Positions 1 to 64,000 of a stretch of 64,000 nucleotides of DNA are shown piece after piece. Numbering within the stretch: position 1 is the stretch's first letter; the number at the start of each line of letters is the position of its first letter. The DNA comes from Streptomyces alboniger. Its GTDB lineage: Bacteria > Actinomycetota > Actinomycetes > Streptomycetales > Streptomycetaceae. The position numbers and the translations under genes were made by a program. The stretch covers positions 6,510,001 through 6,574,000 of the forward strand of contig NZ_CP023695.1 of NCBI RefSeq assembly GCF_008704395.1, written 5' to 3'. The notes under the pieces were generated by a model, which saw only the letters and a list, made by a program, of their open reading frames with translations, ran no database searches and was not told where the DNA came from.

Positions 1-668
1 GCACGCTGCGCGACGGCCGCGCCTGGACCGGCCCCGGCACCGCCGACCTGCGCTGGCTGCGCTACGCCAACGCCACGCAGGGCACCGCCATCGGCTATGT
101 CTTCCTCGACACGCCGCAGGTGCGGGTCGCCCTGGACCGGGTCACCCGCAGCCGCCGCGCCGTGCGCACCGCCAACCCCGATACGCCGGTGACCCGTTCG
201 GTCCTCGGCGTGACCGTGGACGGGGCCGCCGGGGCCCGCCCGGCGCGCCTCGCCTACGCGCTGGTACCGAACGCCACGGAGGAGCGGCTGCGCGCCCACC
301 GCCACGGCCCCCTCACGGTCCTCGCCAACTCCCCGCGCCTCCAGGCCATGTCCCACAGCGGCATCGGTCTGACGGCCGCCAACACGTTCACGCGGGGCAC
401 GCACGACACCGCCGGTCTGCGCATCGAGGGTCCGGCCTCGGTCATCGTGCGCCGCCAGGGGCGCCACGACAAGGCGAGGACCACCGTGGCCGTCTCCGAC
501 CCGACCATGAACCGGGACCGGATCACGGTCCTGCTCCGCGGCCGCCGTCTGCGCGAGCTCGCCGCGGATTCCGGCGTACGGGTGAGCCGGGCGCCCGGCG
601 GCACCCGGATCGACGTCGACACGCGTCATGCGTACGGCAGAAGCTTCACGGTCACCCTGAGCGGCTGA
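1..668 (+). CDS. Polysaccharide lyase family 8 protein, C-terminal fragment
   Basis: The reading frame is open from base 3 to a TGA at 666-668 and its start lies outside the window, so about 221 C-terminal residues are visible. They are rich in beta-strand patterns and match the late beta-sandwich part of PL8 lyases (hyaluronate, chondroitin or xanthan lyases), with the family-like stretch YANATQGTAIGYVFLD near the left edge and a short terminal domain at the end. Family members are secreted enzymes that cut uronic-acid polysaccharides by beta-elimination; the catalytic alpha/alpha-toroid domain would lie upstream and cannot be inspected, so the substrate is unknown. The gene points toward the convergent ferredoxin gene with only about 30 bases between them. 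Confidence 0.75.
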   Translation, partial: TLRDGRAWTGPGTADLRWLRYANATQGTAIGYVFLDTPQVRVALDRVTRSRRAVRTANPDTPVTRSVLGVTVDGAAGARPARLAYALVPNATEERLRAHRHGPLTVLANSPRLQAMSHSGIGLTAANTFTRGTHDTAGLRIEGPASVIVRRQGRHDKARTTVAVSDPTMNRDRITVLLRGRRLRELAADSGVRVSRAPGGTRIDVDTRHAYGRSFTVTLSG

Positions 669-697
669 ACGCCCATGGTGCGTAACGAGCGTGACGG

Positions 698-922
698 TCA
701 GTCAGTAGACAGACCGGGCGCGCTGATGGCCTGCACCGGGCACGCCCGTACCGCTTCGCGCACCATCGGGTCGCCGCCGCCGTCCTCCTTGCCCGGCAGT
801 ACCTCGCTGAAGCCGTCGTCGTCCTGCGTGAAGACGCCCGGCGCGGTCAGCGCGCACATGCCCGCCCCCACGCACCGGTCCGTGTCGACGTGGATCACCT
901 TGTTCGTCGCCCCATTCGTCAT
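698..922 (-). CDS. 3Fe-4S type ferredoxin
   Basis: A 74-residue acidic protein with cysteines at 17, 23 and 61 in the arrangement CxxxxxC...CP. Alanine stands where a 4Fe-4S ferredoxin would have its middle cysteine, so a 3Fe-4S cluster is expected, as in the ferredoxins that serve Streptomyces CYP105 enzymes. It lies 9 bases downstream of the P450 stop, and its ribosome site AGGAG overlaps the end of the P450 gene, six bases before the ATG at 922. An in-frame TTG at 928 has worse spacing and was not used. It is almost certainly co-transcribed with the P450 and passes electrons from a ferredoxin reductase to it. Confidence 0.92.
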   Translation of the reverse strand: MTNGATNKVIHVDTDRCVGAGMCALTAPGVFTQDDDGFSEVLPGKEDGGGDPMVREAVRACPVQAISAPGLSTD

Positions 923-931
923 GGTCAACTC

Positions 932-2197
932 CTACCAGGTGACGGGTAGTTCCAGCATCCCTTGGAGGGTGTCGCCCGGCTTGAAGGGGATTTCGTCGGC
1001 GGGCACCGCCAGGCGCAGCCCCGGCAGCCGCTCGAAGAGGGACCACAGGGCGATCTCCAGCTCCGCACGGGCGAGGTTCTGCCCCAGACACTGGTGGATG
1101 CCGAACCCGAAGGCGAGGTGATGGCGGGTCGTGCGGTGCCAGTCCAGCTCCTCCGGGTTCTCGTAGGCCGCGTCGTCGCGGTTGATGAGGGACGTGGAGA
1201 AGATGACGCCCTCACCGGCGCGCAGCGTGCTGCCCGCGATCTCGATGTCCTCCCTCACCACGCGCAGCATGCCGTCCGCGATGGACAGGTAGCGCAGCAA
1301 CTCCTCGATCACGGCGGGCATCAGCGTCGGCCCTGCGCCGCCGGGTCCCGGCCGCAGTTCGGCGAGCCGCTCGGGGTGCTGGAGCAGGGTGAACGTACCG
1401 AGGGAAATCATGTTCGCGGTGGTCTCGTGCCCCGCGACGAGCAGGATCGTGGCCAGGCTGACCAGTTCGTCGCGGTCGACCGCGCCCGCCGCCAGCTGCC
1501 GGTGGATCAGCTCGTCGAGGAGACCGTCCCCCGGGTCCCTCCGCTTGCGCTCTATCAACTCGTGGAAGTACGCGGCCAGTTCGTCCCGTGCCGCCTCGGA
1601 GTTCTGCGCGCCGGGGCCGCGCAGCAGACGGCGCGACTGCTCCTCGAAGAAGTCGTGGTCGGCGTAGGGCACGCCGAGGAGCGCGCAGATCACCATGGAC
1701 GGCACGGGCAGCGCGAACGCGCCCACCAGCTCGGCCGGCGGCCCCTGTTCCTCCATGGCGTCGAGGAGCCGGTCCACGGTCTCCTGGATCCTCGGGCGCA
1801 GGGCCGCGACGCGCTTGACCGAGAAGCTCGGGATCAACATCCGGCGCTGGACGTTGTGCCGGGGATCGTCGACGCCGAGCAGGGCGACACTGCGGTCGCG
1901 GACGCGGGCGAAGCGTTCGGTCGGCGCGGGGAAGTCCTCGCTCTGGCGGTCCGAGGAGAGCCGCGGATCGGCGAGCAGCACCCGGGCCGCCTCGTGCCCG
2001 GTGACCAGCCACACGGAGCGCCCGTCGAACAGTGAGACGCGGGTGAGCGGCCCGGCCTCCCGCAGGGGCGCGTAGCCGGTGGGCGGGTGGTAGGGGCAGG
2101 TGCGGTCCTGTGGGAAGGGCGTGAGGGCCGGGGCCGGGGCCGGGGTGGAGGCTGGGGCGGAGGCCGGGGGTTTCGTCGACTCGACTGACTCCATCAT
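932..2197 (-). CDS. Cytochrome P450 (CYP105-like)
   Basis: A 421-residue soluble bacterial P450. The I-helix oxygen-activation motif AGHETT is at 255-260, the K-helix ExxR is E299-R302, and the haem-binding loop FGFGIHQCLG places the ligand cysteine at 370. The start is the first of two ATG codons (2197) behind a GAGG-type site; the open frame continues much further upstream but without protein-like content. A Pro/Ala-rich linker at residues 10-27 is encoded by a GGCC/GGGG-rich simple repeat. The general shape and the 3Fe-4S ferredoxin encoded directly downstream match CYP105-type operons, which usually hydroxylate xenobiotics or secondary metabolites. No biosynthetic cluster surrounds it, so the substrate cannot be inferred. 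Confidence 0.93.
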   Translation of the reverse strand: MMESVESTKPPASAPASTPAPAPALTPFPQDRTCPYHPPTGYAPLREAGPLTRVSLFDGRSVWLVTGHEAARVLLADPRLSSDRQSEDFPAPTERFARVRDRSVALLGVDDPRHNVQRRMLIPSFSVKRVAALRPRIQETVDRLLDAMEEQGPPAELVGAFALPVPSMVICALLGVPYADHDFFEEQSRRLLRGPGAQNSEAARDELAAYFHELIERKRRDPGDGLLDELIHRQLAAGAVDRDELVSLATILLVAGHETTANMISLGTFTLLQHPERLAELRPGPGGAGPTLMPAVIEELLRYLSIADGMLRVVREDIEIAGSTLRAGEGVIFSTSLINRDDAAYENPEELDWHRTTRHHLAFGFGIHQCLGQNLARAELEIALWSLFERLPGLRLAVPADEIPFKPGDTLQGMLELPVTW

Positions 2198-2368
2198 GGA
2201 CGTACCTCGCAAGCGCAGATGGTCCCTTACCCGCCCCATTGGATGCTCAGGGCATCTATCTCGTACACGGCAAGACCGGCCAGATCGACGGCGGGAGGGA
2301 TCTGGCCGGAAAGCCCCCGTGCGAGGATCCGGGAGAACCATGTGCGGCCACTGTGGAGGATGAGACGA

Positions 2369-2935
2369 ATGTTCGCGATTTCCCTGGGCGGCGGAGCCGA
2401 ACTGCGTCCGCTGGAGCCTTGGCAGGCCGAGGAGTTCCTGGCCCACATGGACCGCGGCCGAGAGTTCATAGGCCAGTACGTCGGCCTCCCCGACATCACC
2501 GCCGACCTGCCGGCCGCGCGCCGCTGGCTCCAGTTGTACGCCGACAAGTCCGCCGCCGACACCGGCCGCCTGTACGGCATCCGGCTCGACGGACGCCTCG
2601 TCGGCGGCGTGCTCCTCCGGAGCTTCGACGCCGGGACCGGCACCTGCGAGGCGGGCTGCTGGCTGGAACCGGCGGCCGCGGGACAAGGACTGGTCACCCG
2701 CGCCGTACGCGTCGTCATCGACTGGGCGTTCGAGGTGCGAGGGATGCACCGGGTGGAGTGGCTGGTGGCTCCGGAGAACATCCCGAGCATCAACGTGGCC
2801 AAGCGCCTCGGCATGACCCTCGAAGGCGTTCAGCGCCAGAACGACCTCTACCGTGGCGTGCGTCAGGACACCGAGGTCTGGGCGGTACTGGCACCGGAGT
2901 GGCGCGCCGAGCGAGCCGAAGCGGCGGCCCGGTGA
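2369..2935 (+). CDS. GNAT family N-acetyltransferase (RimJ/RimL-like)
   Basis: A 188-residue protein with the RimJ/RimL-type GNAT fold: an N-terminal LRPLEPWQAEEF element, the central beta strands, a cofactor-binding stretch containing GQGLVTRAV, and the late motif VAPENIPSINVAKRLGM typical of N-terminal ribosomal-protein acetyltransferases. It should transfer acetyl from acetyl-CoA to a protein amino terminus or a small amine. The start at 2369 was chosen because GGAGG at 2355-2359 is nine bases away; an ATG at 2360 touches that site directly. It is divergent from the P450 and has no evident partner gene. Confidence 0.85.
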   Translation: MFAISLGGGAELRPLEPWQAEEFLAHMDRGREFIGQYVGLPDITADLPAARRWLQLYADKSAADTGRLYGIRLDGRLVGGVLLRSFDAGTGTCEAGCWLEPAAAGQGLVTRAVRVVIDWAFEVRGMHRVEWLVAPENIPSINVAKRLGMTLEGVQRQNDLYRGVRQDTEVWAVLAPEWRAERAEAAAR

Positions 2936-3062
2936 GCGGGGGGAACCGGCTCCCGGTAAATGGCTGGCGCGCCCGCGGAGCCGGGATCTAAGCTGCGTCT
3001 CGTTCCTCGGCGGCCATCCCGGCCGCCGGGCCAGGCCGAGCAGGACCCAGGAGGTGTGACCG

Positions 3063-3134
3063 ATGGCTGTCGTCACGACGGGCGTTGCCCGCATCCGGAA
3101 GTTCATCAAGTCCACCTCCGTGGCCACCGGCTGA
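3063..3134 (+). CDS. Possible 23-residue basic micro-protein upstream of rsgA
   Basis: A 24-codon frame opens with ATG at 3063 and closes with TGA at 3132-3134. AGGAGGT at 3049-3055 ends seven bases before the ATG, one of the strongest ribosome sites in the window. The product starts MAVVTTGVARIRKFIK and ends STSVATG: it is basic, with alternating hydrophobic residues that could form an amphipathic helix. It lies 67 bases before the rsgA start on the same strand. It could be a leader peptide acting on rsgA, a free micro-protein, or chance. I recognise no family. Confidence 0.45.
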   Translation: MAVVTTGVARIRKFIKSTSVATG

Positions 3135-3201
3135 CCGACCGTCACTTCGCAGCGCGCCGTCGAGCGCGTGCGCCGGGGCCACCCCTGTGAAGGGTCACCC
3201 C

Positions 3202-4332
3202 TTGTCTTTCTCCGCTCTTCCGTTCTCCTCCCTCCTGAGTTCGTCCTCGTCCGCCGCGCACCCCCTCGCCCCCTACGGCTGGGACGCGCGGTGGGAGGCC
3301 GAGTTCGCGCCGTACGCGGCACAGGGGCTGCTGCCCGGCCGGGTCGTCCGCGTCGACCGCGGGCAGTGCGACATCGTCACCGCCGAGGGAACCGTGCGGG
3401 CCGACACCGAGTTCGTCACCCCGCGCGATCCGCTGAAGGTCGTATGCACCGGCGACTGGGCCGCGGTGGACCCGGCCGGCGGCGACCCCCGCTACGTACG
3501 GGCGTACCTGCCGCGGCGTACGTCCTTCGTGCGCTCCACCTCGTCCAAGCGCTCCGAGGGACAGGTCCTCGCGGCCAACGTCGACCACTCGATCATCGCG
3601 GTCTCCCTCGCCGCCGAACTCGACCTCGGCCGGATCGAGCGGTTCCTCGCGCTCGGCTGGGAGTCGGGCGGCCAGCCGGTCGTCGTGCTCACCAAGGCCG
3701 ACCTCGTCCCGGACGACGCCACGCTCGCGCACCTCGTCGAGGACGTGGAGACCTCGGCGCCCGGCGTCCAGGTGCTGCCGGTCAGCGCCACGAACGGCCA
3801 CGGCGTCGACATCCTCGCCGCGGTCGTCTCCGGCGGTACGTCGGTGCTGCTCGGCCAGTCCGGCGCGGGCAAGTCGACCCTGGCGAACGCACTCGCCGGC
3901 GCCGACATCATGGAGGTCCAGGCGATCCGTGACGTCGACGGCAAGGGCCGGCACACCACGACGACCCGCAACCTCCTGCTGCTGCCCGCGGGCGGCGTCC
4001 TCATCGACACGCCGGGGCTGCGAGGCGTCGGCCTGTGGGACGCCGGTACCGGTGTCGGGCAGGTCTTCTCCGAGATCGAGGAGCTGGCGGGGGACTGCCG
4101 GTTCCACGACTGCGCCCACACCGCCGAGCCCGGCTGCGCGGTGCTCGCCGCGGTCGAGGACGGCACCCTTCCCGAACGCCGCCTCGACAGCTACCGCAAG
4201 CTGATCCGCGAGAACCAGCGCATCGTCGCCAAGACGGACGCGAGGGTCCGCGCGGAGCTGCGGCGGGAGTGGCGGCTGCGGGGCGCTGAGGGGCGCGCGG
4301 CCCTGGAGATCAAGCGGGGACGACTGCGCTGA
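3202..4332 (+). CDS. rsgA: Ribosome small-subunit-dependent GTPase A (RsgA)
   Basis: A 376-residue circularly permuted GTPase that assists late maturation of the 30S subunit. It has an OB-fold N-terminal domain, then the G motifs in permuted order: TKAD (G4) before GQSGAGKST (G1, P-loop) before DTPG (G3). A zinc knuckle follows (CRFHDCAHTAEPGC) and a basic C-terminal helix closes the protein. The serine-rich N-terminus is typical of actinobacterial members. The start is placed at TTG 3202, seven bases after GAAGGG; a GTG at 3187 would add five residues but lacks such a site. The strong micro-ORF just upstream may influence its expression. Confidence 0.92.
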   Translation: MSFSALPFSSLLSSSSSAAHPLAPYGWDARWEAEFAPYAAQGLLPGRVVRVDRGQCDIVTAEGTVRADTEFVTPRDPLKVVCTGDWAAVDPAGGDPRYVRAYLPRRTSFVRSTSSKRSEGQVLAANVDHSIIAVSLAAELDLGRIERFLALGWESGGQPVVVLTKADLVPDDATLAHLVEDVETSAPGVQVLPVSATNGHGVDILAAVVSGGTSVLLGQSGAGKSTLANALAGADIMEVQAIRDVDGKGRHTTTTRNLLLLPAGGVLIDTPGLRGVGLWDAGTGVGQVFSEIEELAGDCRFHDCAHTAEPGCAVLAAVEDGTLPERRLDSYRKLIRENQRIVAKTDARVRAELRREWRLRGAEGRAALEIKRGRLR

Positions 4333-4424
4333 CCTCACCGGTCGGGGCAGTGCTGGGCGCCCCTGCGGGGGCGCCCAGCGTCGTGTCCGAATTCCGCCAG
4401 CCCGGGTGTGCTCCCGGCTCCACA

Positions 4425-5933
4425 ATGGAGGGCGTGATCGATGAGGAGACCCGATACGAGGCCGTGCGCAGCCGGGACGCCCGCTTCGACGGCGAGTTCT
4501 TCTTCGCCGTGGAGACGACCGGCATCTACTGCCGCCCCAGCTGCCCCGCCGTGACCCCCAAACGGCAGAACGTCCGCTACTACACCACGGCCGCCGCCGC
4601 CCAGACCTCCGGCTACCGCGCCTGCCGCCGCTGCCGGCCGGACGCCGTGCCCGGCTCCGCCGAGTGGAACGTGCGCGCCGACGTGGTCGGCCGCGCCATG
4701 CGCATGATCGGCGACGGCGTCGTCGACCGCGAGGGCGTCCCCGGCCTCGCGGTCCGCCTCGGCTACAGCGCCCGGCAGGTGCAGCGCCAGCTCACCGCCG
4801 AACTCGGCGCGGGCCCGGTCGCGCTGGCCCGCGCCCAGCGGGCGCACACCGCGCGCGTCCTGCTCCAGACCACGGACCTGCCGATCACGGAGATCGCGTT
4901 CGCCGCGGGCTTCGCCAGCGTCCGCCAGTTCAACGACACGATCAAGGCCGTGTACGCGCTCACGCCGACCGCGCTGCGCGCCGCCGCCCCCCGACGCGGC
5001 GCCGCACGCGCCACACCCGCCGCGGGCATCCCGCTGCGCCTCGCCCACCGGGGCCCCTACCAGGCCGCGGCGGTCTTCGACCTGCTCGCGGCTGAGGCGG
5101 TCCACGGCATTGAGGAGGTCACCGGCGAGCGCGCCGCCCGCACCTACCGGCGTACGCTCCGACTGCCCTACGGGACAGGGATCGTGGCCGTCCAGGAGGC
5201 CCGCTCCACGGCCGCGGCCGGGGGCGGAAGAGGGGGAGGAGGAGGGGGCGGGGCCGAGGGAGCTTCCGGCCCCGGAGCCGTACACCGCGGCGGCTGGCTC
5301 GACGCCCGGCTGCACCTCACCGACCTGCGCGACCTCACCACCGCCGTGCAGCGCCTGCGCCGCCTCTTCGACCTGGACGCCGATCCGTACGCCGTGGACG
5401 AGAGGCTCGGCGGCGACCCCCGCCTCGGCCCGCTCGTCGCCGCCCGGCCCGGACTGCGCTCGCCGGGCGCCGCCGACCCCGAGGAGTTCGCGGTGCGGGC
5501 GCTCGTGGGGCGGGCCGGCGCCGAACGGCTCGTGGAGCGGCACGGCAAGGCGCTGGACGCGGCGTGCGGACGGCTCACCCACCTCTTCCCCGCGCCCGCC
5601 GAACTGGCCGTCGAGCGCGGCCCGCTCGGCGCGCTGGCGACGGCGCTCGCCGACGGCGCCCTGCGGCTGGACGCGGGGGCGGACCGGGACGACGCCGAGG
5701 CCGCGCTGCTCGCCCTGCCCGGCCTGGATGCGAGGACGGCGGCGCTGATCAGGATGCGGGCGCTCGGCGACCCCGACGTGGCCCCGCCCGGCGAACCGGA
5801 GCCGATCCTGGACGCCTGGCGGCCGTGGCGCTCGTACGCCCTGCGCCACCTGCGGGCGGACCGTGACCCTACCGCGCGTCGAGCCCCCAGCTGTGGATCC
5901 GGCGCGGACGGATCCGGATCAGCTCCTCGCTGA
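4425..5933 (+). CDS. Ada-AlkA type DNA repair fusion (methylphosphotriester/3-methyladenine)
   Basis: About 502 residues. The N-terminal Ada zinc domain carries the four-cysteine pattern YCRPSCPA...YRACRRCRP that senses methylphosphotriesters, followed by an AraC-type helix-turn-helix (RQVQRQL, then ITEIAFAAGFASVRQFN), then an AlkA N-terminal beta domain and a HhH-GPD glycosylase domain. The final part reads LPGLDARTAALIRMRALGDPDV and jumps almost directly to WRPWRSYALRHL, so the segment that holds the catalytic aspartate in AlkA appears missing. A glycine-rich insert near residue 270 separates the halves of the AlkA beta domain. The start is uncertain: ATG 4425 was used, with GTG 4434 also possible. 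Its last 65 bases overlap the convergent PPOX gene. Confidence 0.85.
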   Translation: MEGVIDEETRYEAVRSRDARFDGEFFFAVETTGIYCRPSCPAVTPKRQNVRYYTTAAAAQTSGYRACRRCRPDAVPGSAEWNVRADVVGRAMRMIGDGVVDREGVPGLAVRLGYSARQVQRQLTAELGAGPVALARAQRAHTARVLLQTTDLPITEIAFAAGFASVRQFNDTIKAVYALTPTALRAAAPRRGAARATPAAGIPLRLAHRGPYQAAAVFDLLAAEAVHGIEEVTGERAARTYRRTLRLPYGTGIVAVQEARSTAAAGGGRGGGGGGGAEGASGPGAVHRGGWLDARLHLTDLRDLTTAVQRLRRLFDLDADPYAVDERLGGDPRLGPLVAARPGLRSPGAADPEEFAVRALVGRAGAERLVERHGKALDAACGRLTHLFPAPAELAVERGPLGALATALADGALRLDAGADRDDAEAALLALPGLDARTAALIRMRALGDPDVAPPGEPEPILDAWRPWRSYALRHLRADRDPTARRAPSCGSGADGSGSAPR

Positions 5934-6240
5934 AGCCGGGGCCCAACTCGTGGGGACCGGTGAGCAGTTCGGCCTCCCCGCGGATGTCGATGCCCCGCAC
6001 CTTCCACGGCTCCAGGCTCACGATGTCGTCGACGACGAGGGACACCTTCGGGTTCGTCCGGAGGTTGCGCCACTTCTTCGTGGTGCCCAGCGAGTGTCCG
6101 CCGACCAGGATCGTGCCGTCGTCCTGCGGGAAGAAGCCGACGGGGTTCGCCTGCGGCTGCCCCTTCGGGTCGACCGTGGCCATCCGCCCCAGCCGCTGGG
6201 ACCTGAGGTACGCGCGTTCGGCTTCGCTGAATTCGCTCAT
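5869..6240 (-). CDS. PPOX-class F420/flavin-dependent oxidoreductase
   Basis: A 123-residue split-barrel protein of the pyridoxamine-phosphate-oxidase-like superfamily. The pattern RMATVDPKGQPQANPVGFF, followed by GGHSLGTTKKWRNLRTNPKVSLVVDD, is characteristic of the actinobacterial PPOX F420-dependent subgroup, where the KxxNLRxNP element contacts the cofactor phosphate. It probably reduces a small substrate using F420H2, or FMN. The start at 6240 has GAGGG seven bases upstream. The 3' end overlaps the convergent Ada-AlkA gene by 65 bases, and the membrane-protein gene upstream is on the same strand 87 bases away. Confidence 0.85.
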   Translation of the reverse strand: MSEFSEAERAYLRSQRLGRMATVDPKGQPQANPVGFFPQDDGTILVGGHSLGTTKKWRNLRTNPKVSLVVDDIVSLEPWKVRGIDIRGEAELLTGPHELGPGFSEELIRIRPRRIHSWGLDAR

Positions 6241-6327
6241 GCGCCGACCCTCGCACGAGCCCAGGCCCCGCCGCACCGGTGCCAGGCCGCCGGCCAGCCG
6301 CGTCACCAACCTGTCGGCACAGCACAC

Positions 6328-6810
6328 CTAACCCCAGAACACGGCCCCCAGCCACGCCCCCAGGATCATCAGGCACGCGAACAGCTCGGTCAGTACGCTC
6401 GCGCCGCCGCTGCGCATGGCCGTCCGCGTCGCCGCCGCCGCCTCGCCGTGACCGCCGAGCCGCAGCCGCTCCGCGGTGTAGATCCCGCCGATGAAGCCGG
6501 GCACCGCGCCGATCACCGGCACCACGCAGAAGCCCAGCAGCGCCCCCGCCCCGGCGAAGACGGCCATCCGGCGCGTGGCGCCGCTCTCCCGCAGCCTGCG
6601 GGGAGGCAGCTGCCAGCGCACCGCCTGCGCCGCGAGCAGCACCACGGACGCGCCGACGAGGACACCCCAGGCGAGCCCCCTGGTGTCCTGGAGCGCCCAC
6701 CACAGGACCGCGGCCCACACCAGCCACGGCCCCGGCACTCCGGGCACCAGCACTCCGCACAGGCCGAGCAGCATCACCACCGCGACCAGCAGGAGTTCCC
6801 ACGCTCCCAT
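6328..6810 (-). CDS. DUF456 family membrane protein
   Basis: A 160-residue integral membrane protein with four to five hydrophobic segments, a glycine-rich GVLVPGVPGPWLVW first helix and the typical DUF456 pattern PVIGAVPGFIGGIYTAERLRLG near residue 100. The function of the family is unknown; glycine-zipper-like helices suggest tight packing in the membrane. The start at 6810 lacks a strong ribosome site. It lies between the PPOX gene and the LuxR-type regulator gene, all on the minus strand, and may share a transcript with the PPOX gene. Confidence 0.8.
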   Translation of the reverse strand: MGAWELLLVAVVMLLGLCGVLVPGVPGPWLVWAAVLWWALQDTRGLAWGVLVGASVVLLAAQAVRWQLPPRRLRESGATRRMAVFAGAGALLGFCVVPVIGAVPGFIGGIYTAERLRLGGHGEAAAATRTAMRSGGASVLTELFACLMILGAWLGAVFWG

Positions 6811-6851
6811 CTGCCCAGCGTGCAGCAGTTCCGGTGAAACCGCAGGTCAGG

Positions 6852-7856
6852 TTAGACCCGCGGCGCGCGGGTACGGCGTGCCACCCAGTCGCGTTCGTAC
6901 GCGTGCCAGCCCAGCTGGAGCCGTGTCGTCACGCCCGTCAGCTCCATCAGCCGCTTCACCCGGCGCTGCACCGTCCGCAGCCCCAGGTCGAGCTGTTTGG
7001 CGACGCTCGCGTCGGTCAGGCCCGCGAGGAGCAGCGAAAGGATCTCCAGGTCCGTACCGTCCGGGCCCTCGGGGGCCTCTTCACGGGCCGTGCCATCGCC
7101 CTCGCCGAGGCGCAGCGGCAGCGCCTCCCGCCAGACCGCCTCGAAGAGGCCCGTCAGCGATGCGAGCAGCCCGCTGGCGTGCACGACGAGCGCCCCGGGC
7201 TCCGCGGTCCGCGAGGTGAGCGGCACCATCGCGAGCGAGCCGTCGGCGATCACCAGCTTCGTCGGGACGCGGTCCACGACCCGCACCCGCTCGTCGCGGC
7301 CGATCGCCGTCGACAGTTCGACGAGCCCCGTGGGCAGGTCGAGGACCGCTCGCTCGACCACGACGCGGTAGCCGACGCCCCGGCCCGCGGCCCGCTTCCC
7401 GGCGCTGTGCTCCATGCCGGTGACGGCGAGGGGGCCGCCGGTGACCAGTGCGCACACCTCCTCGCTCGCCCCCAGCTGCAACTGGAGGAACCGCTGCGAG
7501 ACGGCGCCGGCGCCGGTGACCACCTCGACGAGGTCATGGACGGTGGGCTCGGCGGCCTGCGCGCGGTACTCCCCGGCGAGCAGGCTCGCCGCCAGCTCCG
7601 CCTTCTCCAACTCGTGCCACCGCTGGGTGAGGAGGGCGCCGAGCGCGACGCCTGGCGGCGCGGCCACCCAGCGGCCCGCCCTGCCGGAGGCCTGCGCGGC
7701 CAGGCCGTGCCGCTCCAGGCGGCGCAGCGCCCGCTCGGTCTCCGGCTCGCCGAGGCCGAGTCTGCGGGCGAGGTCGGGCACGTCGGCGGCGCCCACCGAC
7801 ACCAGTGCCCGGTACGCCGACTCGTGCGTCTCGTCCAGACCTATCGCTGCCAGCAT
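6852..7856 (-). CDS. LuxR-type transcriptional regulator with TrmB-like N-terminus
   Basis: A 334-residue regulator. Residues 1-70 form a TrmB-like winged helix (ESAYRALVSVGAADVPDLARRLGL), the middle has a predicted sensor/effector region without a recognisable ligand pocket, and residues 270-325 form a LuxR/GerE helix-turn-helix (LEILSLLLAGLTDASVAKQL, then RTVQRRVKRLMELTG). Such two-HTH regulators are abundant in Streptomyces and are often pathway-specific. The start at 7856 follows GGAGGGA with about nine bases of spacing; the open frame upstream runs into the S8 remnant region and does not look coding. Target genes cannot be inferred. Confidence 0.85.
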   Translation of the reverse strand: MLAAIGLDETHESAYRALVSVGAADVPDLARRLGLGEPETERALRRLERHGLAAQASGRAGRWVAAPPGVALGALLTQRWHELEKAELAASLLAGEYRAQAAEPTVHDLVEVVTGAGAVSQRFLQLQLGASEEVCALVTGGPLAVTGMEHSAGKRAAGRGVGYRVVVERAVLDLPTGLVELSTAIGRDERVRVVDRVPTKLVIADGSLAMVPLTSRTAEPGALVVHASGLLASLTGLFEAVWREALPLRLGEGDGTAREEAPEGPDGTDLEILSLLLAGLTDASVAKQLDLGLRTVQRRVKRLMELTGVTTRLQLGWHAYERDWVARRTRAPRV

Positions 7857-7950
7857 CCGGCGACGTCCCTCCCCGAAGCTCCGTCCCGGCGGCGCCGTGG
7901 CGGGAAACAGCCACGGCGTGAACCCGCCCCAGGACATCATCCCGCCCGCG

Positions 7951-8209
7951 GACGGTACGCGGATTGAACTCGGCGCTACTGGGCACGCGGGTTACAAGCC
8001 GGGTGCACTCACCGAGGTGAAGCTGTCGCCCTCCTACGACGAGGGCGGCACATGGAAGGCGGCGACGACCGCTGAGCACGCCGGGAAGTAGGGCGCGACC
8101 GTCAACCACGCGGGCGCCCGGCGGTGAGCAGGTGCGGCTCAAGGCCCGGCTGACGGACTCTCACGACGACTCCGTCACACAGACCGTGGCCCGCGCCTAC
8201 GACGTGCGC
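7951..8209 (+). pseudogene. Remnant of an S8-family (subtilisin-like) peptidase C-terminus
   Basis: The first frame reads RIELGATGHAGYKPGA and then KLSPSYDEGGTWKAATTAEHAG and stops at TAG 8089-8091. It would continue GATVNHAGA; then a one-base shift near 8113-8118 is needed to read GGEQVRLKARLTDSH and SVTQTVARAYDVR in the next frame. This is the usual C-terminal beta domain of the long secreted S8 peptidases of Streptomyces, which end in AYDVR. The catalytic domain is absent and the usual stop is missing. It is therefore a dead 3' fragment carrying a nonsense change and a frameshift. Confidence 0.75.
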
Positions 8210-8223
8210 CGGCCACACAGACG

Positions 8224-8265
8224 CCGCCGGGCGGTCCTCCTGTGGGGGGTAGGCCCGCCCGGCGG
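8224..8265. terminator. GC-rich hairpin after the S8 remnant
   Basis: The 11-base arm CCGCCGGGCGG (8224-8234) pairs perfectly with CCGCCCGGCGG (8255-8265), and CCTCC and GGGGG inside the 20-base loop can extend the structure. There is no T-tract, which is common for Streptomyces terminators. It probably once ended the peptidase transcript and now insulates the PP2C-like gene. Confidence 0.6.
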
Positions 8266-8341
8266 TCCCCTTCGTCGCCAAGATGGCCGGAATTTCCGGA
8301 AGCACCGTTTTCGTACGCCCTCCGCGGTGGAAAATAAGGGC

Positions 8342-10240
8342 ATGAGCCAGCAGGGGGAGAGGCGCACCGGCCGCGACGACGACTGGTGGGGGCAGCTGTA
8401 CGACGACACCACACAGGACACGGGCCCCACGCCCGCACCGGACACCCTCGACGACAGGTTCGCCTCGGCGTCGGACGCGGTGAAGGAAGGGACCCCCGCG
8501 GACGCGTCCCTCACTCCTCCGGCCCACGGGAACCCGCCCCCACCACCGGCCGGCCCGGGCGGACCTGCGGGCTCCGAGGCGGCGGGGGACCGGCGGGACG
8601 TACTGGGTCCGGCCGAACCTCGGTCGGCCGGGCCCCGGTCGTCCCAACCCTGGCCGGTCGAGTCAGGGTCAGCTCAGCGTGGTTCGGCTGGGCCCGCGGC
8701 TGCCGGGCCCCCGTCGGTCGAGTCCCGGTCGGTCAAGTCCCGGTCGGTCGAGCCCGGGTGGGGGGAGCCCTGCTCAGCTGGGTCTCAACCAGCCGGGCCG
8801 CAATCAGCCGAACCGCAACCAGCCGGGCCCCGGCCAGCCGGGCCCCAGTCGTTCGAACCCCGCGCGCCCGGACCCCAGCCGTCCGAACCCCGCGCGAGCG
8901 AGCCCGAAACGTCCGAGCCACGCTCAGCCGAGCCCCGACCCCCCAGCCCCGGCGCCCTGATTCCACCCCAGGCGCCACCGGACCCCGGCGGCCCCGCACC
9001 AACCCCTCCGCCCGCCCCACCAACCGCTCAGCCCGCTCCGTCCGACCCGGCCCGCCCGGGCGGCCCGCCCCCCGCCCCGCCCTCCACCCTCGTCACCCCC
9101 GCCCCCTGGGAACCCCCCACCGGGCCCACGGGCCCGGTGACCTTCGGGGCGGGCTCCGGGCCGGTGGCGGGGACGCCGCCCCGCCCGCCGGTGCCAGGGT
9201 CGCGAAGGCCCGGGTCGCCGAGGACCGAGGCTGCCGCGGGGCCGGCCGGCGCCGCCCCGTCGCCCTTCGCTTCCGCCGGTCCCGCCTACGTGGGTGACCG
9301 GCCCCCCACCTACGAGGCCGAGCCCACCGCCCTGCCCGCCGCCGACCCCGACGACCTGGGCGATCTCGTCGCGGACACCGTCCTGGACGGGGCGCGGTAC
9401 GGCTCGTCCACGCTGCGCGCCGCCTCCGTGCGCGGCGACTCCGCCCGCTACCGCGGCGAGCCCCGCCGCGACTCCCTGCTGACCGCCCGCTTCGGCACCG
9501 GAGAGGACGCCCTGGTGCTCGTCGCCATGGCCACCGGCGCCCGGGCGACCCCGGGAGCGCACCGCGCGGCCGCCGAGGCCTGCGAGTGGATCGGCAGGGC
9601 CGTGGGGCGCAGCCACCAGCGGCTCGCCGAGGACATCAGGGCCGCCCGGCGCGGAGACCTGAAGTCGGGCCTGCACCGCCTCACCGACCGCAGCCTCGGC
9701 AAGCTCCGCGCGCACGCGGCGGACCTCGGGCTCCAGCCGGACGAGTACGCCGCCTCCCTGCGCTGCCTCCTTTTGCCCGCGGACCCCCAGTGCCGTACGC
9801 GCGTCTTCTTCGGTGTCGGCGCGGGCGGCCTCTTCCGGCTGCGCGAGGGCGAGTGGCAGGACATCGAGCCGCGCGTCGCCGACGCCACCGGCGAGGCCGT
9901 GGTCGGCTTCGGCTCACCGCCGCCCCAGACCCCGGAGGGCGACCGCCTCACCATGGACCTGGGCATCACCACACCCCCGAGCCCCTACGAACCGGCCCCG
10001 GAACCACCCCGCGACCCCTTCCGCTTCCGGGCCTCGGTCGCCCGGCCGGGTGACACGCTCCTGCTGTGCAGCGGCGGCCTCGCGGAGCCCCTGCGCGGCG
10101 AGCCCGAGCTGGCCGAACACCTCACCCTCAGATGGCAGAAGAGCGGCCCGCCGGGGCTCGCCGCGTTCCTGGCCGACATCCAGGTCAGGGTCAAGGGGTA
10201 CGCCGACGACCGCACGGCCGCCGCGGTCTGGGAGGCATGA
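8342..10240 (+). CDS. PP2C-like protein with long disordered Pro/Ser/Glu-rich N-terminus
   Basis: A 632-residue protein. After a conserved N-terminal patch (DDDWWGQLYDD), residues 60-330 are low complexity, Pro-, Ser-, Gly- and Glu-rich, built from degenerate repeats around the pattern GPxSxEPR. The C-terminal 280 residues resemble a PP2C phosphatase fold (DSLLTARFGTGEDALVLVAMATGA, then RPGDTLLLCSGGLAEPL), but the canonical paired metal-binding aspartates of active PP2C (the DGHGG-type motif) are not evident. It may be a divergent or inactive phosphatase with a regulatory or scaffold role. The open frame begins 210 bases earlier inside the peptidase remnant; ATG 8342 is the first start after the hairpin. 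Confidence 0.75.
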   Translation: MSQQGERRTGRDDDWWGQLYDDTTQDTGPTPAPDTLDDRFASASDAVKEGTPADASLTPPAHGNPPPPPAGPGGPAGSEAAGDRRDVLGPAEPRSAGPRSSQPWPVESGSAQRGSAGPAAAGPPSVESRSVKSRSVEPGWGEPCSAGSQPAGPQSAEPQPAGPRPAGPQSFEPRAPGPQPSEPRASEPETSEPRSAEPRPPSPGALIPPQAPPDPGGPAPTPPPAPPTAQPAPSDPARPGGPPPAPPSTLVTPAPWEPPTGPTGPVTFGAGSGPVAGTPPRPPVPGSRRPGSPRTEAAAGPAGAAPSPFASAGPAYVGDRPPTYEAEPTALPAADPDDLGDLVADTVLDGARYGSSTLRAASVRGDSARYRGEPRRDSLLTARFGTGEDALVLVAMATGARATPGAHRAAAEACEWIGRAVGRSHQRLAEDIRAARRGDLKSGLHRLTDRSLGKLRAHAADLGLQPDEYAASLRCLLLPADPQCRTRVFFGVGAGGLFRLREGEWQDIEPRVADATGEAVVGFGSPPPQTPEGDRLTMDLGITTPPSPYEPAPEPPRDPFRFRASVARPGDTLLLCSGGLAEPLRGEPELAEHLTLRWQKSGPPGLAAFLADIQVRVKGYADDRTAAAVWEA

Positions 10241-10270
10241 CCGCCGCACCTGTGAATTCATGGAGCAAAG

Positions 10271-10345
10271 GGTCCAAGCGGTTACAAGGGGCCCAAGGGG
10301 TTACAAGAGGCCCAAGGGCTCCATGATGCCCAAAGGTTCCAAGGG
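10271..10345 (+). repeat. 19-bp tandem repeat cluster before poxB
   Basis: Two near-identical 19-bp units start with GTTACAAGG/AGGCCCAAGG at 10281 and 10300. Degenerate copies of the CCAAG core lie on both sides (10271-10278 and 10333-10345). The cluster fills the leader of poxB, where it could bind a regulator or simply be slippage-prone sequence. Confidence 0.6.
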
Positions 10346-10363
10346 TGAAGAGGTGCGTACCGC

Positions 10364-12106
10364 ATGGCCAAGCAGAACGTCGCCGAGCAGTTTGTCGACA
10401 TCCTCGTCCGGGCGGGCGTCCAGCGCCTGTACGGAGTGGTCGGCGACAGCCTCAACCCGGTCGTGGACGCCATCCGCCGCACGAAGGAGATCGACTGGGT
10501 CCAGGTGCGGCACGAGGAGACCGCCGCCTTCGCGGCTGGCGCCGAGGCCCAGATCACCGGCAAGCTCGCCGCCTGCGCGGGCTCCTGCGGTCCGGGCAAC
10601 CTCCACCTCATCAACGGCCTGTACGACGCCCACCGCTCCATGGCCCCGGTGCTCGCCCTCGCGTCGCAGATCCCGTCGAGCGAGATCGGCCTCAGCTTCT
10701 TCCAGGAGACGCACCCCGACCGGCTCTTTCAGGAGTGCAGTCACTACAGCGAGCTGATCTCCAGCCCGAAGCAGATGCCCCGGCTGCTCCAGACCGCCAT
10801 CCAGCACGCCGTCGGCCAGTCCGGCGTCAGCGTCGTGTCGCTGCCCGGCGACATCGCCTCCGAGCCCGCCCCGGACAAGGCCGCCGAGACCGCCCTGGTG
10901 ACCTCGCGGCCCACCGTGCGCCCCGGCGACGAGGAGATCGACAAGCTCGCGAAGATGATCGACAAGGCGGGCAAGGTCACGCTGTTCTGCGGCAGCGGCA
11001 CGGCGGGCGCCCACGCCGAGGTGATGGAGTTCGCCGAGAAGATCAAGTCCCCGGTGGGGCACGCGCTGCGGGGCAAGGAGTGGATCCAGTACGACAATCC
11101 GTTCGACGTCGGCATGAGCGGCCTGCTCGGCTACGGCGCCGCGTACGAGGCCACCCACGAGTGCGATCTGCTGATCCTGCTCGGCACGGACTTCCCGTAC
11201 AACGCCTTCCTGCCCGATGACGTCCAGATCGCCCAGGTCGATGTGCGCCCCGAGAACCTCGGCCGCCGCTCGAAGCTGGACCTCGCCGTCTGGGGCGACG
11301 TCCGCGAGACACTGCGCTGCCTCACCCCGCGCGTCTCGCCCAAGTCGAACCGCAAGTTCCTCGACAAGATGCTCAAGAAGCACGCGGACGCCCTCGAAGG
11401 CGTCATCAAGGCGTACACCCGCAAGGTCGACAAGCACGTCCAGATCCACCCCGAGTACGTCGCCTCGGTCCTGGACGAACTCGCCGCGGACGACGCGGTG
11501 TTCACCGTCGACACCGGCATGTGCAACGTCTGGGCGGCCCGCTACCTCACTCCCAACGGCAGGCGCCGCATCATCGGTTCCTTCAGCCACGGCTCGATGG
11601 CGAACGCCCTGCCGCAGGCGATCGGCGCCCAGTTCGTCGACCGCAAGCGCCAGGTCGTGTCGATGTCGGGCGACGGCGGCTTCTCGATGCTGATGGGCGA
11701 CTTCCTCACCCTCGTCCAGCACGACCTTCCGGTGAAGGTCGTCCTCTTCAACAACTCCTCCCTGGGAATGGTGGAGTTGGAGATGATGGTCGCCGGACTG
11801 CCGAACTACGGCACGGCGAACCACAACCCCGACTTCGCCGCCGTCGCCCGCGCCGCCGGGGCCTACGGTGTCCGCGTGGAGAAGCCCAAGCAACTCGCGG
11901 GCGCCCTGAAGGACGCCTTCGCGCACAAGGGCCCGGCGCTGGTCGACATCGTCACCGATCCCAACGCCCTCTCCATCCCGCCCAAGATCAGCTCGGACAT
12001 GGTGACCGGCTTCGCGCTCTCCGCCAGCAAGATCGTGCTGGACGGCGGAGTCGGCCGGATGGTGCAGATGGCCCGCTCGAACCTGCGGAACGTGCCGAGG
12101 CCCTGA
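10364..12106 (+). CDS. poxB: Pyruvate oxidase / pyruvate dehydrogenase (quinone), PoxB type
   Basis: A 580-residue thiamine-diphosphate enzyme with the usual three domains: an N-terminal pyrimidine-binding domain with the catalytic glutamate in VRHEETAAFAAG, a central FAD-binding domain, and a C-terminal pyrophosphate domain with the GDG...NN motif (SGDGGFSMLMGDF to FNNSS). The ubiquinone-dependent members oxidise pyruvate to acetate and CO2 at the membrane. The opening VAEQFVDILVRAGVQRLYGVVGDSLN and the overall length favour PoxB over acetolactate synthase, though a related oxidase cannot be excluded. The start at 10364 has GAGG about 12 bases upstream, and the leader contains a 19-bp repeat cluster. 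Confidence 0.88.
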   Translation: MAKQNVAEQFVDILVRAGVQRLYGVVGDSLNPVVDAIRRTKEIDWVQVRHEETAAFAAGAEAQITGKLAACAGSCGPGNLHLINGLYDAHRSMAPVLALASQIPSSEIGLSFFQETHPDRLFQECSHYSELISSPKQMPRLLQTAIQHAVGQSGVSVVSLPGDIASEPAPDKAAETALVTSRPTVRPGDEEIDKLAKMIDKAGKVTLFCGSGTAGAHAEVMEFAEKIKSPVGHALRGKEWIQYDNPFDVGMSGLLGYGAAYEATHECDLLILLGTDFPYNAFLPDDVQIAQVDVRPENLGRRSKLDLAVWGDVRETLRCLTPRVSPKSNRKFLDKMLKKHADALEGVIKAYTRKVDKHVQIHPEYVASVLDELAADDAVFTVDTGMCNVWAARYLTPNGRRRIIGSFSHGSMANALPQAIGAQFVDRKRQVVSMSGDGGFSMLMGDFLTLVQHDLPVKVVLFNNSSLGMVELEMMVAGLPNYGTANHNPDFAAVARAAGAYGVRVEKPKQLAGALKDAFAHKGPALVDIVTDPNALSIPPKISSDMVTGFALSASKIVLDGGVGRMVQMARSNLRNVPRP

Positions 12107-12136
12107 CCCGGGCCCCGGCCGCACCCGCCCGTCGGC

Positions 12137-15100
12137 TCAGGCGGGACGCAGTCGCAGCGTGACGATCTGGAAGGGCCGCAGCGCCAGGGTCAGACCGGCC
12201 TCGCCCGTGTCCGCCTCGCGCAGCGGCCGTTCCATCAGGTCCGTCACATCGGCCCGCGCCACCGGGAACGACGTGCCGAGCGTGGCCGCGGCCCGCCCGC
12301 CGCGCGACTCGTAGAGCCGTACGACGACATCGCCGCTGCGGTCGTCGGCGAGCTTGACCGACTCGACAGTGACCGCCGGATCGTCGATGCTCACCAGCGG
12401 CGCGAGGGCAGGCGCGTCGGCCACCCGCAGCGGCAGGTTGAGCGCCAGTCCCTCCGCGACCGCGTCGCCCGTCGCCGCGCCGGGGAGCAGGGCGTACGTG
12501 AAGCGGTGCGCGCCCTGGTCGGTCTCCGGGTCCGGGCTGTGCGGGGCCCGCAGCAGTGTCAGGCGCACGGTGGTGCCGAGGGCGCCGCCGTGCTCCGTGC
12601 GCGTCACGTCATGGCCGTACGTCGAGTCGTTGAGCAGCGCGACGCCGTACCCCTCCTCGGCCACCCGCAGCCAGCGGTGCGCGCAGATCTCGTAACGCGC
12701 GGCGTCCCATCCGGTGTTGGCGTGCGTGGGCCGGTGGACATGGCCGAACTGGATCTCGGCGGCGGACCGTTCGGCGTGCACGTCCAGGGGGAACGCGGCC
12801 TTGAGTACCTTCTCCGACTCCCGCCAGTCGACGTCCGTGACGATGTCGACGCGCCTGCTGCCCGCCGCGAGCCGGATCACCTGCGTGATCCGCGACTCCC
12901 CGAACGCGCGCACCACCCGCACGGCGACCCGCGACGGCCCGTCCTCGACCAGCTCGACGGAGTCCGCGTCCGTGAGGTCGGTGTGCCGCCGCCGGTAGTG
13001 CCGGTCGAGGTCCCAGGCGTCGTAGCGCGTGGGGTGGTCGGGGTGCAGCTGGAGGAGGTTGCCGGGGGCCGCTAGCACCTCACGGTCCGCGGTCAGGTCC
13101 CGCACGGAGGTGAGGAGCCCGGCCGCGTCGACGGTCACGCTCAGCCGCTCGTTGGTGAGGACGATCGTGTCGCCGGTCGTGTGCGCGGCCGCTCCCGGAC
13201 CCGGCGCCACGACGCCGTCCAGACTCCGTGTGCCGAGGGCGGGGACGTCCACGCGCACCAGCGTGCCGTCCCCGCCGTCCACCACCTCGCTGCGGGCGTA
13301 CGGCGAGGCGTTGAGCACCGCGGGCCCGCCCGCGCCGAGCGCGCGCACGGCCGACGCGGTGATCCCCTCCAGCTCGGCCAGCACGCGCCCGTAGGTCTCA
13401 CGTGCCTCCCGGTGCACCCACGCGATCGACGAACCGGGCAGGATGTCGTGGAACTGGTGCAGCAGGACCGTCTTCCACAGCCGGTCCAGCGCGTCGTACG
13501 GATAGACGTACGCCGGATCCCGTACCGCCGCGGCCGTGCACCACAACTCCGCCTCACGCAGGGCGTGTTCGCTGCGGCGGTTGCCGCGTTTGGTTGCCGC
13601 CTGGGTGGTGTACGTCGCCCGGTGCAGCTCCAGATACAGCTCGCCCGACCAGACCGGGGCGCCGGCGCCGTACTCCTCCTCGGCCGCCGCGAAGAACGCC
13701 GACGGCTTCTCGATCTCGACGCGCGGCGACCCCTCCAGGGACCTCAGGCGCCGCGCCCGCTCCATCATCTCGCGGGTCGGACCGCCCCCGCCGTCACCCC
13801 AGCCGAACGGCACCAGGGAGCGGGTCGCACGCCCCTTGTCCGCGAAGTTCCGCTCGGCGTGGGCGAGTTCGGCGCCGTGGAACTGTGAGTTGTACGTGTC
13901 CACTGGCGGGAAGTGGGTGAAGACCCGGGTGCCGTCGATGCCCTCCCACCAGAAGGTGTGGTGCGGCATCCTGTTGGACTGGTTCCAGCTCAGCTTCTGG
14001 GTGAGGAACCAGCGCACGCCTGCCAGCTTCGCCAACTGCGGGAAGGCGGCGGTGTAACCGAAGGAGTCCGGCAGCCAGATCTCCTCGGTCTCCACGCCCA
14101 GCTCCTCGCGGAAGAACCTCCTGCCGTGGGTGATCTGCCGGGCCAGTGCCTCACCGCCCGGCATGTTGGCGTCCGACTCCACCCACATCGAGCCGACCGG
14201 CGCCCAAGTCCCGTCGGCTACCGCCTTCTTGATGCGCTCCCAGATGTGCGGCTGGTGCTCCTTCACCCACGCGTACTGCTGGGCCTGCGAGCAGGCGAAG
14301 ACCAGCTCCGGATACTCCTCGGCCAGCGCCGTCACATTGGCAAAGGTGCGCGAAGCCTTGCGTACCGTCTCGCGCAGCGGCCACAGCCACGCCGAGTCGA
14401 TATGCGCGTGACCGGCAGCCGATACGCGGTGCGCGCTCGCGTGCGCGGGCCTGGCGAGCACCCCGGCGAGGGCCGCGCGCCCGGCCGCCGCCGTGCCCGG
14501 CACATCGTGCAGATCGAGCGCGTCGAGCATGTCCTCAAGGGCCCGGAGGATCTCGTGCCGCCGCGGACGGTCGGCTTCCAGTTCGCCCATCAGCTCGGAG
14601 AGGACCTCGATGTCCAGGGTCAACTGCCATACGTCCTCGTCCAGTACGGCGAGATCGGCAGACGCGAATCGGTAGATCGGGCTAGTACTTGCGGTCAGGA
14701 CGTCGCCCAACGGCGTCGGCACGAAGTCGTGCAGAACAGTCGGATTGGCCGCCGCCTCCAGAAGTAGGTGCACCGGCTCACCACCCCGCGCGGGGGAAGC
14801 CACCGGAATATGCCGATTGCGCGGGTGAACTCCTTTCAGTGGAACGCCCGCCGCGTCGTACACCAGCCCCTCGGCCTGGAACCCCGGCCCTTCCTCCGTG
14901 AACCCAGGGTCGATCACCACCTCGACACGGCGCCCCCGCCACTCCCGCGGGACCTGCCCTTGGAGGCGGAACCAGCTGGTCGACCAGGGACTTCCCCATT
15001 CGCTGCCGGTCTCGAAGGGTTCGTACGACGCCTCCAGAGCGGCCGATACGGGTACCGGCTCGCCCGGCGCGTGCCAGGCGGAGAGGGCGAGCGGCACCCT

Positions 15101-15181
15101 GCGCGGATACTGGGCGGGACGGATGAACTGGCGCAGCGCCCGCTCCAGGCGGCCTTCCACCAGCAGTCTGTCGTCATGCAC
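12137..15181 (-). CDS. Alpha-mannosidase, glycoside hydrolase family 38
   Basis: A 1014-residue cytosolic GH38 enzyme (no signal peptide). The catalytic domain starts with the zinc-binding element GHAHIDSAWLWPLRET and contains the nucleophile region WVESDANMPGGEALARQ; the aspartate in that motif is the expected nucleophile and pairs with a conserved LPDSFGY element. The long C-terminal beta domains match bacterial class II mannosidases. It should release alpha-linked mannose from oligosaccharides taken up or turned over by the cell. The start is GTG 15181 with GAGGAG five bases upstream. No sugar transporter or regulator adjoins it. Confidence 0.92.
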   Translation of the reverse strand: MHDDRLLVEGRLERALRQFIRPAQYPRRVPLALSAWHAPGEPVPVSAALEASYEPFETGSEWGSPWSTSWFRLQGQVPREWRGRRVEVVIDPGFTEEGPGFQAEGLVYDAAGVPLKGVHPRNRHIPVASPARGGEPVHLLLEAAANPTVLHDFVPTPLGDVLTASTSPIYRFASADLAVLDEDVWQLTLDIEVLSELMGELEADRPRRHEILRALEDMLDALDLHDVPGTAAAGRAALAGVLARPAHASAHRVSAAGHAHIDSAWLWPLRETVRKASRTFANVTALAEEYPELVFACSQAQQYAWVKEHQPHIWERIKKAVADGTWAPVGSMWVESDANMPGGEALARQITHGRRFFREELGVETEEIWLPDSFGYTAAFPQLAKLAGVRWFLTQKLSWNQSNRMPHHTFWWEGIDGTRVFTHFPPVDTYNSQFHGAELAHAERNFADKGRATRSLVPFGWGDGGGGPTREMMERARRLRSLEGSPRVEIEKPSAFFAAAEEEYGAGAPVWSGELYLELHRATYTTQAATKRGNRRSEHALREAELWCTAAAVRDPAYVYPYDALDRLWKTVLLHQFHDILPGSSIAWVHREARETYGRVLAELEGITASAVRALGAGGPAVLNASPYARSEVVDGGDGTLVRVDVPALGTRSLDGVVAPGPGAAAHTTGDTIVLTNERLSVTVDAAGLLTSVRDLTADREVLAAPGNLLQLHPDHPTRYDAWDLDRHYRRRHTDLTDADSVELVEDGPSRVAVRVVRAFGESRITQVIRLAAGSRRVDIVTDVDWRESEKVLKAAFPLDVHAERSAAEIQFGHVHRPTHANTGWDAARYEICAHRWLRVAEEGYGVALLNDSTYGHDVTRTEHGGALGTTVRLTLLRAPHSPDPETDQGAHRFTYALLPGAATGDAVAEGLALNLPLRVADAPALAPLVSIDDPAVTVESVKLADDRSGDVVVRLYESRGGRAAATLGTSFPVARADVTDLMERPLREADTGEAGLTLALRPFQIVTLRLRPA

Positions 15182-15297
15182 GGAGGCTCCTCGAACGCTC
15201 GGTGGCGGGGGTCCACCGCTTCATTTCCCCTCAGCGCCCCGGCACACCCCCGCCATTGGTTGATGATTCGACAGGAGTGCCGTCATGGGGCCGGGGC

Positions 15298-15843
15298 ATG
15301 CATTCCGTGAGGTTGTTCGACCAAGGAGGCAAGGTCATCGCTTGGTGGGCGGGGGTCATGACGAGGCAGTCAGGTAGGAGCGGCCCGGGGGGATTCGGGT
15401 CCTCTTCACCGAACGTACGGGACGAGATCGCCGAGGGAGCGCAGGCCGGACCGGACCGGGCCCAGCTCAGGCGCAGACTGGGGAGGTCTGATCTGTCGGC
15501 GGTACCCGAGGTCAGGGCCGCCCTGAGGGAATTCCTGAGACGCTGGGGGCAACCGGCACGGGCCGACATAGCCGAGCTGCTCACCAGCGAACTGGTCACC
15601 AACGCACTGGTGCACACCGATCACGACGCGATCGTCACCGCGAGCCTGGGCCCGCGCGGGCTGCGTGTCGAGGTGCGGGACTTCGTGGGCCGCCGCCCCG
15701 AGCCGCGGGTACCGAACGCCGACGACGGTACGAACGGCAGGGGCCTGGTCCTCGTGCAGTCCCTCGCAGACGCGTGGGGCGTGCGCGCCCACGGGGTGGG
15801 GAAGGCGGTGTGGTTCGAGCTGAACGGCGGCGGCACGGCGTGA
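15298..15843 (+). CDS. Anti-sigma-factor type ATP-binding protein (HATPase)
   Basis: About 181 residues with a C-terminal GHKL/HATPase domain of the RsbW/SpoIIAB kind: an N-box helix ADIAELLTSELVTNALVHT and a G-box stretch GRGLVLVQSLADAWGV. Streptomyces has dozens of these; they either bind sigma factors or act as ATP-dependent switch kinases. The start is uncertain: ATG 15298 was used. A second ATG at 15358 would remove 20 residues, and a perfect AAGGAGG at 15323-15329 is followed seven bases later by an in-frame ATC (15337). There is no sigma-factor gene next to it. Confidence 0.75.
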   Translation: MHSVRLFDQGGKVIAWWAGVMTRQSGRSGPGGFGSSSPNVRDEIAEGAQAGPDRAQLRRRLGRSDLSAVPEVRAALREFLRRWGQPARADIAELLTSELVTNALVHTDHDAIVTASLGPRGLRVEVRDFVGRRPEPRVPNADDGTNGRGLVLVQSLADAWGVRAHGVGKAVWFELNGGGTA

Positions 15844-15875
15844 ACCCTGCCGCCACCGCCAGGACCCTGGTGTGA

Positions 15876-16934
15876 TCAGCCGAACTGCTGCTCCAGGTCC
15901 TTGAGCTTCTGCTCCAGCGAGTCGAGCCGGGGCAGGGTCTGCGTGTCATCCTCCGCCGTGAGGTCGACGGTGACGGGGGTGGCATTCTCGGCGTCACCTC
16001 TGACGGCCTGGAGGGAGGGGCGGGCGCGTACCGGCAGTTCTTCCTGCGGCGCTATAGCAGGGTCCGCGCCGACCTGCGCGGACCCGGCGGACGCGGAGAC
16101 AGCCTGTACCTCGACCTGCCTGCCGCCCCGGGCGTAACCCCGGTGGCCGCGGCTGATGGCCTTGAGCCGGGCGCGCTCCAGTTTCTCGTGGTCGCGCCTC
16201 TGTAGCCGCGTGCGCTCCTTCTCGCGGCGGTCCTCACGCACCTCCTCGACGGCCTCGTCCAGCGTGCGTACGCCTTCGAGGAGCATCAGCGACCAGGCGC
16301 CGAACGTCTCCCGGGGCGCGCGCAGCCACCGCACGATACGGATCTGCGGCAGCGGCCGCGGCACCAGACCCTGCTCCCGCAGCGCCGCCCGGCGGGTCTG
16401 CTTCAGCGCGCGGTCGAAGAGCACCGCCGCCGACAGCGACATCCCGGCGAAGAACTGCGGGGCGCCGGCATGGCCAAGACCCCGTGGCGCGTGCACCCAG
16501 TTGAACCAGGCGGCGGCCCCGGCGAACGTCCACACGAGCAGCCGCGAGCCGAGCGCCGCGTCGCCGTGGCTGGCCTCGCGCACGGCGAGGACGGAACAGA
16601 ACATGGCCGCGCCGTCGAGGCCGAACGGCACGAGGTACTCCCAGCCGCCGGAGAGGCTGAGATTCTGCCGGCCGAAGCCGACAAGGCCGTGGAAGGAGAG
16701 CGCGGCGGCCACCGCCGCGCAGCAGAACAACAACACGTAGGACGCGGTGCCGTAGATGGCTTCCTTGCGCCTGCGGCGCTCCTCGCTGCGTTCCCACGAA
16801 TCGTCGCCCGTGGCCTTCGCTGCTCTGTCGTGGCCTCGCTTGCCGCGCGCGAGCACCGCCACCGCCACCAGCATGCCCAGGAGCAGGACGCCGCCGGGGA
16901 GCAGCCAGTCCAGCGATATGTCGGTCAGTCTCAT
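15876..16934 (-). CDS. DUF2637 membrane protein (SpdB-like)
   Basis: A 352-residue protein. Four hydrophobic segments (around residues 12-30, 70-90, 105-125 and 135-155) are followed by a charged, arginine- and glutamate-rich cytoplasmic half containing a probable coiled coil (REDRREKERTRLQRRDHEKL) and a C-terminal heptad-like tail. DUF2637 occurs in Streptomyces chromosomes and conjugative plasmids and is related to the SpdB spread proteins, so a role in the cell envelope or in DNA transfer is possible, but no transfer genes are nearby. The start at 16934 follows AAGGGA by six bases; it faces the ATP-binding protein gene tail to tail. Confidence 0.8.
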   Translation of the reverse strand: MRLTDISLDWLLPGGVLLLGMLVAVAVLARGKRGHDRAAKATGDDSWERSEERRRRKEAIYGTASYVLLFCCAAVAAALSFHGLVGFGRQNLSLSGGWEYLVPFGLDGAAMFCSVLAVREASHGDAALGSRLLVWTFAGAAAWFNWVHAPRGLGHAGAPQFFAGMSLSAAVLFDRALKQTRRAALREQGLVPRPLPQIRIVRWLRAPRETFGAWSLMLLEGVRTLDEAVEEVREDRREKERTRLQRRDHEKLERARLKAISRGHRGYARGGRQVEVQAVSASAGSAQVGADPAIAPQEELPVRARPSLQAVRGDAENATPVTVDLTAEDDTQTLPRLDSLEQKLKDLEQQFG

Positions 16935-17121
16935 CTGGGGTCCCTTGCATCGCGGTAGGGCGTTTCGGCGCCATAGTGACCCGATCCCGACGACCCTCAG
17001 GAGGGTTTCGGGACAAGAGAACGCCAAGGGGGTGCGAGGGAGTGCGCAGAACGCGATTTAGCTCGAACTGACGCTTGATGAGTGGCCGTTGAGTTCGATT
17101 AAACAGGCCCGAAGGGGTGGT

Positions 17122-17988
17122 TCAGCCGGACGTGGCGGCGGTGGCGCTCAGCCGAGCGACCCGGTCCGCGTCGCAGGTGCGCGGGCAGGTGACGCAGGTG
17201 TCGTCGGGGCGCAGCGTGTAGAACATGCAGCAGCTCGCCCGGTCGCGGGTCGGCAGCGCCTCGCCGTTCGGTCCCGTCAGCTCCCGGAAACCGGCCGTGC
17301 CCACGTACGGCTTCGTGGCGCCCGGCAGCAGTCGCTCCAGCTCCGTCATCGCGCGCCGTTCCTCGCCGAGGAGGTGCGCGATGTACCAGAGGCCCTCGAC
17401 GATCTCGTCGGTGGCCGCGCTCCACAGGGCGCGCGAACGGCGCCGCATCCGGGGGCCGAAGCCTTCCAGGAGCGGGCCGAGGTGCTCGGCGACCGCCGCC
17501 CGCACCTCCGCGCGCAGCGCCTCCTCGTCGGGGACGACGCGGGCGCCGGGCAGGGCGGCGGCAGGGTCGCCCGGCAGACAGGCGAAACCGTCCGTGCGGA
17601 CGGCCATGCGGCCGAGGGCGCGATGGAAGGAGACGTTGGCCACCGGCAGGCGCGGGACGCGGCGGTGGAGGAACCACGGGACCGTGATCAGCAGGGTGGC
17701 CGGCCAGGCGTACCGGTGCAGGCCGAAGCTCGCCACCACGTCGGGGCGCGCCTGGGTGCCGTAGTCCTTCAGGACCTGTGCGTTGTCCCACGCCAGGAAC
17801 GCGTCGAGGTCGGCCCCGCCCTCCGCGAGCCGGGCGGCGGTGACCCAGCCGCCACCCTGGGGAGCCTGTTCCCCGGCGCCGAGTTCGGTGACGCGCAGTC
17901 CGGGAAACACCTCGGTGAGGCGGGCATAGGAGTCCGCGACGGCGCTGGGGGCGCTCTGGGCGGGCGCGGCCAAGGTGGGGACGGACAT
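17122..17988 (-). CDS. FhuF-like ferric siderophore reductase
   Basis: A 288-residue protein ending in the FhuF-type 2Fe-2S motif: two adjacent cysteines followed by two more in CCMFYTLRPDDTCVTC, with a fifth cysteine nearby. Members reduce ferric siderophores in the cytoplasm to release iron. The N-terminal 200 residues are the usual poorly conserved FhuF fold, including the SFHRALGRM patch. A 19-bp iron box (18017-18035) sits about 30 bases upstream of the start, so expression should be derepressed in low iron by a DmdR/IdeR regulator. A GntR gene diverges from it across the same promoter region. Confidence 0.88.
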   Translation of the reverse strand: MSVPTLAAPAQSAPSAVADSYARLTEVFPGLRVTELGAGEQAPQGGGWVTAARLAEGGADLDAFLAWDNAQVLKDYGTQARPDVVASFGLHRYAWPATLLITVPWFLHRRVPRLPVANVSFHRALGRMAVRTDGFACLPGDPAAALPGARVVPDEEALRAEVRAAVAEHLGPLLEGFGPRMRRRSRALWSAATDEIVEGLWYIAHLLGEERRAMTELERLLPGATKPYVGTAGFRELTGPNGEALPTRDRASCCMFYTLRPDDTCVTCPRTCDADRVARLSATAATSG

Positions 17989-18016
17989 GCGGGGACCACC
18001 GAATCGCGATCGATTG

Positions 18017-18035
18017 CAGGTAAGCCTTACCTTAC
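18017..18035 (-). promoter_or_regulatory. Iron box (DmdR/IdeR operator)
   Basis: On the minus strand the site reads GTAAGGTAAGGCTTACCTG, close to the actinobacterial consensus TWAGGTTAGSCTWACCTWA, including the central direct and inverted halves. It lies 29-47 bases upstream of the FhuF-like start and between two divergent genes, so it may also affect the GntR gene. Confidence 0.8.
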
Positions 18036-18126
18036 CCGACGTGATCGAGGTTTCAACCGCGGTCCTGTCCGCCTATGGTGCCTCTCGTACCTTTCACAGC
18101 AGGCGAAGGCGGGGCGGGCGGACGAC

Positions 18127-18864
18127 GTGGAGCAGACCGGAGCGCGCGGGGCGGGTCCCCTCGCGGGGGCGCCTCGCGTCCGGGTGCCGGAACAGGCGGG
18201 CCGCGAGGTCCGCGGTCCCGCCGCGCGCCGGACGGTGCGGCGGAACTCCGTACGCGGACAGATCCTCGACGCGCTGCGGGCCGCGCTGGTGGGCGGCGAG
18301 CTGACGCCCGGCGAGGTGTACTCGGCGCCGGTGCTCGGCGAACGCTTCGGCGTCTCGGCGACGCCCGTGCGCGAGGCGATGCAGCAGCTGGCGATCGAAG
18401 GCGCGGTCGAGGTCGTCCCCAACCGCGGCTTCCGGGTCGTCGAGCGGGGGGCGCGGGAGCTGGGGGAGCTGGCGGAGGTGCGGGCGCTGATCGAGGTGCC
18501 GGTCATGCTGCGGCTCGCCCGTACGGTGCCGGCCGCGCGCTGGTCCGAACTGCTGCCGCTCGCGGAGGCCACCGTGACGGCGGCGGCGGGCGGCGACCTC
18601 GCGCGCTACGCCGAGGCCGATCGCGCCTTCCACGGCGCGATGCTCTCCCTCGCGGGCAACCGGCAGCTGGTGGAGGTCGCGGAGGACCTGCACCGGCGGG
18701 CGCAGTGGCCCCTCGTCAGCGGCCCCGTCTCGGCCCGCCGGGCGGACCTCGTGGCGGACGCGGCGGAACACATGTCGTTGCTCGAGGCGTTGATCGCCCG
18801 GGATATCCCGGTGGTGTCCACGCTGGTGAGCGAGCACTTCGCGGGTGCGGGCGGCCTTACGTAG
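18127..18864 (+). CDS. GntR-family transcriptional regulator (FCD domain)
   Basis: About 245 residues. A Pro/Arg-rich N-terminal tail leads into a winged helix (RRNSVRGQILDALRAALVGGELTPGEVYSAPVLG cut by the recognition helix ATPVREAMQQLA), followed by an all-helical FCD effector domain with the usual acidic and histidine positions (ADRAFHGAMLSLAGN and a late SEHF). FCD members bind small carboxylic acids, often with a metal ion. The GTG at 18127 was chosen from protein content; the ribosome site is only moderate. It diverges from the iron-regulated FhuF-like gene, whose iron box lies in the shared region. Confidence 0.82.
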   Translation: MEQTGARGAGPLAGAPRVRVPEQAGREVRGPAARRTVRRNSVRGQILDALRAALVGGELTPGEVYSAPVLGERFGVSATPVREAMQQLAIEGAVEVVPNRGFRVVERGARELGELAEVRALIEVPVMLRLARTVPAARWSELLPLAEATVTAAAGGDLARYAEADRAFHGAMLSLAGNRQLVEVAEDLHRRAQWPLVSGPVSARRADLVADAAEHMSLLEALIARDIPVVSTLVSEHFAGAGGLT

Positions 18865-18890
18865 GGTCCCGCCGCTTCGCGCCGGACGTG

Positions 18891-18989
18891 TCCCCTCCCA
18901 CCCGCCCGTTACCCCGCGTCGGCGTACGTCGAGTGACCGCCCCTCCTCGCCCGTCAGTGCGGGGTGAACGGGCGGATGGGTGGGAGGGA
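18891..18989. terminator. Long imperfect inverted repeat between convergent genes
   Basis: The arm CCCCTCCCACCCGCCCGTT... (18891-18917) is mirrored by ...AACGGGCGGATGGGTGGG (18960-18989), leaving a loop of about 42 bases. It lies between the GntR gene and the convergent helical-repeat gene and fits a bidirectional terminator. Confidence 0.6.
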
Positions 18990-19010
18990 CCCGGCGGGAG
19001 GGCAGGGGGC

Positions 19011-19787
19011 CTAGGCCGCCGGGGTCGGAGGGGTGAGGTGGGGGGAGAGCCACGCGGGGACGCCGCCCAGCAGGCGGAAGAGCCGCGCGGCCTCCGCGCG
19101 GAGCCGCGCCGCCTCCGGCTCCGGCTCCGCGTCGGCGAGCGCGGCCAGCGCCGGCGCCGTGCCGACCAGATAACCCAGCTCCTCCCGAAGCCGCAGCGAC
19201 TCCGCGAACCCGTGCCGCGCCTCCGCCAACTCCCCGTCCCGCAGGGCGAGTCCGGCGAGGTGGCGCCAGGTGAAGGAGAGCAGGAGAGGGTCCGCGTGCG
19301 CCGTGGCCCCCGCGTGCGCCCGCCGGTACGCGGCCTTCGCGGCCTGCGCCGAGTCGGCGATGTGCTCCGCGATCAGCCCCCGGCGGAAGTCGAGCAGCGG
19401 CCGCCCCGCCGCGTTCGGGGCGAGCAGCGCCGCCGCCCTGCCGAGCGCCGTACGCGCCTCGTCGGCCCGGTCCCGTACGCCCAAGACCGTGGAGGCGTAA
19501 GCGAGTTGGCCGCGCTCGCACGCCGCGGCCCCGCGGTCGTCGTCGTCCTCGGCCAGCGCCTCCGCGGTCCGCAGGACGTCCTCGGCCTCGCCCCAGCCGT
19601 CCCCGGTGAACAGGCACCGCTCGACGAGCAGCGCGGCCCGCTGGAGCGCGGGCGCGGCCCCGGCCCGCGAGGCGAGCAGCGCGGCCGCGTCGGTCCAGCA
19701 GCCGCGCGAGCGCAGCCGCCATACCGCGGTCTGGAGTGGATCGTCCCCTGCAATCGTTCCGGTACCAGACATGGCGGTATGCGCCAC
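19011..19787 (-). CDS. Alanine-rich helical repeat (TPR-like) protein
   Basis: A 258-residue soluble protein, about a quarter alanine, made of paired amphipathic helices of TPR type (for example ALQRAALLVERCLFTGDGWG, then LSFTWRHLAGLALRDGELAEA). No enzymatic motif or membrane segment is present. Comparable Streptomyces proteins are annotated only as hypothetical or TPR proteins, so a protein-binding role is the safest inference. The start is GTG 19787, five bases after GGAGGG; an ATG at 19772 lacks a ribosome site. It is followed by a strong convergent terminator. Confidence 0.72.
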   Translation of the reverse strand: MAHTAMSGTGTIAGDDPLQTAVWRLRSRGCWTDAAALLASRAGAAPALQRAALLVERCLFTGDGWGEAEDVLRTAEALAEDDDDRGAAACERGQLAYASTVLGVRDRADEARTALGRAAALLAPNAAGRPLLDFRRGLIAEHIADSAQAAKAAYRRAHAGATAHADPLLLSFTWRHLAGLALRDGELAEARHGFAESLRLREELGYLVGTAPALAALADAEPEPEAARLRAEAARLFRLLGGVPAWLSPHLTPPTPAA

Positions 19788-19957
19788 GTTGCCCTCCCCG
19801 AGCACCCCATTGAGCTGTTGAGTCGTGGGCGAATCTCAGCATGGATGGCGGGGTCCGGCCAAGAGGCTGGGTGAAAGAATTCACAAAGGGCGGGAGCGCG
19901 ACGGGACTTGGGCCGTCCGGAGTCCGGACGGCCCAGCACGGGCACATCCGGATTTCC

Positions 19958-21673
19958 TCAGCTCATCCGCAGCGCGAGGAAGAAATCGAGCTTGTCCTCA
20001 AGGCGTGAGAGGTCACGACTCGTCAACTGCTCGATACGGCCCACCCGGTAGCGCAACGTGTTGACGTGCAGGTGCAGTCGCGCGGCGCAGCGCGTCCACG
20101 AGCCGTCACAGTCGAGGAACGCCTCGAGGGTGGGGATCAGCTCCGCCCGGTGCCGCTGGTCGTACTCCCGCAGCGGGTCCAGCAGCCGCGCCGTGAACGC
20201 CCGGCGCACGTCGTCCGGGACGAAGGGGAGCAGCAGCACGTGCGAGGCCAGCTCCTGGTGGCCGGCCGCGCAGACCCGGCCGGGGCGGGCGGCGGCGACC
20301 CGGCGGGCGTGCCGCGCCTCTTCGAGGGCGCCGCGCAGCCCCTCCGCCGAGTGGACGGCCGCGCTGACGCCGAGCGTGAGCCGCCCGTCGCCGTCTAGGC
20401 CCGCCGACAGCGGGTCGCGGACGGACTCCAGGAGGGCGTCGGCGAGCAGGCCGGTCTCGGAGCCGTCGTGCTCCGCCGAGACCGCGGGGAGCGGCACCAG
20501 CGCGATGGCCTCGTCGCCGGTGTGCGCGACCGCGATCCGGTCGGAGGGCTCGGGCCCGGAGGACAGGGGGCCTCCCGCGCCCGAGTCGGTCCGGAAGCTC
20601 AGGGAAGGGTCGACGAGGATCTCCTCCAGGAGCGACTGGGCCACCGGGCCGCCGTCGATGTCACCGCCGTCCCACTCGACCCGGGCCACCACGACCTGCC
20701 AGTGCGGGGCCGTGCCGAGCCCGGGAAGCAGCACGGGCGCGGCGACCCGCAGGCGCGCCGCGATCTCCGCGGGGGCCGCGCCCGTCTGCACCAGCTCAAG
20801 GACCTCCTGGGCCAGGCGGCGCCGCACCGTGCGGGCGGCGTCGCGCCGGTCCCGCTCCACCGCGATCAGCTGCGTGACGCCCTGCAACAGGTCGAGCCGC
20901 TCCTCGGGCCAGTCGCCCGCGTCGGCCTCCACCGCGAGCACCCAGTCGGAGAGCACCGTCTCGCGCAGGTCGCGCGAGGCGGCGCCCGCTCCCCGCCCAC
21001 TGGTCCGAATGGGGAACAGCGAGTACGTCACCCCGTCCACCGAGACGCGGTACGGCCCGCGCCGCCCGGTGCGCGAGGCGGCCAGGTGCTCCCCGGCGAG
21101 GCGGGCGCAGACGGCCCCGGGCAGGGCCGTGCCGCCCGCCGTCGATCCGGCGATGGCGCGCCCTGCGGGGGAGAGCACCCAGGCCCGCAGGTCCAGGTCG
21201 GTGCCGAGCAGGTCCAGTACGACATCGGGGCCGCCGCCCGCCGGGCCCGATGTCATCAGACGCCGGTGCCGGTCCACCACCGCCGCCAGGTCCCCGGCGC
21301 GCTCGCCGGACACCTGGCGTACGACGTGTTCGGTGATCGTCGCGAAGGCCACGGATTCGTTGACCGCGAAGAGCGGCAGGCGGTGGCGGGCACAGGCCTC
21401 GACGATGTCGTCGGGGATGTCGCCCAGCTCGGCCTCCCCGGCGGCCAGCGCGGCCACTCCAGCGCTCGCGAGGATGCGTACGAAGGGTTCGGTGTCCGAG
21501 GCGTCGCGGCGCCAGGCGAGGCCGGTGAGGACCAGCTCGCCGCCCGCCAGATAGCGGCTGGGGTCCCGCAGGTCCGTGGTCATCACACCGCGCACGGTGC
21601 GGTCCAGCTCGTCCTCGCCGCCGAGCAGCCGCAGGCCCAGCGCGTCGGTGTCCAGGAGTGCGCGCAGCCGCAT
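19958..21673 (-). CDS. pucR: PucR-family regulator of purine catabolism
   Basis: A 571-residue regulator with an N-terminal PucR purine-sensing domain (residues 1-125, with GVMTTDLRDPSRYLAGGELVLTG), a central GGDEF-like region, and a C-terminal CdaR-type helix-turn-helix (LEAFLDCDGSWTRCAARLHL, then VNTLRYRVGRIEQLT). Family members activate or repress purine degradation genes. It is transcribed divergently from the xanthine dehydrogenase genes with a 338-base shared region, which strongly suggests that it controls them. ATG 21673 begins the domain exactly, although its ribosome site is weak. Confidence 0.9.
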   Translation of the reverse strand: MRLRALLDTDALGLRLLGGEDELDRTVRGVMTTDLRDPSRYLAGGELVLTGLAWRRDASDTEPFVRILASAGVAALAAGEAELGDIPDDIVEACARHRLPLFAVNESVAFATITEHVVRQVSGERAGDLAAVVDRHRRLMTSGPAGGGPDVVLDLLGTDLDLRAWVLSPAGRAIAGSTAGGTALPGAVCARLAGEHLAASRTGRRGPYRVSVDGVTYSLFPIRTSGRGAGAASRDLRETVLSDWVLAVEADAGDWPEERLDLLQGVTQLIAVERDRRDAARTVRRRLAQEVLELVQTGAAPAEIAARLRVAAPVLLPGLGTAPHWQVVVARVEWDGGDIDGGPVAQSLLEEILVDPSLSFRTDSGAGGPLSSGPEPSDRIAVAHTGDEAIALVPLPAVSAEHDGSETGLLADALLESVRDPLSAGLDGDGRLTLGVSAAVHSAEGLRGALEEARHARRVAAARPGRVCAAGHQELASHVLLLPFVPDDVRRAFTARLLDPLREYDQRHRAELIPTLEAFLDCDGSWTRCAARLHLHVNTLRYRVGRIEQLTSRDLSRLEDKLDFFLALRMS

Positions 21674-22011
21674 GGTGTCGTCGCCGCCGATCTGTCTCGA
21701 ATGGTGTGTACAAACATGTGCGCTCCGTAGCGCCGGGACCCTGTGCCGCAGGGCGTCTCCGGTTTCCCGGGGGAATCCGCGAGGTTTCTGGGGCCCGTTC
21801 TTCATACGAATCTACAAGACGCGCGGCTTGGCCAGCCAACTCCTTCATGGTTTCGGTGACTGACCCCATCGGACGAGCGGGCGGTGTACTTGCCCCACTC
21901 CGCGTTAACAGCACATGAACGAGCAGTCGAGGGACGAACGGCCCGAGTGGCCGAAACGGAATCCTCCCGTCCCCCGAAGCGAACGACCCTCGATACGAAG
22001 AAGAGAGCCTC
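21674..22011. promoter_or_regulatory. Divergent pucR / xdh control region
   Basis: The 338 bases between the divergent genes hold no convincing gene. An A/T-richer patch around 21700-21720 (GTGTACAAACATGTG) and another near 21797-21815 stand out in the GC-rich background and are plausible promoter or PucR-binding positions. The xdhB start is preceded by AAGAAGAGAG. Confidence 0.45.
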
Positions 22012-22902
22012 ATGGACTTCCTTCGCCCCGCCAGCTGGGAGGAGGCGCTCGCCGCCAAGGCCGAGCACCCCACGGCTGTGCCGATTGCGGGTGGCACCGA
22101 CGTGATGGTCGAGATCAACTTCGACCACCGTCGTCCCGAGTACCTGCTTGACCTCAACCGCATCGTCGAACTGCGCGAGTGGGAGGTGGGCGAGGAGACG
22201 GTCCGGCTCGGTGCCTCCGTCCCGTACACCCAGATCATGGAGGAGCTGCGCACGGAGCTTCCCGGCCTGGCGCTCGCCTCGCACACGGTCGCATCGCCGC
22301 AGATCCGCAACCGCGGCGGCGTCGGCGGCAACCTCGGCACGGCGTCCCCGGCCGGCGACGCCCACCCGGCGCTGCTCGCCGCCGACTGCGAGGTCGAGGT
22401 GGAGTCGGTGCGCGGCTCGCGCCTGATCCCGATCGACGACTTCTACACCGGCGTGAAGCGCAACGCCCTCGCCGAGGACGAGCTGATCAGGGCCGTCCAC
22501 ATCAAGAAGGCGGACGGCCCGCAGCAGTACTCGAAGGTCGGCACGCGCAACGCCATGGTCATCGCCGTGTGCGCGTTCGGCATCGCGCTGCACCCCGAGA
22601 CCCGCACCGTGCGGACCGGCATCGGCTCCGCCGCCCCGACCCCCATTCGGGCGAAGACCGCCGAGGAATTCCTGAACGCGGCGCTCGAAGAGGGCGGCTT
22701 CTGGGACAACAAGAAGATCATCACCCCCTCGATCGCCAAGCAGTTCGCGGAGCTGGCCTCCGGCGCCGCCAACCCGATCGACGACGTGCGCGGCACGGCG
22801 AGCTACCGTCGGCACGCCGTCGGGATCATGGCCCGCCGCACGCTCGGCTGGACCTGGGAGTCGTACCGCGGCAAGGGCCGCAGCACTGAGGGAGTCGCAT
22901 AA
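22012..22902 (+). CDS. xdhB: Xanthine dehydrogenase FAD-binding subunit
   Basis: A 296-residue CO-dehydrogenase-type FAD subunit. The VAO-fold motifs are clear: PIAGGTDVMVEIN near residue 25 and the pyrophosphate-binding loop TVASPQIRNRGGVGGNLGTASPAGD at 97-121 (two parts of one loop). It carries electrons from the iron-sulphur subunit to NAD. The stop TAA overlaps the ATG of the next gene by one base (TAATG), so translation of the subunits is coupled. It is the first gene of the purine operon behind the PucR-controlled region. Confidence 0.93.
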   Translation: MDFLRPASWEEALAAKAEHPTAVPIAGGTDVMVEINFDHRRPEYLLDLNRIVELREWEVGEETVRLGASVPYTQIMEELRTELPGLALASHTVASPQIRNRGGVGGNLGTASPAGDAHPALLAADCEVEVESVRGSRLIPIDDFYTGVKRNALAEDELIRAVHIKKADGPQQYSKVGTRNAMVIAVCAFGIALHPETRTVRTGIGSAAPTPIRAKTAEEFLNAALEEGGFWDNKKIITPSIAKQFAELASGAANPIDDVRGTASYRRHAVGIMARRTLGWTWESYRGKGRSTEGVA

Positions 22903-23513
22903 TGCGCGTGAACTTCACGGTCAACGGCCGTCAGCAGGAAGCGGACGACGTCTGGGAGGGCGAGTCCCTTCTGTACGTGCTCCGCGAGCGTATGGGGCTC
23001 CCGGGCTCCAAGAACGCCTGTGAGCAGGGCGAGTGCGGTTCCTGCACCGTCCGTCTCGACGGCGTGCCGGTCTGTGCGTGTCTGGTCGCGGCCGGTCAGG
23101 TGGAGGGCCGTGAGGTCACCACCGTAGAGGGCCTCGCGGACTACGCCAGGCACCGCGAGGACGCCCACCCCGGCGGTGGCTGCGCCTCCGGCGCGTGCGG
23201 CACCTCGCTCCAGGACGCCCAGCAGTGGAAGGCCCAGGGCACCGACTCCCAGACCGGCGAGGGCACCACGCTCTCCCCGATCCAGCAGGCGTTCATCGAC
23301 GCCGGCGCCGTCCAGTGCGGCTTCTGCACGCCGGGTCTGCTGATCGCGGCCGACGAGATGCTGGAGCGCAACCCGCAGCCCACCGACGCGGACATCCGCG
23401 AGGCGCTGTCCGGCAACCTCTGCCGCTGCACGGGTTACGAGAAGATCCTGGACGCGGTGCGCCTCGCCGCTGCCCGCCAGGACCGTCAGGGACTTCAGGA
23501 AGGGGCGGTCTGA
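22902..23513 (+). CDS. xdhC: Xanthine dehydrogenase 2Fe-2S subunit
   Basis: A 203-residue protein with two 2Fe-2S centres. The plant-ferredoxin-type cluster is ligated by CEQGECGSC and a later C, and the helical-domain cluster by CGFCTPG and CRCTGY. It bridges the molybdenum and FAD subunits. The region between the domains (residues 80-125) is longer than in many homologues and Gly/Gln-rich (GGGCASGACGTSLQDAQQ), a feature of actinobacterial members. Its ATG overlaps the previous stop, and the next gene starts two bases after its stop. Confidence 0.93.
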   Translation: MRVNFTVNGRQQEADDVWEGESLLYVLRERMGLPGSKNACEQGECGSCTVRLDGVPVCACLVAAGQVEGREVTTVEGLADYARHREDAHPGGGCASGACGTSLQDAQQWKAQGTDSQTGEGTTLSPIQQAFIDAGAVQCGFCTPGLLIAADEMLERNPQPTDADIREALSGNLCRCTGYEKILDAVRLAAARQDRQGLQEGAV

Positions 23514-23515
23514 TC

Positions 23516-25906
23516 ATGGGTTCCACCCGTACGACCGGCGTACCCACCAAGCTCACCCAGGGTTCGCAGACCAAGGGCGGCATCGGCGAGTCGACGCTGC
23601 GCCCCGACGGCACCCTGAAGGTCACCGGCGAGTTCGCGTACTCCTCGGACATGTGGCACGAGGACATGCTGTGGGGCCAGACCCTGCGCTCCACCGTCGC
23701 GCACGCCGAGATCGTCTCGATCGACACCTCCGCGGCCCTCGCGATGGCGGGCGTCTACGCCGTCATGACGTACGACGACCTGCCCGCCGAGATGAAGAAC
23801 TACGGCCTGGAGATCCAGGACACGCCGGTCCTCGCCCACGGCAAGGTCCGTCACCACGGTGAGCCGGTCGCCCTCGTGGCCGCCGACCACCCGGAGACCG
23901 CCCGCCGCGCCGCCGCGAAGATCGTGATCGAGTACAAGGAACTGCCCCTCATCACCGATGAGGCCTCGGCGACCGCTCCCGACGCGGTGCTCGTGCACGA
24001 GGGCCGCACCGACAGCCACATGAAGCACGTCCCGCACCCGAACATCGTGCACCGCCAGCCGATCATCCGCGGCAACGCGGCCGAGGCCGCCAAGAAGGCC
24101 GACGTCATCGTCAAGGGCGAGTACACCTTCGGCATGCAGGACCAGGCCTTCCTCGGCCCGGAGTCCGGTCTCGCCGTGCCGGCCGAGGACGGCGGCGTCG
24201 ACCTCTACGTCGCCACCCAGTGGCTGCACTCCGACCTCGAACAGATCGCCCCCGTCCTCGGCCTGCCCGAGGAGAAGGTGCGCATGACGCTCTCCGGCGT
24301 CGGCGGTGCCTTCGGCGGCCGCGAGGACATCTCGATGCAGATCCACGCCTGCCTCCTGGCGCTGCGCACCGGCAAGCCGGTCAAGATCGTCTACAACCGC
24401 TTCGAGTCCTTCTTCGGCCACGTGCACCGCCACCCGGCGAAGCTCTACTACGAGCACGGCGCCACCAAGGACGGCAAGCTCACGCACATGAAGTGCAAGA
24501 TCGTCCTGGACGGCGGCGCCTACGCGTCGGCCTCCCCGGCGGTCGTCGGCAACGCCTCGTCCCTGTCGGTCGGCCCGTACGTGATCGACGACGTCGAGAT
24601 CGAGGCCATCGCCCTCTACACCAACAATCCGCCCTGTGGCGCGATGCGCGGCTTCGGCGCCGTCCAGGCCTGCTTCGCCTACGAGGCGCAGATGGACAAG
24701 CTCGCGGCCAAGCTGGGCATGGACCCGGTCGAGCTGCGCCAGCTGAACGCCATGGAGCAGGGCACCCTCCTGCCGACCGGACAGGTGGTCGACTCGCCCG
24801 CCCCGGTCGCCGAGATCCTGCGCCGTGTGAAGTCCCGCCCGCTGCCGCCCGAGCGCCAGTGGGAGTCCAGCGAGGGCGCCGACGTGCGCCAGCTGCCGGG
24901 CGGCCTGTCCAACACCACGCACGGCGAAGGCGTCGTACGCGGTGTGGGCTACGCGGTCGGCATAAAGAACGTCGGCTTCTCCGAGGGCTTCGACGACTAC
25001 TCCACCGCCAAGGTGCGCATGGAGGTCATCAACGGCGAGCCCGTCGCGACCGTGCACACCGCGATGGCAGAGGTCGGCCAGGGCGGTGTCACCGTCCACG
25101 CGCAGATCGCGCGGACCGAGCTGGGCGTCAACCAGGTGACCATCCATCCCGCCGACACCCAGGTGGGCAGCGCCGGTTCGTCGTCCGCGTCGCGGCAGAC
25201 GTACGTCACCGGCGGCGCCGTCAAGAACTCCTGCGAGCTGGTGCGCGAGAAGGTCCTGGAGATCGGCCGCCGCAAGTTCGGTTCCTACCACCCGGCGTGG
25301 GCCACCGCCGAGCTGCTGCTCGAAGGCGGCAAGGTCGTCACCGACGGCGGCGAGGTCCTCGCCGACCTGGTCGACGTCCTGGAGGACGAGAGCGTCGAGA
25401 TCGAGGCCGAGTGGCGGCACCGCCCCACCGAACCCTTCGACCTGAAGACCGGGCAGGGCAACGGCCACGTCCAGTACTCCTTCGCCGCGCACCGCGCGGT
25501 CGTCGAGGTCGACACCGAGCTGGGCCTGGTCAAGGTCATCGAGCTTGCCGTCGCCCAGGACGTCGGCAAGGCGCTGAACCCGCTGTCCGTCCTCGGCCAG
25601 ATACAGGGTGGCACCACCCAGGGCCTGGGCGTGGCGGTCATGGAGGAGATCATCGTCGACCCGAAGACCGCGAAGGTGAAGAACCCCTCCTTCACGGACT
25701 ACCTGATCCCCACCATCCTCGACACGCCGACCATCCCCGTCGACGTGCTCGAACTCGCCGACGAGCACGCCCCCTACGGGCTCCGTGGCATCGGCGAGGC
25801 CCCGACCCTCTCGTCCACCCCGGCGGTCCTCGCGGCCATCCGGAACGCGACGGGTCTGGAGCTGAACAGAACTCCGGTACGGCCCGAGCACCTCACCGGC
25901 ACGTAA
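23516..25906 (+). CDS. xdhA: Xanthine dehydrogenase molybdopterin subunit
   Basis: A 796-residue molybdenum-cofactor subunit where xanthine and hypoxanthine are hydroxylated to urate. Signature stretches include GVGGAFGGREDISMQIHACL (cofactor and substrate domain), CGAMRGFGAVQACFAYEAQMD and the C-terminal YGLRGIGEAPTLSSTPA, where the glutamate of GIGEA is the catalytic base. The start ATG 23516 is two bases past the previous stop, with AGGAAGG upstream. It completes the three-subunit enzyme. A stable hairpin follows before the permease. Confidence 0.93.
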   Translation: MGSTRTTGVPTKLTQGSQTKGGIGESTLRPDGTLKVTGEFAYSSDMWHEDMLWGQTLRSTVAHAEIVSIDTSAALAMAGVYAVMTYDDLPAEMKNYGLEIQDTPVLAHGKVRHHGEPVALVAADHPETARRAAAKIVIEYKELPLITDEASATAPDAVLVHEGRTDSHMKHVPHPNIVHRQPIIRGNAAEAAKKADVIVKGEYTFGMQDQAFLGPESGLAVPAEDGGVDLYVATQWLHSDLEQIAPVLGLPEEKVRMTLSGVGGAFGGREDISMQIHACLLALRTGKPVKIVYNRFESFFGHVHRHPAKLYYEHGATKDGKLTHMKCKIVLDGGAYASASPAVVGNASSLSVGPYVIDDVEIEAIALYTNNPPCGAMRGFGAVQACFAYEAQMDKLAAKLGMDPVELRQLNAMEQGTLLPTGQVVDSPAPVAEILRRVKSRPLPPERQWESSEGADVRQLPGGLSNTTHGEGVVRGVGYAVGIKNVGFSEGFDDYSTAKVRMEVINGEPVATVHTAMAEVGQGGVTVHAQIARTELGVNQVTIHPADTQVGSAGSSSASRQTYVTGGAVKNSCELVREKVLEIGRRKFGSYHPAWATAELLLEGGKVVTDGGEVLADLVDVLEDESVEIEAEWRHRPTEPFDLKTGQGNGHVQYSFAAHRAVVEVDTELGLVKVIELAVAQDVGKALNPLSVLGQIQGGTTQGLGVAVMEEIIVDPKTAKVKNPSFTDYLIPTILDTPTIPVDVLELADEHAPYGLRGIGEAPTLSSTPAVLAAIRNATGLELNRTPVRPEHLTGT

Positions 25907-25937
25907 CCCCTGGCCGGGTGGAGGCGGAGCAAGAAGC

Positions 25938-25961
25938 ACCCGGGGGCTTCCGTCCCCGGGT
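25938..25961 (+). terminator. Hairpin between xdhA and the purine permease
   Basis: ACCCGGGG and CCCCGGGT pair perfectly around an eight-base loop. It may partly terminate or process the xdh transcript before the permease gene, giving separate dosage for the dehydrogenase and transport parts. Confidence 0.55.
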
Positions 25962-26077
25962 CCCCTCCTCAACGCCATGTCGTTCGTCTCGGGCCGTCCC
26001 CCGGGTCGTGCAGCCAACGCACCATCCCAAATCCCGCAACTCCGCGGGTGCCCCTGTGAACCTTGGGAGTAGGCACC

Positions 26078-27535
26078 ATGACCCAGTCTTCAGTGGAGCC
26101 CAAGACCACCGCAGAGGACGCGGGCTCCGGCTCCCGCGTCCCGGCCGGCCGGTCTTGGCTCGATCGGTACTTCCACATATCCCGGAGAGGATCCTCGGTC
26201 GCGCGCGAGGTGCGCGGCGGCGTCACCACCTTCATGGCGATGGCGTACATCCTCCTGCTCAACCCCGTGATCCTGTCCGGCAAGGACGCGGCCGGGGACA
26301 CCATGGCGACGAAGGCCGTGATCACCGCGACCGCGTTCGCCGCGGCCCTCACCACGCTCCTGATGGGCTTCGTCGGCAAGGTGCCGCTGGCCCTGGCCGC
26401 CGGACTCTCCGTGTCCGGCGTGATCTCCTCGCAGGTCGCACCCGAGATGACCTGGCCGCAGGCCATGGGCATGTGCGTGATGTACGGCGTGGTGATCATG
26501 CTGCTCGTGGTCACCGGGCTCCGCGAGATGATCATGAACGCGATCCCGCTCGCCCTCAAGCACGGCATCACCATGGGCATCGGCCTGTTCATCGCCATCA
26601 TCGGCCTGGTCAAGGGCGGCTTCGTCCACCCGGGCAAGGCCACCCCGCTCTCGCTCGGCCCCGCCGGTGAACTCTCGGGCTGGCCCGTCCTGCTCTTCGC
26701 GGGCACCCTGCTCCTCATCTTCATGCTCCAGGCGCGCAACATCCCCGGCGCGATCCTGATCGGCATCGTCACCGGCACGTTCGTGGCCGTCATCCTCAAC
26801 GCCTTCGACGTGATCGACCCCAAGCAGTGGGCCAACGGCGCCCCCGAGCTGCACGGCAGCGCGATCTCCTCGCCGGACTTCTCGCTCTTCGGCGAGGTCG
26901 AGTTCGGCGGCTGGGGCGAGGTCGGCGCGATGACCGTCGGCATGATCGTCTTCACGCTCGTGCTCGCCGGGTTCTTCGACGCGATGGCCACCATCATCGG
27001 CGTCGGCACCGAGGCCAACCTCGCCGACGAGAAGGGCCGCATGCCCGGCCTGTCCAAGGCGCTGTTCATCGACGGCGCCGGCGGCGCGATCGGCGGTGTG
27101 GCGGGCGGCTCCGGCCAGACCGTCTTCGTGGAGTCCGCGACCGGCGTCGGCGAAGGCGCCCGCACCGGCCTCGCCTCGGTCGTCACCGGCCTGTTCTTCG
27201 CGGCCTGCCTCTTCTTCACGCCGCTCACCGCGATCGTGCCGCAGGAGGTCGCGTCCGCCGCGCTCGTCGTCATCGGCGCGATGATGATGATGAACGCCCG
27301 GCACGTCGACTGGGCCGACCGCGCCACCGCCATCCCGGTCTTCCTGACCGTCGTGCTCATGCCCTTCACGTACACCATCACCACCGGTGTCGCGGCGGGC
27401 GTCGTCTCCTGGGTCGCCATCAAGATCGCCCAGGGGAAGGCCCGCGAGATCGGCGCCTTCATGTGGGGCCTGACGGTGATCTTCATCGTCTACTTCGCCC
27501 TCAACCCCATCGAAGGATGGCTGGGCGTCCACTGA
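26078..27535 (+). CDS. NCS2-family (AzgA-like) purine permease
   Basis: A 485-residue membrane protein with about 12-14 transmembrane segments. REVRGGVTTFMAMAYILLLNP is the hallmark opening of the AzgA/GhxP branch of nucleobase transporters, followed by LAAGLSVSG and the central ALKHGITMGIGLFIAIIGL. This branch imports adenine, guanine or hypoxanthine with protons, the substrates that feed xanthine dehydrogenase. It lies within the purine locus, 171 bases after xdhA and before the maturation gene. ATG 26078 was chosen over a GTG 15 bases upstream, because it is followed directly by the usual charged N-terminal tail. Confidence 0.92.
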   Translation: MTQSSVEPKTTAEDAGSGSRVPAGRSWLDRYFHISRRGSSVAREVRGGVTTFMAMAYILLLNPVILSGKDAAGDTMATKAVITATAFAAALTTLLMGFVGKVPLALAAGLSVSGVISSQVAPEMTWPQAMGMCVMYGVVIMLLVVTGLREMIMNAIPLALKHGITMGIGLFIAIIGLVKGGFVHPGKATPLSLGPAGELSGWPVLLFAGTLLLIFMLQARNIPGAILIGIVTGTFVAVILNAFDVIDPKQWANGAPELHGSAISSPDFSLFGEVEFGGWGEVGAMTVGMIVFTLVLAGFFDAMATIIGVGTEANLADEKGRMPGLSKALFIDGAGGAIGGVAGGSGQTVFVESATGVGEGARTGLASVVTGLFFAACLFFTPLTAIVPQEVASAALVVIGAMMMMNARHVDWADRATAIPVFLTVVLMPFTYTITTGVAAGVVSWVAIKIAQGKAREIGAFMWGLTVIFIVYFALNPIEGWLGVH

Positions 27536-27579
27536 CGCCCGGGCCCTCCGCACACCCGCAGAGCCTGAGGAGGCCGCAC

Positions 27580-28731
27580 ATGCTGGACATCGCCGACGAG
27601 CTGAACCGGTGGGTCGAGCAGGGACGTGACTTCGCCGTCGCCACCGTGGTGGCGGTCGGCGGGAGCGCGCCCCGGCAACCCGGCGCCGCCCTCGCGGTCG
27701 ACGCCGACGGCACCGCCATCGGCTCGGTCTCCGGCGGGTGCGTGGAGGGCGCCGTCTACGCGTTGTGCCAACAGGCGCTGGAGGACGGCGAACCCGTACT
27801 CGAACGCTTCGGCTACAGCGACGAGGACGCCTTCGCCGTGGGCCTGACCTGTGGCGGCATCATCGACATCCTCGTCTCCCCGGTCCGCGCGGACTCCGCG
27901 TCCCGGCCGGTGCTCGCCGCCGCCCTCGCCGCCGCGTCCTCGGGGCAGGCGGCGGCGGCCGCCCGCATCACCTCCGGACCCGCCGACCTCATGGGCCGCG
28001 CCCTTCTCGTACGTCCCTCAGGTGCGTACGAGGGCGGGCTCGGCGGACATCCGGAGCTGGACCGCACGGTGGCGGGGGAGGCCCGCGCCCTTCTCGACGC
28101 CGGGCGCACCGCGACCGTGGAGATCGGCGAGGACGGGTCGCGGTGCGGATCGCCGCTGGTCGTCCTGGTGGAGTCCAGCGTGCCGCCGCCCCGCATGATC
28201 GTGTTCGGTGCCATCGACTTCGCCTCCGCGCTGGTGCGGATCGGCAAGTTCCTCGGCTACCACGTGACCGTGTGCGACGCGCGGCCCGTCTTCGCGACGC
28301 CGACCCGCTTCCCCGACGCCGACGAGATCGTCGTCGAGTGGCCCCACACCTACCTGGAGAACACCGAGGTCGACGGCCGCACCGTGCTGTGCGTGCTGAC
28401 CCACGACGCCAAGTTCGACGTACCGCTGCTGCGCCTCGCGCTGCGGCTGCCCGTCGCCTACGTCGGCGCGATGGGTTCGCGCCGCACCCACGAGGACCGC
28501 AACGTCCGTCTCCGCGAGGTCGGGGTCACCGAGCTGGAACTGGCGCGGCTGCGCTCACCCATCGGCCTCGACCTCGGCGCTCGTACGCCCGAGGAGACCG
28601 CCCTGTCCATCGCCTCGGAGATCGTCGCCAGCCGCCGGGGCGGCAGCGGGGTCTCGCTCACCGGGGCGCACACGCCCATCCATCACGACGGAACCCGCGG
28701 GCCCGCGGGGCGCATCGGCTCGGTCGCCTGA
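27580..28731 (+). CDS. XdhC/CoxI-family molybdenum cofactor maturation protein
   Basis: A 383-residue protein with the XdhC/CoxI N-terminal domain (VATVVAVGGSAPRQPGAALAV, SGGCVEGAVY) and a C-terminal Rossmann domain starting MIVFGAIDFASALVRIGKF and ending with the characteristic AYVGAMGSRRTHEDR. These proteins bind molybdenum cofactor, help sulphurate it and insert it into xanthine dehydrogenase. It is the last gene of the purine locus; GAGGAGG precedes the ATG by about seven bases. It is unrelated to the subunit that E. coli calls XdhC, despite the shared name. Confidence 0.9.
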   Translation: MLDIADELNRWVEQGRDFAVATVVAVGGSAPRQPGAALAVDADGTAIGSVSGGCVEGAVYALCQQALEDGEPVLERFGYSDEDAFAVGLTCGGIIDILVSPVRADSASRPVLAAALAAASSGQAAAAARITSGPADLMGRALLVRPSGAYEGGLGGHPELDRTVAGEARALLDAGRTATVEIGEDGSRCGSPLVVLVESSVPPPRMIVFGAIDFASALVRIGKFLGYHVTVCDARPVFATPTRFPDADEIVVEWPHTYLENTEVDGRTVLCVLTHDAKFDVPLLRLALRLPVAYVGAMGSRRTHEDRNVRLREVGVTELELARLRSPIGLDLGARTPEETALSIASEIVASRRGGSGVSLTGAHTPIHHDGTRGPAGRIGSVA

Positions 28732-28750
28732 GCCGCGCGGCGCACCCGGC

Positions 28751-29203
28751 CTACGTACTCGGCGGCGCGGTCGCGGTGAGCCGGTCCACCACCCGGCCGA
28801 ACATCCGCCGGGCCGCGAAGGCCAGCACCCGGTCGAACAGCCGCGGCAGCCGACGCACGGTCAGCTCCTCCTGCCAGAGCACCGTGGCACCGCCGACGGA
28901 CGAGGGACGCACCTCGAACTCCGCCCAGCCCGTCACGAACGACCCCCGCTTCTCCAGGCGGCACCGGCCCGGTGAGGCGGCCTCCGGCGGGTGCCAGCCG
29001 ACGACCTCCATCGGGTCGTCGAAGCCGACGGGGCCGAGCGCACTGCGGGCGACGAAGACCGTGCCCACGCGCGTGGGCGGGGGAGTGCGGACCGTGACGC
29101 GGGTGAGCGGAACGGCCTCGCCGTGCCGTTCCCACGTGGTCAGACGGTGCCACGCCTCGGCGGCGGGCAAGGACGTTTCCCTGGCGAACCGGAAGAGAAC
29201 CAC
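28751..29203 (-). CDS. SRPBCC-family (polyketide cyclase/START-like) protein
   Basis: A 150-residue protein predicted to have the helix-grip fold: the opening VVLFRFARETSLPAAEAWHRLTTWERH, a central GPVGFDDPMEVVGW and a final amphipathic helix. The fold makes a hydrophobic pocket, and the actinobacterial versions are mostly lipid- or small-molecule-binding proteins of unknown role. The GTG at 29203 gives the natural start of the first strand; the ribosome site is weak. The MITE begins only 10 bases upstream, so the insertion probably changed or supplied its promoter. Confidence 0.75.
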   Translation of the reverse strand: MVLFRFARETSLPAAEAWHRLTTWERHGEAVPLTRVTVRTPPPTRVGTVFVARSALGPVGFDDPMEVVGWHPPEAASPGRCRLEKRGSFVTGWAEFEVRPSSVGGATVLWQEELTVRRLPRLFDRVLAFAARRMFGRVVDRLTATAPPST

Positions 29204-29213
29204 GTCGCCGAGC

Positions 29214-29405
29214 CTAGGGCCTGTCCGGCGGATCATGCCGCGTGCCGCGGGGTCTGGCACGCCGATCTGCCGCGTTGTCGTCGGTTGACAACGCTCCGCG
29301 TTGCCGCCCTCCTCCGCCTTGCATCTCGACGCACCAGACCCCGCTCACCTGCGCAGAAAGGTGACCGCCTCCCCAGTACGGCCTGATCCGCCGGACAGGC
29401 CCTAG
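29214..29405. mobile_element. MITE-like element, 192 bp, perfect 22-bp terminal inverted repeats
   Basis: The left end CTAGGGCCTGTCCGGCGG... (29214-29235) is the exact reverse complement of the right end (29384-29405). The outermost CTAG may be the duplicated target, since some IS5-group elements duplicate CTAG-like tetramers. The interior has no open frame of useful size. It looks like a non-autonomous derivative of a Streptomyces insertion sequence, mobilised in trans. Confidence 0.8.
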
Positions 29406-29431
29406 TTCCAGCCGGTGCGCGCGGCGCGTGC

Positions 29432-30244
29432 TCAGCGGTAGACCTTGCCCGGCTCGGCCTTGCCCGGCGCGAGCAGCTGGGAGACGGTCACGAAGACGTA
29501 GCCCCGCTTCTTCAGCTCGGAGATGACGCCCGGCACGGCGGGCACGGTGCCCTTGTAGATGTCGTGCAGCAGGATGATGCCGTCCCGCTTGGTCTGGTCG
29601 ATGACCCGCTTCTCGATCAGCTTGGAGTCATTGGTCGTGTAGTCCTTGGCCGTGACGGTCCACAGGACCTCCGAGAGGCCCAGCTCCTTGGAGAGCTTGT
29701 TGACGTCGTCGTCGGTGCGGCCCTGCGGCGGGCGCATCAGTGTCGGCTTCTTGCCGATGAGCTTCTCTATCGCCTCGTTCGGGCGCTCCAGCTCGCGGCG
29801 CGCCTCGTCGGGCTCGATCTTCGTGAGGATCTTGTGCGACCAGGTGTGACTGGCGACCTCGTGGCCCTCGCGGTCCATCCGCTTCACCAGCTCGGGGTAC
29901 TTCTCTATGTGGTTCTTGCCCAGCGTGAAGAAGGTGGCGGGGACCTTCTCGTCCTTGAGGATCTTGAGCAGACGGGGCGTGTTCTCGCTGGGCCCCGCGT
30001 CGAAGGTCAGCGCCACGCACTTGGCCTTGCGGCAGTCGACGGTGCCGAACTTCCCCCGGTCCGCGGCCTTCGCCTCCGCACCCGCCTCGCGGACGGTGCT
30101 GGGCGAGGTGGTGTCGAGTTCGGCGCACCCGGTCAGGGCGAGGGCGAGGGCCGCCCCGGCCGCGAGGACGGCAGCGGTGCGAGGCAACCTCTTCGAGGTC
30201 CGTCTCGTCTTGCAGGCAGCGGCAGGCGTGTGAGGAGGAGGCAT
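29432..30244 (-). CDS. Polysaccharide deacetylase lipoprotein (NodB homology)
   Basis: A 270-residue lipoprotein: a basic N-terminus, a hydrophobic stretch and lipobox LTGC with Cys40, then a NodB domain. Catalytic motif 1 reads LTFDAGPSENT where most members have TFDDGP, so the second, usually metal-binding aspartate is alanine; motif 2 is SHTWSH; RPPQGRTDDD and LLHDIY follow. It likely removes acetyl groups from cell-wall or environmental glycans at the outer membrane face. The start ATG 30244 lies directly below a 32-bp symmetric A/T-rich sequence that looks like an operator. Confidence 0.85.
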   Translation of the reverse strand: MPPPHTPAAACKTRRTSKRLPRTAAVLAAGAALALALTGCAELDTTSPSTVREAGAEAKAADRGKFGTVDCRKAKCVALTFDAGPSENTPRLLKILKDEKVPATFFTLGKNHIEKYPELVKRMDREGHEVASHTWSHKILTKIEPDEARRELERPNEAIEKLIGKKPTLMRPPQGRTDDDVNKLSKELGLSEVLWTVTAKDYTTNDSKLIEKRVIDQTKRDGIILLHDIYKGTVPAVPGVISELKKRGYVFVTVSQLLAPGKAEPGKVYR

Positions 30245-30251
30245 GGGAGCA

Positions 30252-30283
30252 CTATACCTGCTGTGTATACATGGAGTGTATAG
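30252..30283. promoter_or_regulatory. 32-bp perfectly centred operator-like palindrome
   Basis: CTATAC (30252-30257), six bases, TGTATACA (30264-30271), six bases, GTATAG (30278-30283): the outer arms are inverted copies and the central octamer is self-complementary, all on the same centre of symmetry. It sits 8-39 bases upstream of the deacetylase ATG. Confidence 0.65.
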
Positions 30284-30409
30284 CGGCCTCCGCTTGCCGG
30301 GTGCCACCAGCGGTCAGGTGAATTCGGTGGTGATTTGCCGTGGGTGAATGCGTGAATCGGCAGGAGTAATCCCCAGCTATTTTTCGGGTGGGGCGGGTAC
30401 AACACTCAT

Positions 30410-30772
30410 ATGAAATCCATGGAGTGGGAACTTGCTATTTCGCACACCGCCGCCCTCCTGATGTGGATCGCCGGTGTCGTGGTGGTCGCGGTTCTTCTCG
30501 GCGCCTTTTTCTGGGGGCAGCGGGTTCGCGCGCGCGAGCCCAGACCGCCGCGTCCGGACGAGCAGACGAAGATGCCCGAAGGCGGCCCGGTCAGGGAGAT
30601 CCGCGAATACCGGGACCCGGACGAGGTGCCGAGGGACGGCCACCGGCTCACGCCGCACGAGCTGAAGGAGGGGTACGGCCAGTCGAGCACGCACCCCAGC
30701 CCCTCGCAGGATCCGGCCGACCACAGGAAGGGCGACGGCGGCAGCTTCGGCAGCGGCGGCCTCGGCAGCTGA
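30410..30772 (+). CDS. DUF6479-like small membrane protein
   Basis: A 120-residue protein with one transmembrane helix (residues 11-35, TAALLMWIAGVVVVAVLLGAFF), a WGQRVRAREP boundary and a hydrophilic tail with GHRLTPHELKEGYG, the pattern of the Streptomyces DUF6479 family. The last 25 residues are Gly/Ser-rich and disordered. It probably has an extracellular N-terminus and a cytoplasmic tail; its role is unknown. Two ATG codons (30410, 30419) are possible; the first was used. It faces the phosphoesterase operon tail to tail with about 10 bases between. Confidence 0.75.
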   Translation: MKSMEWELAISHTAALLMWIAGVVVVAVLLGAFFWGQRVRAREPRPPRPDEQTKMPEGGPVREIREYRDPDEVPRDGHRLTPHELKEGYGQSSTHPSPSQDPADHRKGDGGSFGSGGLGS

Positions 30773-30781
30773 CCTCGCCGT

Positions 30782-31555
30782 TCAGGCGTGACGGTCGGCG
30801 GAGGCGGCGGCCGTCACGGCTTCGTCGTGCCCGTGTCCTCGCAGGTGGTAGACGTTGAACGCCTTGCGGATGACGGGCTGGGCGACGTTGCGGACGGGTA
30901 CGCCGCCGCTGGTCATCCCGTGCTCGGTACCGGCGTGCGCGTGGCCGTGCACCGCCAGGTCCGCGCCCGCCGCGTCGACCGCCTCGGCCAGCAGATAGCT
31001 GCCGAGGAACGGATAGATCTCCAGCGGTTCTCCCGCGAGCGTGTCCGGCACCGGTGCGAAGTGCGTCAGCGCCACCCGCGTGTCACAGCCCTGCTCGGCC
31101 AGCTCGTGCAGCGAGGCCCGCAGGCCCTCCGCGCAGCGGCGGGTGTACCGGATGAACTCCTTCATCAGGGGTTCCCCGAACTCGCTCCCACTGCGGCCCA
31201 CGAACCCGCCGCCGAACCCCTTGGTCCCCGCGACGCCCACGCGCGCCCCTTCGATCTCGACGACCGTGCCCTGCCCTTCGAGCACCTGTACGCCCGCAGC
31301 GCGCAGGACGGCGGTGACCTCCTCGGGCCGCTCGTCGTGATGGTCGTGATTGCCGAGCACGGCGATGACCGGAACCGGCAGGTCCGCCACCTCACGGGCG
31401 ACCACCCGCGCCTCGTCCGGGGTGCCGTGGCGGGTGAGGTCCCCGGCGAGAAGCAGCAGGTCGGCGCAGTCGGGAAGCGTTTCGAAGGCGGGCCTGAGCA
31501 GCCCCTGGCTGTCGGCCCCCATGTGAATGTCCCCCACGGCCGCGACGCGGATCAT
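30782..31555 (-). CDS. Metallophosphoesterase
   Basis: A 257-residue calcineurin-like phosphoesterase with the complete metal centre: GDIHMG at 8-13, GDLTRHG around 40, GNHDHH around 67 and the late HGHAHAG. Such enzymes hydrolyse cyclic nucleotides, phosphodiesters or phosphoproteins with two metals; the substrate is unknown. ATG 31555 is read four bases inside the BON gene (ATGA overlap), with GGAGG seven bases upstream. It is the last gene of a three-gene overlapping operon, which implies that it works with the BON and nucleotidyltransferase products. Confidence 0.88.
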
Positions 31556-31806
31556 ACGACTTCCTCCGGGTGGTCCGGGGCCGCCGAGCCGGCGACCACT
31601 ACATCGAAGTGCACCGTCTGCCCGGCCAGTGCCTCGTTCACGGTACGCAGCAACTCCTCGCGGCAGTGCGATGTGGGGACGGTCCCGACGACCGCCACGG
31701 ACGACCCGCGGCTCTCCACGCGGATGCCCAGTTCGCCCAGCTCCTCCGCGGCGAGCCGCTCTTTCAAATGGGCGATTCGGTATTCGACATTGGCTGGGTC
31801 GTTCAC
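31552..31806 (-). CDS. BON-domain-like small protein
   Basis: An 84-residue cytoplasmic protein. The pattern [36 protein letters not shown] is a single BON-like alpha-beta unit, a fold that usually binds lipids or anionic surfaces or helps partners assemble. It lacks a signal peptide, unusual for BON proteins of Gram-negatives but common in actinobacteria. The GTG start (31806) overlaps the nucleotidyltransferase stop (GTGA), with GAGGAGG upstream, and its own stop overlaps the phosphoesterase start, so translation of all three is coupled. Confidence 0.72.
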
Positions 31807-32495
31807 CGGTCTCCTCCTCGCGGTGCGATGACTTCAAGGCGTTCCAGCAGATAGAGGAAAGCGGCCGGCATCGGCGCGTCCCCGCACTCGCCGCGGACGG
31901 CCTCCCAGTCGACCATTTCCCGCAGCTGTCGCGCGATCGGCAGTACGGCTCCGAAGTCGCAGTGGTGCTCGGAGAAAGCCGCGAGCAGGGCCCGCATCAG
32001 ATCGGTCGGCGCAAGGACCGGCATGCGCACCGAGTCCACCGGCAGTTCCACGGCCCGTCCCAGCAGTTCCGCGGTGACCGGCTGGTGAGCCAGTTCGAAG
32101 ATGAGGTCGATGTCCTGGCCCAGGCACTTCGCCTTGAGGAGCCAGTCCTCGGGCGGCGCGTACACCGTCAGACCGGCCTGTTCCAGCGTGGCCGCGACCG
32201 CCTCGGCGTCCTCGGGCCTGATGCAGAAGTCGGCGTCGTGCTGGAGGTTGCCGGTCCCGCCGTGCGCGTACACGGCGACGCTGCCGGCGAGGGCGAAATC
32301 GTGCTCGTGCCTCTTGAGAATGGCGGCGACCTGCTTGGTCGCCTCCAGGATGGCCTGGTTCAGGTCGGGCGGAAGCTCTTCCGCGCACAGCTCGTGGTGC
32401 GGGGACCCACCGGCCGGCCCCGCCGCGGTGCGCAGCTCGGTGACCGGCTTCCTTCCATACCCGTCGGGGGTGGTTTCTTCTGCGTTCGGCGTCAC
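31803..32495 (-). CDS. Nucleotidyltransferase-fold protein
   Basis: A 230-residue protein of the minimal nucleotidyltransferase superfamily. The core [13 protein letters not shown], followed by [17 protein letters not shown], matches the G-S and D-x-D metal positions, and DIDLIFEL supplies a later acidic strand. A helical C-terminal part follows ([14 protein letters not shown]). Substrate candidates range from antibiotics to tRNA or proteins; none can be chosen. GTG 32495 has GGAG six bases away. It is the first gene of the overlapping operon with the BON protein and the phosphoesterase; a transferase paired with a hydrolase suggests reversible modification. Confidence 0.7.
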
Positions 32496-32810
32496 CTGCT
32501 GCTCCGTTTCCGGACGCCGGCTGCTGCACTGTCGTCGTGCAGGTCGGCGGTCTCCGACGATCGCTGCCCAGGCAGCACCGGTACCCGGACCGCCGGGTTC
32601 GACACGGGCCAGTTGTCCGTGCGGCACCGTGGCGCACAAATGCGCGCGATGTTGGATTTCCCTTATACCGCAGGGGCGGGCGCTCCACCTCTCCGTACGG
32701 CGTACGGCGTACGGCGTATACGGGCTTCAGGCTTCCTGACTGTCGGGGGTGGCCTTAGCGTGAGAAAACGGAGTAAAAGGAACGCACACGGGTCGAAGGA
32801 GTCGACGAAC
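32496..32810. promoter_or_regulatory. Divergent region between nucleotidyltransferase operon and catalase
   Basis: The 315 bases hold no credible gene. Three copies of the heptamer CGTACGG in direct tandem (from 32692) are followed by CGTATACGG, and an A/T-rich TTATAC lies near 32661. These could mark the catalase promoter. The catalase ribosome site AAGGAG is at 32796-32801. Confidence 0.45.
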
Positions 32811-34469
32811 GTGACGGACGTATCGAGCAAGGGCCCCGCCTCGGGCGACAACCGCGAGACGCTCACCAACCGGCAGGGTCACCCGGTCCACGACAACCAG
32901 AACCAGCGCACCGTCGGCGCCCGTGGCCCGGCGACGCTGGAGAACTACCAGTTCCTCGAGAAGATCAGCCACTTCGACCGCGAGCGCATCCCCGAGCGGG
33001 TCGTCCACGCGCGCGGGGTGACGGCGTACGGCTACTTCGAGGCGTACGGCGCCCTGGGCGACGACCCCATCGGGCGCTTCACCCGCGCCAGGCTCTTCCA
33101 GGAGCGCGGCAAGCGTACGGACGTCGCCGTGCGCTTCTCGACGGTCATCGGCGGCCGTGACTCCTCCGAGGCGGCCCGTGACCCCCGGGGCTTCGCGGTG
33201 AAGTTCTACACCGAGGACGGCAACTGGGACCTGGTCGGCAACAACCTGGGGGTGTTCTTCATCCGGGACGCGATCAAGTTCCCCGACGTCATCCACGCGC
33301 TCAAGCCGGACCCCGTGACCTTCGAGCAGCAGCCGCGTCGGATCTTCGACTTCATGTCGCAGACCCCCGAGTCCATGCACATGCTGGTCAACCTCTTCAG
33401 CCCGCGCGGCATCCCGTCGGACTACCGCCACATGCAGGGCTTCGGCGTCAACACGTACAAGTGGGTCAACGAACAGGGGGAGTCCCTCCTGGTGAAGTAC
33501 CACTGGATGCCCAAGCAGGGCGTCCGCAGCATGACCGAGGAGGACGCGGCGAACGTCCAGGCCGAGGGGCTCGGGCACGCCACCAAGGACCTGTACGAGG
33601 CGATCGCGCGCGGTGATCACCCGGAGTGGGAACTGCTCGTCCAGGTGATGGAGGACCACGACCACCCCGAGCTGGACTTCGACCCGCTCGACGACACGAA
33701 GACCTGGCCCGAGCAGGACTTCCCGCCGAAGGCGGTCGGCCGGATGGTGCTCGACCGGATGCCGGAGAACTACTTCGCGGAGAACGAGCAGATCTCGTTC
33801 GGTACCGGTGTGCTGGTGGACGGCCTCGACTTCTCGGACGACAAGATGCTCGTGGGCCGCACCTTCTCCTACAGCGACACCCAGCGCTACCGCGTCGGCC
33901 CCAACTACCTCCAGCTGCCGGTCAACCAGGCCAAGAACGCCCGTGTGCGCACCAACCAGCGCGACGGCCTGATGACGTATCAGGTCGACGGGGGCGGCGA
34001 GAACCCCATCGTCAACTACGAGCCGTCCATCACCGGCGGGCTGCGCGAGGCGCAGTACGCGACGCACGACGAGCAGGGCCCGGAGATCCACGGCAGGCTC
34101 ACGCGCAAGCGCATCCCGCGGACGAACGACTATCTCCAGGCGGGCCAGCGGTACTGCCTGATGGAGCAGTGGGAGCGCGACGACCTCGTACACAACTTCG
34201 TCGAGCTGCTCTCCGAGTGCGACCGGGCGGTCCAGGAGCGGATGGTCTGGCACTTCCTGCTCGTGGAGAACGAGCTGGGCCTCAAGGTCGGCGAGGGGAT
34301 CGGCATCGGCGCGAAGGACGTCGCGGGCCTCCAGCCCCTCGCCGGTCAGGACCTGACCGAGGAGGACCGCAAGCGGCTCGCCAACCTGGGGGAGAACCCG
34401 CCGCGCGACGTCAGCGGCCTGACCATGACGCACTGCGTGCCGAACGAGAGGCACGTGGTCAGCCGCTGA
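32811..34469 (+). CDS. Catalase (monofunctional haem catalase)
   Basis: A 552-residue haem catalase. The distal histidine is His66 in ERVVHARG, the distal asparagine lies in [11 protein letters not shown], and the proximal tyrosine sits in the signature [14 protein letters not shown]. The length exceeds the small-subunit clade (about 485 residues) by a hydrophilic C-terminal extension but lacks the flavodoxin-like domain of large catalases. It destroys hydrogen peroxide in the cytoplasm. The GTG start at 32811 follows AAGGAG by nine bases. A strong terminator follows. Regulation by a CatR/OxyR-type factor is likely, but no such gene adjoins. Confidence 0.93.
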
Positions 34470-34492
34470 GGGCTCTGCTCCCGCACGGAAAC

Positions 34493-34523
34493 GCGGTCGA
34501 CCGAGCACTACTCGGCCGACCGC
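34493..34523 (+). terminator. Catalase terminator hairpin
   Basis: GCGGTCGACCGAG pairs with CTCGGCCGACCGC (one mismatch) around the loop CACTA, 24 bases after the catalase stop. A CTACTACTCC-type trinucleotide-rich stretch follows at about 34538-34570. Confidence 0.75.
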
Positions 34524-34588
34524 GCCCCGCACTGACGCCTACTACTCCTCCTACTCCCACTGCTACTGCTGTCGCAGCTCCTTCTCGC

Positions 34589-35083
34589 TCAGCCAGGGCC
34601 CGCCCGGTAGGCCGCCGCCTTGCCGTGACCGGCGGCCGAACTCTCTTCCGCACGGACGGCCGCGCTGGCGGCCACGCCCAGCAGCAGGGCCACCGCGCCG
34701 GTGATGACGTTGCAGACCACCGACCTGGTGGTGCTCATGTCACCCGCCACGACCCACGGGGCGACGATCGTCCAGGCCCCCAGCGCGCAAGCGGCCCACG
34801 CCATGCTGTGGGTGCGTTCGTACGCTCGGCCGAATCCGCCGCTCATCAGCAGGGCGTAGGCGATGCCGACGACGAGGTTGGTGACCGTCAGCCTCGTCAG
34901 TCCGTCGAAGCCCACGATCCAGGGCGAGCAGGCCAGGAAGAGGCCGGTGAGGAAGGCCATCGTCTCGACGGCTTGCACTTTCGGTGTGCTCGCCGCGCGC
35001 TCGGCGATCTCATGACGAGCGCGGATGTCGATGATGTCGGGATGCGTCTCCATCGATGACGGGGACCTGGGGGACGTTGTCAT
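34589..35083 (-). CDS. SPW-repeat membrane protein
   Basis: A 164-residue protein with four transmembrane segments arranged as two SPW repeats: FLACSPWIVGF followed by a helix, then the degenerate WTIVAPWVVAG followed by the last helix. A short cytoplasmic N-terminus contains an acidic, helical region. The function of SPW proteins is unknown; they occur in actinobacteria and some methylobacteria, often near stress genes. ATG 35083 has GGAGG eight bases upstream. It is convergent with the catalase gene. Confidence 0.85.
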   Translation of the reverse strand: MTTSPRSPSSMETHPDIIDIRARHEIAERAASTPKVQAVETMAFLTGLFLACSPWIVGFDGLTRLTVTNLVVGIAYALLMSGGFGRAYERTHSMAWAACALGAWTIVAPWVVAGDMSTTRSVVCNVITGAVALLLGVAASAAVRAEESSAAGHGKAAAYRAGPG

Positions 35084-35293
35084 GTCGCCCACCTCCAGCT
35101 GAGTGGTGGTACTTGGTGCGTGTGGTTCCAGATGCGTGGGGCCGCGCGAACCGATGGCACGCGGCCGAACCAGGACGCGGGCCGACGCGGTGGTCCACGG
35201 ACTCATCGGCCGGCTCAGGCATGGCGATCACCATCCAGAGTACTCGCGGAGGCGCCGCGCCACCCGGCGTGGGAGGCGCGCTAGCCTCCGGGT

Positions 35294-35767
35294 ATGGATG
35301 TGCGACTGGCCGCGTACGCCGTGTCCGTCGAGAGCGGGCGGGTACTGCTCGCCCATGCCGTGAAGCCGGACGGCGAGAGGGTCTGGACTCTGCCCGGTGG
35401 CAGGGTCGAGGACGGGGAGGATCCGTTCGACACGGTGATCCGGGAGGTCGCCGAGGAGACCGGCTTGGACGCCGTGGTGGAACGCCTGTTGGGTGTGGAC
35501 TCGCGAGTCATCCCCGCGGCGGAGCGCCGCTCACCCGGCAGGCCCGCGCTCCAGAACGTCGGCATCTTCTACCAGGTCCGCACCACCGGCGGCCGGCTCC
35601 GCCCGGAGCCCAACGGCGACACCGCCGAGTCGGTCTGGACCCCGCTCTCCGACGTCCCCCGCCTCGTTCGCTCGTCGCTGCTCGACATCGGTCTGGCCCT
35701 GGCCCGAACCGCCCCGCCGACCGGCCACGTCGCCCCCGTCCCGGTCGGCGGCCTGATCCGGCACTGA
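35294..35767 (+). CDS. Nudix hydrolase
   Basis: A 157-residue Nudix protein with a complete box, GGRVEDGEDPFDTVIREV followed by AEETGL (GX5EX7REUXEEXGU), at about residues 36-58. It should hydrolyse a nucleoside diphosphate linked to another group; the LLAHAVKPDGERVWTLPGG entry resembles the broad MutT/NudF-like group. There is no ribosome site, and TAGCCT ends six bases before the ATG, which is the spacing of a -10 element for a leaderless transcript. It stands alone between the SPW gene and the nickel-binding protein gene. Confidence 0.88.
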   Translation: MDVRLAAYAVSVESGRVLLAHAVKPDGERVWTLPGGRVEDGEDPFDTVIREVAEETGLDAVVERLLGVDSRVIPAAERRSPGRPALQNVGIFYQVRTTGGRLRPEPNGDTAESVWTPLSDVPRLVRSSLLDIGLALARTAPPTGHVAPVPVGGLIRH

Positions 35768-35904
35768 GGTCACCACGCCCGGTCGCCCCCAGGGTCGAAC
35801 AGGCGCACGCTGGAAGGAGTGGAGCCGGGGCTGGCGAGCGGAGTTGGCAGTTTCGGAAGCTCCCGTACGCGCGTACGCGCATTGTCGGAAGGAGGTGCGA
35901 CGCC

Positions 35905-36153
35905 ATGTCCAAGTTCATGGACGTCCACCACGGGATGAACGGCATCACGGCCGACCAGTTGAAGGAGGCCCACCAGGCCGACCTCGCCATCGAGAAGGAA
36001 GAAGGCGTCCACTTCGAGAAGGCCTGGGCGGACCCGGAGTCCGGCACGGTCTACTGCCTCTCCGAGGCACCCTCGGCCGACGCCGTCCAGCGCATCCACG
36101 AGCGCGCAGGACACCGGGCCGACGAGGTCCACCCGGTTCCCCTCACCGTGTGA
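35905..36153 (+). CDS. SCO4226-like nickel-binding protein (DUF4242)
   Basis: An 82-residue ferredoxin-like-fold protein (MSKFMDVHHGMNGITADQ, then YCLSEAPSADAVQRIHERAGH) that matches the S. coelicolor SCO4226 family in length and pattern. SCO4226 was described as a nickel-binding protein with a histidine-containing site; the paired histidines early in this protein and the later HERAGH are the natural ligands. Its cellular role is not settled. GGAAGGAGG precedes the ATG by about nine bases. Confidence 0.85.
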   Translation: MSKFMDVHHGMNGITADQLKEAHQADLAIEKEEGVHFEKAWADPESGTVYCLSEAPSADAVQRIHERAGHRADEVHPVPLTV

Positions 36154-36222
36154 GCCCCCGGCCGCCGACCGGCGCGGGCGGGCGCGGTCCCAGCGCGCCC
36201 GTAGGTCGTCAGGCGTAGGTCG

Positions 36223-36645
36223 TCAGGTCGTCAGGCGGCCGATGTCCTGCGGGTCGATGCCCGTCAGCTGGGCGATGCGCTGCGCGGGGATGCCCGCGGT
36301 GAGGGCCCGGTGCACGAGCGCCTCCCAGTCCTGGGTCGTATCCCGGTATTCGAGCAGCTCGCTCTCCATGTCCGTGACGGCCTGCGGCGCGCACTCCTGC
36401 TGGACCCGCAGCGCCTCCTCCTCGCTCAACGGCACGGGCAGGCGCTCGGCGTCCTCGGGGATGAGCGCCTCTGCCTCGGCGGGCAGGATCCTGACCTGCT
36501 CCGAGGAGACGGAGACGTCGTGGGCTTGCAGCCAGCCGTGCACGGCTGGCGTCTCCGTGCACTCCAGGCCCCCGAGGGCGGCCAGGGCCGCCCCCAGCCG
36601 CGGGCGCCGGTCGGGAAGAAGGAACAGGTATGCGTCATCGGCCAT
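36223..36645 (-). CDS. Uncharacterised 140-residue acidic protein
   Basis: A soluble acidic protein with an N-terminal alpha/beta half (YLFLLPDRRPRLGAALAALGG) and a C-terminal half ending in a helix-turn-helix-like pattern (LVHRALTAGIPAQRIAQLTGIDPQDIGRL cut at the turn GID). Only one glutamine-cysteine patch (QQECAPQ) stands out. The ribosome site before ATG 36645 is weak. I do not recognise a family; the C-terminal helices might bind DNA or another protein. It stands alone between the nickel-binding protein gene and the PAP2 gene. Confidence 0.6.
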   Translation of the reverse strand: MADDAYLFLLPDRRPRLGAALAALGGLECTETPAVHGWLQAHDVSVSSEQVRILPAEAEALIPEDAERLPVPLSEEEALRVQQECAPQAVTDMESELLEYRDTTQDWEALVHRALTAGIPAQRIAQLTGIDPQDIGRLTT

Positions 36646-36729
36646 CGCGGAAAATCGCCTTCTCGTTCGGTCATCACAAGCGCGCACGGATGCTAGTGCC
36701 CCGCCTTGCGCGATCTCACGCGCGACGGC

Positions 36730-38058
36730 TCACACCGGTTCGGGTTGCGGCTCCGGCTGGAGCGCCGGTGCGGTCTTCGGCTCCCACAGCCTGGTGGTCC
36801 GCATGTAGCCGTAGATCACGGAGGCCATCGCCAGCAGGAGAAGCGGCCCGAACACCCCGGGATGCTCGGCCATGTCCAGCGGCAGATAGCGGTACGACAC
36901 CAGGAGCCCGGTGAAGACCGCCGTGCCGTAGGCGACCAGCTGGATTCCCGAGCGGTCCCAGCCGCGGTCGAACGTGCGCAGCGCCGCCTCGACGGTGAGC
37001 GCGAACACCACGCCGGCGATGAGGTCCACGCCGTAGTGGTAGCCGAAGCCCAGCGTCGCGCTGAGCGTGGCGACCAGCCAGAACGCCCCCGCGAACCGCA
37101 GCAGGCGCGGACCCTTGCGGGAGTGGATGAAGATCGCGGTGGCCCACGCCGTGTGCAGGCTGGGCACGCAGTTGCGGGGCGTGATCCCGTCGTACGGCAC
37201 CGGTTGCGGGACGCCGATCGGCGGCGGTGTGTTCGGCCACAGGTCGGCCACCGCCCACTCCACGCCGCCGGTGCCGGAGGTGCCGGGGCCGTAGGCGAAG
37301 ATCGGTCCGACCACCGGGAAGATCATGTAGATGCCGGGCCCGATGAGGCCGATCAGCAGGAAGGTGCGCACCAGGTGGTGGCGGGGAAAGCGGCCCTCGG
37401 CCGCCACGTTGCGCAGTTGGTACAGGGCGACGACGATCGCCGCCACCGCGAGCTGTGCGTACACCAGGTCGAGAACGTACGTGCTGACCGGGCCGGAAGC
37501 CCTGAGTATGCGGCCTGCCAGCCACGACGGGTCGCCCAGTGCGTGATCGGCGGTGGCCACATACGGATCGAGCACGGTGGGGCGGGTCTTCGACGTGATG
37601 AGCAGCCAGGTGTCACCGGTCTTGCGGCCGGCCACGAGGAGCAGCCCCAGACCGACGCCCTTCAGCAGCAGGAGGCGTTCCTTGCCCGTACGACGCGTGA
37701 TCGCGAAAGCCGCACAGCCCAGCATCGCCCACAACGCGCCGTTGCCGATGAAGTGGTCCTCGGGCACCTCGGCGCCGACCGCCCACCGCACCGATACGAA
37801 GACGACGTCGACACCGATCGCGGCACCGGCCGCGATGAACCGCTGCCGCCAGGTGAGCACCACCATCATCAACGCCAGGCCGCCGTACAGAGGCCCCGGT
37901 TTGGGGGGAAATATGACCTCTCGCGCCTGGTTGGTGATCGGCCCCGGTACGCCGCCGTAGCGTCGCGCGGCGATCTCCAGCGCGATGAGGAATCCGAGGG
38001 TCACCACACACGCCGTGGCCCACAGGATCGCTCGCCCCCGCGAAACTATAGGTATCAA
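36730..38058 (-). CDS. PAP2-superfamily membrane phosphatase/transferase
   Basis: A 442-residue membrane protein with about ten hydrophobic segments. The active site is split as usual: CVPSLHTAWATAIF supplies the PSxH histidine, and GYHYGVDLIAG supplies the HYxxD pair. The spacing resembles the inositol-phosphorylceramide-synthase-like PAP2_3 branch, which moves phosphate head groups on lipids. The start is uncertain: TTG 38058 opens the frame without a good ribosome site. It follows the M50 protease gene by 55 bases on the same strand, so it could belong to the peptide locus or simply read through from it. Confidence 0.8.
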   Translation of the reverse strand: MIPIVSRGRAILWATACVVTLGFLIALEIAARRYGGVPGPITNQAREVIFPPKPGPLYGGLALMMVVLTWRQRFIAAGAAIGVDVVFVSVRWAVGAEVPEDHFIGNGALWAMLGCAAFAITRRTGKERLLLLKGVGLGLLLVAGRKTGDTWLLITSKTRPTVLDPYVATADHALGDPSWLAGRILRASGPVSTYVLDLVYAQLAVAAIVVALYQLRNVAAEGRFPRHHLVRTFLLIGLIGPGIYMIFPVVGPIFAYGPGTSGTGGVEWAVADLWPNTPPPIGVPQPVPYDGITPRNCVPSLHTAWATAIFIHSRKGPRLLRFAGAFWLVATLSATLGFGYHYGVDLIAGVVFALTVEAALRTFDRGWDRSGIQLVAYGTAVFTGLLVSYRYLPLDMAEHPGVFGPLLLLAMASVIYGYMRTTRLWEPKTAPALQPEPQPEPV

Positions 38059-38113
38059 TTGTTTGACCGATGGTTAGACGTTATTCGGATGACCGATCAT
38101 GTCACGACCGCCT

Positions 38114-39316
38114 TCACGGCCTGTGTGCGTGATCCGGCACCGCGGAAACGCCGGGCCTGGCCACGCGGAGGATCCCGTCGGCCAGGCGGGCCAGGGCGAG
38201 CAGGGTGGCGAGTGTCCAGATCGCGGCACCGGGCCAGCCGAAGCCGAACAGCAGCGGTGCCAGGACGAGCAGCATGAAGGTGATGAGCAGGGCGGGGAAG
38301 ACCATGGCCAGCAGGCCGTACGGGATGCTCCACCCGCGGGTGAACTGGCGAGGCTGCGGGCTCTGGCGCCACAGGTGCTGACTCAGCCACGAGCGGGCGT
38401 CGGCCATGGCGCGCGGCCGCACGAAGGGCTCGTCGACGAAGGCCAACAGGAGCAGATAGCCGTCGAGTCTGAGGAACGGAATCAGGTTGATGGCGACCGT
38501 GAAGAGGTTGGCCAGCACCAGCCGCCACCAGAACTCGGCTGGCCCGGCCAGGTCGGCAGCCGCGAGGAGAGCGGCGAGCGAGGCCACGCCGGCGTTGACC
38601 ATGACGCCGGCCAGGGCGACGACGGAGCGGGCCCTGCGGGGCAGGCGCCAGCTGGAGGAGACGTCGCAGAAGAACGCGGGGCAGACGTAGTACAGGAGGG
38701 CCACGCCCATGCGGCGCGGGTGGCCGCCGAGTGCGGCGACCGCGGTGGCGTGGCCGAACTCGTGGCAGACGTTCACCACGATCATGGCGAGCAGGATGTG
38801 CCACCACATGCCGGGTGAGGGGTCGAGCAGCGACCGGGCCATGTCCGGGAAATGGGTGGCGGCCAGACAGACGCCGACGACCAGGAGCAGCGCGTACAGC
38901 AGCCGCGTGATCCGGCTACCGGCGAGGGTGCCCACCGCGGCCAGCGCGCGGGTCAGTCTGTGCGGCCGGTAGAGCGTGAGTTGGATGGTGACCGGGTTGG
39001 GCCGCGTGAGTCGCTTTTCGGCGGCTGCGGGGCCGTCGGTTTCGAGCAGGCCGAGGCGCGTGAAGTGCTGGAGTAGTTCAGCGGCCTTCCGCGCCCCGAT
39101 CCGGGCCGACCAGGCGCGGGTGACCTCGTCGCGGGAGCGGGTGCCGTCCAGGTCTCGCAGGAGCCCGATCGCGTCCCGGCCCATGCGGAGATACAACCCT
39201 TCCGGCAGACTCACCACGGTTCTCTCGCCGTGAGTGGTGAACTCGACGCCGGGTCGCAGAGCGGGCCGGGATGGCGTTTGCACGGGCGGGGCAGGCGAGA
39301 CAGCCGAGGTAGTCAT
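38114..39316 (-). CDS. PqqD-like domain fused to M50 intramembrane metalloprotease
   Basis: A 400-residue protein. Residues 22-95 (GERTVVSLPEGLYLRMGRDA, then LLQHFTRLGLLE) look like a small winged-helix PqqD-type module, the fold of RiPP recognition elements. Residues 130-390 are a multi-span M50 protease with HEFGH at 185-189 and the third metal ligand in FLRLDGY (Asp285), plus the CPAFFCDVSSSW element seen in peptide-processing M50 enzymes such as daptide MpaP. It therefore should bind a peptide leader and cut it in or near the membrane. The gene directly upstream encodes the candidate peptide, 148 bases away. Confidence 0.85.
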   Translation of the reverse strand: MTTSAVSPAPPVQTPSRPALRPGVEFTTHGERTVVSLPEGLYLRMGRDAIGLLRDLDGTRSRDEVTRAWSARIGARKAAELLQHFTRLGLLETDGPAAAEKRLTRPNPVTIQLTLYRPHRLTRALAAVGTLAGSRITRLLYALLLVVGVCLAATHFPDMARSLLDPSPGMWWHILLAMIVVNVCHEFGHATAVAALGGHPRRMGVALLYYVCPAFFCDVSSSWRLPRRARSVVALAGVMVNAGVASLAALLAAADLAGPAEFWWRLVLANLFTVAINLIPFLRLDGYLLLLAFVDEPFVRPRAMADARSWLSQHLWRQSPQPRQFTRGWSIPYGLLAMVFPALLITFMLLVLAPLLFGFGWPGAAIWTLATLLALARLADGILRVARPGVSAVPDHAHRP

Positions 39317-39464
39317 CAGGTCAGGTCTCTGTGGGGAGCAGGGCGAGTGATGCCCGTCGGGCCCGGCACGGGCCGCCTCGTGAAACGACGTTGCGCGAGG
39401 GCGAGTAACGCCGGGCGAGGCGGCGCGCGCCGGAGGAGGGGAGGGAGTTGCCGGTGGGGGCGTC

Positions 39465-39737
39465 TCAATGGGCGCCGTTCCACCACCGCTGGGTGTTGTA
39501 GGCGGCCGAGCCGAAGTTCTTGACCGCCTGGGCCCCGTGGTTCCACGCATCACCCCAGTTCCCCTTCACGCCTTCGTGGACGGCCTGCCCGGTGTGTCCC
39601 ACCCCGTCCCAGCCCTGCTTCCACGCCAGCTCGCCGGGTCCGTCGAGCGGTGCGACGTGGGCGTCGAGGGGCTCCAGGACCTCGATGTCCAGATCCAGTG
39701 TCGGGTCGAGGGCCTGCGTGCTCATGAGCGCCTGCAT
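39465..39737 (-). CDS. Candidate RiPP/bacteriocin-like precursor peptide
   Basis: A 90-residue peptide without cysteine or a signal sequence. The first 34 residues are acidic and leader-like (LDLDIEVLEPLDAHVAPLDG), similar in feel to the LxLxxLExLxA leaders of daptide-type peptides. The remainder is Gly-, Ala-, Trp- and His-rich, net near neutral, with two imperfect 17-18-residue repeats (WDGVGHTGQAVHEGV and WGDAWNHGAQAVKNF) and the end RWWNGAH. ATG 39737 has AGGA seven bases upstream; ATG 39725 is an alternative. It lies just upstream of the PqqD-M50 protease gene, the expected position of its substrate. No known family was recognised. Confidence 0.65.
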   Translation of the reverse strand: MQALMSTQALDPTLDLDIEVLEPLDAHVAPLDGPGELAWKQGWDGVGHTGQAVHEGVKGNWGDAWNHGAQAVKNFGSAAYNTQRWWNGAH

Positions 39738-39991
39738 GTGCGTTCCTGCTTTCTGTCCGGAGAGGGTGGCGGGTGCCCGCCTGACGATTCAGAGAAGCAG
39801 AACACCGACGCTCTTTCTCCTACCGCCCATTCGCCCCGGCGCGAAGTCGCTCGATTGGCGCCCCCAGGGCGGACCGGTCCGGCGCGTCCGCCACGACGAA
39901 CCCGCTGGGTGAGCCACTATCACGCCGGGAAATCCAAACGGTTTCCCCACTCCAAGTGTGTGCAGTCCCAGTGTTCGCAGAAGGGGAATTC

Positions 39992-40426
39992 ATGTCCGTA
40001 GTACGTCGTGTCTCCGCACTGTCCGTGACGGTTCTGGCGGCAGCCAGCCTGCTCACCGTCCCGGCCCACGCCAGTTCCACCTCCGCCACCTGCGGAAGCC
40101 GACTCGAGCACTACAGCGGCACCTTCACCGGAAGCTTCAAGCCCACCGGGAACAAGGCCACCCACCACGTCACCGTGGAGTTCCTCGAAAGCAACGCGGT
40201 GCACGCCACCTCGGTCAACAGCAAGACCGGCAAGGTCCAGTCCACGGGCGCCAATTACTTCGTCGCCGAGGTCGACAAGAGCCCTGCGATCGCCCTGAAC
40301 ACCATGGAAGGGACTTTCGCGGGTCTCCCGTCCTGCAACTCCCACGGGCATGTCGTCAAAATCAAGGGCGGAGTCTCCAAGGACGGTTTCAAGACCGAAG
40401 CGCCCTTGACGCTCCGAAGGGTCTGA
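39992..40426 (+). CDS. Small secreted protein
   Basis: A 144-residue protein with a clear Sec signal peptide (RRVSALSVTVLAAASLL, cleavage after PAHA) and a mature part of about 116 residues that is rich in Ser, Thr, Gly and Lys, with two cysteines (CGS near the start and SCNS near residue 122) that could form one disulphide. Beta-strand patterns (HYSGTFTGSFKP, HHVTVEFLES) suggest a small all-beta domain. AAGGGG lies five to six bases before the ATG. It is divergent from the precursor gene and convergent with the ABC gene, so it may belong to the peptide island, for example as an immunity or surface protein, but that is only positional. Confidence 0.8.
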   Translation: MSVVRRVSALSVTVLAAASLLTVPAHASSTSATCGSRLEHYSGTFTGSFKPTGNKATHHVTVEFLESNAVHATSVNSKTGKVQSTGANYFVAEVDKSPAIALNTMEGTFAGLPSCNSHGHVVKIKGGVSKDGFKTEAPLTLRRV

Positions 40427-40473
40427 CACCGCCCGACCATTCCCCGCCTCGATACGCCTGTCGTCCTCCCGGG

Positions 40474-42465
40474 TCATGCGGGATCCGCGACGGTGGGAGA
40501 GGCGGGGTTCGGAATGCTTTTGGTGGGGGCGTACTGGGCGGCCTGCGCGGTGAACATGGCGGCGTAGCGGCCCCCGGCGGCCATGAGTTCGTCGTGGCTG
40601 CCGTGCTCGGCGAGGCGTCCGTGATGGAGCACGTAGATGCGGTCGGCATGGCGCACTCCCGACATGCGATGGGTGACGAGGACCACGGCCCGGTGGGGGG
40701 CGGCGAGGCGGCGGATGCGGTCGAAGGCCTCGATCTCGGCCTCGGGGTCGAGGGCGGAGGTGGGTTCGTCGACGATGAGGACGCTGTCAGCCCGGGAGGT
40801 TGAGCTGCGCCAGTGGGTGCGGGCGAGCCCCACTTTCTGCCACTCACCGCCGGACAGTTCGATGGCTCCGCGGAACATGCGGGCCAGCAGACTCCGCAGC
40901 CCGTCGGGGAGTTTGGCGATGACGGGGCCTGCCCCGGCGTACTCCACCGACGGTCGCAGGTCCTGCGGTGAGGCGCTGCGGGCGGGGCGGCCGAGGCGGA
41001 TGTTCATCGCGGCGGTCACGGGCCAGCGCTGGAAGTCCTGGGTGAGCAGACAGACGCGTTCGAAGAGCTGGGAGCGGTTGAGGTCGTTGATGTCCGCGTC
41101 GCCCCACAGGAGGGTGCCGTCCTGGGGAAGCAGCAGACCCGAAAGGATCTTCATCAGCGTGCTCTTGCCCGAGCCGTTCTCGCCCACGACGGCGGTGACC
41201 GATCCCATGGGCAGCGTGAGCGTCACCTGGTCCAGCGCCGGGGTGTCACGGTCGGGGTAGCGGTAGGTGACGTGGTCCAGCACGATCCGCTCGACGCGGT
41301 CGGGGACGGGGGCGCCGCCGTCGGGGATGGTGCGTTGTGCGGCCTGGACGAGGAAGCGTCCGTGGTCGCGTACGTACAAGGACTCCTCGTGCAGCTGGTT
41401 CACGTTCATCACCAGCGCGCCCAGACTGGCCGACCCGGTCCGTACGGCGATCACCGCGGTGCCCGCGACGGCCAGACTCATGTGACCGCTCGTGATCAGC
41501 CAGAACATCGTCCCGTAGGTCGCCGCCATCGCGAGGCCGGACAGGGCGGCGGCGACCCACTCGGTGAGGGCCTTGCTCGTGGCCAGTCGCTCCTGCTCGG
41601 CTTCGGCGCTCTCGGCCATCCGCCGGTAGCGGCTGAGCAGGAAGGCGCCGACGGCGTGGATACGCACCTCCTGTGCGGCGCTTCGCTCGGTGAGGAGGTT
41701 GCCGATGAGGCGGCCGGCGCGCACGTGCTCGATCCAGCTCATCCGTGACACGTAGCGCTCCTGTGCGACACGCATGGCGCCCCAGCCCCGTGGGGCGGCG
41801 ATCAGGATCAGCATGGGCAGCAGGGCGGGGTGCAGGACGGTGAGCACGCCGGCCGTGGTGATCAGCGAGATGACGCCGTTGAGCGCGGCGACGCAGGCCC
41901 CGATCATGCGGCGGGCGGAGGCCGGGCCGTACTGGGCGATGTCGATGAGCCGGCGGAAGTCGGGGTCGTCGATCGCCTCCAGTTCGACGGAGGCCGAGGC
42001 GGCCAGGTACTGGGTGGTCGCGATCCGCTCGACGAGCGGTTCCAGACGCCCCGCCCGGGAGGTGGACCACGCGGCCAGGGCCGAGTTGACGACGCCGACG
42101 ACCCCCGCGGCGAGCAGGCCGGGCAGCAGGGCGTGCAACCGCTCGACGGGGCTGCCGGTGCCGCCGAGCAGGGCGTGCATGACGGCGTTGACGGCGAGCA
42201 GTCCGACGGCCGCGGCGATGCCCTGGCCGATCTCGCTCATCGCCACCGCGAGGAGCGCTCGCCGGTCGGCGTTCCAGGCCATGCGCAGGGTCGCTCCGAC
42301 CAGGCCCGGCATGGAGCGGAGCGCGGAGCGCATGGTCAGGTCCAGGGTGGCGTGCTCGTGTTGGGACCAGCCCATGTCGTAGCGCAAGGGGCCGCCGAAC
42401 AGCTCCCGTTCGGCGTCGGAGACCTTGGGCTCGGCCATGCGTACCGGCCCGAAGAACCTCTTCAC
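40474..42465 (-). CDS. ABC exporter, fused permease and ATPase
   Basis: A 663-residue half-transporter. A six-helix permease (residues 60-350) is followed by an ATPase with Walker A GENGSGKST, Q-loop LLTQDFQRW, signature LSGGEWQKVGLART, Walker B VLIVDEPTSALD and H-loop VTHR. There is no C39 peptidase domain, so any leader must be removed elsewhere, which fits the nearby M50 protease. Architecture and sequence feel match exporters of peptide natural products. GTG 42465 follows GGAGG by about seven bases and overlaps the stop of a 24-codon micro-ORF (GTGA); ATG 42438 is a weaker alternative. Confidence 0.88.
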   Translation of the reverse strand: MKRFFGPVRMAEPKVSDAERELFGGPLRYDMGWSQHEHATLDLTMRSALRSMPGLVGATLRMAWNADRRALLAVAMSEIGQGIAAAVGLLAVNAVMHALLGGTGSPVERLHALLPGLLAAGVVGVVNSALAAWSTSRAGRLEPLVERIATTQYLAASASVELEAIDDPDFRRLIDIAQYGPASARRMIGACVAALNGVISLITTAGVLTVLHPALLPMLILIAAPRGWGAMRVAQERYVSRMSWIEHVRAGRLIGNLLTERSAAQEVRIHAVGAFLLSRYRRMAESAEAEQERLATSKALTEWVAAALSGLAMAATYGTMFWLITSGHMSLAVAGTAVIAVRTGSASLGALVMNVNQLHEESLYVRDHGRFLVQAAQRTIPDGGAPVPDRVERIVLDHVTYRYPDRDTPALDQVTLTLPMGSVTAVVGENGSGKSTLMKILSGLLLPQDGTLLWGDADINDLNRSQLFERVCLLTQDFQRWPVTAAMNIRLGRPARSASPQDLRPSVEYAGAGPVIAKLPDGLRSLLARMFRGAIELSGGEWQKVGLARTHWRSSTSRADSVLIVDEPTSALDPEAEIEAFDRIRRLAAPHRAVVLVTHRMSGVRHADRIYVLHHGRLAEHGSHDELMAAGGRYAAMFTAQAAQYAPTKSIPNPASPTVADPA

Positions 42466-42536
42466 AGGGCGCCTCCCCGAGGGGCGGCGTCTTCGAACGC
42501 AGGATGAATGAGGGCAGGGCGACACAAGCGGTGCAT
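42462..42536 (-). CDS. 24-residue micro-ORF translationally coupled to the ABC exporter
   Basis: ATG 42536 is preceded by GAGGAG with five bases of spacing. The frame runs 24 codons, starting MHRLCRPALIHPAFED and ending APRGGAL, and its TGA overlaps the GTG of the exporter by four bases. The peptide has one cysteine and two histidines. It may be a coupling leader, a second small peptide product, or a chance frame that gives re-initiation. No family was recognised. Confidence 0.5.
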   Translation of the reverse strand: MHRLCRPALIHPAFEDAAPRGGAL

Positions 42537-42775
42537 GGGCGCTCCTCGGCGTACGATGCGGACAGGTGATCGGATAACTCAGCCGTTCCTGTCCCCGTCA
42601 CGGGTGCACGGGAGCTAAATCTAGAACCGGATTTCGAATAGCCGGGCGACCCTTGGTGGGGTGGAGCGCGCCGCGCCGTGATGCTGCGTTCGACCACTCC
42701 TGTGGGTCTGGGTACGTCGTCCGGGGGATTGCCCAGCACGGGCGTCCGGGGTGGGCGGCCCCGTCGGTCGCGCGT

Positions 42776-43645
42776 TCACCGCGGCGCGGCGGCGATCTCT
42801 TCGAGGAAGGGGCCGATCGCATCGATGAAGTGGTCGTTCCGGTCCCCGGCCACCATGTGCCCGGCGCCCGCCACGTCGACGCGCCGCGCGTGGGGAACCC
42901 CGGCGCAGAACTCCTCGGCGATGTCCTCGCGCACCACGTCGCTGATCCCGCCGCGGACGAGCAGGATCGGCGCGCCGACGCGGCGTGCGGCGTCGAGGAG
43001 GCGCTCCGCCATGCCGGGCGGGTCCATCCGGCCCTCGAAGCTGTCCAGCAGGCGGGGGTCCCAGTGCCAGACCCAGCGGTCGCCGCGGCGCCGCAGGTTG
43101 TCACGTATCCCCATTGCCCCCGACTCCGAGGGTGGCCGGTGCGGCAGGTAGGCCGAGACGGCCGCGGCCGCTTCCTCCACGCTGGCGAACCCGTGCGTCC
43201 GTCGCATGAACTCGACGATCCGCACGACTCCGCGAGGGTCCGGCCGATGGGCGACGTCGACGAGCACCAGGGCGCGGACCGCCGCTTCGGGGGCCTCTCC
43301 GGCGGCGAGCAGCGCACTCAGTCCGCCGAGCGAGGCGCCGATGACCACCGGTCGGGCGCCGAGTCCGGCGACGAGCGCACGGACGTCGTCGGCGAACAGG
43401 CCGAGGTCGTAGTCGCCGTCGGCCGACCACGCGCTGGTGCCGTGGCCGCGCAGGTCCGGGGCGATGACCTGCCAGCCCAGCGCGGCCAGCCGGGGGCCGG
43501 TCCGGCCCCAGGCGTGCCGTGTCTGGCCGCCGCCGTGCAGCAGGACGAGCGGAGGCGCCGACGCCTCGCCCCACACGTCCGCCGTGAGCCTGATCCCGCC
43601 GCGGCCGGCGAAGCTGCGGGCCCGTCGCGGCGCGCCGGCCGTCAT
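42776..43645 (-). CDS. Alpha/beta hydrolase
   Basis: A 289-residue alpha/beta hydrolase with oxyanion-hole motif LLHGGGQTRHAW, nucleophile elbow GASLGG (serine), acid RGGISDVV and final histidine in GAGHMVAGD. The cap region (residues 150-210, FMRRTHGFASVEEAAAAVSAY) is Ala-rich. It is likely an esterase or epoxide-hydrolase-like enzyme of a degradation route. The ATG overlaps the TetR stop by four bases (ATGA), so the two genes form an operon in which the repressor precedes its target enzyme. Confidence 0.88.
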   Translation of the reverse strand: MTAGAPRRARSFAGRGGIRLTADVWGEASAPPLVLLHGGGQTRHAWGRTGPRLAALGWQVIAPDLRGHGTSAWSADGDYDLGLFADDVRALVAGLGARPVVIGASLGGLSALLAAGEAPEAAVRALVLVDVAHRPDPRGVVRIVEFMRRTHGFASVEEAAAAVSAYLPHRPPSESGAMGIRDNLRRRGDRWVWHWDPRLLDSFEGRMDPPGMAERLLDAARRVGAPILLVRGGISDVVREDIAEEFCAGVPHARRVDVAGAGHMVAGDRNDHFIDAIGPFLEEIAAAPR

Positions 43646-44280
43646 CGCGCGTCCCCGGTTCGCAGCGGCGCGAGGAGCCGGTCGCGGTGGGGGTCGGCGG
43701 CCGCCGCGGCGAGCGCGACGTCCAGCGCGAGCAGCGCGCGTTCGAGGAACCGGTCGTCGTCGATCAGTGCGGCCACCCACTGGTGCAGCGCGCCCACGCA
43801 CGCGGTGCTGACCACGGCGGCCAGCGCGTCGGTGGCGATGTCGGTGCGCAGCAGGCCCCGCGCCCGCGCGTCCGCCAGCGCCCTGCGGAGGTGGGTGTGC
43901 GGACTGCGGTGGAGTACGAGGCCGCTGTCCTCCCACTCACGCACCATGCGACGCGATACGACCGGATCGCCCACGAACAACTGGACGGTCGACCTGACGA
44001 CCTCCCTCGGGTCATCGGCTCCCTGCGACCCCAGGCGGCGCTCCAGCTCGTCCATGAACTCGGCGGCGAGCGCCTCCCAGATCTTGTCGCGCGGTCCGAC
44101 CAGGTTGTACACGGTGGCAGGGGAGACCTCAGCCCGCGCGGCGATCCGCTCGGTACTGATCACCGCTTCCGGGCCCTCCCGCAGCAGTTCGCGCGTCGCC
44201 TCAAGGATCCGCCCGCGCCGCCGCGCCTTGTGCCGCTCGCGCAGCCCGCCTTCGACGGCCTCCATACGCGCACACCCCAT
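43642..44280 (-). CDS. TetR-family transcriptional regulator
   Basis: About 212 residues. The helix-turn-helix is RGRILEATRELLREG followed by ISTERIAARAEVSPATVYNLVG, typical TetR; the C-terminal ligand domain is all-helical with VVSTACVGALHQWVAALI. ATG 44280 was used, with the alternative ATG 44265. It is co-transcribed with the hydrolase gene (ATGA overlap), and operator-like repeats (AACTTAGAG and AACTTTAGAGG, with the dyad AGAGGTCCCTCT) lie at 44297-44330, so autoregulation and control of the divergent PEP mutase gene are likely. Confidence 0.87.
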   Translation of the reverse strand: MGCARMEAVEGGLRERHKARRRGRILEATRELLREGPEAVISTERIAARAEVSPATVYNLVGPRDKIWEALAAEFMDELERRLGSQGADDPREVVRSTVQLFVGDPVVSRRMVREWEDSGLVLHRSPHTHLRRALADARARGLLRTDIATDALAAVVSTACVGALHQWVAALIDDDRFLERALLALDVALAAAAADPHRDRLLAPLRTGDAR

Positions 44281-44296
44281 TCCTCTGAGCCCAGAA

Positions 44297-44330
44297 ACTT
44301 AGAGACATCTATAACTTTAGAGGTCCCTCT
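44297..44330. promoter_or_regulatory. TetR operator-like repeats
   Basis: AACTTAGAG and AACTTTAGAG recur 16 bases apart, and AGAGG/CCTCT forms a five-base dyad around two bases at 44319-44330. The A/T-rich patch between the divergent TetR and PEP-mutase-family genes is the expected operator and promoter position. Confidence 0.5.
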
Positions 44331-44482
44331 GGATTCTGCAAGGCTCTGGCCGCAGTGACGTTTCTCTGGTGAAAGCGCTGGGCCGGGAGGGTGAGGGGAG
44401 CGCGGGTCGGGGAGGCCCGCTCCTCGTGCCCGAAATCATCCTGTCTCGGCCACCCCCCACCCACATGACCAGGAGTCAGGCG

Positions 44483-45391
44483 TTGAACTACGGAACCGAG
44501 CTGAGAGACCGGATCGCCGCGCCGGGCACGACTCCGCTGATCGGCGTGTACGACATGTACTCGGCGTCCGTCGCGGCCGGCCACTACGACGGGCTCTTCG
44601 TGTCCGGCTTCGGCTTCGCCGCCTCGTACTACGGGCTGCCCGACATCGGCTTCATCGCCTGGCCGGACATGCTGGCGTTCGTACAGCGGCTGCGCGGAGC
44701 GTTTCCCCGGCATCACCTGCTGGTGGACATCGACGACGGTTACGCCGATCCCGAAGTGGCCTGTCATGTGGTGGAGAGTCTGGAGCGGATCGGGGCTTCG
44801 GGCGTGATCCTGGAGGACCAGAAGCGGCCCCGCCGCTGCGGGCACGCGGACGGCAAGCAGGTGCTGCCCCTCGACGAGTACCTCACCAAGCTGGAGATGG
44901 TGCTGCGGACCCGCGAGGACATGGTGGTGGTGGCCCGCACGGACGCGACGGACGAGGCGGACATCATCGAGCGCGCCAGCCGCCTGGCGGCCACCGAGGC
45001 GGACGTGATCCTGGTGGACGGCGTACGTGACGTCGAGTGGGTCCACCGGATCCGCGAGGTCGCCGACGGCAAGCCGCTGCTGTTCAACCAGATCGGCGGC
45101 GGCAAGTCCCCGCGGCTCTCGCTCGCCGAACTCGCCGAACTGGGCGTGGACGTCGCCATTTACAGCACGCCCTGCCTCTTCGCCGCGCACGAGGCGATGG
45201 AGGCCGCGCTCGCCGAGCTGAAGCGCGCCGGCGGCAGGCTGCCGTCCGTCGACCCGGAACGCGGCGTCGGCGTCGCCGCCTCGACCCGGCTGCTGGAACG
45301 GAACATCGCCCGCCACCGCGTGGCGCGGGGCGGCCCGGCCGGGGCCGCGGTCAGCGCACCGGGAAGCCGAACGAGTAGCCCTGCTCCTTGA
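44483..45391 (+). CDS. PEP mutase/isocitrate lyase superfamily enzyme
   Basis: A 302-residue TIM-barrel enzyme with the superfamily metal and substrate elements: VDIDDGYADPEVACHVV, GVILEDQKRPRRCGH (the loop that carries the CGH catalytic cysteine in lyases) and ARTDA. Candidates are phosphonopyruvate hydrolase, 2-methylisocitrate lyase or oxaloacetate hydrolase; the sequence alone does not decide. The start is TTG 44483, seven bases after AGGAG; ATG 44465 would add six residues. The 3' end overlaps the convergent deacetylase gene by 41 bases. It diverges from the TetR/hydrolase operon. Confidence 0.85.
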   Translation: MNYGTELRDRIAAPGTTPLIGVYDMYSASVAAGHYDGLFVSGFGFAASYYGLPDIGFIAWPDMLAFVQRLRGAFPRHHLLVDIDDGYADPEVACHVVESLERIGASGVILEDQKRPRRCGHADGKQVLPLDEYLTKLEMVLRTREDMVVVARTDATDEADIIERASRLAATEADVILVDGVRDVEWVHRIREVADGKPLLFNQIGGGKSPRLSLAELAELGVDVAIYSTPCLFAAHEAMEAALAELKRAGGRLPSVDPERGVGVAASTRLLERNIARHRVARGGPAGAAVSAPGSRTSSPAP

Positions 45392-46124
45392 GTCGGGGGA
45401 GGAGCCGGCGCAGGGCCTCGACGGTCTGGGTACGGTCACCGCCCGCGTCGTGGAAGAGGAGTGTCGGTCCGTTGGGCAGTTCGCGCTCGACGGTGGCGAC
45501 GATGGCGTCCGTGCCCGGTTGCTCGAAGTCCTTGGTGTCCACGTTCCAGCCCAGCGGGCGCATGCCCCGGGAAGCGGCCAGTTTGCGGCTGTACGGGGTG
45601 AAGGCTCCGCCGGGCGCCCGGTAGTACATCGGCCGCACGCCCCCGGACGCCTTGGTGATCATGCGTTCGGCATCGAGTATCTGCCGCGACTGGTAGGCCT
45701 GGGAATCCTTGTCCATGGCGGTGTTGTGAGAGACCGAGTGGTCGCACAGCCGGTGCCCGGCCGCGACCACCTTCTTCACCAGGTCCGGGTGAGCCTGCGC
45801 CTGCGTGCCCACCATGCAGAACGTGGCCTTCACTCCGTACTCCCGCAGCAGGTCGAGCACTTGAGGGGTCCACTTGGGGTCGGGGCCGTCGTCGATGGTG
45901 ATGTTGATGCCGCGCTTCCCCTTCTCCGAGGCGTGCGCGATGGCCGCCGAGACGGGCTTGACGGCGCTGCCCGGCGCGGTCGGCGCGGCCGCCTCCGGCG
46001 TCGAGTCGTCCGTGGCGCCGGCCTGCGCGGTCCACACCGAGGCCCCGGTGGCGAGCATCGTCACCCCGAGGGCCGCCCCGATCAACTTGCCGTACCAGCC
46101 CCGCCCGCCGCCGTGCCGCGCCAT
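45351..46124 (-). CDS. Secreted polysaccharide deacetylase (NodB homology)
   Basis: A 257-residue protein with an N-terminal signal or anchor helix (LIGAALGVTMLATGASV), a Pro/Ala linker and a NodB domain with intact motif 1 (TIDDGPDPKW), motif 2 (CDHSVSH), the RAPGG element and the later LLFHDAGGDRTQT. It should remove N- or O-acetyl groups from extracellular glycan. It is a different subgroup from the lipoprotein at 29.4-30.2 kb, which has Ala in motif 1. The start at 46124 follows AGGGG by six bases. Confidence 0.88.
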   Translation of the reverse strand: MARHGGGRGWYGKLIGAALGVTMLATGASVWTAQAGATDDSTPEAAAPTAPGSAVKPVSAAIAHASEKGKRGINITIDDGPDPKWTPQVLDLLREYGVKATFCMVGTQAQAHPDLVKKVVAAGHRLCDHSVSHNTAMDKDSQAYQSRQILDAERMITKASGGVRPMYYRAPGGAFTPYSRKLAASRGMRPLGWNVDTKDFEQPGTDAIVATVERELPNGPTLLFHDAGGDRTQTVEALRRLLPRLKEQGYSFGFPVR

Positions 46125-46221
46125 GTCCGCCCCTCTCGCGCAATCCCTCGCCGTTCTCCGGTCGTCTCACGACCACCCGGCAGGACGAGACACACGGGCC
46201 ACGGGATGCGTCTGTTACCGA

Positions 46222-47196
46222 TCACGGACAATTCCGGGAGATTTCGCGGACAACCCACTGCCGGGTGCGGAGTGCCTGGGAGGCCCAGGTGAGCGCGGGC
46301 GCCAGGCTTTCGGGTGGCGGCCAGCCGTTGATGACGGCCAGCAGGGACAGGTACTGGTCTCGGCGCGGGTCGTGCATCTGTTCCAGCCGGGCGGCAAGGC
46401 GCCGGTGAAGGGCAGGGGTGTCGTACGAGGCCTGGTCGCCGAGGATGCGCGCGTAGTGGGCCGCGAGTGCGGCGACGATCGGGTCCGCCGCGGGCGATTG
46501 GGGTGCGACACCGGCTTCCAGAGCCGGTGTCACCTGAGCCCGTACGGCTTCGGTGAGGATCAGGGGACGGCCCGTGCCGGCGTCCGGGGCCCGGTCGGCC
46601 CCCAAGTCCTGGGCCATGCCGTGCAGTGTGGTGCGGAAGCCGTGGTCCTGGAGCAGCTCCGCCAGTTCCACCCAGGCCTCGATCTGCTCGGGTTCGGGGT
46701 CGTTTGGCAGTTCGGGTGTCAGTGAGCGGGTGGCCGCGGCGAACGCGGGGTGATCGTGCAGGCCGTCGAGCACGGCACTGAGGAAGTCGTCGATCAGCCC
46801 TTGCCGTTCGGCTTCCGACAGGCGTGCCAATCTGTGCATGAGGTCCATCTCCCGGGGAGTCGAGCCGCGCCGGGCCACCGCCGCCAGTACGGCGCGGCGC
46901 TGCCGCAGGACGCGGATCTGCACGTCCAGCGCATCGGCGTGCGTCGCCGCGACGTCCGTCAGCAGAGCCTCCCGGTCCATGACCTTGCGGATCGTGGCCA
47001 GGTCGATGCCCAACTCGCGCAGTGTGCGCACGAGTTCGACGCGGGCGATGGCATCGGGGCCGTACCGGCGGTACCCGGCGGGGGTGCGGTCGGTGGGTGG
47101 CACGAGCCCGGTGTCCGCGTAGAACCGGATGGCCTTCACCGTCAGACCCGTCCGCCGGGCCAGATCACCGATCGAGTAGAGCGTGTCGCCGTTCAT
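46222..47196 (-). CDS. MerR-family transcriptional regulator
   Basis: A 324-residue activator. The winged helix is typical MerR (YSIGDLARRTGLTVKAIRFYADTGLVPP, split here at the turn), followed by a coiled-coil dimerisation helix and a large helical effector domain of about 200 residues with no clear ligand motif. The start at 47196 follows AGGGTAGGG. A 19-bp dyad upstream (47211-47229) fits the MerR promoter arrangement, in which the protein binds between -35 and -10, so autoregulation is likely. Confidence 0.88.
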   Translation of the reverse strand: MNGDTLYSIGDLARRTGLTVKAIRFYADTGLVPPTDRTPAGYRRYGPDAIARVELVRTLRELGIDLATIRKVMDREALLTDVAATHADALDVQIRVLRQRRAVLAAVARRGSTPREMDLMHRLARLSEAERQGLIDDFLSAVLDGLHDHPAFAAATRSLTPELPNDPEPEQIEAWVELAELLQDHGFRTTLHGMAQDLGADRAPDAGTGRPLILTEAVRAQVTPALEAGVAPQSPAADPIVAALAAHYARILGDQASYDTPALHRRLAARLEQMHDPRRDQYLSLLAVINGWPPPESLAPALTWASQALRTRQWVVREISRNCP

Positions 47197-47210
47197 GCCC
47201 CTACCCTCAT

Positions 47211-47229
47211 GTCTCCTGTAACCGGAGAC
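47211..47229 (-). promoter_or_regulatory. MerR operator dyad
   Basis: GTCTCC, seven bases, GGAGAC: a perfect six-base dyad of 19 bp, 15-33 bases upstream of the MerR start. This matches the usual overlong-spacer MerR promoter geometry. Confidence 0.65.
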
Positions 47230-47248
47230 TCAAGCCTCTGCTCGCGCC

Positions 47249-47298
<50 letters not shown>

Positions 47299-47300
<2 letters not shown>

Positions 47301-48129
47301 AAAGCGTGTCCTCCGGCCGATCCAACTCCATGGTCAGACCGTCGAGTTCCTCCAGGCGGTTCGCCGAGCCGGTCAGGTGGGGAACCGTGGCGACCAGGAT
47401 CAGCTCGGTGACGGCCACGATGTGGGTGAGGGGAGCGATCGGGCCGGCTGCTTCGCTGGGCAGGCGCAGCAGCACGTCGGAGTCCGGGGCCATCGGCGAT
47501 CCCCAGGCGTCGGTGACCAGCACGAGTCGTGCCCCGCGCGCTCGGGCGGCCCGGACGAAGCGCGCGGCGCTCTGCGAGTAGCGGCGGAAGTCGTAGGCCA
47601 CGATCAGGTCCTGCGGGCCGATGTCGACCAGCACCCTGGCCCGGGCGGCCGCCTCGTGCGGCACCTGGCGCACGCGCGGACGCAGACCGGAGAGCTGGCG
47701 GACGAGGTAGTCGGCGGCGAGTTCGCTGAGCGGTCCGCCGATCCCCCAGACGCCGCCGGCGCCCGCGAGCAGGGCGCCGATGCGGTCGAGGAGGGGTTCG
47801 GTCGCGGCCTCGACCGTGCCGCTGAGCCCGGCGAGCAGCTCCTCGGCAGCCTGGTGCGGTGCGGCGGGAGAGGTGCTGACGAATTCCCGCAGCCGCGACC
47901 GGTCGTGCTCCCTGCTCTGCGCGCGTACGGAGGACTGGAACTGCGCGAAGCTGCTCCAGCCGAGCCGGGCGATGAGCCGGGACGCGGTGGGCGGGCTGAC
48001 CTCGGCCCGGTCGGCGAGGGACCGCAGCGAGCCGAGCGCCGCGAAGGGGTAGTCACCCAGGAGCACCCGCACGATCGCCTGCTCGCCGCGCGGCAGTTCG
48101 GGATACATCTCGCTGAGCCGCGTCGTCAC
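47299..48129 (-). CDS. RpiR-family (MurR-like) SIS-domain regulator
   Basis: A 276-residue regulator. The N-terminal HTH_6 domain (LADRAEVSPPTASRLIARLGW) is followed by a SIS domain with GGVWGIGGPLSELAADYLV and DLIVAYDFRRYSQ, the sugar-phosphate-binding positions. RpiR members sense phosphosugars. GTG 48129 was chosen from protein content; the ribosome site is weak. Its 5' end abuts the truncated threonine synthase, only 30 bases away and divergent, suggesting that a rearrangement joined the two. Confidence 0.85.
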
Positions 48130-48159
48130 CAGGTCCGGACGGCGGGTTGAGTCGTACGA

Positions 48160-49053
48160 CCCACCGGCTCGTTCAAGGACCGCGGCATGACAGTGGCGGT
48201 CAGCAAGGCGGTCGAGGCGGGCACGGAGATGCTGGTGTGCGCGTCGACCGGCAACACCAGCGCCTCGGCCGCCGCGTTCGGCGCGCGGGCCGGGCTCAGG
48301 ACCGTGGTCCTGGTCCCGAAGGGAGCCGTCGCGCTGGGCAAGCTCGCCCAGACGGTGCAGTACGGCGCCGAAGTCGTCGAGCTGACCGGCACCTTCGAAG
48401 ACTGCCTGCGGGTCGCCAGGGAGTTGGCCGCTGAGCATCCGGTGGCCCTGGTCAACTCGGCGGCCAACGACCACCGTCTGGCGGGCCAGCAGACCGCGGC
48501 CTTCGAGATCGTCGACGTGCTGGGCGATGCCCCCGACCTCCACTGCCTGCCGGTCGGCAATGCCGGGAACATCACCGCGCTCTGGCGCGGCTACACGGCG
48601 TACGAGAAGGCCGGACGCGCCGCGCACCGCCCGCGGATCTGGGGCTTCCAGGCGGCGGGCGCGGCCCCGCTGGTCCTCGGGCGGACCGTCGAGGCTCCCG
48701 AGACGGTGGCCAGCGCCATCCGGATCGGCAACCCGGCGTCCCGGGCGGGCGCGCTGGCGGCCCGCGACGAGTCCGGCGGCCGGATCTCGGCCGTCTCGGA
48801 CGAGCAGATCCTCGCTGCCTGCCGCCTGCTCGCCCGCCACGAGGGGGTGTTCGTGGAACCGGCGTCGGCGGTCGGCGTCGCGGGACTGCTCGCCGAACAC
48901 GCGGCGCGCCGGGTGCCCGCCGCCCAGCGCATCGTCATCACGGTCACCGGCAACGGCCTGAAGGATCCCCAAGCCTCGATCCCGGAGGGCTGCCACTCGG
49001 TGGAGACGTCGACGGCCACCTCCGATGTGGTGCGGGCTCTGGGTCTGGTCTGA
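48160..49053 (+). pseudogene. thrC: Threonine synthase lacking its N-terminal domain
   Basis: The frame enters directly at PTGSFKDRGMTVAVSKA, which in intact enzymes follows about 60 residues including the substrate-binding EGGTPL region. The lysine of SFKDRG carries PLP, but the only ATG of this frame (48187) lies after it, an in-frame TGA stands at 48148-48150, and no start precedes the lysine. From there the frame is intact to a stop at 49053 and otherwise typical (SAANDHRLAGQQTAAFE, VGNAGNITALW, VTVTGNGLKDPQ region). It is a 5'-truncated, inactive copy. Confidence 0.8.
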
Positions 49054-49182
49054 GCGGCGCCCGACCGAGTTCGAGGAGCAGCCGGCCACCACGAGGGGGC
49101 GAGCCCGCTACCTCCTCGCGCACCCTGCCGTTACGGTCGCGGACGGTCCTATGATCGTCACTCCGCGTACGAGGGGGCTGGT

Positions 49183-51282
49183 ATGGCGGCAGGCGGTTCG
49201 GCGGCACGGCGGGCGCAGGAGGCGCGGCGGCAGGAGCGGCTGCTGCGCGAGCAGTGGCAGTCCGCTCGTCGGCAGGCGCGGCAATGGGAAGCGGCGAGCG
49301 AGGGTGAACGGCGGGTCGCGGCCCAGCTGTTGGTACTCACTGAGCGTGGGTGGAGGCTGCTCGTAGACCGCCGATGGCCGGGGACACGGACCGCCAACGT
49401 GGACATGCTGATGGTGGGCCCCGGCGGGGTCTTCGTCATCGACGTCAAGAACTGGCGCCGTGCTCCAGAGGTCGCGGACGGCAGGTTGCGCGCCGGTGGC
49501 GAACCGCGGGACGAGCATGCGGCCAAGCTGCTGGCGGTCACGAAAGCCGCCGAGAGCGCGGTCGCGTCGCTCGGCCTGTCCCCGGTGGCGGTCCAGCCCC
49601 TCATGGTGTTCGCGGGGCACCGGGTCGATGCCGGCCTCGGTCGCATCCGGCTGCTGGGGGAGCACGAGGTCGGTCCCGCGCTGCTGTCGGAGTGCCGCAG
49701 GTTGCGCGCGGAGTCCGTCCGCGCGATCGCCGACCATGTGGAGCGCGTCTTCCCCGACTATGAGGGATCGGCGGTGACCGAGCGGATTCCGCCGTCTCCG
49801 GGCCAGCCTCAACAGGGCGTACCGGATGGCCTGTTCGACCTGGAGGGTCTGCGCGACGCGGCCCTGGAAGAGGCGCTGCGGGCCCCGATCGAGCAGTGGA
49901 TGACCTTTCTGCACCCCGATCAGGTCGCACTGGTACGCCGCAACTGGTCGGGTCCGGCGCGCATCAGCGGCCCGGCGGGCACGGGCAAGACGGTGGTCGC
50001 ACTGCACCGCGCGGCCCACGTGGCTCGACGTACCGGCGGCCGGACCCTGTACGTCACGTACGCCAACAACCTGCCTCGCGTACAGGCCACGTTCCTCAAG
50101 GCCATGGCCCCGGCGGTCGCCGACCGGGTGGACTTCCGCAGCCTGCACTCCTGGGCGCAGGAATTCCTGCAAGAACGTGGCGTCCCGGTGAGGCTGCACG
50201 GGAACAAGGCGCAGACCGCCTTCAGCCTCGCCTGGAAATACGTCGGACGCGACAGCCGCCTCGCCGAGGTCGACCCGGCGCCGATCTACTGGCGAGAGGA
50301 GATCGACCACGTCATCAAGGGCCGCGGCATCACCACCTTCGAGGAGTACGCGACCGTGCCTCGGCGCCGACGCAGGGCGAGCCTGCGCCGCCCCCACCGG
50401 CAGGCGGTGTGGGAGCTGTACGAGGCATACGAGGAACTGCGCATCGCGCGCGGCGTGCACGACTTCAACGACGTGCTCTCGCTCGCCCTGGCCGAGGCGT
50501 CGCGTCCCACCGGCCAACTCCCCTATGCGGCCGTCATCGTGGACGAGGTCCAGGACCTCACCCTCGTCGGGGTACGTCTGTTGCACGCCCTCGTCGGTGA
50601 CGCCCCCAACGGGTTGCTCCTGGTCGGCGACGGCCAGCAGGCCGTCTATCCGGGGGGATTCCGCCTGACCGACGCCGGCATCGACATCCGCGGCGACCGC
50701 GGACAGGTCCTTCGTACCAACTACCGCAACAGCAAGCAGATCCTGGACGTGGCGCTCACGGTCGTGGCGGAGGACGCCTTCGAGGACATCGACGGCCTGC
50801 GAACGCCCGGCCGCCGCGACGTCGATCTCACCTACCACGATGGGCAGGTGACCCGCGTCACCAAGCCGACTGTCCATGACCACGACCAAGCGCTGCTGGA
50901 CGCGCTACGTGCCATGCCCGGTGGCACGCGAGCCGATGCGGCCGTTTTGTGCCCGTCCAAGCGAGCCATCGGTCATTACCAGCGACTGCTCGCTCAGGCG
51001 GACATCCCGGTATGCCTGCTGGAGCACTACGACGGGCGCCCCGTCGACGCGGTCAAGCTGGGTAGCTACCGCAGAGCCAAGGGCTTGGAGTTCAAGCGGG
51101 TGTATCTGCCGCAGCACGACGCCGCTCTGTCGGACGGGGTACCGGCCGGTGAGCGGTTCGGAGTCGCCGAGGTGCCCGAAACGCTAAGAGAGCGCGAAGA
51201 GCTGCTGCGCAGCCAGCTTTTCGTGGCCATGACCAGGGCACGAGACGTGCTCTGGCTGGGGAGCGTGGGTTCGCCTCGTTGA
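49183..51282 (+). CDS. NERD nuclease-SF1 helicase fusion (candidate defence protein)
   Basis: A 699-residue protein. Residues 40-130 form a NERD domain with the PD-(D/E)xK-like set E41, D74 and D87-x-K89 (VDMLMVGPGGVFVIDVKNW). Residues 255-690 are a UvrD-like SF1A helicase with Walker A GPAGTGKT (263-270), Walker B DEVQD (454-458), motif III GDGQQAVYPGG, motif V-VI RRAKGLEFKRVYLP and VAMTRARD. Nuclease-helicase fusions of this build recur in antiphage genes, and the position in an accessory region fits, but a housekeeping repair role is possible. GAGGGGG precedes the ATG by five bases. Confidence 0.88.
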   Translation: MAAGGSAARRAQEARRQERLLREQWQSARRQARQWEAASEGERRVAAQLLVLTERGWRLLVDRRWPGTRTANVDMLMVGPGGVFVIDVKNWRRAPEVADGRLRAGGEPRDEHAAKLLAVTKAAESAVASLGLSPVAVQPLMVFAGHRVDAGLGRIRLLGEHEVGPALLSECRRLRAESVRAIADHVERVFPDYEGSAVTERIPPSPGQPQQGVPDGLFDLEGLRDAALEEALRAPIEQWMTFLHPDQVALVRRNWSGPARISGPAGTGKTVVALHRAAHVARRTGGRTLYVTYANNLPRVQATFLKAMAPAVADRVDFRSLHSWAQEFLQERGVPVRLHGNKAQTAFSLAWKYVGRDSRLAEVDPAPIYWREEIDHVIKGRGITTFEEYATVPRRRRRASLRRPHRQAVWELYEAYEELRIARGVHDFNDVLSLALAEASRPTGQLPYAAVIVDEVQDLTLVGVRLLHALVGDAPNGLLLVGDGQQAVYPGGFRLTDAGIDIRGDRGQVLRTNYRNSKQILDVALTVVAEDAFEDIDGLRTPGRRDVDLTYHDGQVTRVTKPTVHDHDQALLDALRAMPGGTRADAAVLCPSKRAIGHYQRLLAQADIPVCLLEHYDGRPVDAVKLGSYRRAKGLEFKRVYLPQHDAALSDGVPAGERFGVAEVPETLREREELLRSQLFVAMTRARDVLWLGSVGSPR

Positions 51283-51296
51283 CAACGGGGGAGCCC

Positions 51297-51491
51297 ATGG
51301 CGCAGTGGGTTCTGGATCACGTCCTGCACGGGCCGCCCGTGCCTGTGCCGTCGTACGGATTCGACCTCACGCCGGTGGTCGCACACAGTCTGCGTCGCGC
51401 AAGCACTGCCCGCGATGGTGGCGGAAACCGCTGTGGCCGCACACTTCCGCCCGCACTTCCGCCCACTATGACATCCGCTCACGGACAGTGA
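51297..51491 (+). CDS. Possible 64-residue ORF or 5' remnant after the helicase
   Basis: ATG 51297 lies 15 bases after the helicase stop and opens MAQWVLDHVLHGPPVPVPSYGFDLTPVV, which looks like a genuine N-terminus, but protein-like content fades after about 40 residues and the frame ends at 51491. A GGGGGAG lies close to the ATG. It may be the start of a lost partner gene of the helicase or a short coupled peptide. No family was recognised. Confidence 0.35.
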   Translation: MAQWVLDHVLHGPPVPVPSYGFDLTPVVAHSLRRASTARDGGGNRCGRTLPPALPPTMTSAHGQ

Positions 51492-52024
51492 CCACCGCTC
51501 CGAACTGGCCTAATGATCCCGTGTCCGGAAGGGTGGCACCAAGGCATCCGTACACGCCTGAACGCAGCGCCACCTGCGATGCCTGCGCGCCACCAGCGCG
51601 CCTCAACTCTCCTACATCACACGCAACTTGCCTTTTCGTCGTCGTGCCGAGGCCCCCGCACTCCGTCGAGTTGCCGCCGCCAACTCACCTGTCGCACAGG
51701 CATGTTGCTCGCGGGCTGCGAGCGTCCGAACCCCGGTGGCGCACCGTCCGAGAGCTGCGGTCGGCGGGTTCGGTCACGGATGGCGACGCTGGCCCGCCGC
51801 GTGGCCGAAACTCATAGCTGAGCAACCGAACAATCTTGGGATTCTCTGGTCATGCGCCTCTCCAGGCACTTAAGTACCTGTCGAGCACTCGCTACCGGCC
51901 AAAGGTGAGAGCCACCGGCCCGGCCCCCCATCCCAACTGTCCCGAGAGTCCTTCTGCCTATGCTCGCCCGTGCACACCGTTCGGTGTCGTGCTCACATGA
52001 ACCGGCGAGCCGAGGGATGCGTTG
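51492..52024. other. 533-base stretch without a supported gene
   Basis: Codon bias is weaker here and no frame shows sustained Streptomyces-type third-position G/C or recognisable protein content. It lies between the NERD-helicase region and an unknown gene and may include decayed sequence from the helicase side and the promoter of the following gene. Confidence 0.5.
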
Positions 52025-53059
52025 ATGGAGAGTTCGACCCCGGCCGGCCGGGCGAACCCGGTCGGCCGAGACGCAGATCTCTATGCGGCGGTGCAGGACG
52101 TCCAGGCGGGTTACTGGATGCAGATGCGGCAGGTGCTCGCCCGGACGGGCAGCTGGACGCAGTGGACATCCCGTACTCAGGTTCTTGGAGTCGTCGCGGC
52201 TCAGGCCAACGTTGTCGAGCTGTGGCTGAAGGAGGAACCGGAGAGCCTCGCCGCCCGGGTGATGTACGCCAGGGTCGCCACCGAACGCGTGTTGCAGGCC
52301 CACCGCAGGGACTGGGCGCGTGACTACCGGCGGGCAGGGGACCTGGAGAAACTGGTGGCCAGAGCCCGGGACGCGTGCCACAGGGCGGGCGAGGGGAACG
52401 CCGACGACGCGGTGCCCTGGATCTGCCGCCTGGCCCTGGCCGAGGCGGACACGACAGGACGCTACCCGGAGCATCACGTGGCTCCGCCACCCCATGAGTA
52501 CCTGCTGCCCGGCGGGCCATGGGGCCTGCTGGGGGAAGCGCACCGACGAGATCCGTTCAACCGCGAGGCATGGCACCGCATGTCCCAGGCGCTCCAGGCC
52601 CGCCCGGGCCCCGCGGGCCGCCAGGCCGTCGCGACGGACTTCGCCCGCTGGACGGTCTCCTTCGCGCCGCCCGACTCGCCCCTGCTTCTGCTGCCCCTCT
52701 ACGCCCGGGTGCAGGAACACCGGGAGCGACGGGACAACGGCGCCGAGGTCATGCTGAACCTCCTGTGGACCAGGGAGGACACCACCCGGGCCATCACGCA
52801 GGCATTCGAGGGCTGGTTCCGAAAGTGTGATCCGGCCACCAGTTCACAGCTGGATCTCAACTACCTCGCCTACGCCCTGGCGAGGGGCGGCTTCGCCCAG
52901 TGGGCCGGCGAAGTGTTCGATGCCATCGGCGATTTCGCCACTCCTGCGCCGTGGCAGTACGACGCCCGGCACCCCGACAACCAGTGGCGGAAGGCGTTCG
53001 AGGAGGACCGCGTCGCCTGCCTGAGATCCCGCCCGCGGCGTTCGGGAAGACATCCATGA
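52025..53059 (+). CDS. Unknown helical repeat protein
   Basis: A 344-residue soluble protein made of tryptophan-rich amphipathic helices in a TPR-like arrangement (EEPESLAARVMYARVATERVLQAHRRD, split around the helix turn, and LDLNYLAYALARGGF), with a conserved-looking PWICRLALAEAD in the centre. No catalytic motif, signal or membrane segment is visible. GAGGGA lies seven bases before ATG 52025; a TTG three bases upstream is not favoured. The gene precedes an amino acid permease gene by 103 bases; a scaffold or sensor role is only a guess. Confidence 0.7.
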   Translation: MESSTPAGRANPVGRDADLYAAVQDVQAGYWMQMRQVLARTGSWTQWTSRTQVLGVVAAQANVVELWLKEEPESLAARVMYARVATERVLQAHRRDWARDYRRAGDLEKLVARARDACHRAGEGNADDAVPWICRLALAEADTTGRYPEHHVAPPPHEYLLPGGPWGLLGEAHRRDPFNREAWHRMSQALQARPGPAGRQAVATDFARWTVSFAPPDSPLLLLPLYARVQEHRERRDNGAEVMLNLLWTREDTTRAITQAFEGWFRKCDPATSSQLDLNYLAYALARGGFAQWAGEVFDAIGDFATPAPWQYDARHPDNQWRKAFEEDRVACLRSRPRRSGRHP

Positions 53060-53162
53060 CCGCCGAGCTGTCACCCACGGGCGGGCACCGCCACGTCTCG
53101 CCGACAGCCCGGCGGCCACCCGCCTGCACCCCCCTACTTCAGCTTTCCTGTGCGGAGAACCA

Positions 53163-54689
53163 ATGACTTCGGTAAGAACACCGCGCCAGCAGCCGATCCC
53201 GGTCGACGACGACGGGGAGGACGCACGCATCCTCCAGTCGCTGGGCTACACCCAGCAACTGCACCGCCGGATGGGGGATTTCGGCAACTTCTCCGCCTCC
53301 CTGTCGGTCATCTCGATCATGTCGGGGACCTTGCTGCTGTTCGGCTACGGCCTGAACTCGGGAGGCCCCGCGGTGATCACGTGGGGGTGGCTCGCCGTAG
53401 GGCCGCTCGTGCTGTGCCTGGCCGCGTCCCTGGCGGAGATAACCTCCCGGTACCCCACCAGCGGCGGCCTGTACTACATGGCCCGCCAGCTCGGCGGCGA
53501 GCGGTGGAGCTGGTACACCGGCTGGCTCAACCTCCTGGGCCTGCTCGGCGGGATCGCCGCCCAGGACTACGGCATCGCGACCTTCACCGCCGCGTGGATG
53601 AACCTCCAGTTCGGCTACACCCCCACCCCGGGCTCCCTGCTGGCCCTGTACGCCGTCATCCTCGCGCTGCACGCGGTACTGAACCTCTTCGGCACCCGGC
53701 TGATGAACATCTTGACGTCCCTGAGCGCGTGGTGGCACCTGGCAGGGGCCGTCGCCATCATCGGGTCCCTGGCGTTCGTGCCCTCCCACCACCAGTCGGC
53801 CGGCTTCGTCTTCTCCGAGTTCACCAACAACACGGGCTGGAGCGCCCCGGTATACGTGGTCCTGCTGGGCATGCTGCTGCCGGTGTTCGCCCTGGCCGGC
53901 TACGACACCTCGGCCCACTTGAGCGAGGAGACCAACCACGCCTCCGTCGCCGCGGCCCGTGGGGTCTTCCGCTCGGTGGCGGTGTCCTGGATCGCCGGCG
54001 GCATCCTGCTGACCACACTGCTGTTCGCCATCCAGGACTACACAGTGACCCTGGAAAGCCAGACCGGCGTACCGGTGGCGCAGATCCTTCTGGACGCGCT
54101 GGGCATGGCGGCGGCCAAGGCCCTGCTGCTGGTGATCATCGTGGCCCAGTTCCTGTGCGGCTACACCGTGACCGCCAGCGCCAGCCGGATGATCTACGCC
54201 TTCGCCCGGGACGGTGCCCTGCCCGGATCGGGGCTCTGGAAGAAGGTCAGCCACCGCACCGCCATCCCCGCCAACGCGGTCTGGCTCGCGGTCGCCGTGG
54301 CGTTCGTACTCGCACTGCCTTCCCTGTACTCCAACGCGGCGTTCGCGGCGGTGACCGCCATCTCGGTCGTGGGATTCACCTCCGCCTACGCCATCCCGGT
54401 GCTGCTGCGCCTGCTCCACCGCGACCGATTCACCCCAGGACCCTGGCACTTGGGCCGCTGGAGCCGGCCGATCGGATGGGTGGCGGTGGTGTGGGCGGGC
54501 GCGGTCACGGTGCTGTTCCTGCTGCCGCAGAGCAGCCCGATCACCACCACCACCTTCAACTACACACCCGTCGCGGTGGTGGTGGCCTTCCTCATCGCCG
54601 CCCTGTGGCGCCGCTTCGGACGCGACTCCTACCACGTGCCGCGCTCCGGATCCCCCACCGAGGACGAGCGGTTCGAAGGCATCATCTGA
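53163..54689 (+). CDS. APC-superfamily amino acid permease
   Basis: A 508-residue transporter with about 12 transmembrane segments, opening after an acidic tail with LGYTQQLHRRMGDFGNFSASLSVISIMSG, the typical start of GABA/basic amino acid permeases of the AAT/ACT branch (segment split at the first helix). Substrate contacts of helix 1 (G-x-x-S) and helix 6 (GYDTSAHLSEET) are present. It likely imports an amino acid or polyamine by proton symport. GGAG lies seven bases before ATG 53163. The GNAT gene follows on the same strand, 91 bases later. Confidence 0.9.
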   Translation: MTSVRTPRQQPIPVDDDGEDARILQSLGYTQQLHRRMGDFGNFSASLSVISIMSGTLLLFGYGLNSGGPAVITWGWLAVGPLVLCLAASLAEITSRYPTSGGLYYMARQLGGERWSWYTGWLNLLGLLGGIAAQDYGIATFTAAWMNLQFGYTPTPGSLLALYAVILALHAVLNLFGTRLMNILTSLSAWWHLAGAVAIIGSLAFVPSHHQSAGFVFSEFTNNTGWSAPVYVVLLGMLLPVFALAGYDTSAHLSEETNHASVAAARGVFRSVAVSWIAGGILLTTLLFAIQDYTVTLESQTGVPVAQILLDALGMAAAKALLLVIIVAQFLCGYTVTASASRMIYAFARDGALPGSGLWKKVSHRTAIPANAVWLAVAVAFVLALPSLYSNAAFAAVTAISVVGFTSAYAIPVLLRLLHRDRFTPGPWHLGRWSRPIGWVAVVWAGAVTVLFLLPQSSPITTTTFNYTPVAVVVAFLIAALWRRFGRDSYHVPRSGSPTEDERFEGII

Positions 54690-54780
54690 TGCCGGCGATA
54701 CCGCGTACGAAAACGCGCACGACAGCGCGTACGAAACCGCGTTCGACCCCAACCCAGCCCCAACGACCCACGGGAGTACG

Positions 54781-55581
54781 GTGACTGGCCTCACGGAGTC
54801 CATCGAATCGGCACAGCAGCTCGCCGTGGCCTGGCGTGCTTTGGTGCTCGACCGCGACGCGGACGCGGATGTGCGAGACCTCCCCGGCATCGCCGTCCGC
54901 TGGGCCGACTGCCGGTTCTCGTTCTACAACTGCGTCACGCTGACCGACCCGGGAGCAGGAGCCGACCTCGTCGCGCGGCGCCTGAGCCGGGCGGCGGACA
55001 TCATGCGCACGAAGAAGCACCCGGGCTTCCTGTGGCTCTTCGAAGGCCTCCTCGACGACGAGGCGCGCACCGCGCTGACCACGGCGGCCGAGCAGGCCGG
55101 CCTGGAGTACGCCTTCCCCGGCACGGGCATGGCCGGTGACCTGCTGCCCATTCCCGACCCGGTCCACCCCGACCTGACGTTCGTACGGGTGCGCACCGAC
55201 GAGCACCTGCGGGCCTACGCGGACCTCCAATCGAGCGCCTACGGGTTCCCTTTGGAGGAGGGCCGCGACGGCCTGGTCGGGTCCGCACACTGGAAGAGTG
55301 AGATGTACGCCTACCTGGGCATGCGGGGCGACATCCCGGTGGCGTGCGCCGCGACGGTCGAAGCGCAGGGCCGTCTCTTCGTCGCCTTCGTCGCCACCGA
55401 CCCGCGGTGGCAGCGCAGGGGCTATGGCGAGGCGGTCACGCGCAAGGCGCTGTACGAGGGCGCCCGAGCCACCGGGCTGACCCGCGCCACCTTGCACGCG
55501 ACCGTCGCCGGGGCTCCCGTGTACCCGCGCATCGGCTTCACGCCGAACTCACCCATTCACTTCTTCAACTTGAAGAAGTGA
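54781..55581 (+). CDS. GNAT family N-acetyltransferase
   Basis: A 266-residue protein: an N-terminal alpha/beta half with little conservation and a C-terminal GNAT domain with LFVAFVATDPRWQRRGYGEAVTRKAL (the acetyl-CoA pyrophosphate loop QRRGYG) and ATVAGAPVYPRIGF. It should acetylate a small substrate, possibly the solute brought in by the permease upstream. GTG 54781 follows GGGAG by four bases. The pair permease-acetyltransferase is suggestive but not proof of a pathway. Confidence 0.85.
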   Translation: MTGLTESIESAQQLAVAWRALVLDRDADADVRDLPGIAVRWADCRFSFYNCVTLTDPGAGADLVARRLSRAADIMRTKKHPGFLWLFEGLLDDEARTALTTAAEQAGLEYAFPGTGMAGDLLPIPDPVHPDLTFVRVRTDEHLRAYADLQSSAYGFPLEEGRDGLVGSAHWKSEMYAYLGMRGDIPVACAATVEAQGRLFVAFVATDPRWQRRGYGEAVTRKALYEGARATGLTRATLHATVAGAPVYPRIGFTPNSPIHFFNLKK

Positions 55582-55957
55582 GGCCTCGGCGGGCCCCGGG
55601 CCGGAGGCCGTGGACATCGCCGCGGGTCGCTTCGGGTGTGTGACCTCCCGGGCCCGCTGGACCGGCTTCTGCGACGCCGACCTGCCGACGCCCGTGACGG
55701 CGGTCGACGACGGACCTGTCGGCATGCCGGCGAGGGGGCGTTGGGGCGGGCGGGGCGAGTCATGGGCACTCCCGGACCTGTCGGTGCGCGCGTCCCGACT
55801 CGATACCGGTGTCACCAACGTCCGGTCCTCATACACCTAGTCGGCCATTGCCTCCACCGCCCAGGGCGTCACCGACAAGGTCGTGTGCGTGTGCTGTGGG
55901 CAGCTGCGCCGGGTCAACAACCGCACCGCGGACGGCCGGTTGAGAGTTCACTGCGGC
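55582..55957. other. 376-base gap with a zinc-motif-like remnant
   Basis: No complete gene. One frame near 55876-55950 reads KVVCVCCGQLRRVNNRTADGRL followed by HCG, a CxCC...HC pattern like the start of a small zinc-binding protein, but it lacks a start with a ribosome site and runs into the 3' end of the WYL gene. It is best seen as a fragment. The rest is ordinary G/C-rich spacer, with a weak hairpin after the GNAT stop. Confidence 0.4.
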
Positions 55958-56917
55958 TCACCCGGCGGCGTCCAGGGCGCGGCGCGCGGCAGTGCGCAGG
56001 TGCCTGCGGACGGCTTCGTCAGCGTCCAGGGTGTAGTCGGCGCCGAGGCCGGCGAGGAGCTGGGCGATGCCGGGGAGGTGGTCGCCGGAGCAGTCCACCG
56101 TGCAGGCGTCGGGGCCGGCCGGCCGGATGCGGGTGGCGAGGGCCCAGGTGCGGCGGCGGACGGCGTCGGCGGGTTCCCGGACCGTGGCGATGGCCCGATA
56201 GCGCACAGGCGCGGCAGCGATCTTCGCTGCCACATAGGCGGCTGGGTCGTGGCCGGGCACGAGCCGGGGGGTGAAGCGGTGGCGGGTCGGGGCCAGGTCG
56301 GTGACGCGGTCGAGGCGATAGATGCGCCAGTCGTCGCGGGCGTGGTCGTGGGCGAGGAGGTACCACAGGCCGCCGGAGGCGACGAGGTGGTGCGGGTCGG
56401 CGCGGCGGTCAGCGCTGTGGCCGGTGCGGTTGGTGTAGGCGAAGGTGACGGTCTCCCGGTCCCGGCAGGACGCTGCCAGCGCGGTCAGGGTCGCCGGGTC
56501 GGTTCGCGGTCCGCGGCGCTCCCATTCGATGGTGGCGGTCGCCTGCTGGAGGGCGGCCACCTGGGTCCGGAGGCGGGCGGGGAGGACCTGTTCGAGTTTC
56601 GCGAGGGCGCGCAGGGTGGTCTCCTCCATGCCGGTGAGGTGCCCGGCGGCGGTGCGCAGGGCGACGGCGGTGGCGGTGGCTTCGTCGTCGTCGAGGATGA
56701 GGGGCGGCATGGCGGCGCCGGAGGCCAGGCGGTAGCCGCCGGCGTGGCCGGTGGTGCCCTCGACGGGGTAGCCGAGATCGCGTAGGCGCTCGATATCGCG
56801 CCGGACGGTGCGGCCGGTGACGCCGAGCCGCTCGGCCAGCTCGGCGCCGGACCACTCGCGGCGCGTCTGGAGCAGGGACAGCAGGCGGAGCATCCGTGCG
56901 GGAAGGTCGGTCGTCAT
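55958..56917 (-). CDS. WYL-domain transcriptional regulator (YafY-like)
   Basis: A 319-residue regulator with an N-terminal HTH_11 winged helix (RMLRLLSLLQTRREWSGAELAERLGV, cut at the turn, then RTVRRDIERLRDLGYPV) and a WYL domain around residue 140-215 (RETVTFAYTNRTG, then HHLVASGGLWYLLAHDHARDDWRIYRLDRV), followed by the WCX tail. WYL regulators bind nucleic-acid-like or other small ligands and often repress adjacent genes. It diverges from the MFS exporter gene across a 62-base region with an operator-like dyad (56941-56957). Confidence 0.9.
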   Translation of the reverse strand: MTTDLPARMLRLLSLLQTRREWSGAELAERLGVTGRTVRRDIERLRDLGYPVEGTTGHAGGYRLASGAAMPPLILDDDEATATAVALRTAAGHLTGMEETTLRALAKLEQVLPARLRTQVAALQQATATIEWERRGPRTDPATLTALAASCRDRETVTFAYTNRTGHSADRRADPHHLVASGGLWYLLAHDHARDDWRIYRLDRVTDLAPTRHRFTPRLVPGHDPAAYVAAKIAAAPVRYRAIATVREPADAVRRRTWALATRIRPAGPDACTVDCSGDHLPGIAQLLAGLGADYTLDADEAVRRHLRTAARRALDAAG

Positions 56918-56940
56918 GTTTTCCAGGATGGCGTGCTCTG

Positions 56941-56957
56941 AGGACGTGAGGTGTCCT
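56941..56957. promoter_or_regulatory. Dyad between WYL regulator and MFS exporter
   Basis: AGGAC, seven bases, GTCCT lies between the divergent genes, beside a palindromic AGGCCT, and TAGCGT six bases before the MFS ATG could be a -10 element. It is a likely WYL operator controlling both genes. Confidence 0.45.
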
Positions 56958-56979
56958 AAAGGCCTCTTAGCGTGGAGGC

Positions 56980-58500
56980 ATGTCCGAGAACAAAACCTCC
57001 CGAACCATTACGGATACGGCAGCCCCGCGACGGTGGGCCGCGCTGGTCGTCGTGCTGATCGCCGCCTTCATGGACGCGGTCGACGTCACCGTGGTGCATA
57101 TCGCCCTGCCCGACATCCAGGCCGAGACCGGAGCGTCCACGGCACAGCTTCAGTGGATCACCGGTGGGTACGCGCTGGCGTTCGCGCTCGGGCTGATCAC
57201 CGGCGGCCGGATGGGGGACCTGTTCGGCCGTAAGAAGATCTTCCTGCTCGGTGTCGTCGGCTTCACGGTCACCTCGCTGGTGTGCGGCGTCGCCGGAAAC
57301 CCGGAAATTCTCCTCGCCGGGCGCATCGCGCAGGGCGCCATGGCCGCGTTGATGGTGCCGCAGGTGCTGTCGATCATCCACGTCACCTTCCCCGAGCGTG
57401 AGCGGGGCAAGGTGTTCGGGATCTACGGAGCGGTCATGGCCCTGGGCACGCTCGCCGGGCCCTTGGTCGGTGCGCTGCTGGTCGAGGGTGACCTGTTCGG
57501 GCTCGGCTGGCGGCCGGTCTTCCTGGTCAACCTGCCGCTGGGCGTCGCAGGACTGATCGCCGGAGCCCTGGTGATCAGCGAGTCGAAGGCCGAGCGGGCG
57601 GCCCGTCCGGACCTGGTGGGTGTGCTGCTGGCCACGGCCGGTCTGCTGGCGCTGGTTCTGCCCCTCACCCAGGGGCGTGAGCTGGGCTGGCCTGCCTGGA
57701 CATACGGGTCGATGGCCGCCTCCGTGCCCGTTCTGGCCGCGTTCGTGGCCTGGGAGCGGCGCCTGGCGCGGCGTGGCGGATCGCCGTTGGTGGTGCTGTC
57801 GCTGTTCTCCCGGCGCAGTTTCTCCGGCGGGCAGGGTGTGCAGCTGCTGTTCGGTCTGGCCTCGGGTGTGTTCTTCCTGGCCTGGACGCTCTACCTGCAA
57901 CTGGGGCTGGGCTTCTCGCCGCTGAAGGCCGGGCTGTCGGGGATGCCGCTGTCCGCGGCCATGATGGCCGGGGCCGGACTGTCGATGCAGGTGCTGGTGC
58001 CGCGCTTCGGCCGCCGGGTGCTACAGGCCGGCGGACTGCTGGCCGCCGCGGGCATGGTCCTGTTCGTCGGTCTGGCCGGCCATTACGGCACCGACATCGC
58101 CCTGTGGCAGACGATGATGCCGCTGATCCCGATGGGCCTGGGCATGGGGTTGATCATCGCCCCGCTGACCGACGTCATCCTCTCCGAGGTGCCTCACGAG
58201 CACGCGGGCTCCGCCTCCGGCCTGACCAACACCACCATGCAGCTCGGCCAGGCCGTCGGCGTGGCCCTGTCCTCGGTCGTCTTCTTCGACCGACTCGGGC
58301 CCGGCGGCCCCGCCGCACAGGCGGAGCAGATGCCGCACGCCTTCGCAGGCTCCCTGTGGTACGTGGCTGCCGCCTTCACGGCCGCGTTCGCCGTTCTGTT
58401 CGCTCTGCCCCGCACGGTCGGCACCATGCCACGAGCCACCGACAAGGCCTCCCCGGAGCAGGGGCAGGAGCAGGAGGCCGAGCCGGTTCTGACCGGCTGA
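56980..58500 (+). CDS. MFS drug exporter (DHA2, 14-TMS type)
   Basis: A 506-residue proton antiporter of the EmrB/QacA group with about 14 transmembrane helices. Motif D1-like FMDAVDVTVVHIALPDIQAET opens the protein in two parts, GGRMGDLFGRKKIF is motif A, and GIYGAVMALGTLAGPLVGALL is motif C of exporters. The C-terminal tail is Glu/Gln-rich. It likely pumps out toxic compounds and is probably under control of the divergent WYL regulator. Gap to the following VOC remnant is short and on the same strand. Confidence 0.9.
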   Translation: MSENKTSRTITDTAAPRRWAALVVVLIAAFMDAVDVTVVHIALPDIQAETGASTAQLQWITGGYALAFALGLITGGRMGDLFGRKKIFLLGVVGFTVTSLVCGVAGNPEILLAGRIAQGAMAALMVPQVLSIIHVTFPERERGKVFGIYGAVMALGTLAGPLVGALLVEGDLFGLGWRPVFLVNLPLGVAGLIAGALVISESKAERAARPDLVGVLLATAGLLALVLPLTQGRELGWPAWTYGSMAASVPVLAAFVAWERRLARRGGSPLVVLSLFSRRSFSGGQGVQLLFGLASGVFFLAWTLYLQLGLGFSPLKAGLSGMPLSAAMMAGAGLSMQVLVPRFGRRVLQAGGLLAAAGMVLFVGLAGHYGTDIALWQTMMPLIPMGLGMGLIIAPLTDVILSEVPHEHAGSASGLTNTTMQLGQAVGVALSSVVFFDRLGPGGPAAQAEQMPHAFAGSLWYVAAAFTAAFAVLFALPRTVGTMPRATDKASPEQGQEQEAEPVLTG

Positions 58501-58558
58501 CAGGTCGGCCCTGTCCCCGTGCCCGCCCCGTACAGCACGTACGAAAGGCATTCACGTC

Positions 58559-58730
58559 ATGGGTTACATGTCCCCCGGCCAGGTGGTCTGGTTCGAGATC
58601 GGACGGTACGCCGTACTTCCACGACTTCACCGGCGCCCAGCGGCCCTCCGGCGCCCAGCGGCCCTCCGACGGCCTGTGGGATCACAGCGGCAGCCCGTAC
58701 GGCGCCGCTTACGTCATGCCGTCCTCGCCG
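58559..58730 (+). pseudogene. Broken VOC-family (glyoxalase-like) gene
   Basis: The first frame reads MGYMSPGQVVWFEIG, a standard opening of a bacterial VOC protein, but then loses sense. A second frame resumes with SDGTPYFHDFTGAQRPS and ends SGSPYGAAYVMPS, a piece of the family normally found further on. Thus most of the first beta unit is deleted, a frameshift joins the parts, and an 18-bp tandem duplication (58630-58665) lies inside. A normal AAAGG-type ribosome site still precedes the ATG. Confidence 0.6.
58630..58665 (+). repeat. Perfect 18-bp tandem duplication
   Basis: CCGGCGCCCAGCGGCCCT occurs twice without a gap, inside the broken VOC gene. The period of 18 keeps the frame but adds GAQRPS. 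Confidence 0.85.
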
Positions 58731-58827
58731 GACGCTGCCCCCTCACCACCGCCGGGCTCCCCGGTACACCCCAAGACCGCGGCCCGCACACGCGTAGCCG
58801 CACCCCCCGAGGTAAGGAACTCCCGCC

Positions 58828-59232
58828 ATGAGCACCTCCCACTCCGCCGACGCCCTCAACGGTTCGGTGATCTCGTACGCGATCTGGGCCGACGACGGGC
58901 GCCGGCTCGCCGAGTTCTACGCCGCCGCGCTGGGCACCGAGGTCGGCACCCCCTACCCGGACGAGCACGGCAACGAGGTCGCCTTCCCCGTCATCGTCGG
59001 CAACACGATGTACGTCTTCTGGACCTCCAGCTCCTTCACCGCACCCGCCTGGCCCCAGCAGGAGCTGCCCTTCCACATGGACCTGGCGTTCCCCGATGTG
59101 GCCGCCGCTGAGAAGCGGCTGCTGGAACTCGGGGCGAGCAAGCCCGACTTCCAGCCCGGCGGCGAGCACTGGACGGTCCTGCTGGACCCCTCCGGCCAGC
59201 CGCTGTGCATCAGCCAGGCCCACCCCTCCTGA
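58828..59232 (+). CDS. VOC-family protein (glyoxalase/bleomycin-resistance fold)
   Basis: A 134-residue single-domain VOC protein: VISYAIWADDGRRLAEFYAAALG opens the first beta-alpha-beta unit in the usual way, PFHMDLAFPDVAAAEKRLLELGA begins the second, and WTVLLDPSGQPLCI closes it. Metal ligands of true glyoxalases are only partly apparent, so it is likely a binding or resistance protein or a dioxygenase-like enzyme. AAGGA lies before the ATG at a normal distance. It follows the broken VOC copy and precedes the Gfo/Idh/MocA gene on the same strand. Confidence 0.85.
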   Translation: MSTSHSADALNGSVISYAIWADDGRRLAEFYAAALGTEVGTPYPDEHGNEVAFPVIVGNTMYVFWTSSSFTAPAWPQQELPFHMDLAFPDVAAAEKRLLELGASKPDFQPGGEHWTVLLDPSGQPLCISQAHPS

Positions 59233-59323
59233 CCCCGCCCACCACACCTGTACCGAGCCCACGGCCGTGGTAGTCGGCCGCGGCCGTGGGCCGCAGGGCC
59301 CGCTACACGCGGAAGGAAGACTC

Positions 59324-60268
59324 ATGAAGATCGCACTGTTGGGAACCAGCTTCGGCCAGGCGCACGCCGGGGTCTACGCGGCCCGCGACGACGTGGACGT
59401 GGTGATGTTCGGCCGCGACGAGGACAAGACCGCGCAGGTGGCCGGCCGGTTCGGCTTCATCGCCTCCACCGACCTGGATGTCGCCTTCACCGACGACTCC
59501 TTCGACCTGGTCGACCTCTGCCTGCCCATCGCGCTGCACACCCCGATGGCGCTGCGCGCCTTGGAGGCCGGCAAGCACGTGCTGACCGAACTGCCCATGG
59601 CCGGTTCCCTGGCGGAGGGCCGCGAACTCGTGGCCGCCGCCGAGTCGAGCGACCGGCACGTGTTCGTGGACATGTTCGAGCGGTTCATCCCCGCCAACCA
59701 GGCTCTTGAGGACGCGGTACGGGACGGTACGTACGGGCGGCTGGAGGAACTGACCTGCTGGTCGGCGATGGCGCCGCTGTGGCCCGGCGCAAGTCTGGGA
59801 GTGAAGGTGCTGCCGATGGAGGCCATGCACAGCGACCTGGACCTGATCACCCGCGCCCTCGGCATGCCCGACCAGGTCCACGTCACCTCGGTCGAACGGG
59901 ACGCGGACGCCGGCGCGGTCGAGGCGGTCATGGCCTTCGACGGGGCGCTAGCCCGCAGCTCGGTCTCCTCGCTGCGGCCGATGCCGTGGGGCGGCCGCGG
60001 CGGCTACACCGCCGCCTTCACCGACGGCGTCCTCGAGTGGACCTCGGCCATGGGCTACGACGGCCAGCCGACCGGCACTCTCACCGCCTACAGCGACAAG
60101 GGGGCCCACGAGGTGGAGCTACCCGCCGCCGACCAGTACACGGCGATGATCGACCACGTGCTGGCCGTGCTGCGCGGTGAGGCCGACAACGAGATCAGCC
60201 CAGCCAGCGCCCTGGCCGCACTGGAGCTGACCTGCCAGATCGACCAGCAGGTCAACCCCGCCACCTGA
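59324..60268 (+). CDS. Gfo/Idh/MocA-family protein with altered EKP motif
   Basis: A 314-residue NAD(P)-binding protein. The Rossmann motif is LLGTSFGQAHAGVY, the C-terminal alpha/beta domain is typical (MFERFIPANQALEDAVRDG), and HSDLDLITRALG supplies the usual late aspartate. The position of the conserved EKP lysine reads GKHVLTELPMA, so the catalytic lysine is leucine; the protein may use a different chemistry or be a non-oxidoreductase binder. GGAAGGAAG precedes ATG 59324 by six to seven bases. Confidence 0.88.
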   Translation: MKIALLGTSFGQAHAGVYAARDDVDVVMFGRDEDKTAQVAGRFGFIASTDLDVAFTDDSFDLVDLCLPIALHTPMALRALEAGKHVLTELPMAGSLAEGRELVAAAESSDRHVFVDMFERFIPANQALEDAVRDGTYGRLEELTCWSAMAPLWPGASLGVKVLPMEAMHSDLDLITRALGMPDQVHVTSVERDADAGAVEAVMAFDGALARSSVSSLRPMPWGGRGGYTAAFTDGVLEWTSAMGYDGQPTGTLTAYSDKGAHEVELPAADQYTAMIDHVLAVLRGEADNEISPASALAALELTCQIDQQVNPAT

Positions 60269-60301
60269 CCATCCAGCCCTGTTGCCGCCCGGTCCCGACC
60301 G

Positions 60302-60511
60302 CGTGGCAACTTCGTCCGCAACCGGCTGCCGAAGTACGAGAAACCCGAAGCCGACAGCATTGAGGACCTTTCCCCGGCGATCGTGGTCGACCAGAAGCCG
60401 CTGGGCGGCGGCTCACGTTCGACGGTGGGCACCATCACGGACATCGCCTCCCTGATCCGGCTCCGGTTCTCCCGCGCAGGGTCGCCCAGTGCGGGCACGT
60501 CGACGGCCTAG
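60302..60511 (+). pseudogene. Fragment of a UvrA-like ABC protein
   Basis: About 69 codons in one frame read RGNFVRNRLPKYEKPEADS, then IEDLSPAIVVDQKPLGGGS and RSTVGTITDIASLIRLRFSR, and end at TAG 60509-60511. This is the internal segment between the first Walker A region and the zinc module of UvrA-like, drug-resistance type excinuclease proteins. No start, Walker or zinc motif remains, so it is an isolated dead piece. Confidence 0.8.
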
Positions 60512-60959
60512 CGCTGTGAGTGGCGACGCTCTGGGGAGACGGGCCGACTGATACCTGCAGAGGAACCAGTCGTCCTGTGGCTCGGCTGAACTCTCAAACC
60601 TTTGGTGACCGTTGTTCACGTCCTGAGAGGCACGGGTAGGGCACGCACCGCGTCCACTCGGTGTTGGGTTCCGCTATCCGACTGATGTAGGCGAAGGTAG
60701 CGCCCCCAGTTGGCTGCTTGTGTGTCGGCGGCTGGGGCGGCGGTCGACTCGCACAGAGGGCCGGACCATCGGTCGGGTGGACGGGCACCTCCGTGTGTGT
60801 GGTCGTATGCAACGCTTCTGCTCGTTCGTTGCACGGCAAGGGTGTCCGGCATACACCGCCGCAGTCCTGGTTGAGACGTGTGGGCTCTGCCCTACAGGCT
60901 TTTGACGTTGAGTGAACAAACGTTGCACTGTTGGATGACCCGGGAGTGCGACGGGAGGG
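60512..60959. other. 448-base gap before the integrase remnant
   Basis: No gene is supported. Base composition is less G/C-rich than the surroundings. CGTTGCAC occurs twice (near 60830 and 60923), and GCAACG once in inverse orientation near 60809; such short repeats near an integrase gene could be remnants of an attachment or recombination region, but no tRNA gene or clear att core is visible. Confidence 0.45.
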
Positions 60960-61690
60960 GTGAGCCGCGACGGCGGCTTCACCGTCGACCGCGCGTTTCT
61001 TGGAGTGAAAGACGCGGCTGCATATCTCGGCCTTTCGCCCCGGACGCTGTACGTCTGGCGTCACCGACGGCAGGGGCCTCCAAGTTTCCGTATGGGTTCC
61101 CATGGGCCCGTGACCTATCGGCTCGATGCCCTTGAAGCCTGGATACGCGAACAGGCACAGGCGGACTCCCGCTCCAACCCCGCCCTCAACCCCGTGAGCG
61201 TCGCGCCGCAGCGGCGTACCGCGTACTCGGCAACGCCTTCCGGCCGACCCTCCCCACCCCTACCTGCAAGGAAGCACTTGGCCGGCTACATCGAAGACCG
61301 CTGGGTCAACAAGAAGAAGGACCCCACCAGCGGCAAGCGGGAGCGCACCACCCGCTACGGGAAGGGCTCGCGGTACCGCGTCGCAGGCATCCCCGGCGTA
61401 CGGAACATGTCGTTCGACACGCTGGAGGACGCCAAGGCGTGGCTGCGCAGGGCCGGTACCGACAGCGAACGCGGCGAGTTCGTCGACCCGCGCGACGGTT
61501 CCATCCCGCTGACCGACTACGTCACGCGCTTCTGGAAGGAGGGCGTGCGGGGCGACCGAGGGTGAGGGGCGGGGGCGAACCCTGGAGGCACCGGACGGGG
61601 TGGAGCTGCGCTATGTCCTCACCTTCCTGCCCCGAGTCCGCGACCCCACCATCCGACAGGTGCGCGTCAAGACCATCATGCCCGCCCTCC
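60960..61690 (+). pseudogene. Excisionase-integrase fusion, broken (pSAM2-like element remnant)
   Basis: The first frame (60960-61565) begins with an excisionase-type helix-turn-helix (FLGVKDAAAYLGLSPRTLYVWRHRRQG) and then enters the N-terminal arm-binding part of a tyrosine integrase (LAGYIEDRWVNKKKDPTSG to DYVTRFWKEGVRG) without the normal integrase start. It stops at TGA 61563-61565; a different frame from 61600 resumes with LPRVRDPTIRQVRVKTIMPALL, the core-binding domain. No catalytic domain follows. A deletion fused xis and int, and further damage killed the element. Confidence 0.72.
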
Positions 61691-61945
61691 TGACGGCCAC
61701 GAGCAGAGCCACGGAACCCTGCTCCTGGTCACGGTCGACGGTGGTGGGACCCTCGGCACCGCCAGCGGCCCGGGCTTGTCGATGAGGCTGGCCCTAAGCC
61801 CCCTGTATCCGCGGCACGGGCTCCGAGCGACTCTGCGAGCCAGCCTCCACACCCAGCCCACGCTCACCCAAGCCCGGGGGCTGTCGAATCAACCAGCAGG
61901 GCCAATGTGGAGAACCCGTGGGACGCCAAGTCCACCGGATGGCCG

Positions 61946-62186
61946 ACGCCGACTCCTGGACATCGGCACGGGGACCGGGCTGGTGGCAGAGGCGCTGCTC
62001 AGTCGCTTCGACGACATCATCGCCGTCGTCAACGACGCGGACATGCTCACCGCGGCCGACTCGGCGCTGCGCCCCAAGCTCCCCCAGGGCTGCGACGTCC
62101 GCCAGCGTCTCGGCGCCGCCAGACGATGGGTTGAGCCGTCTGCGCGCGGACGTCTCCAGGGCCCGGCAGGACACGCTCAGTGACGG
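61946..62186 (+). pseudogene. Fragment of a class I SAM methyltransferase
   Basis: RLLDIGTGTGLVAEALLSRFDDI followed by VVNDADMLTAADSALRPKLPQG gives motif I (GTGTG) and the start of motif II of a SAM-dependent methyltransferase (segment broken at the end of motif I). No start precedes it in register, and the rest of the fold is lost after about 80 codons. It is a decayed fragment in the graveyard between the integrase remnant and corA. Confidence 0.65.
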
Positions 62187-62363
62187 TTGACTGAAGCGGC
62201 TTGGTCGAGCCGCGTCGTACGGCAGGTGCGGAAGAGCAGGTGGGGAGGGTGATGGCCCGCTCCCCAAGGCCGCGCATTCTCCCCAGCTTCTCCCCAGGGC
62301 TCCGAAACAGATGCCCATGGGAGTTCGCATGAGCGAAGTTGATCATCTATTCCGAGCTGACGT

Positions 62364-63524
62364 CTATAGCCAGTCCCGCCGCTTGAAGATGAAGTACAAG
62401 CTCACACAAACCCCCGCCATTAGCAGGATTGCGAAGGGGTACCCGGCTACCCACTTCAGCTCGGGCATGTTCTCGAAGTTCATCCCATAGATTGTTCCCA
62501 CCAACGTGGGAGCAAATAGAATGGCCGCCCACGACGAGATCTTCTTGATCTCCTCGTTCTGTTCGAACCCCGCCTCCGCCAGCGCCCGCATCTCCGCGTT
62601 CTGCTGCTGTGTCACCAGCGTCGCGTTGACCGTGAGGATGTCGGTCAGGGCCTGTCGGAAGCCGTCGGCCCGTTCGCTGGTGTGGGTGACGTGGTCGGCT
62701 ACGTCCCTCAGGTAGCGCTGGAGTTCCTCGTCCGTGCCGTACTTCGCGAAGCCCGCCATCAGTTGGTGCAGCATGCCGACCAGGGGGCGCGTCGCGCGTT
62801 GGAACTCGACCATTTCGCGGGAGAGTTCGTAGATGCGGCGGGAGACCTCGGGGTCGCCGCTGAAGACCTCGGTCTCGATCTCGTCGATGTCGTTCTGGAC
62901 GCCCGCGACGACTGGGGCGTAGCCGTCGACCACCGCGTCGAGGATCGCGTAGAGCACCGCCTCGGGGCCGAGTTTGAGGAGGTCCGGGGTCTCCTCCATG
63001 CGGCGGCGGACCCCGGACAGGTCGGGGGCCGCGGCGTGCCGGACGGTGATGACGAAGTCGGGGCCCACGAAGACGTGCAGCTCGCCGAAGTCGACCTCCT
63101 CGGGGGCGTCGAGGTAGCGGGCGGCGCGCAGGACGACGAAGAGTGTCTCGCCGTACCGTTCCAGCTTCGGGCGCTGGTGGGCCTCCAACGCGTCCTCGAC
63201 GGCCAGCTCATGCAGGTCGAACTCGGCGGCCAGGGAGAGGAGTTCGGCCTCCGTCGGGCGGGCCAGGCCGATCCACGCCATTCCGTCCCGCTGCTCGCGC
63301 AGCTCCCGGAAGGTGTCCGCGAGGGAGGACGGCGTCGCCACGCGGACTCCGTCGCGGTACAGGGCCGCCTGCACGACGCTGCCCGCCTCCCGCCCGGCAG
63401 GCGCGGAGACGGAGGGTGCGTCGGGCCGCGTCTCCTCCGGCGGTGGCGCCGCCGGGGGCCGCGTCGCGCGCCGCCACGTGTGCTTCCTCGCGGGCGATGC
63501 CGGACGGGGTCGGCGCTCCGCCAT
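62364..63524 (-). CDS. corA: CorA-family magnesium/cobalt transporter
   Basis: A 386-residue CorA protein: a basic disordered N-terminus (residues 1-50), a large cytoplasmic funnel domain, two C-terminal transmembrane helices and the selectivity motif YGMNFENMPEL between them. The terminal basic stretch FKRRDWL is typical. It forms a pentameric channel for magnesium or cobalt entry. ATG 63524 follows GGAGG by eight bases. The neighbouring graveyard lies downstream and is not related. Confidence 0.93.
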   Translation of the reverse strand: MAERRPRPASPARKHTWRRATRPPAAPPPEETRPDAPSVSAPAGREAGSVVQAALYRDGVRVATPSSLADTFRELREQRDGMAWIGLARPTEAELLSLAAEFDLHELAVEDALEAHQRPKLERYGETLFVVLRAARYLDAPEEVDFGELHVFVGPDFVITVRHAAAPDLSGVRRRMEETPDLLKLGPEAVLYAILDAVVDGYAPVVAGVQNDIDEIETEVFSGDPEVSRRIYELSREMVEFQRATRPLVGMLHQLMAGFAKYGTDEELQRYLRDVADHVTHTSERADGFRQALTDILTVNATLVTQQQNAEMRALAEAGFEQNEEIKKISSWAAILFAPTLVGTIYGMNFENMPELKWVAGYPFAILLMAGVCVSLYFIFKRRDWL

Positions 63525-63654
63525 GCTGGCCGCCTCCAGGTGAGTCGAGAGTCGAGTGTCGGTGTCGAGTGGCGTCGAACTTATGGTCTAGATGGGCACT
63601 GAGCAGGATATACGTCCCAAAAGGCGCGGGTGCGTCGTGTGACGTCACCGACGT

Positions 63655-63688
63655 GAGGGGGCAACTCTATGGAGGGGGCAACTCTATG
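63655..63688 (+). repeat. Perfect 17-bp tandem duplication
   Basis: GAGGGGGCAACTCTATG occurs twice back to back, 78-111 bases before the winged-helix gene. Each copy ends with ATG preceded by GGGGG, so a false start is duplicated. Confidence 0.8.
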
Positions 63689-63721
63689 GATGGGCGCGGC
63701 ACGTCGACGGCGGCCCCCGCA

Positions 63722-63746
63722 CTTGCGGACCGTGGATGTCCGCAAG
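63722..63746. promoter_or_regulatory. Inverted repeat in the winged-helix gene promoter
   Basis: CTTGCGGA, nine bases, TCCGCAAG: a perfect eight-base dyad ending 19 bases before the start codon. It is placed like an operator of the following gene. Confidence 0.5.
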
Positions 63747-63765
63747 CCCCGCTAGCGTGACCCGC

Positions 63766-64000
63766 ATGACCAAGACGACCAGGGCCCAGAACGGCACCGC
63801 CCCCGTGCTGGGGACGCGCGCGCTCAACCGTGCCACGCTCGACCGGCAGCTCCTCCTGCGCCGCTCCCGCGACCTGTCCGTCAAGGACGCCGTCGCCCAT
63901 CTCGTCGGCCTCCAGGCGCAGAACGTCAAGCCGCCCTACTACGCCCTCGCCGCGCGCCTCGAAGGCTTCGACCCCGCCGAGCTGTCCGCGCTCCTGGAGG
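63766..64000 (+). CDS. Winged-helix DNA-binding domain protein, 5' part
   Basis: The open frame from ATG 63766 continues past the window edge; 78 residues are visible. GTRALNRATLDRQLLLRRS and AVAHLVGLQAQNVKPPYYALAARL match the N-terminus of the large actinobacterial winged-helix family related to YcaQ-type glycosylases. TAGCGT ends seven bases before the ATG and no ribosome site exists, which suggests a leaderless transcript. A perfect eight-base dyad lies just upstream. Whether it has glycosylase residues cannot be judged from this fragment. Confidence 0.8.
   Translation, partial: MTKTTRAQNGTAPVLGTRALNRATLDRQLLLRRSRDLSVKDAVAHLVGLQAQNVKPPYYALAARLEGFDPAELSALLE

Follow-up and report, generated by a model that had tools for sequence, protein, structure and literature searches.

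A daptide-related leader peptide and RRE-M50 protease recur as a pair in Streptomyces without nearby daptide modification genes

Within a 64,000-nucleotide stretch of the Streptomyces alboniger genome (contig NZ_CP023695.1, positions 6,510,001 to 6,574,000; here the window), we identified a precursor peptide gene and a neighboring protease gene that, in our judgment, are reasonably likely to form a daptide-related, modification-poor leader/RRE/S2P peptide cassette. As far as gene order at five loci indicates, the conserved unit is the precursor and the protease, joined at three of the five by a divergently encoded small secreted protein. Leader and protease are common to daptides; core and chemistry are not, and the cassette resembles that half of a daptide system which recognizes and removes the leader, present on its own. 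We found no description of a cassette of this type in the open-licence literature searched. The features discussed below are:

38114..39316, minus strand: RRE-M50 (site-2 type) protease gene, 400 aa (ORF, profiles, model, tree)
39038..39271, minus strand: RRE (PqqD-like) domain of the protease, about residues 16-93 (structure model, RRE chains, PqqD 3g2b)
38750..38764, minus strand: HEFGH zinc motif of the protease, residues 185-189 (ORF and alignment)
39362..39434, minus strand: stem-loop between precursor and protease (z -3.4; as stable in 0 of 200 shuffles)
39465..39737, minus strand: precursor peptide gene, 90 aa, stop codon included (ORF and relatives)
39657..39680, minus strand: leader motif VLEPLDAH, precursor residues 20-27, aligned to positions -8 to -1 of daptide ELExMEAP
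39738..39991, no strand: divergent region between the precursor and secreted-protein starts, a likely promoter region from the gene arrangement
39992..40426, plus strand: divergent small secreted protein gene, 144 aa, the third conserved gene at three of five loci
40474..42465, minus strand: ABC exporter gene, 663 aa, probably not part of the cassette

Precursor and protease recur as a pair

The translated precursor contains LDIEVLEPLDA, ends in RWWNGAH and is separated from the protease gene by 148 nt. A preliminary description of this DNA had placed an acidic-leader peptide of 90 residues directly upstream of the protease, with a core lacking a terminal Thr; our ORF check bore out its position and sequence, including the final NGAH, and none of the ten precursors of this family has a C-terminal Thr. 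A family search with the single sequence returned, besides itself, two relatives (NRRL S-920 and S. aurantiacus), and a search with a seven-sequence alignment yielded four further proteins, from S. hundungensis, NBC_01381 and NBC_00003, the last with two weak matches (E 0.13 and 0.34). Precursors were also read in the DNA beside related proteases in S. aurantiacus (L066), Streptomyces sp. ASQP_92 (L067), G299 (L044; start codon GTG) and G279 (L045; two precursors).

At all five loci read, the precursor lies directly upstream of the protease. The co-occurrence with PqqD-M50 genes envisaged in the preliminary description was thus found in four further genomes (S. aurantiacus, ASQP_92, G299 and G279), and because precursors with the same leader adjoin homologous proteases there, the pairing exceeds chance. 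Precursor and protease of NRRL S-920 and of S. hundungensis are on contigs of equal size. In a seven-row precursor alignment, M1, L16, L21, E22, L24, A26 and P30 are invariant; the leaders are alike, while the cores vary from closely related to not recognizably so. Six precursors share DGPG after the leader. The two precursors encoded at the G279 locus (L045:7735-8544) have almost the same leader but unrelated cores, with two Cys in the second precursor, and NBC_00003 has a similar pair (P0026, P0027).

The window protease has matches at E 1e-10 in 62 of the 391 genomes of our genus sample, its own included; the best after its own are in G299 (51%) and G279 (44%), with all others at 36% or less. 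Twenty protease neighborhoods were read, comprising 15 daptide clusters, three with YcaO-type genes and two minimal loci. Proteases of the PqqD-M50 type, about 30% identical, also occur next to a YcaO-like gene and runs of four short precursors rich in Ser and Cys (L059:9935-10818, L060:9823-10704). In a tree of 60 proteases, the five rows with minimal surroundings fall within one clade of 12 (support 99/97), for which surroundings were read for five members; the other seven include proteases from S. violascens, S. chrestomyceticus, S. hundungensis and RKAG293. This clade contains none of the 28 rows labeled daptide, a label that denotes at least two of mpaB/C/D/M matched nearby; 27 of the 60 rows carry no label. 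The tree omits L040, L041, L042, L043, L107 and L140 as distant, and L017, L019, L068 and L083 as near copies or identical.

Gene context was tabulated for 41 (L066-L106) of a further set of 80 loci. Of these 41, 33 have two or more of mpaB/C/D/M; the other eight are the minimal loci L066 and L067, three loci at contig edges (L071, L077, L078), L102 with mpaM only, and L093 and L104, which have no mpa match at 1e-6, belong to Actinomycetaceae and lie outside the minimal clade. Across the flanks of the five minimal loci, the protease recurs at all five, the precursor and the secreted protein are shared by the window, L066 and L067, and one transposase is common to L044 and L067. For L066, the first flank stops at the contig end, 1.7 kb past the protease.

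Leader and protease are related to those of daptides

The predicted structure of the protease has an RRE-like domain followed in the same chain by a site-2-protease core. The RRE-type N-terminus proposed in the preliminary description holds up by this model and by a profile match to PqqD (3g2b) at E 0.0033, with no match to the Pfam PqqD family itself. Within the limits of the fold scores, the protein conforms to the general pattern of RRE-dependent RiPP leader processing, in which an RRE fold lies beside or is fused to a processing enzyme. It scores 275.4 bits against the NCBIfam daptide-protease model, under the curated cut-off of 300, which is reached by four other clade members (P0016, P0017, P0018, P0019) of the nine scanned and missed by five; against the YydH/LiaK model it scores 50.4 bits, below the cut-off of 225. 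Of the 12 clade rows, G279, P0017, P0018 and P0019 (533-578 aa) have the C-terminal region of MpaP; the remaining eight (356-412 aa) lack it, a pattern suggestive of a single loss.

The daptide study (Nat Commun 2023, PMC10036551) describes an ELExMEAP leader motif, an RRE fused N-terminally to the site-2 protease MpaP, a precursor near the protease gene, and L(-7)A and M(-4)A leader variants that lose processing by MpaB/C. The window cassette is alike in the first three of these features: its leader carries the variant VLEPLDAH, and positions -7 and -4 are L/L in ten of ten precursors. A profile built from the ten leaders alone and run over 22,725 small ORFs, from loci rich in daptide precursors with many near copies, gave 37 distinct matches outside the minimal loci (best E 0.0022, E up to 10), of which 34 end in Thr, as daptide precursors do, vs 6.1% of small ORFs. 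The kinship with daptides raised in the preliminary description is supported. The NCBIfam model daptide_123 was matched by one of seven precursors (E 0.008).

The cassette is not a daptide, because MpaB, nearby MpaC/D/M and a C-terminal Thr were each looked for and not found. Daptide cores are short and aliphatic and end in Thr, whereas the window family has acidic cores of 55-63 aa without it. Daptides have MpaB, a C-terminal region on MpaP and an adjacent two-part ABC transporter; the window cassette lacks the transporter, and the protease of its branch lacks the region.

Modification genes are absent from the surroundings

MpaB, the RRE accessory protein of daptides, had no match genome-wide at E 0.001 in any of the five minimal genomes, vs two copies in the daptide control G083. 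MpaC, MpaD and MpaM had none among the 58 called genes of the window or at the four other loci, so that mpaB/C/D/M-like genes are lacking near the cassette at all five, consistent with the preliminary report of no daptide aminotransferase, oxidoreductase or methyltransferase here. No radical SAM enzyme was found among ten flanking window proteins scanned; the scanned neighbors are of catalase, SPW, SCO4226-like, DUF6003, PAP2, hydrolase, PEP-mutase, deacetylase, MerR and SIS types, with one of no family. This gene content fits a peptide that would carry few or no modifications.

Tailoring enzymes encoded elsewhere in the genome could instead act in trans on a modified RiPP. PqqD-family matches do occur elsewhere in all five minimal genomes (four in the window's own), and in G299 a class III lanthionine synthetase (RamC_N, kinase, LANC_like) and an LLM oxidoreductase lie downstream of the minimal cassette on the same strand (L044:3574-7582), with a 38-aa putative precursor of their own that ends SCAWTCPGTA. 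Yet MpaB is missing from these genomes, the flanks of the five loci share no modifying enzyme, and window-type cores have no Cys, so we regard modification in trans as unlikely.

The ABC exporter probably lies outside the system

The preliminary description had included the nearby ABC exporter in the system, as the route by which the cleaved peptide leaves the cell. Its physical details stand: the gene is on the same strand and ends about 0.74 kb upstream of where the precursor begins, and Pfam finds ABC_tran with weaker ATPase-type matches and no C39 peptidase at E 1. Its membership is not supported. Related ABC proteins were found in five of five other genomes searched (66% identical in ASQP_92), but those in other minimal genomes sit elsewhere, among unrelated genes, and in the window a divergent gene stands between exporter and precursor. 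Since it adjoins none of the four other loci, the exporter is probably outside the system, and we consider a dedicated role in exporting this peptide quite improbable.

A rare secreted protein and a stem-loop accompany the precursor

Overlooked in the preliminary description, the gene between precursor and exporter specifies a protein of 144 aa whose N-terminus looks signal-like by eye; its place next to the precursor is conserved in two further species. Relatives were found in two of 391 genomes with the single sequence and in eight of 295 with a profile, several as partial matches. Because the family is rare, its presence beside three of five precursors is unlikely to be chance. The protein was modeled as a beta-barrel, in a weak model. 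Relatives in G288 and G151 (L150:8692-9156, L182:7224-7685) are divergently encoded among similar biosynthesis-type gene sets, as judged by eye, so the family may go with more than one kind of secreted product. A sigma-70 promoter scan of the intervening divergent region (39738..39991) found none.

The stem of the stem-loop that follows the precursor is kept in S. aurantiacus (z -5.2). The corresponding z values are -3.9 for each G279 precursor, -1.7 in ASQP_92 and -0.2 in G299.

Discussion

An RRE domain is commonly taken to be a delivery handle for a modifying enzyme. The cassette described here suggests that recognition-and-cleavage machinery can work alone, without daptide chemistry genes beside it. 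A recurring precursor and RRE-protease with no nearby modifying enzyme would demonstrate that a leader can be recognized for the sole purpose of cleavage; an automatic "daptide protease" label would then not imply a daptide, and the two genes would offer a system for testing RRE-S2P cleavage, and possibly membrane release, without other enzymes.

Cleavage of the peptide, its lack of modification, its export and its activity are what we infer for the system. Judging from motif and fold, the VLEPLDAH motif of the 90-aa precursor would dock on the RRE of the membrane-bound protease, whose M50 core would then remove the leader at or near the membrane. The cut would fall either at the daptide site behind position -1, giving a product of 63 aa, or behind DGPG, giving one of 55 aa. 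The stem-loop 3' of the precursor may hold protease expression under precursor expression. The product may leave by way of the protease, a route also considered for EpeP, or through a general exporter; in one branch, the divergently encoded beta-rich protein would join it outside the cell for carriage, binding or self-protection. The window product is probably a Gly/Trp/Tyr/His-rich, slightly acidic and partly helical peptide of 55-63 aa. Its average mass without modification would be 6751 if it began at residue 28, 6484 at residue 31 and 6044 at residue 36. Core charge (K+R minus D+E) is -1 in the window peptide and -2 to -6 in nine relatives. The helical moment exceeds that of shuffles in the window core (p 0.014) and in seven of the nine relatives (p 0.012 or less); in G299 (p 0.098) and the second G279 peptide (p 0.208) it does not.

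The window peptide resembles the unmodified bacteriocins that C39-ABC exporters cut in having a leader, amphipathic stretches and, by gene content, perhaps no modification. However, an RRE-M50 protease seems to cut its leader, a C39 domain is missing from the nearby exporter and the core is net-acidic. Epipeptides are alike in another respect: their M50 membrane protease, EpeP, is believed to free the small peptide EpeX and to aid its export (PMC10885120). They differ in using a radical SAM enzyme, absent from the window flanks scanned, and in the YydH/LiaK score of the window protease (50 vs 225 bits); the window leader, unlike theirs, is of daptide type. A broader scenario, which we put forward tentatively and hold to be doubtful as a whole, is that an RRE-guided intramembrane protease alone cuts and exports unmodified leader peptides, assisted by a secreted beta-barrel protein whose task is to bind, carry or neutralize the product. 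Such a mobile two- or three-gene cassette would be an RRE/S2P counterpart of C39-exporter bacteriocin systems that shed, or predates, daptide chemistry.

The fold relatives recovered with the protease model include RseP and SpoIVFB, which are regulatory site-2 proteases. The small protein might by analogy be a membrane-linked substrate in regulated proteolysis or signaling rather than an exported natural product; to this we give slightly less credence than to the exporter's membership, as the peptide has a RiPP-type leader with core variation, the protease bears an RRE, a stem-loop follows the precursor and G279 has paired precursors.

Least credible is a functionless remnant of a decaying daptide cluster whose enzymes were lost: leader and protease are daptide-related and eight of 12 clade rows have lost the protease C-terminal region, but frames are intact in five genomes, as is HExxH, the unusual core is kept between species at 52-77% identity, the third gene is conserved at three of five loci, and dN is below dS in all three genes. 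Precursor, protease and secreted protein are under purifying selection between the window and S. aurantiacus, with dN/dS of 0.05/0.52 in the leader, 0.19/0.24 in the core, 0.11/0.22 in the protease and 0.08/0.31 in the secreted protein.
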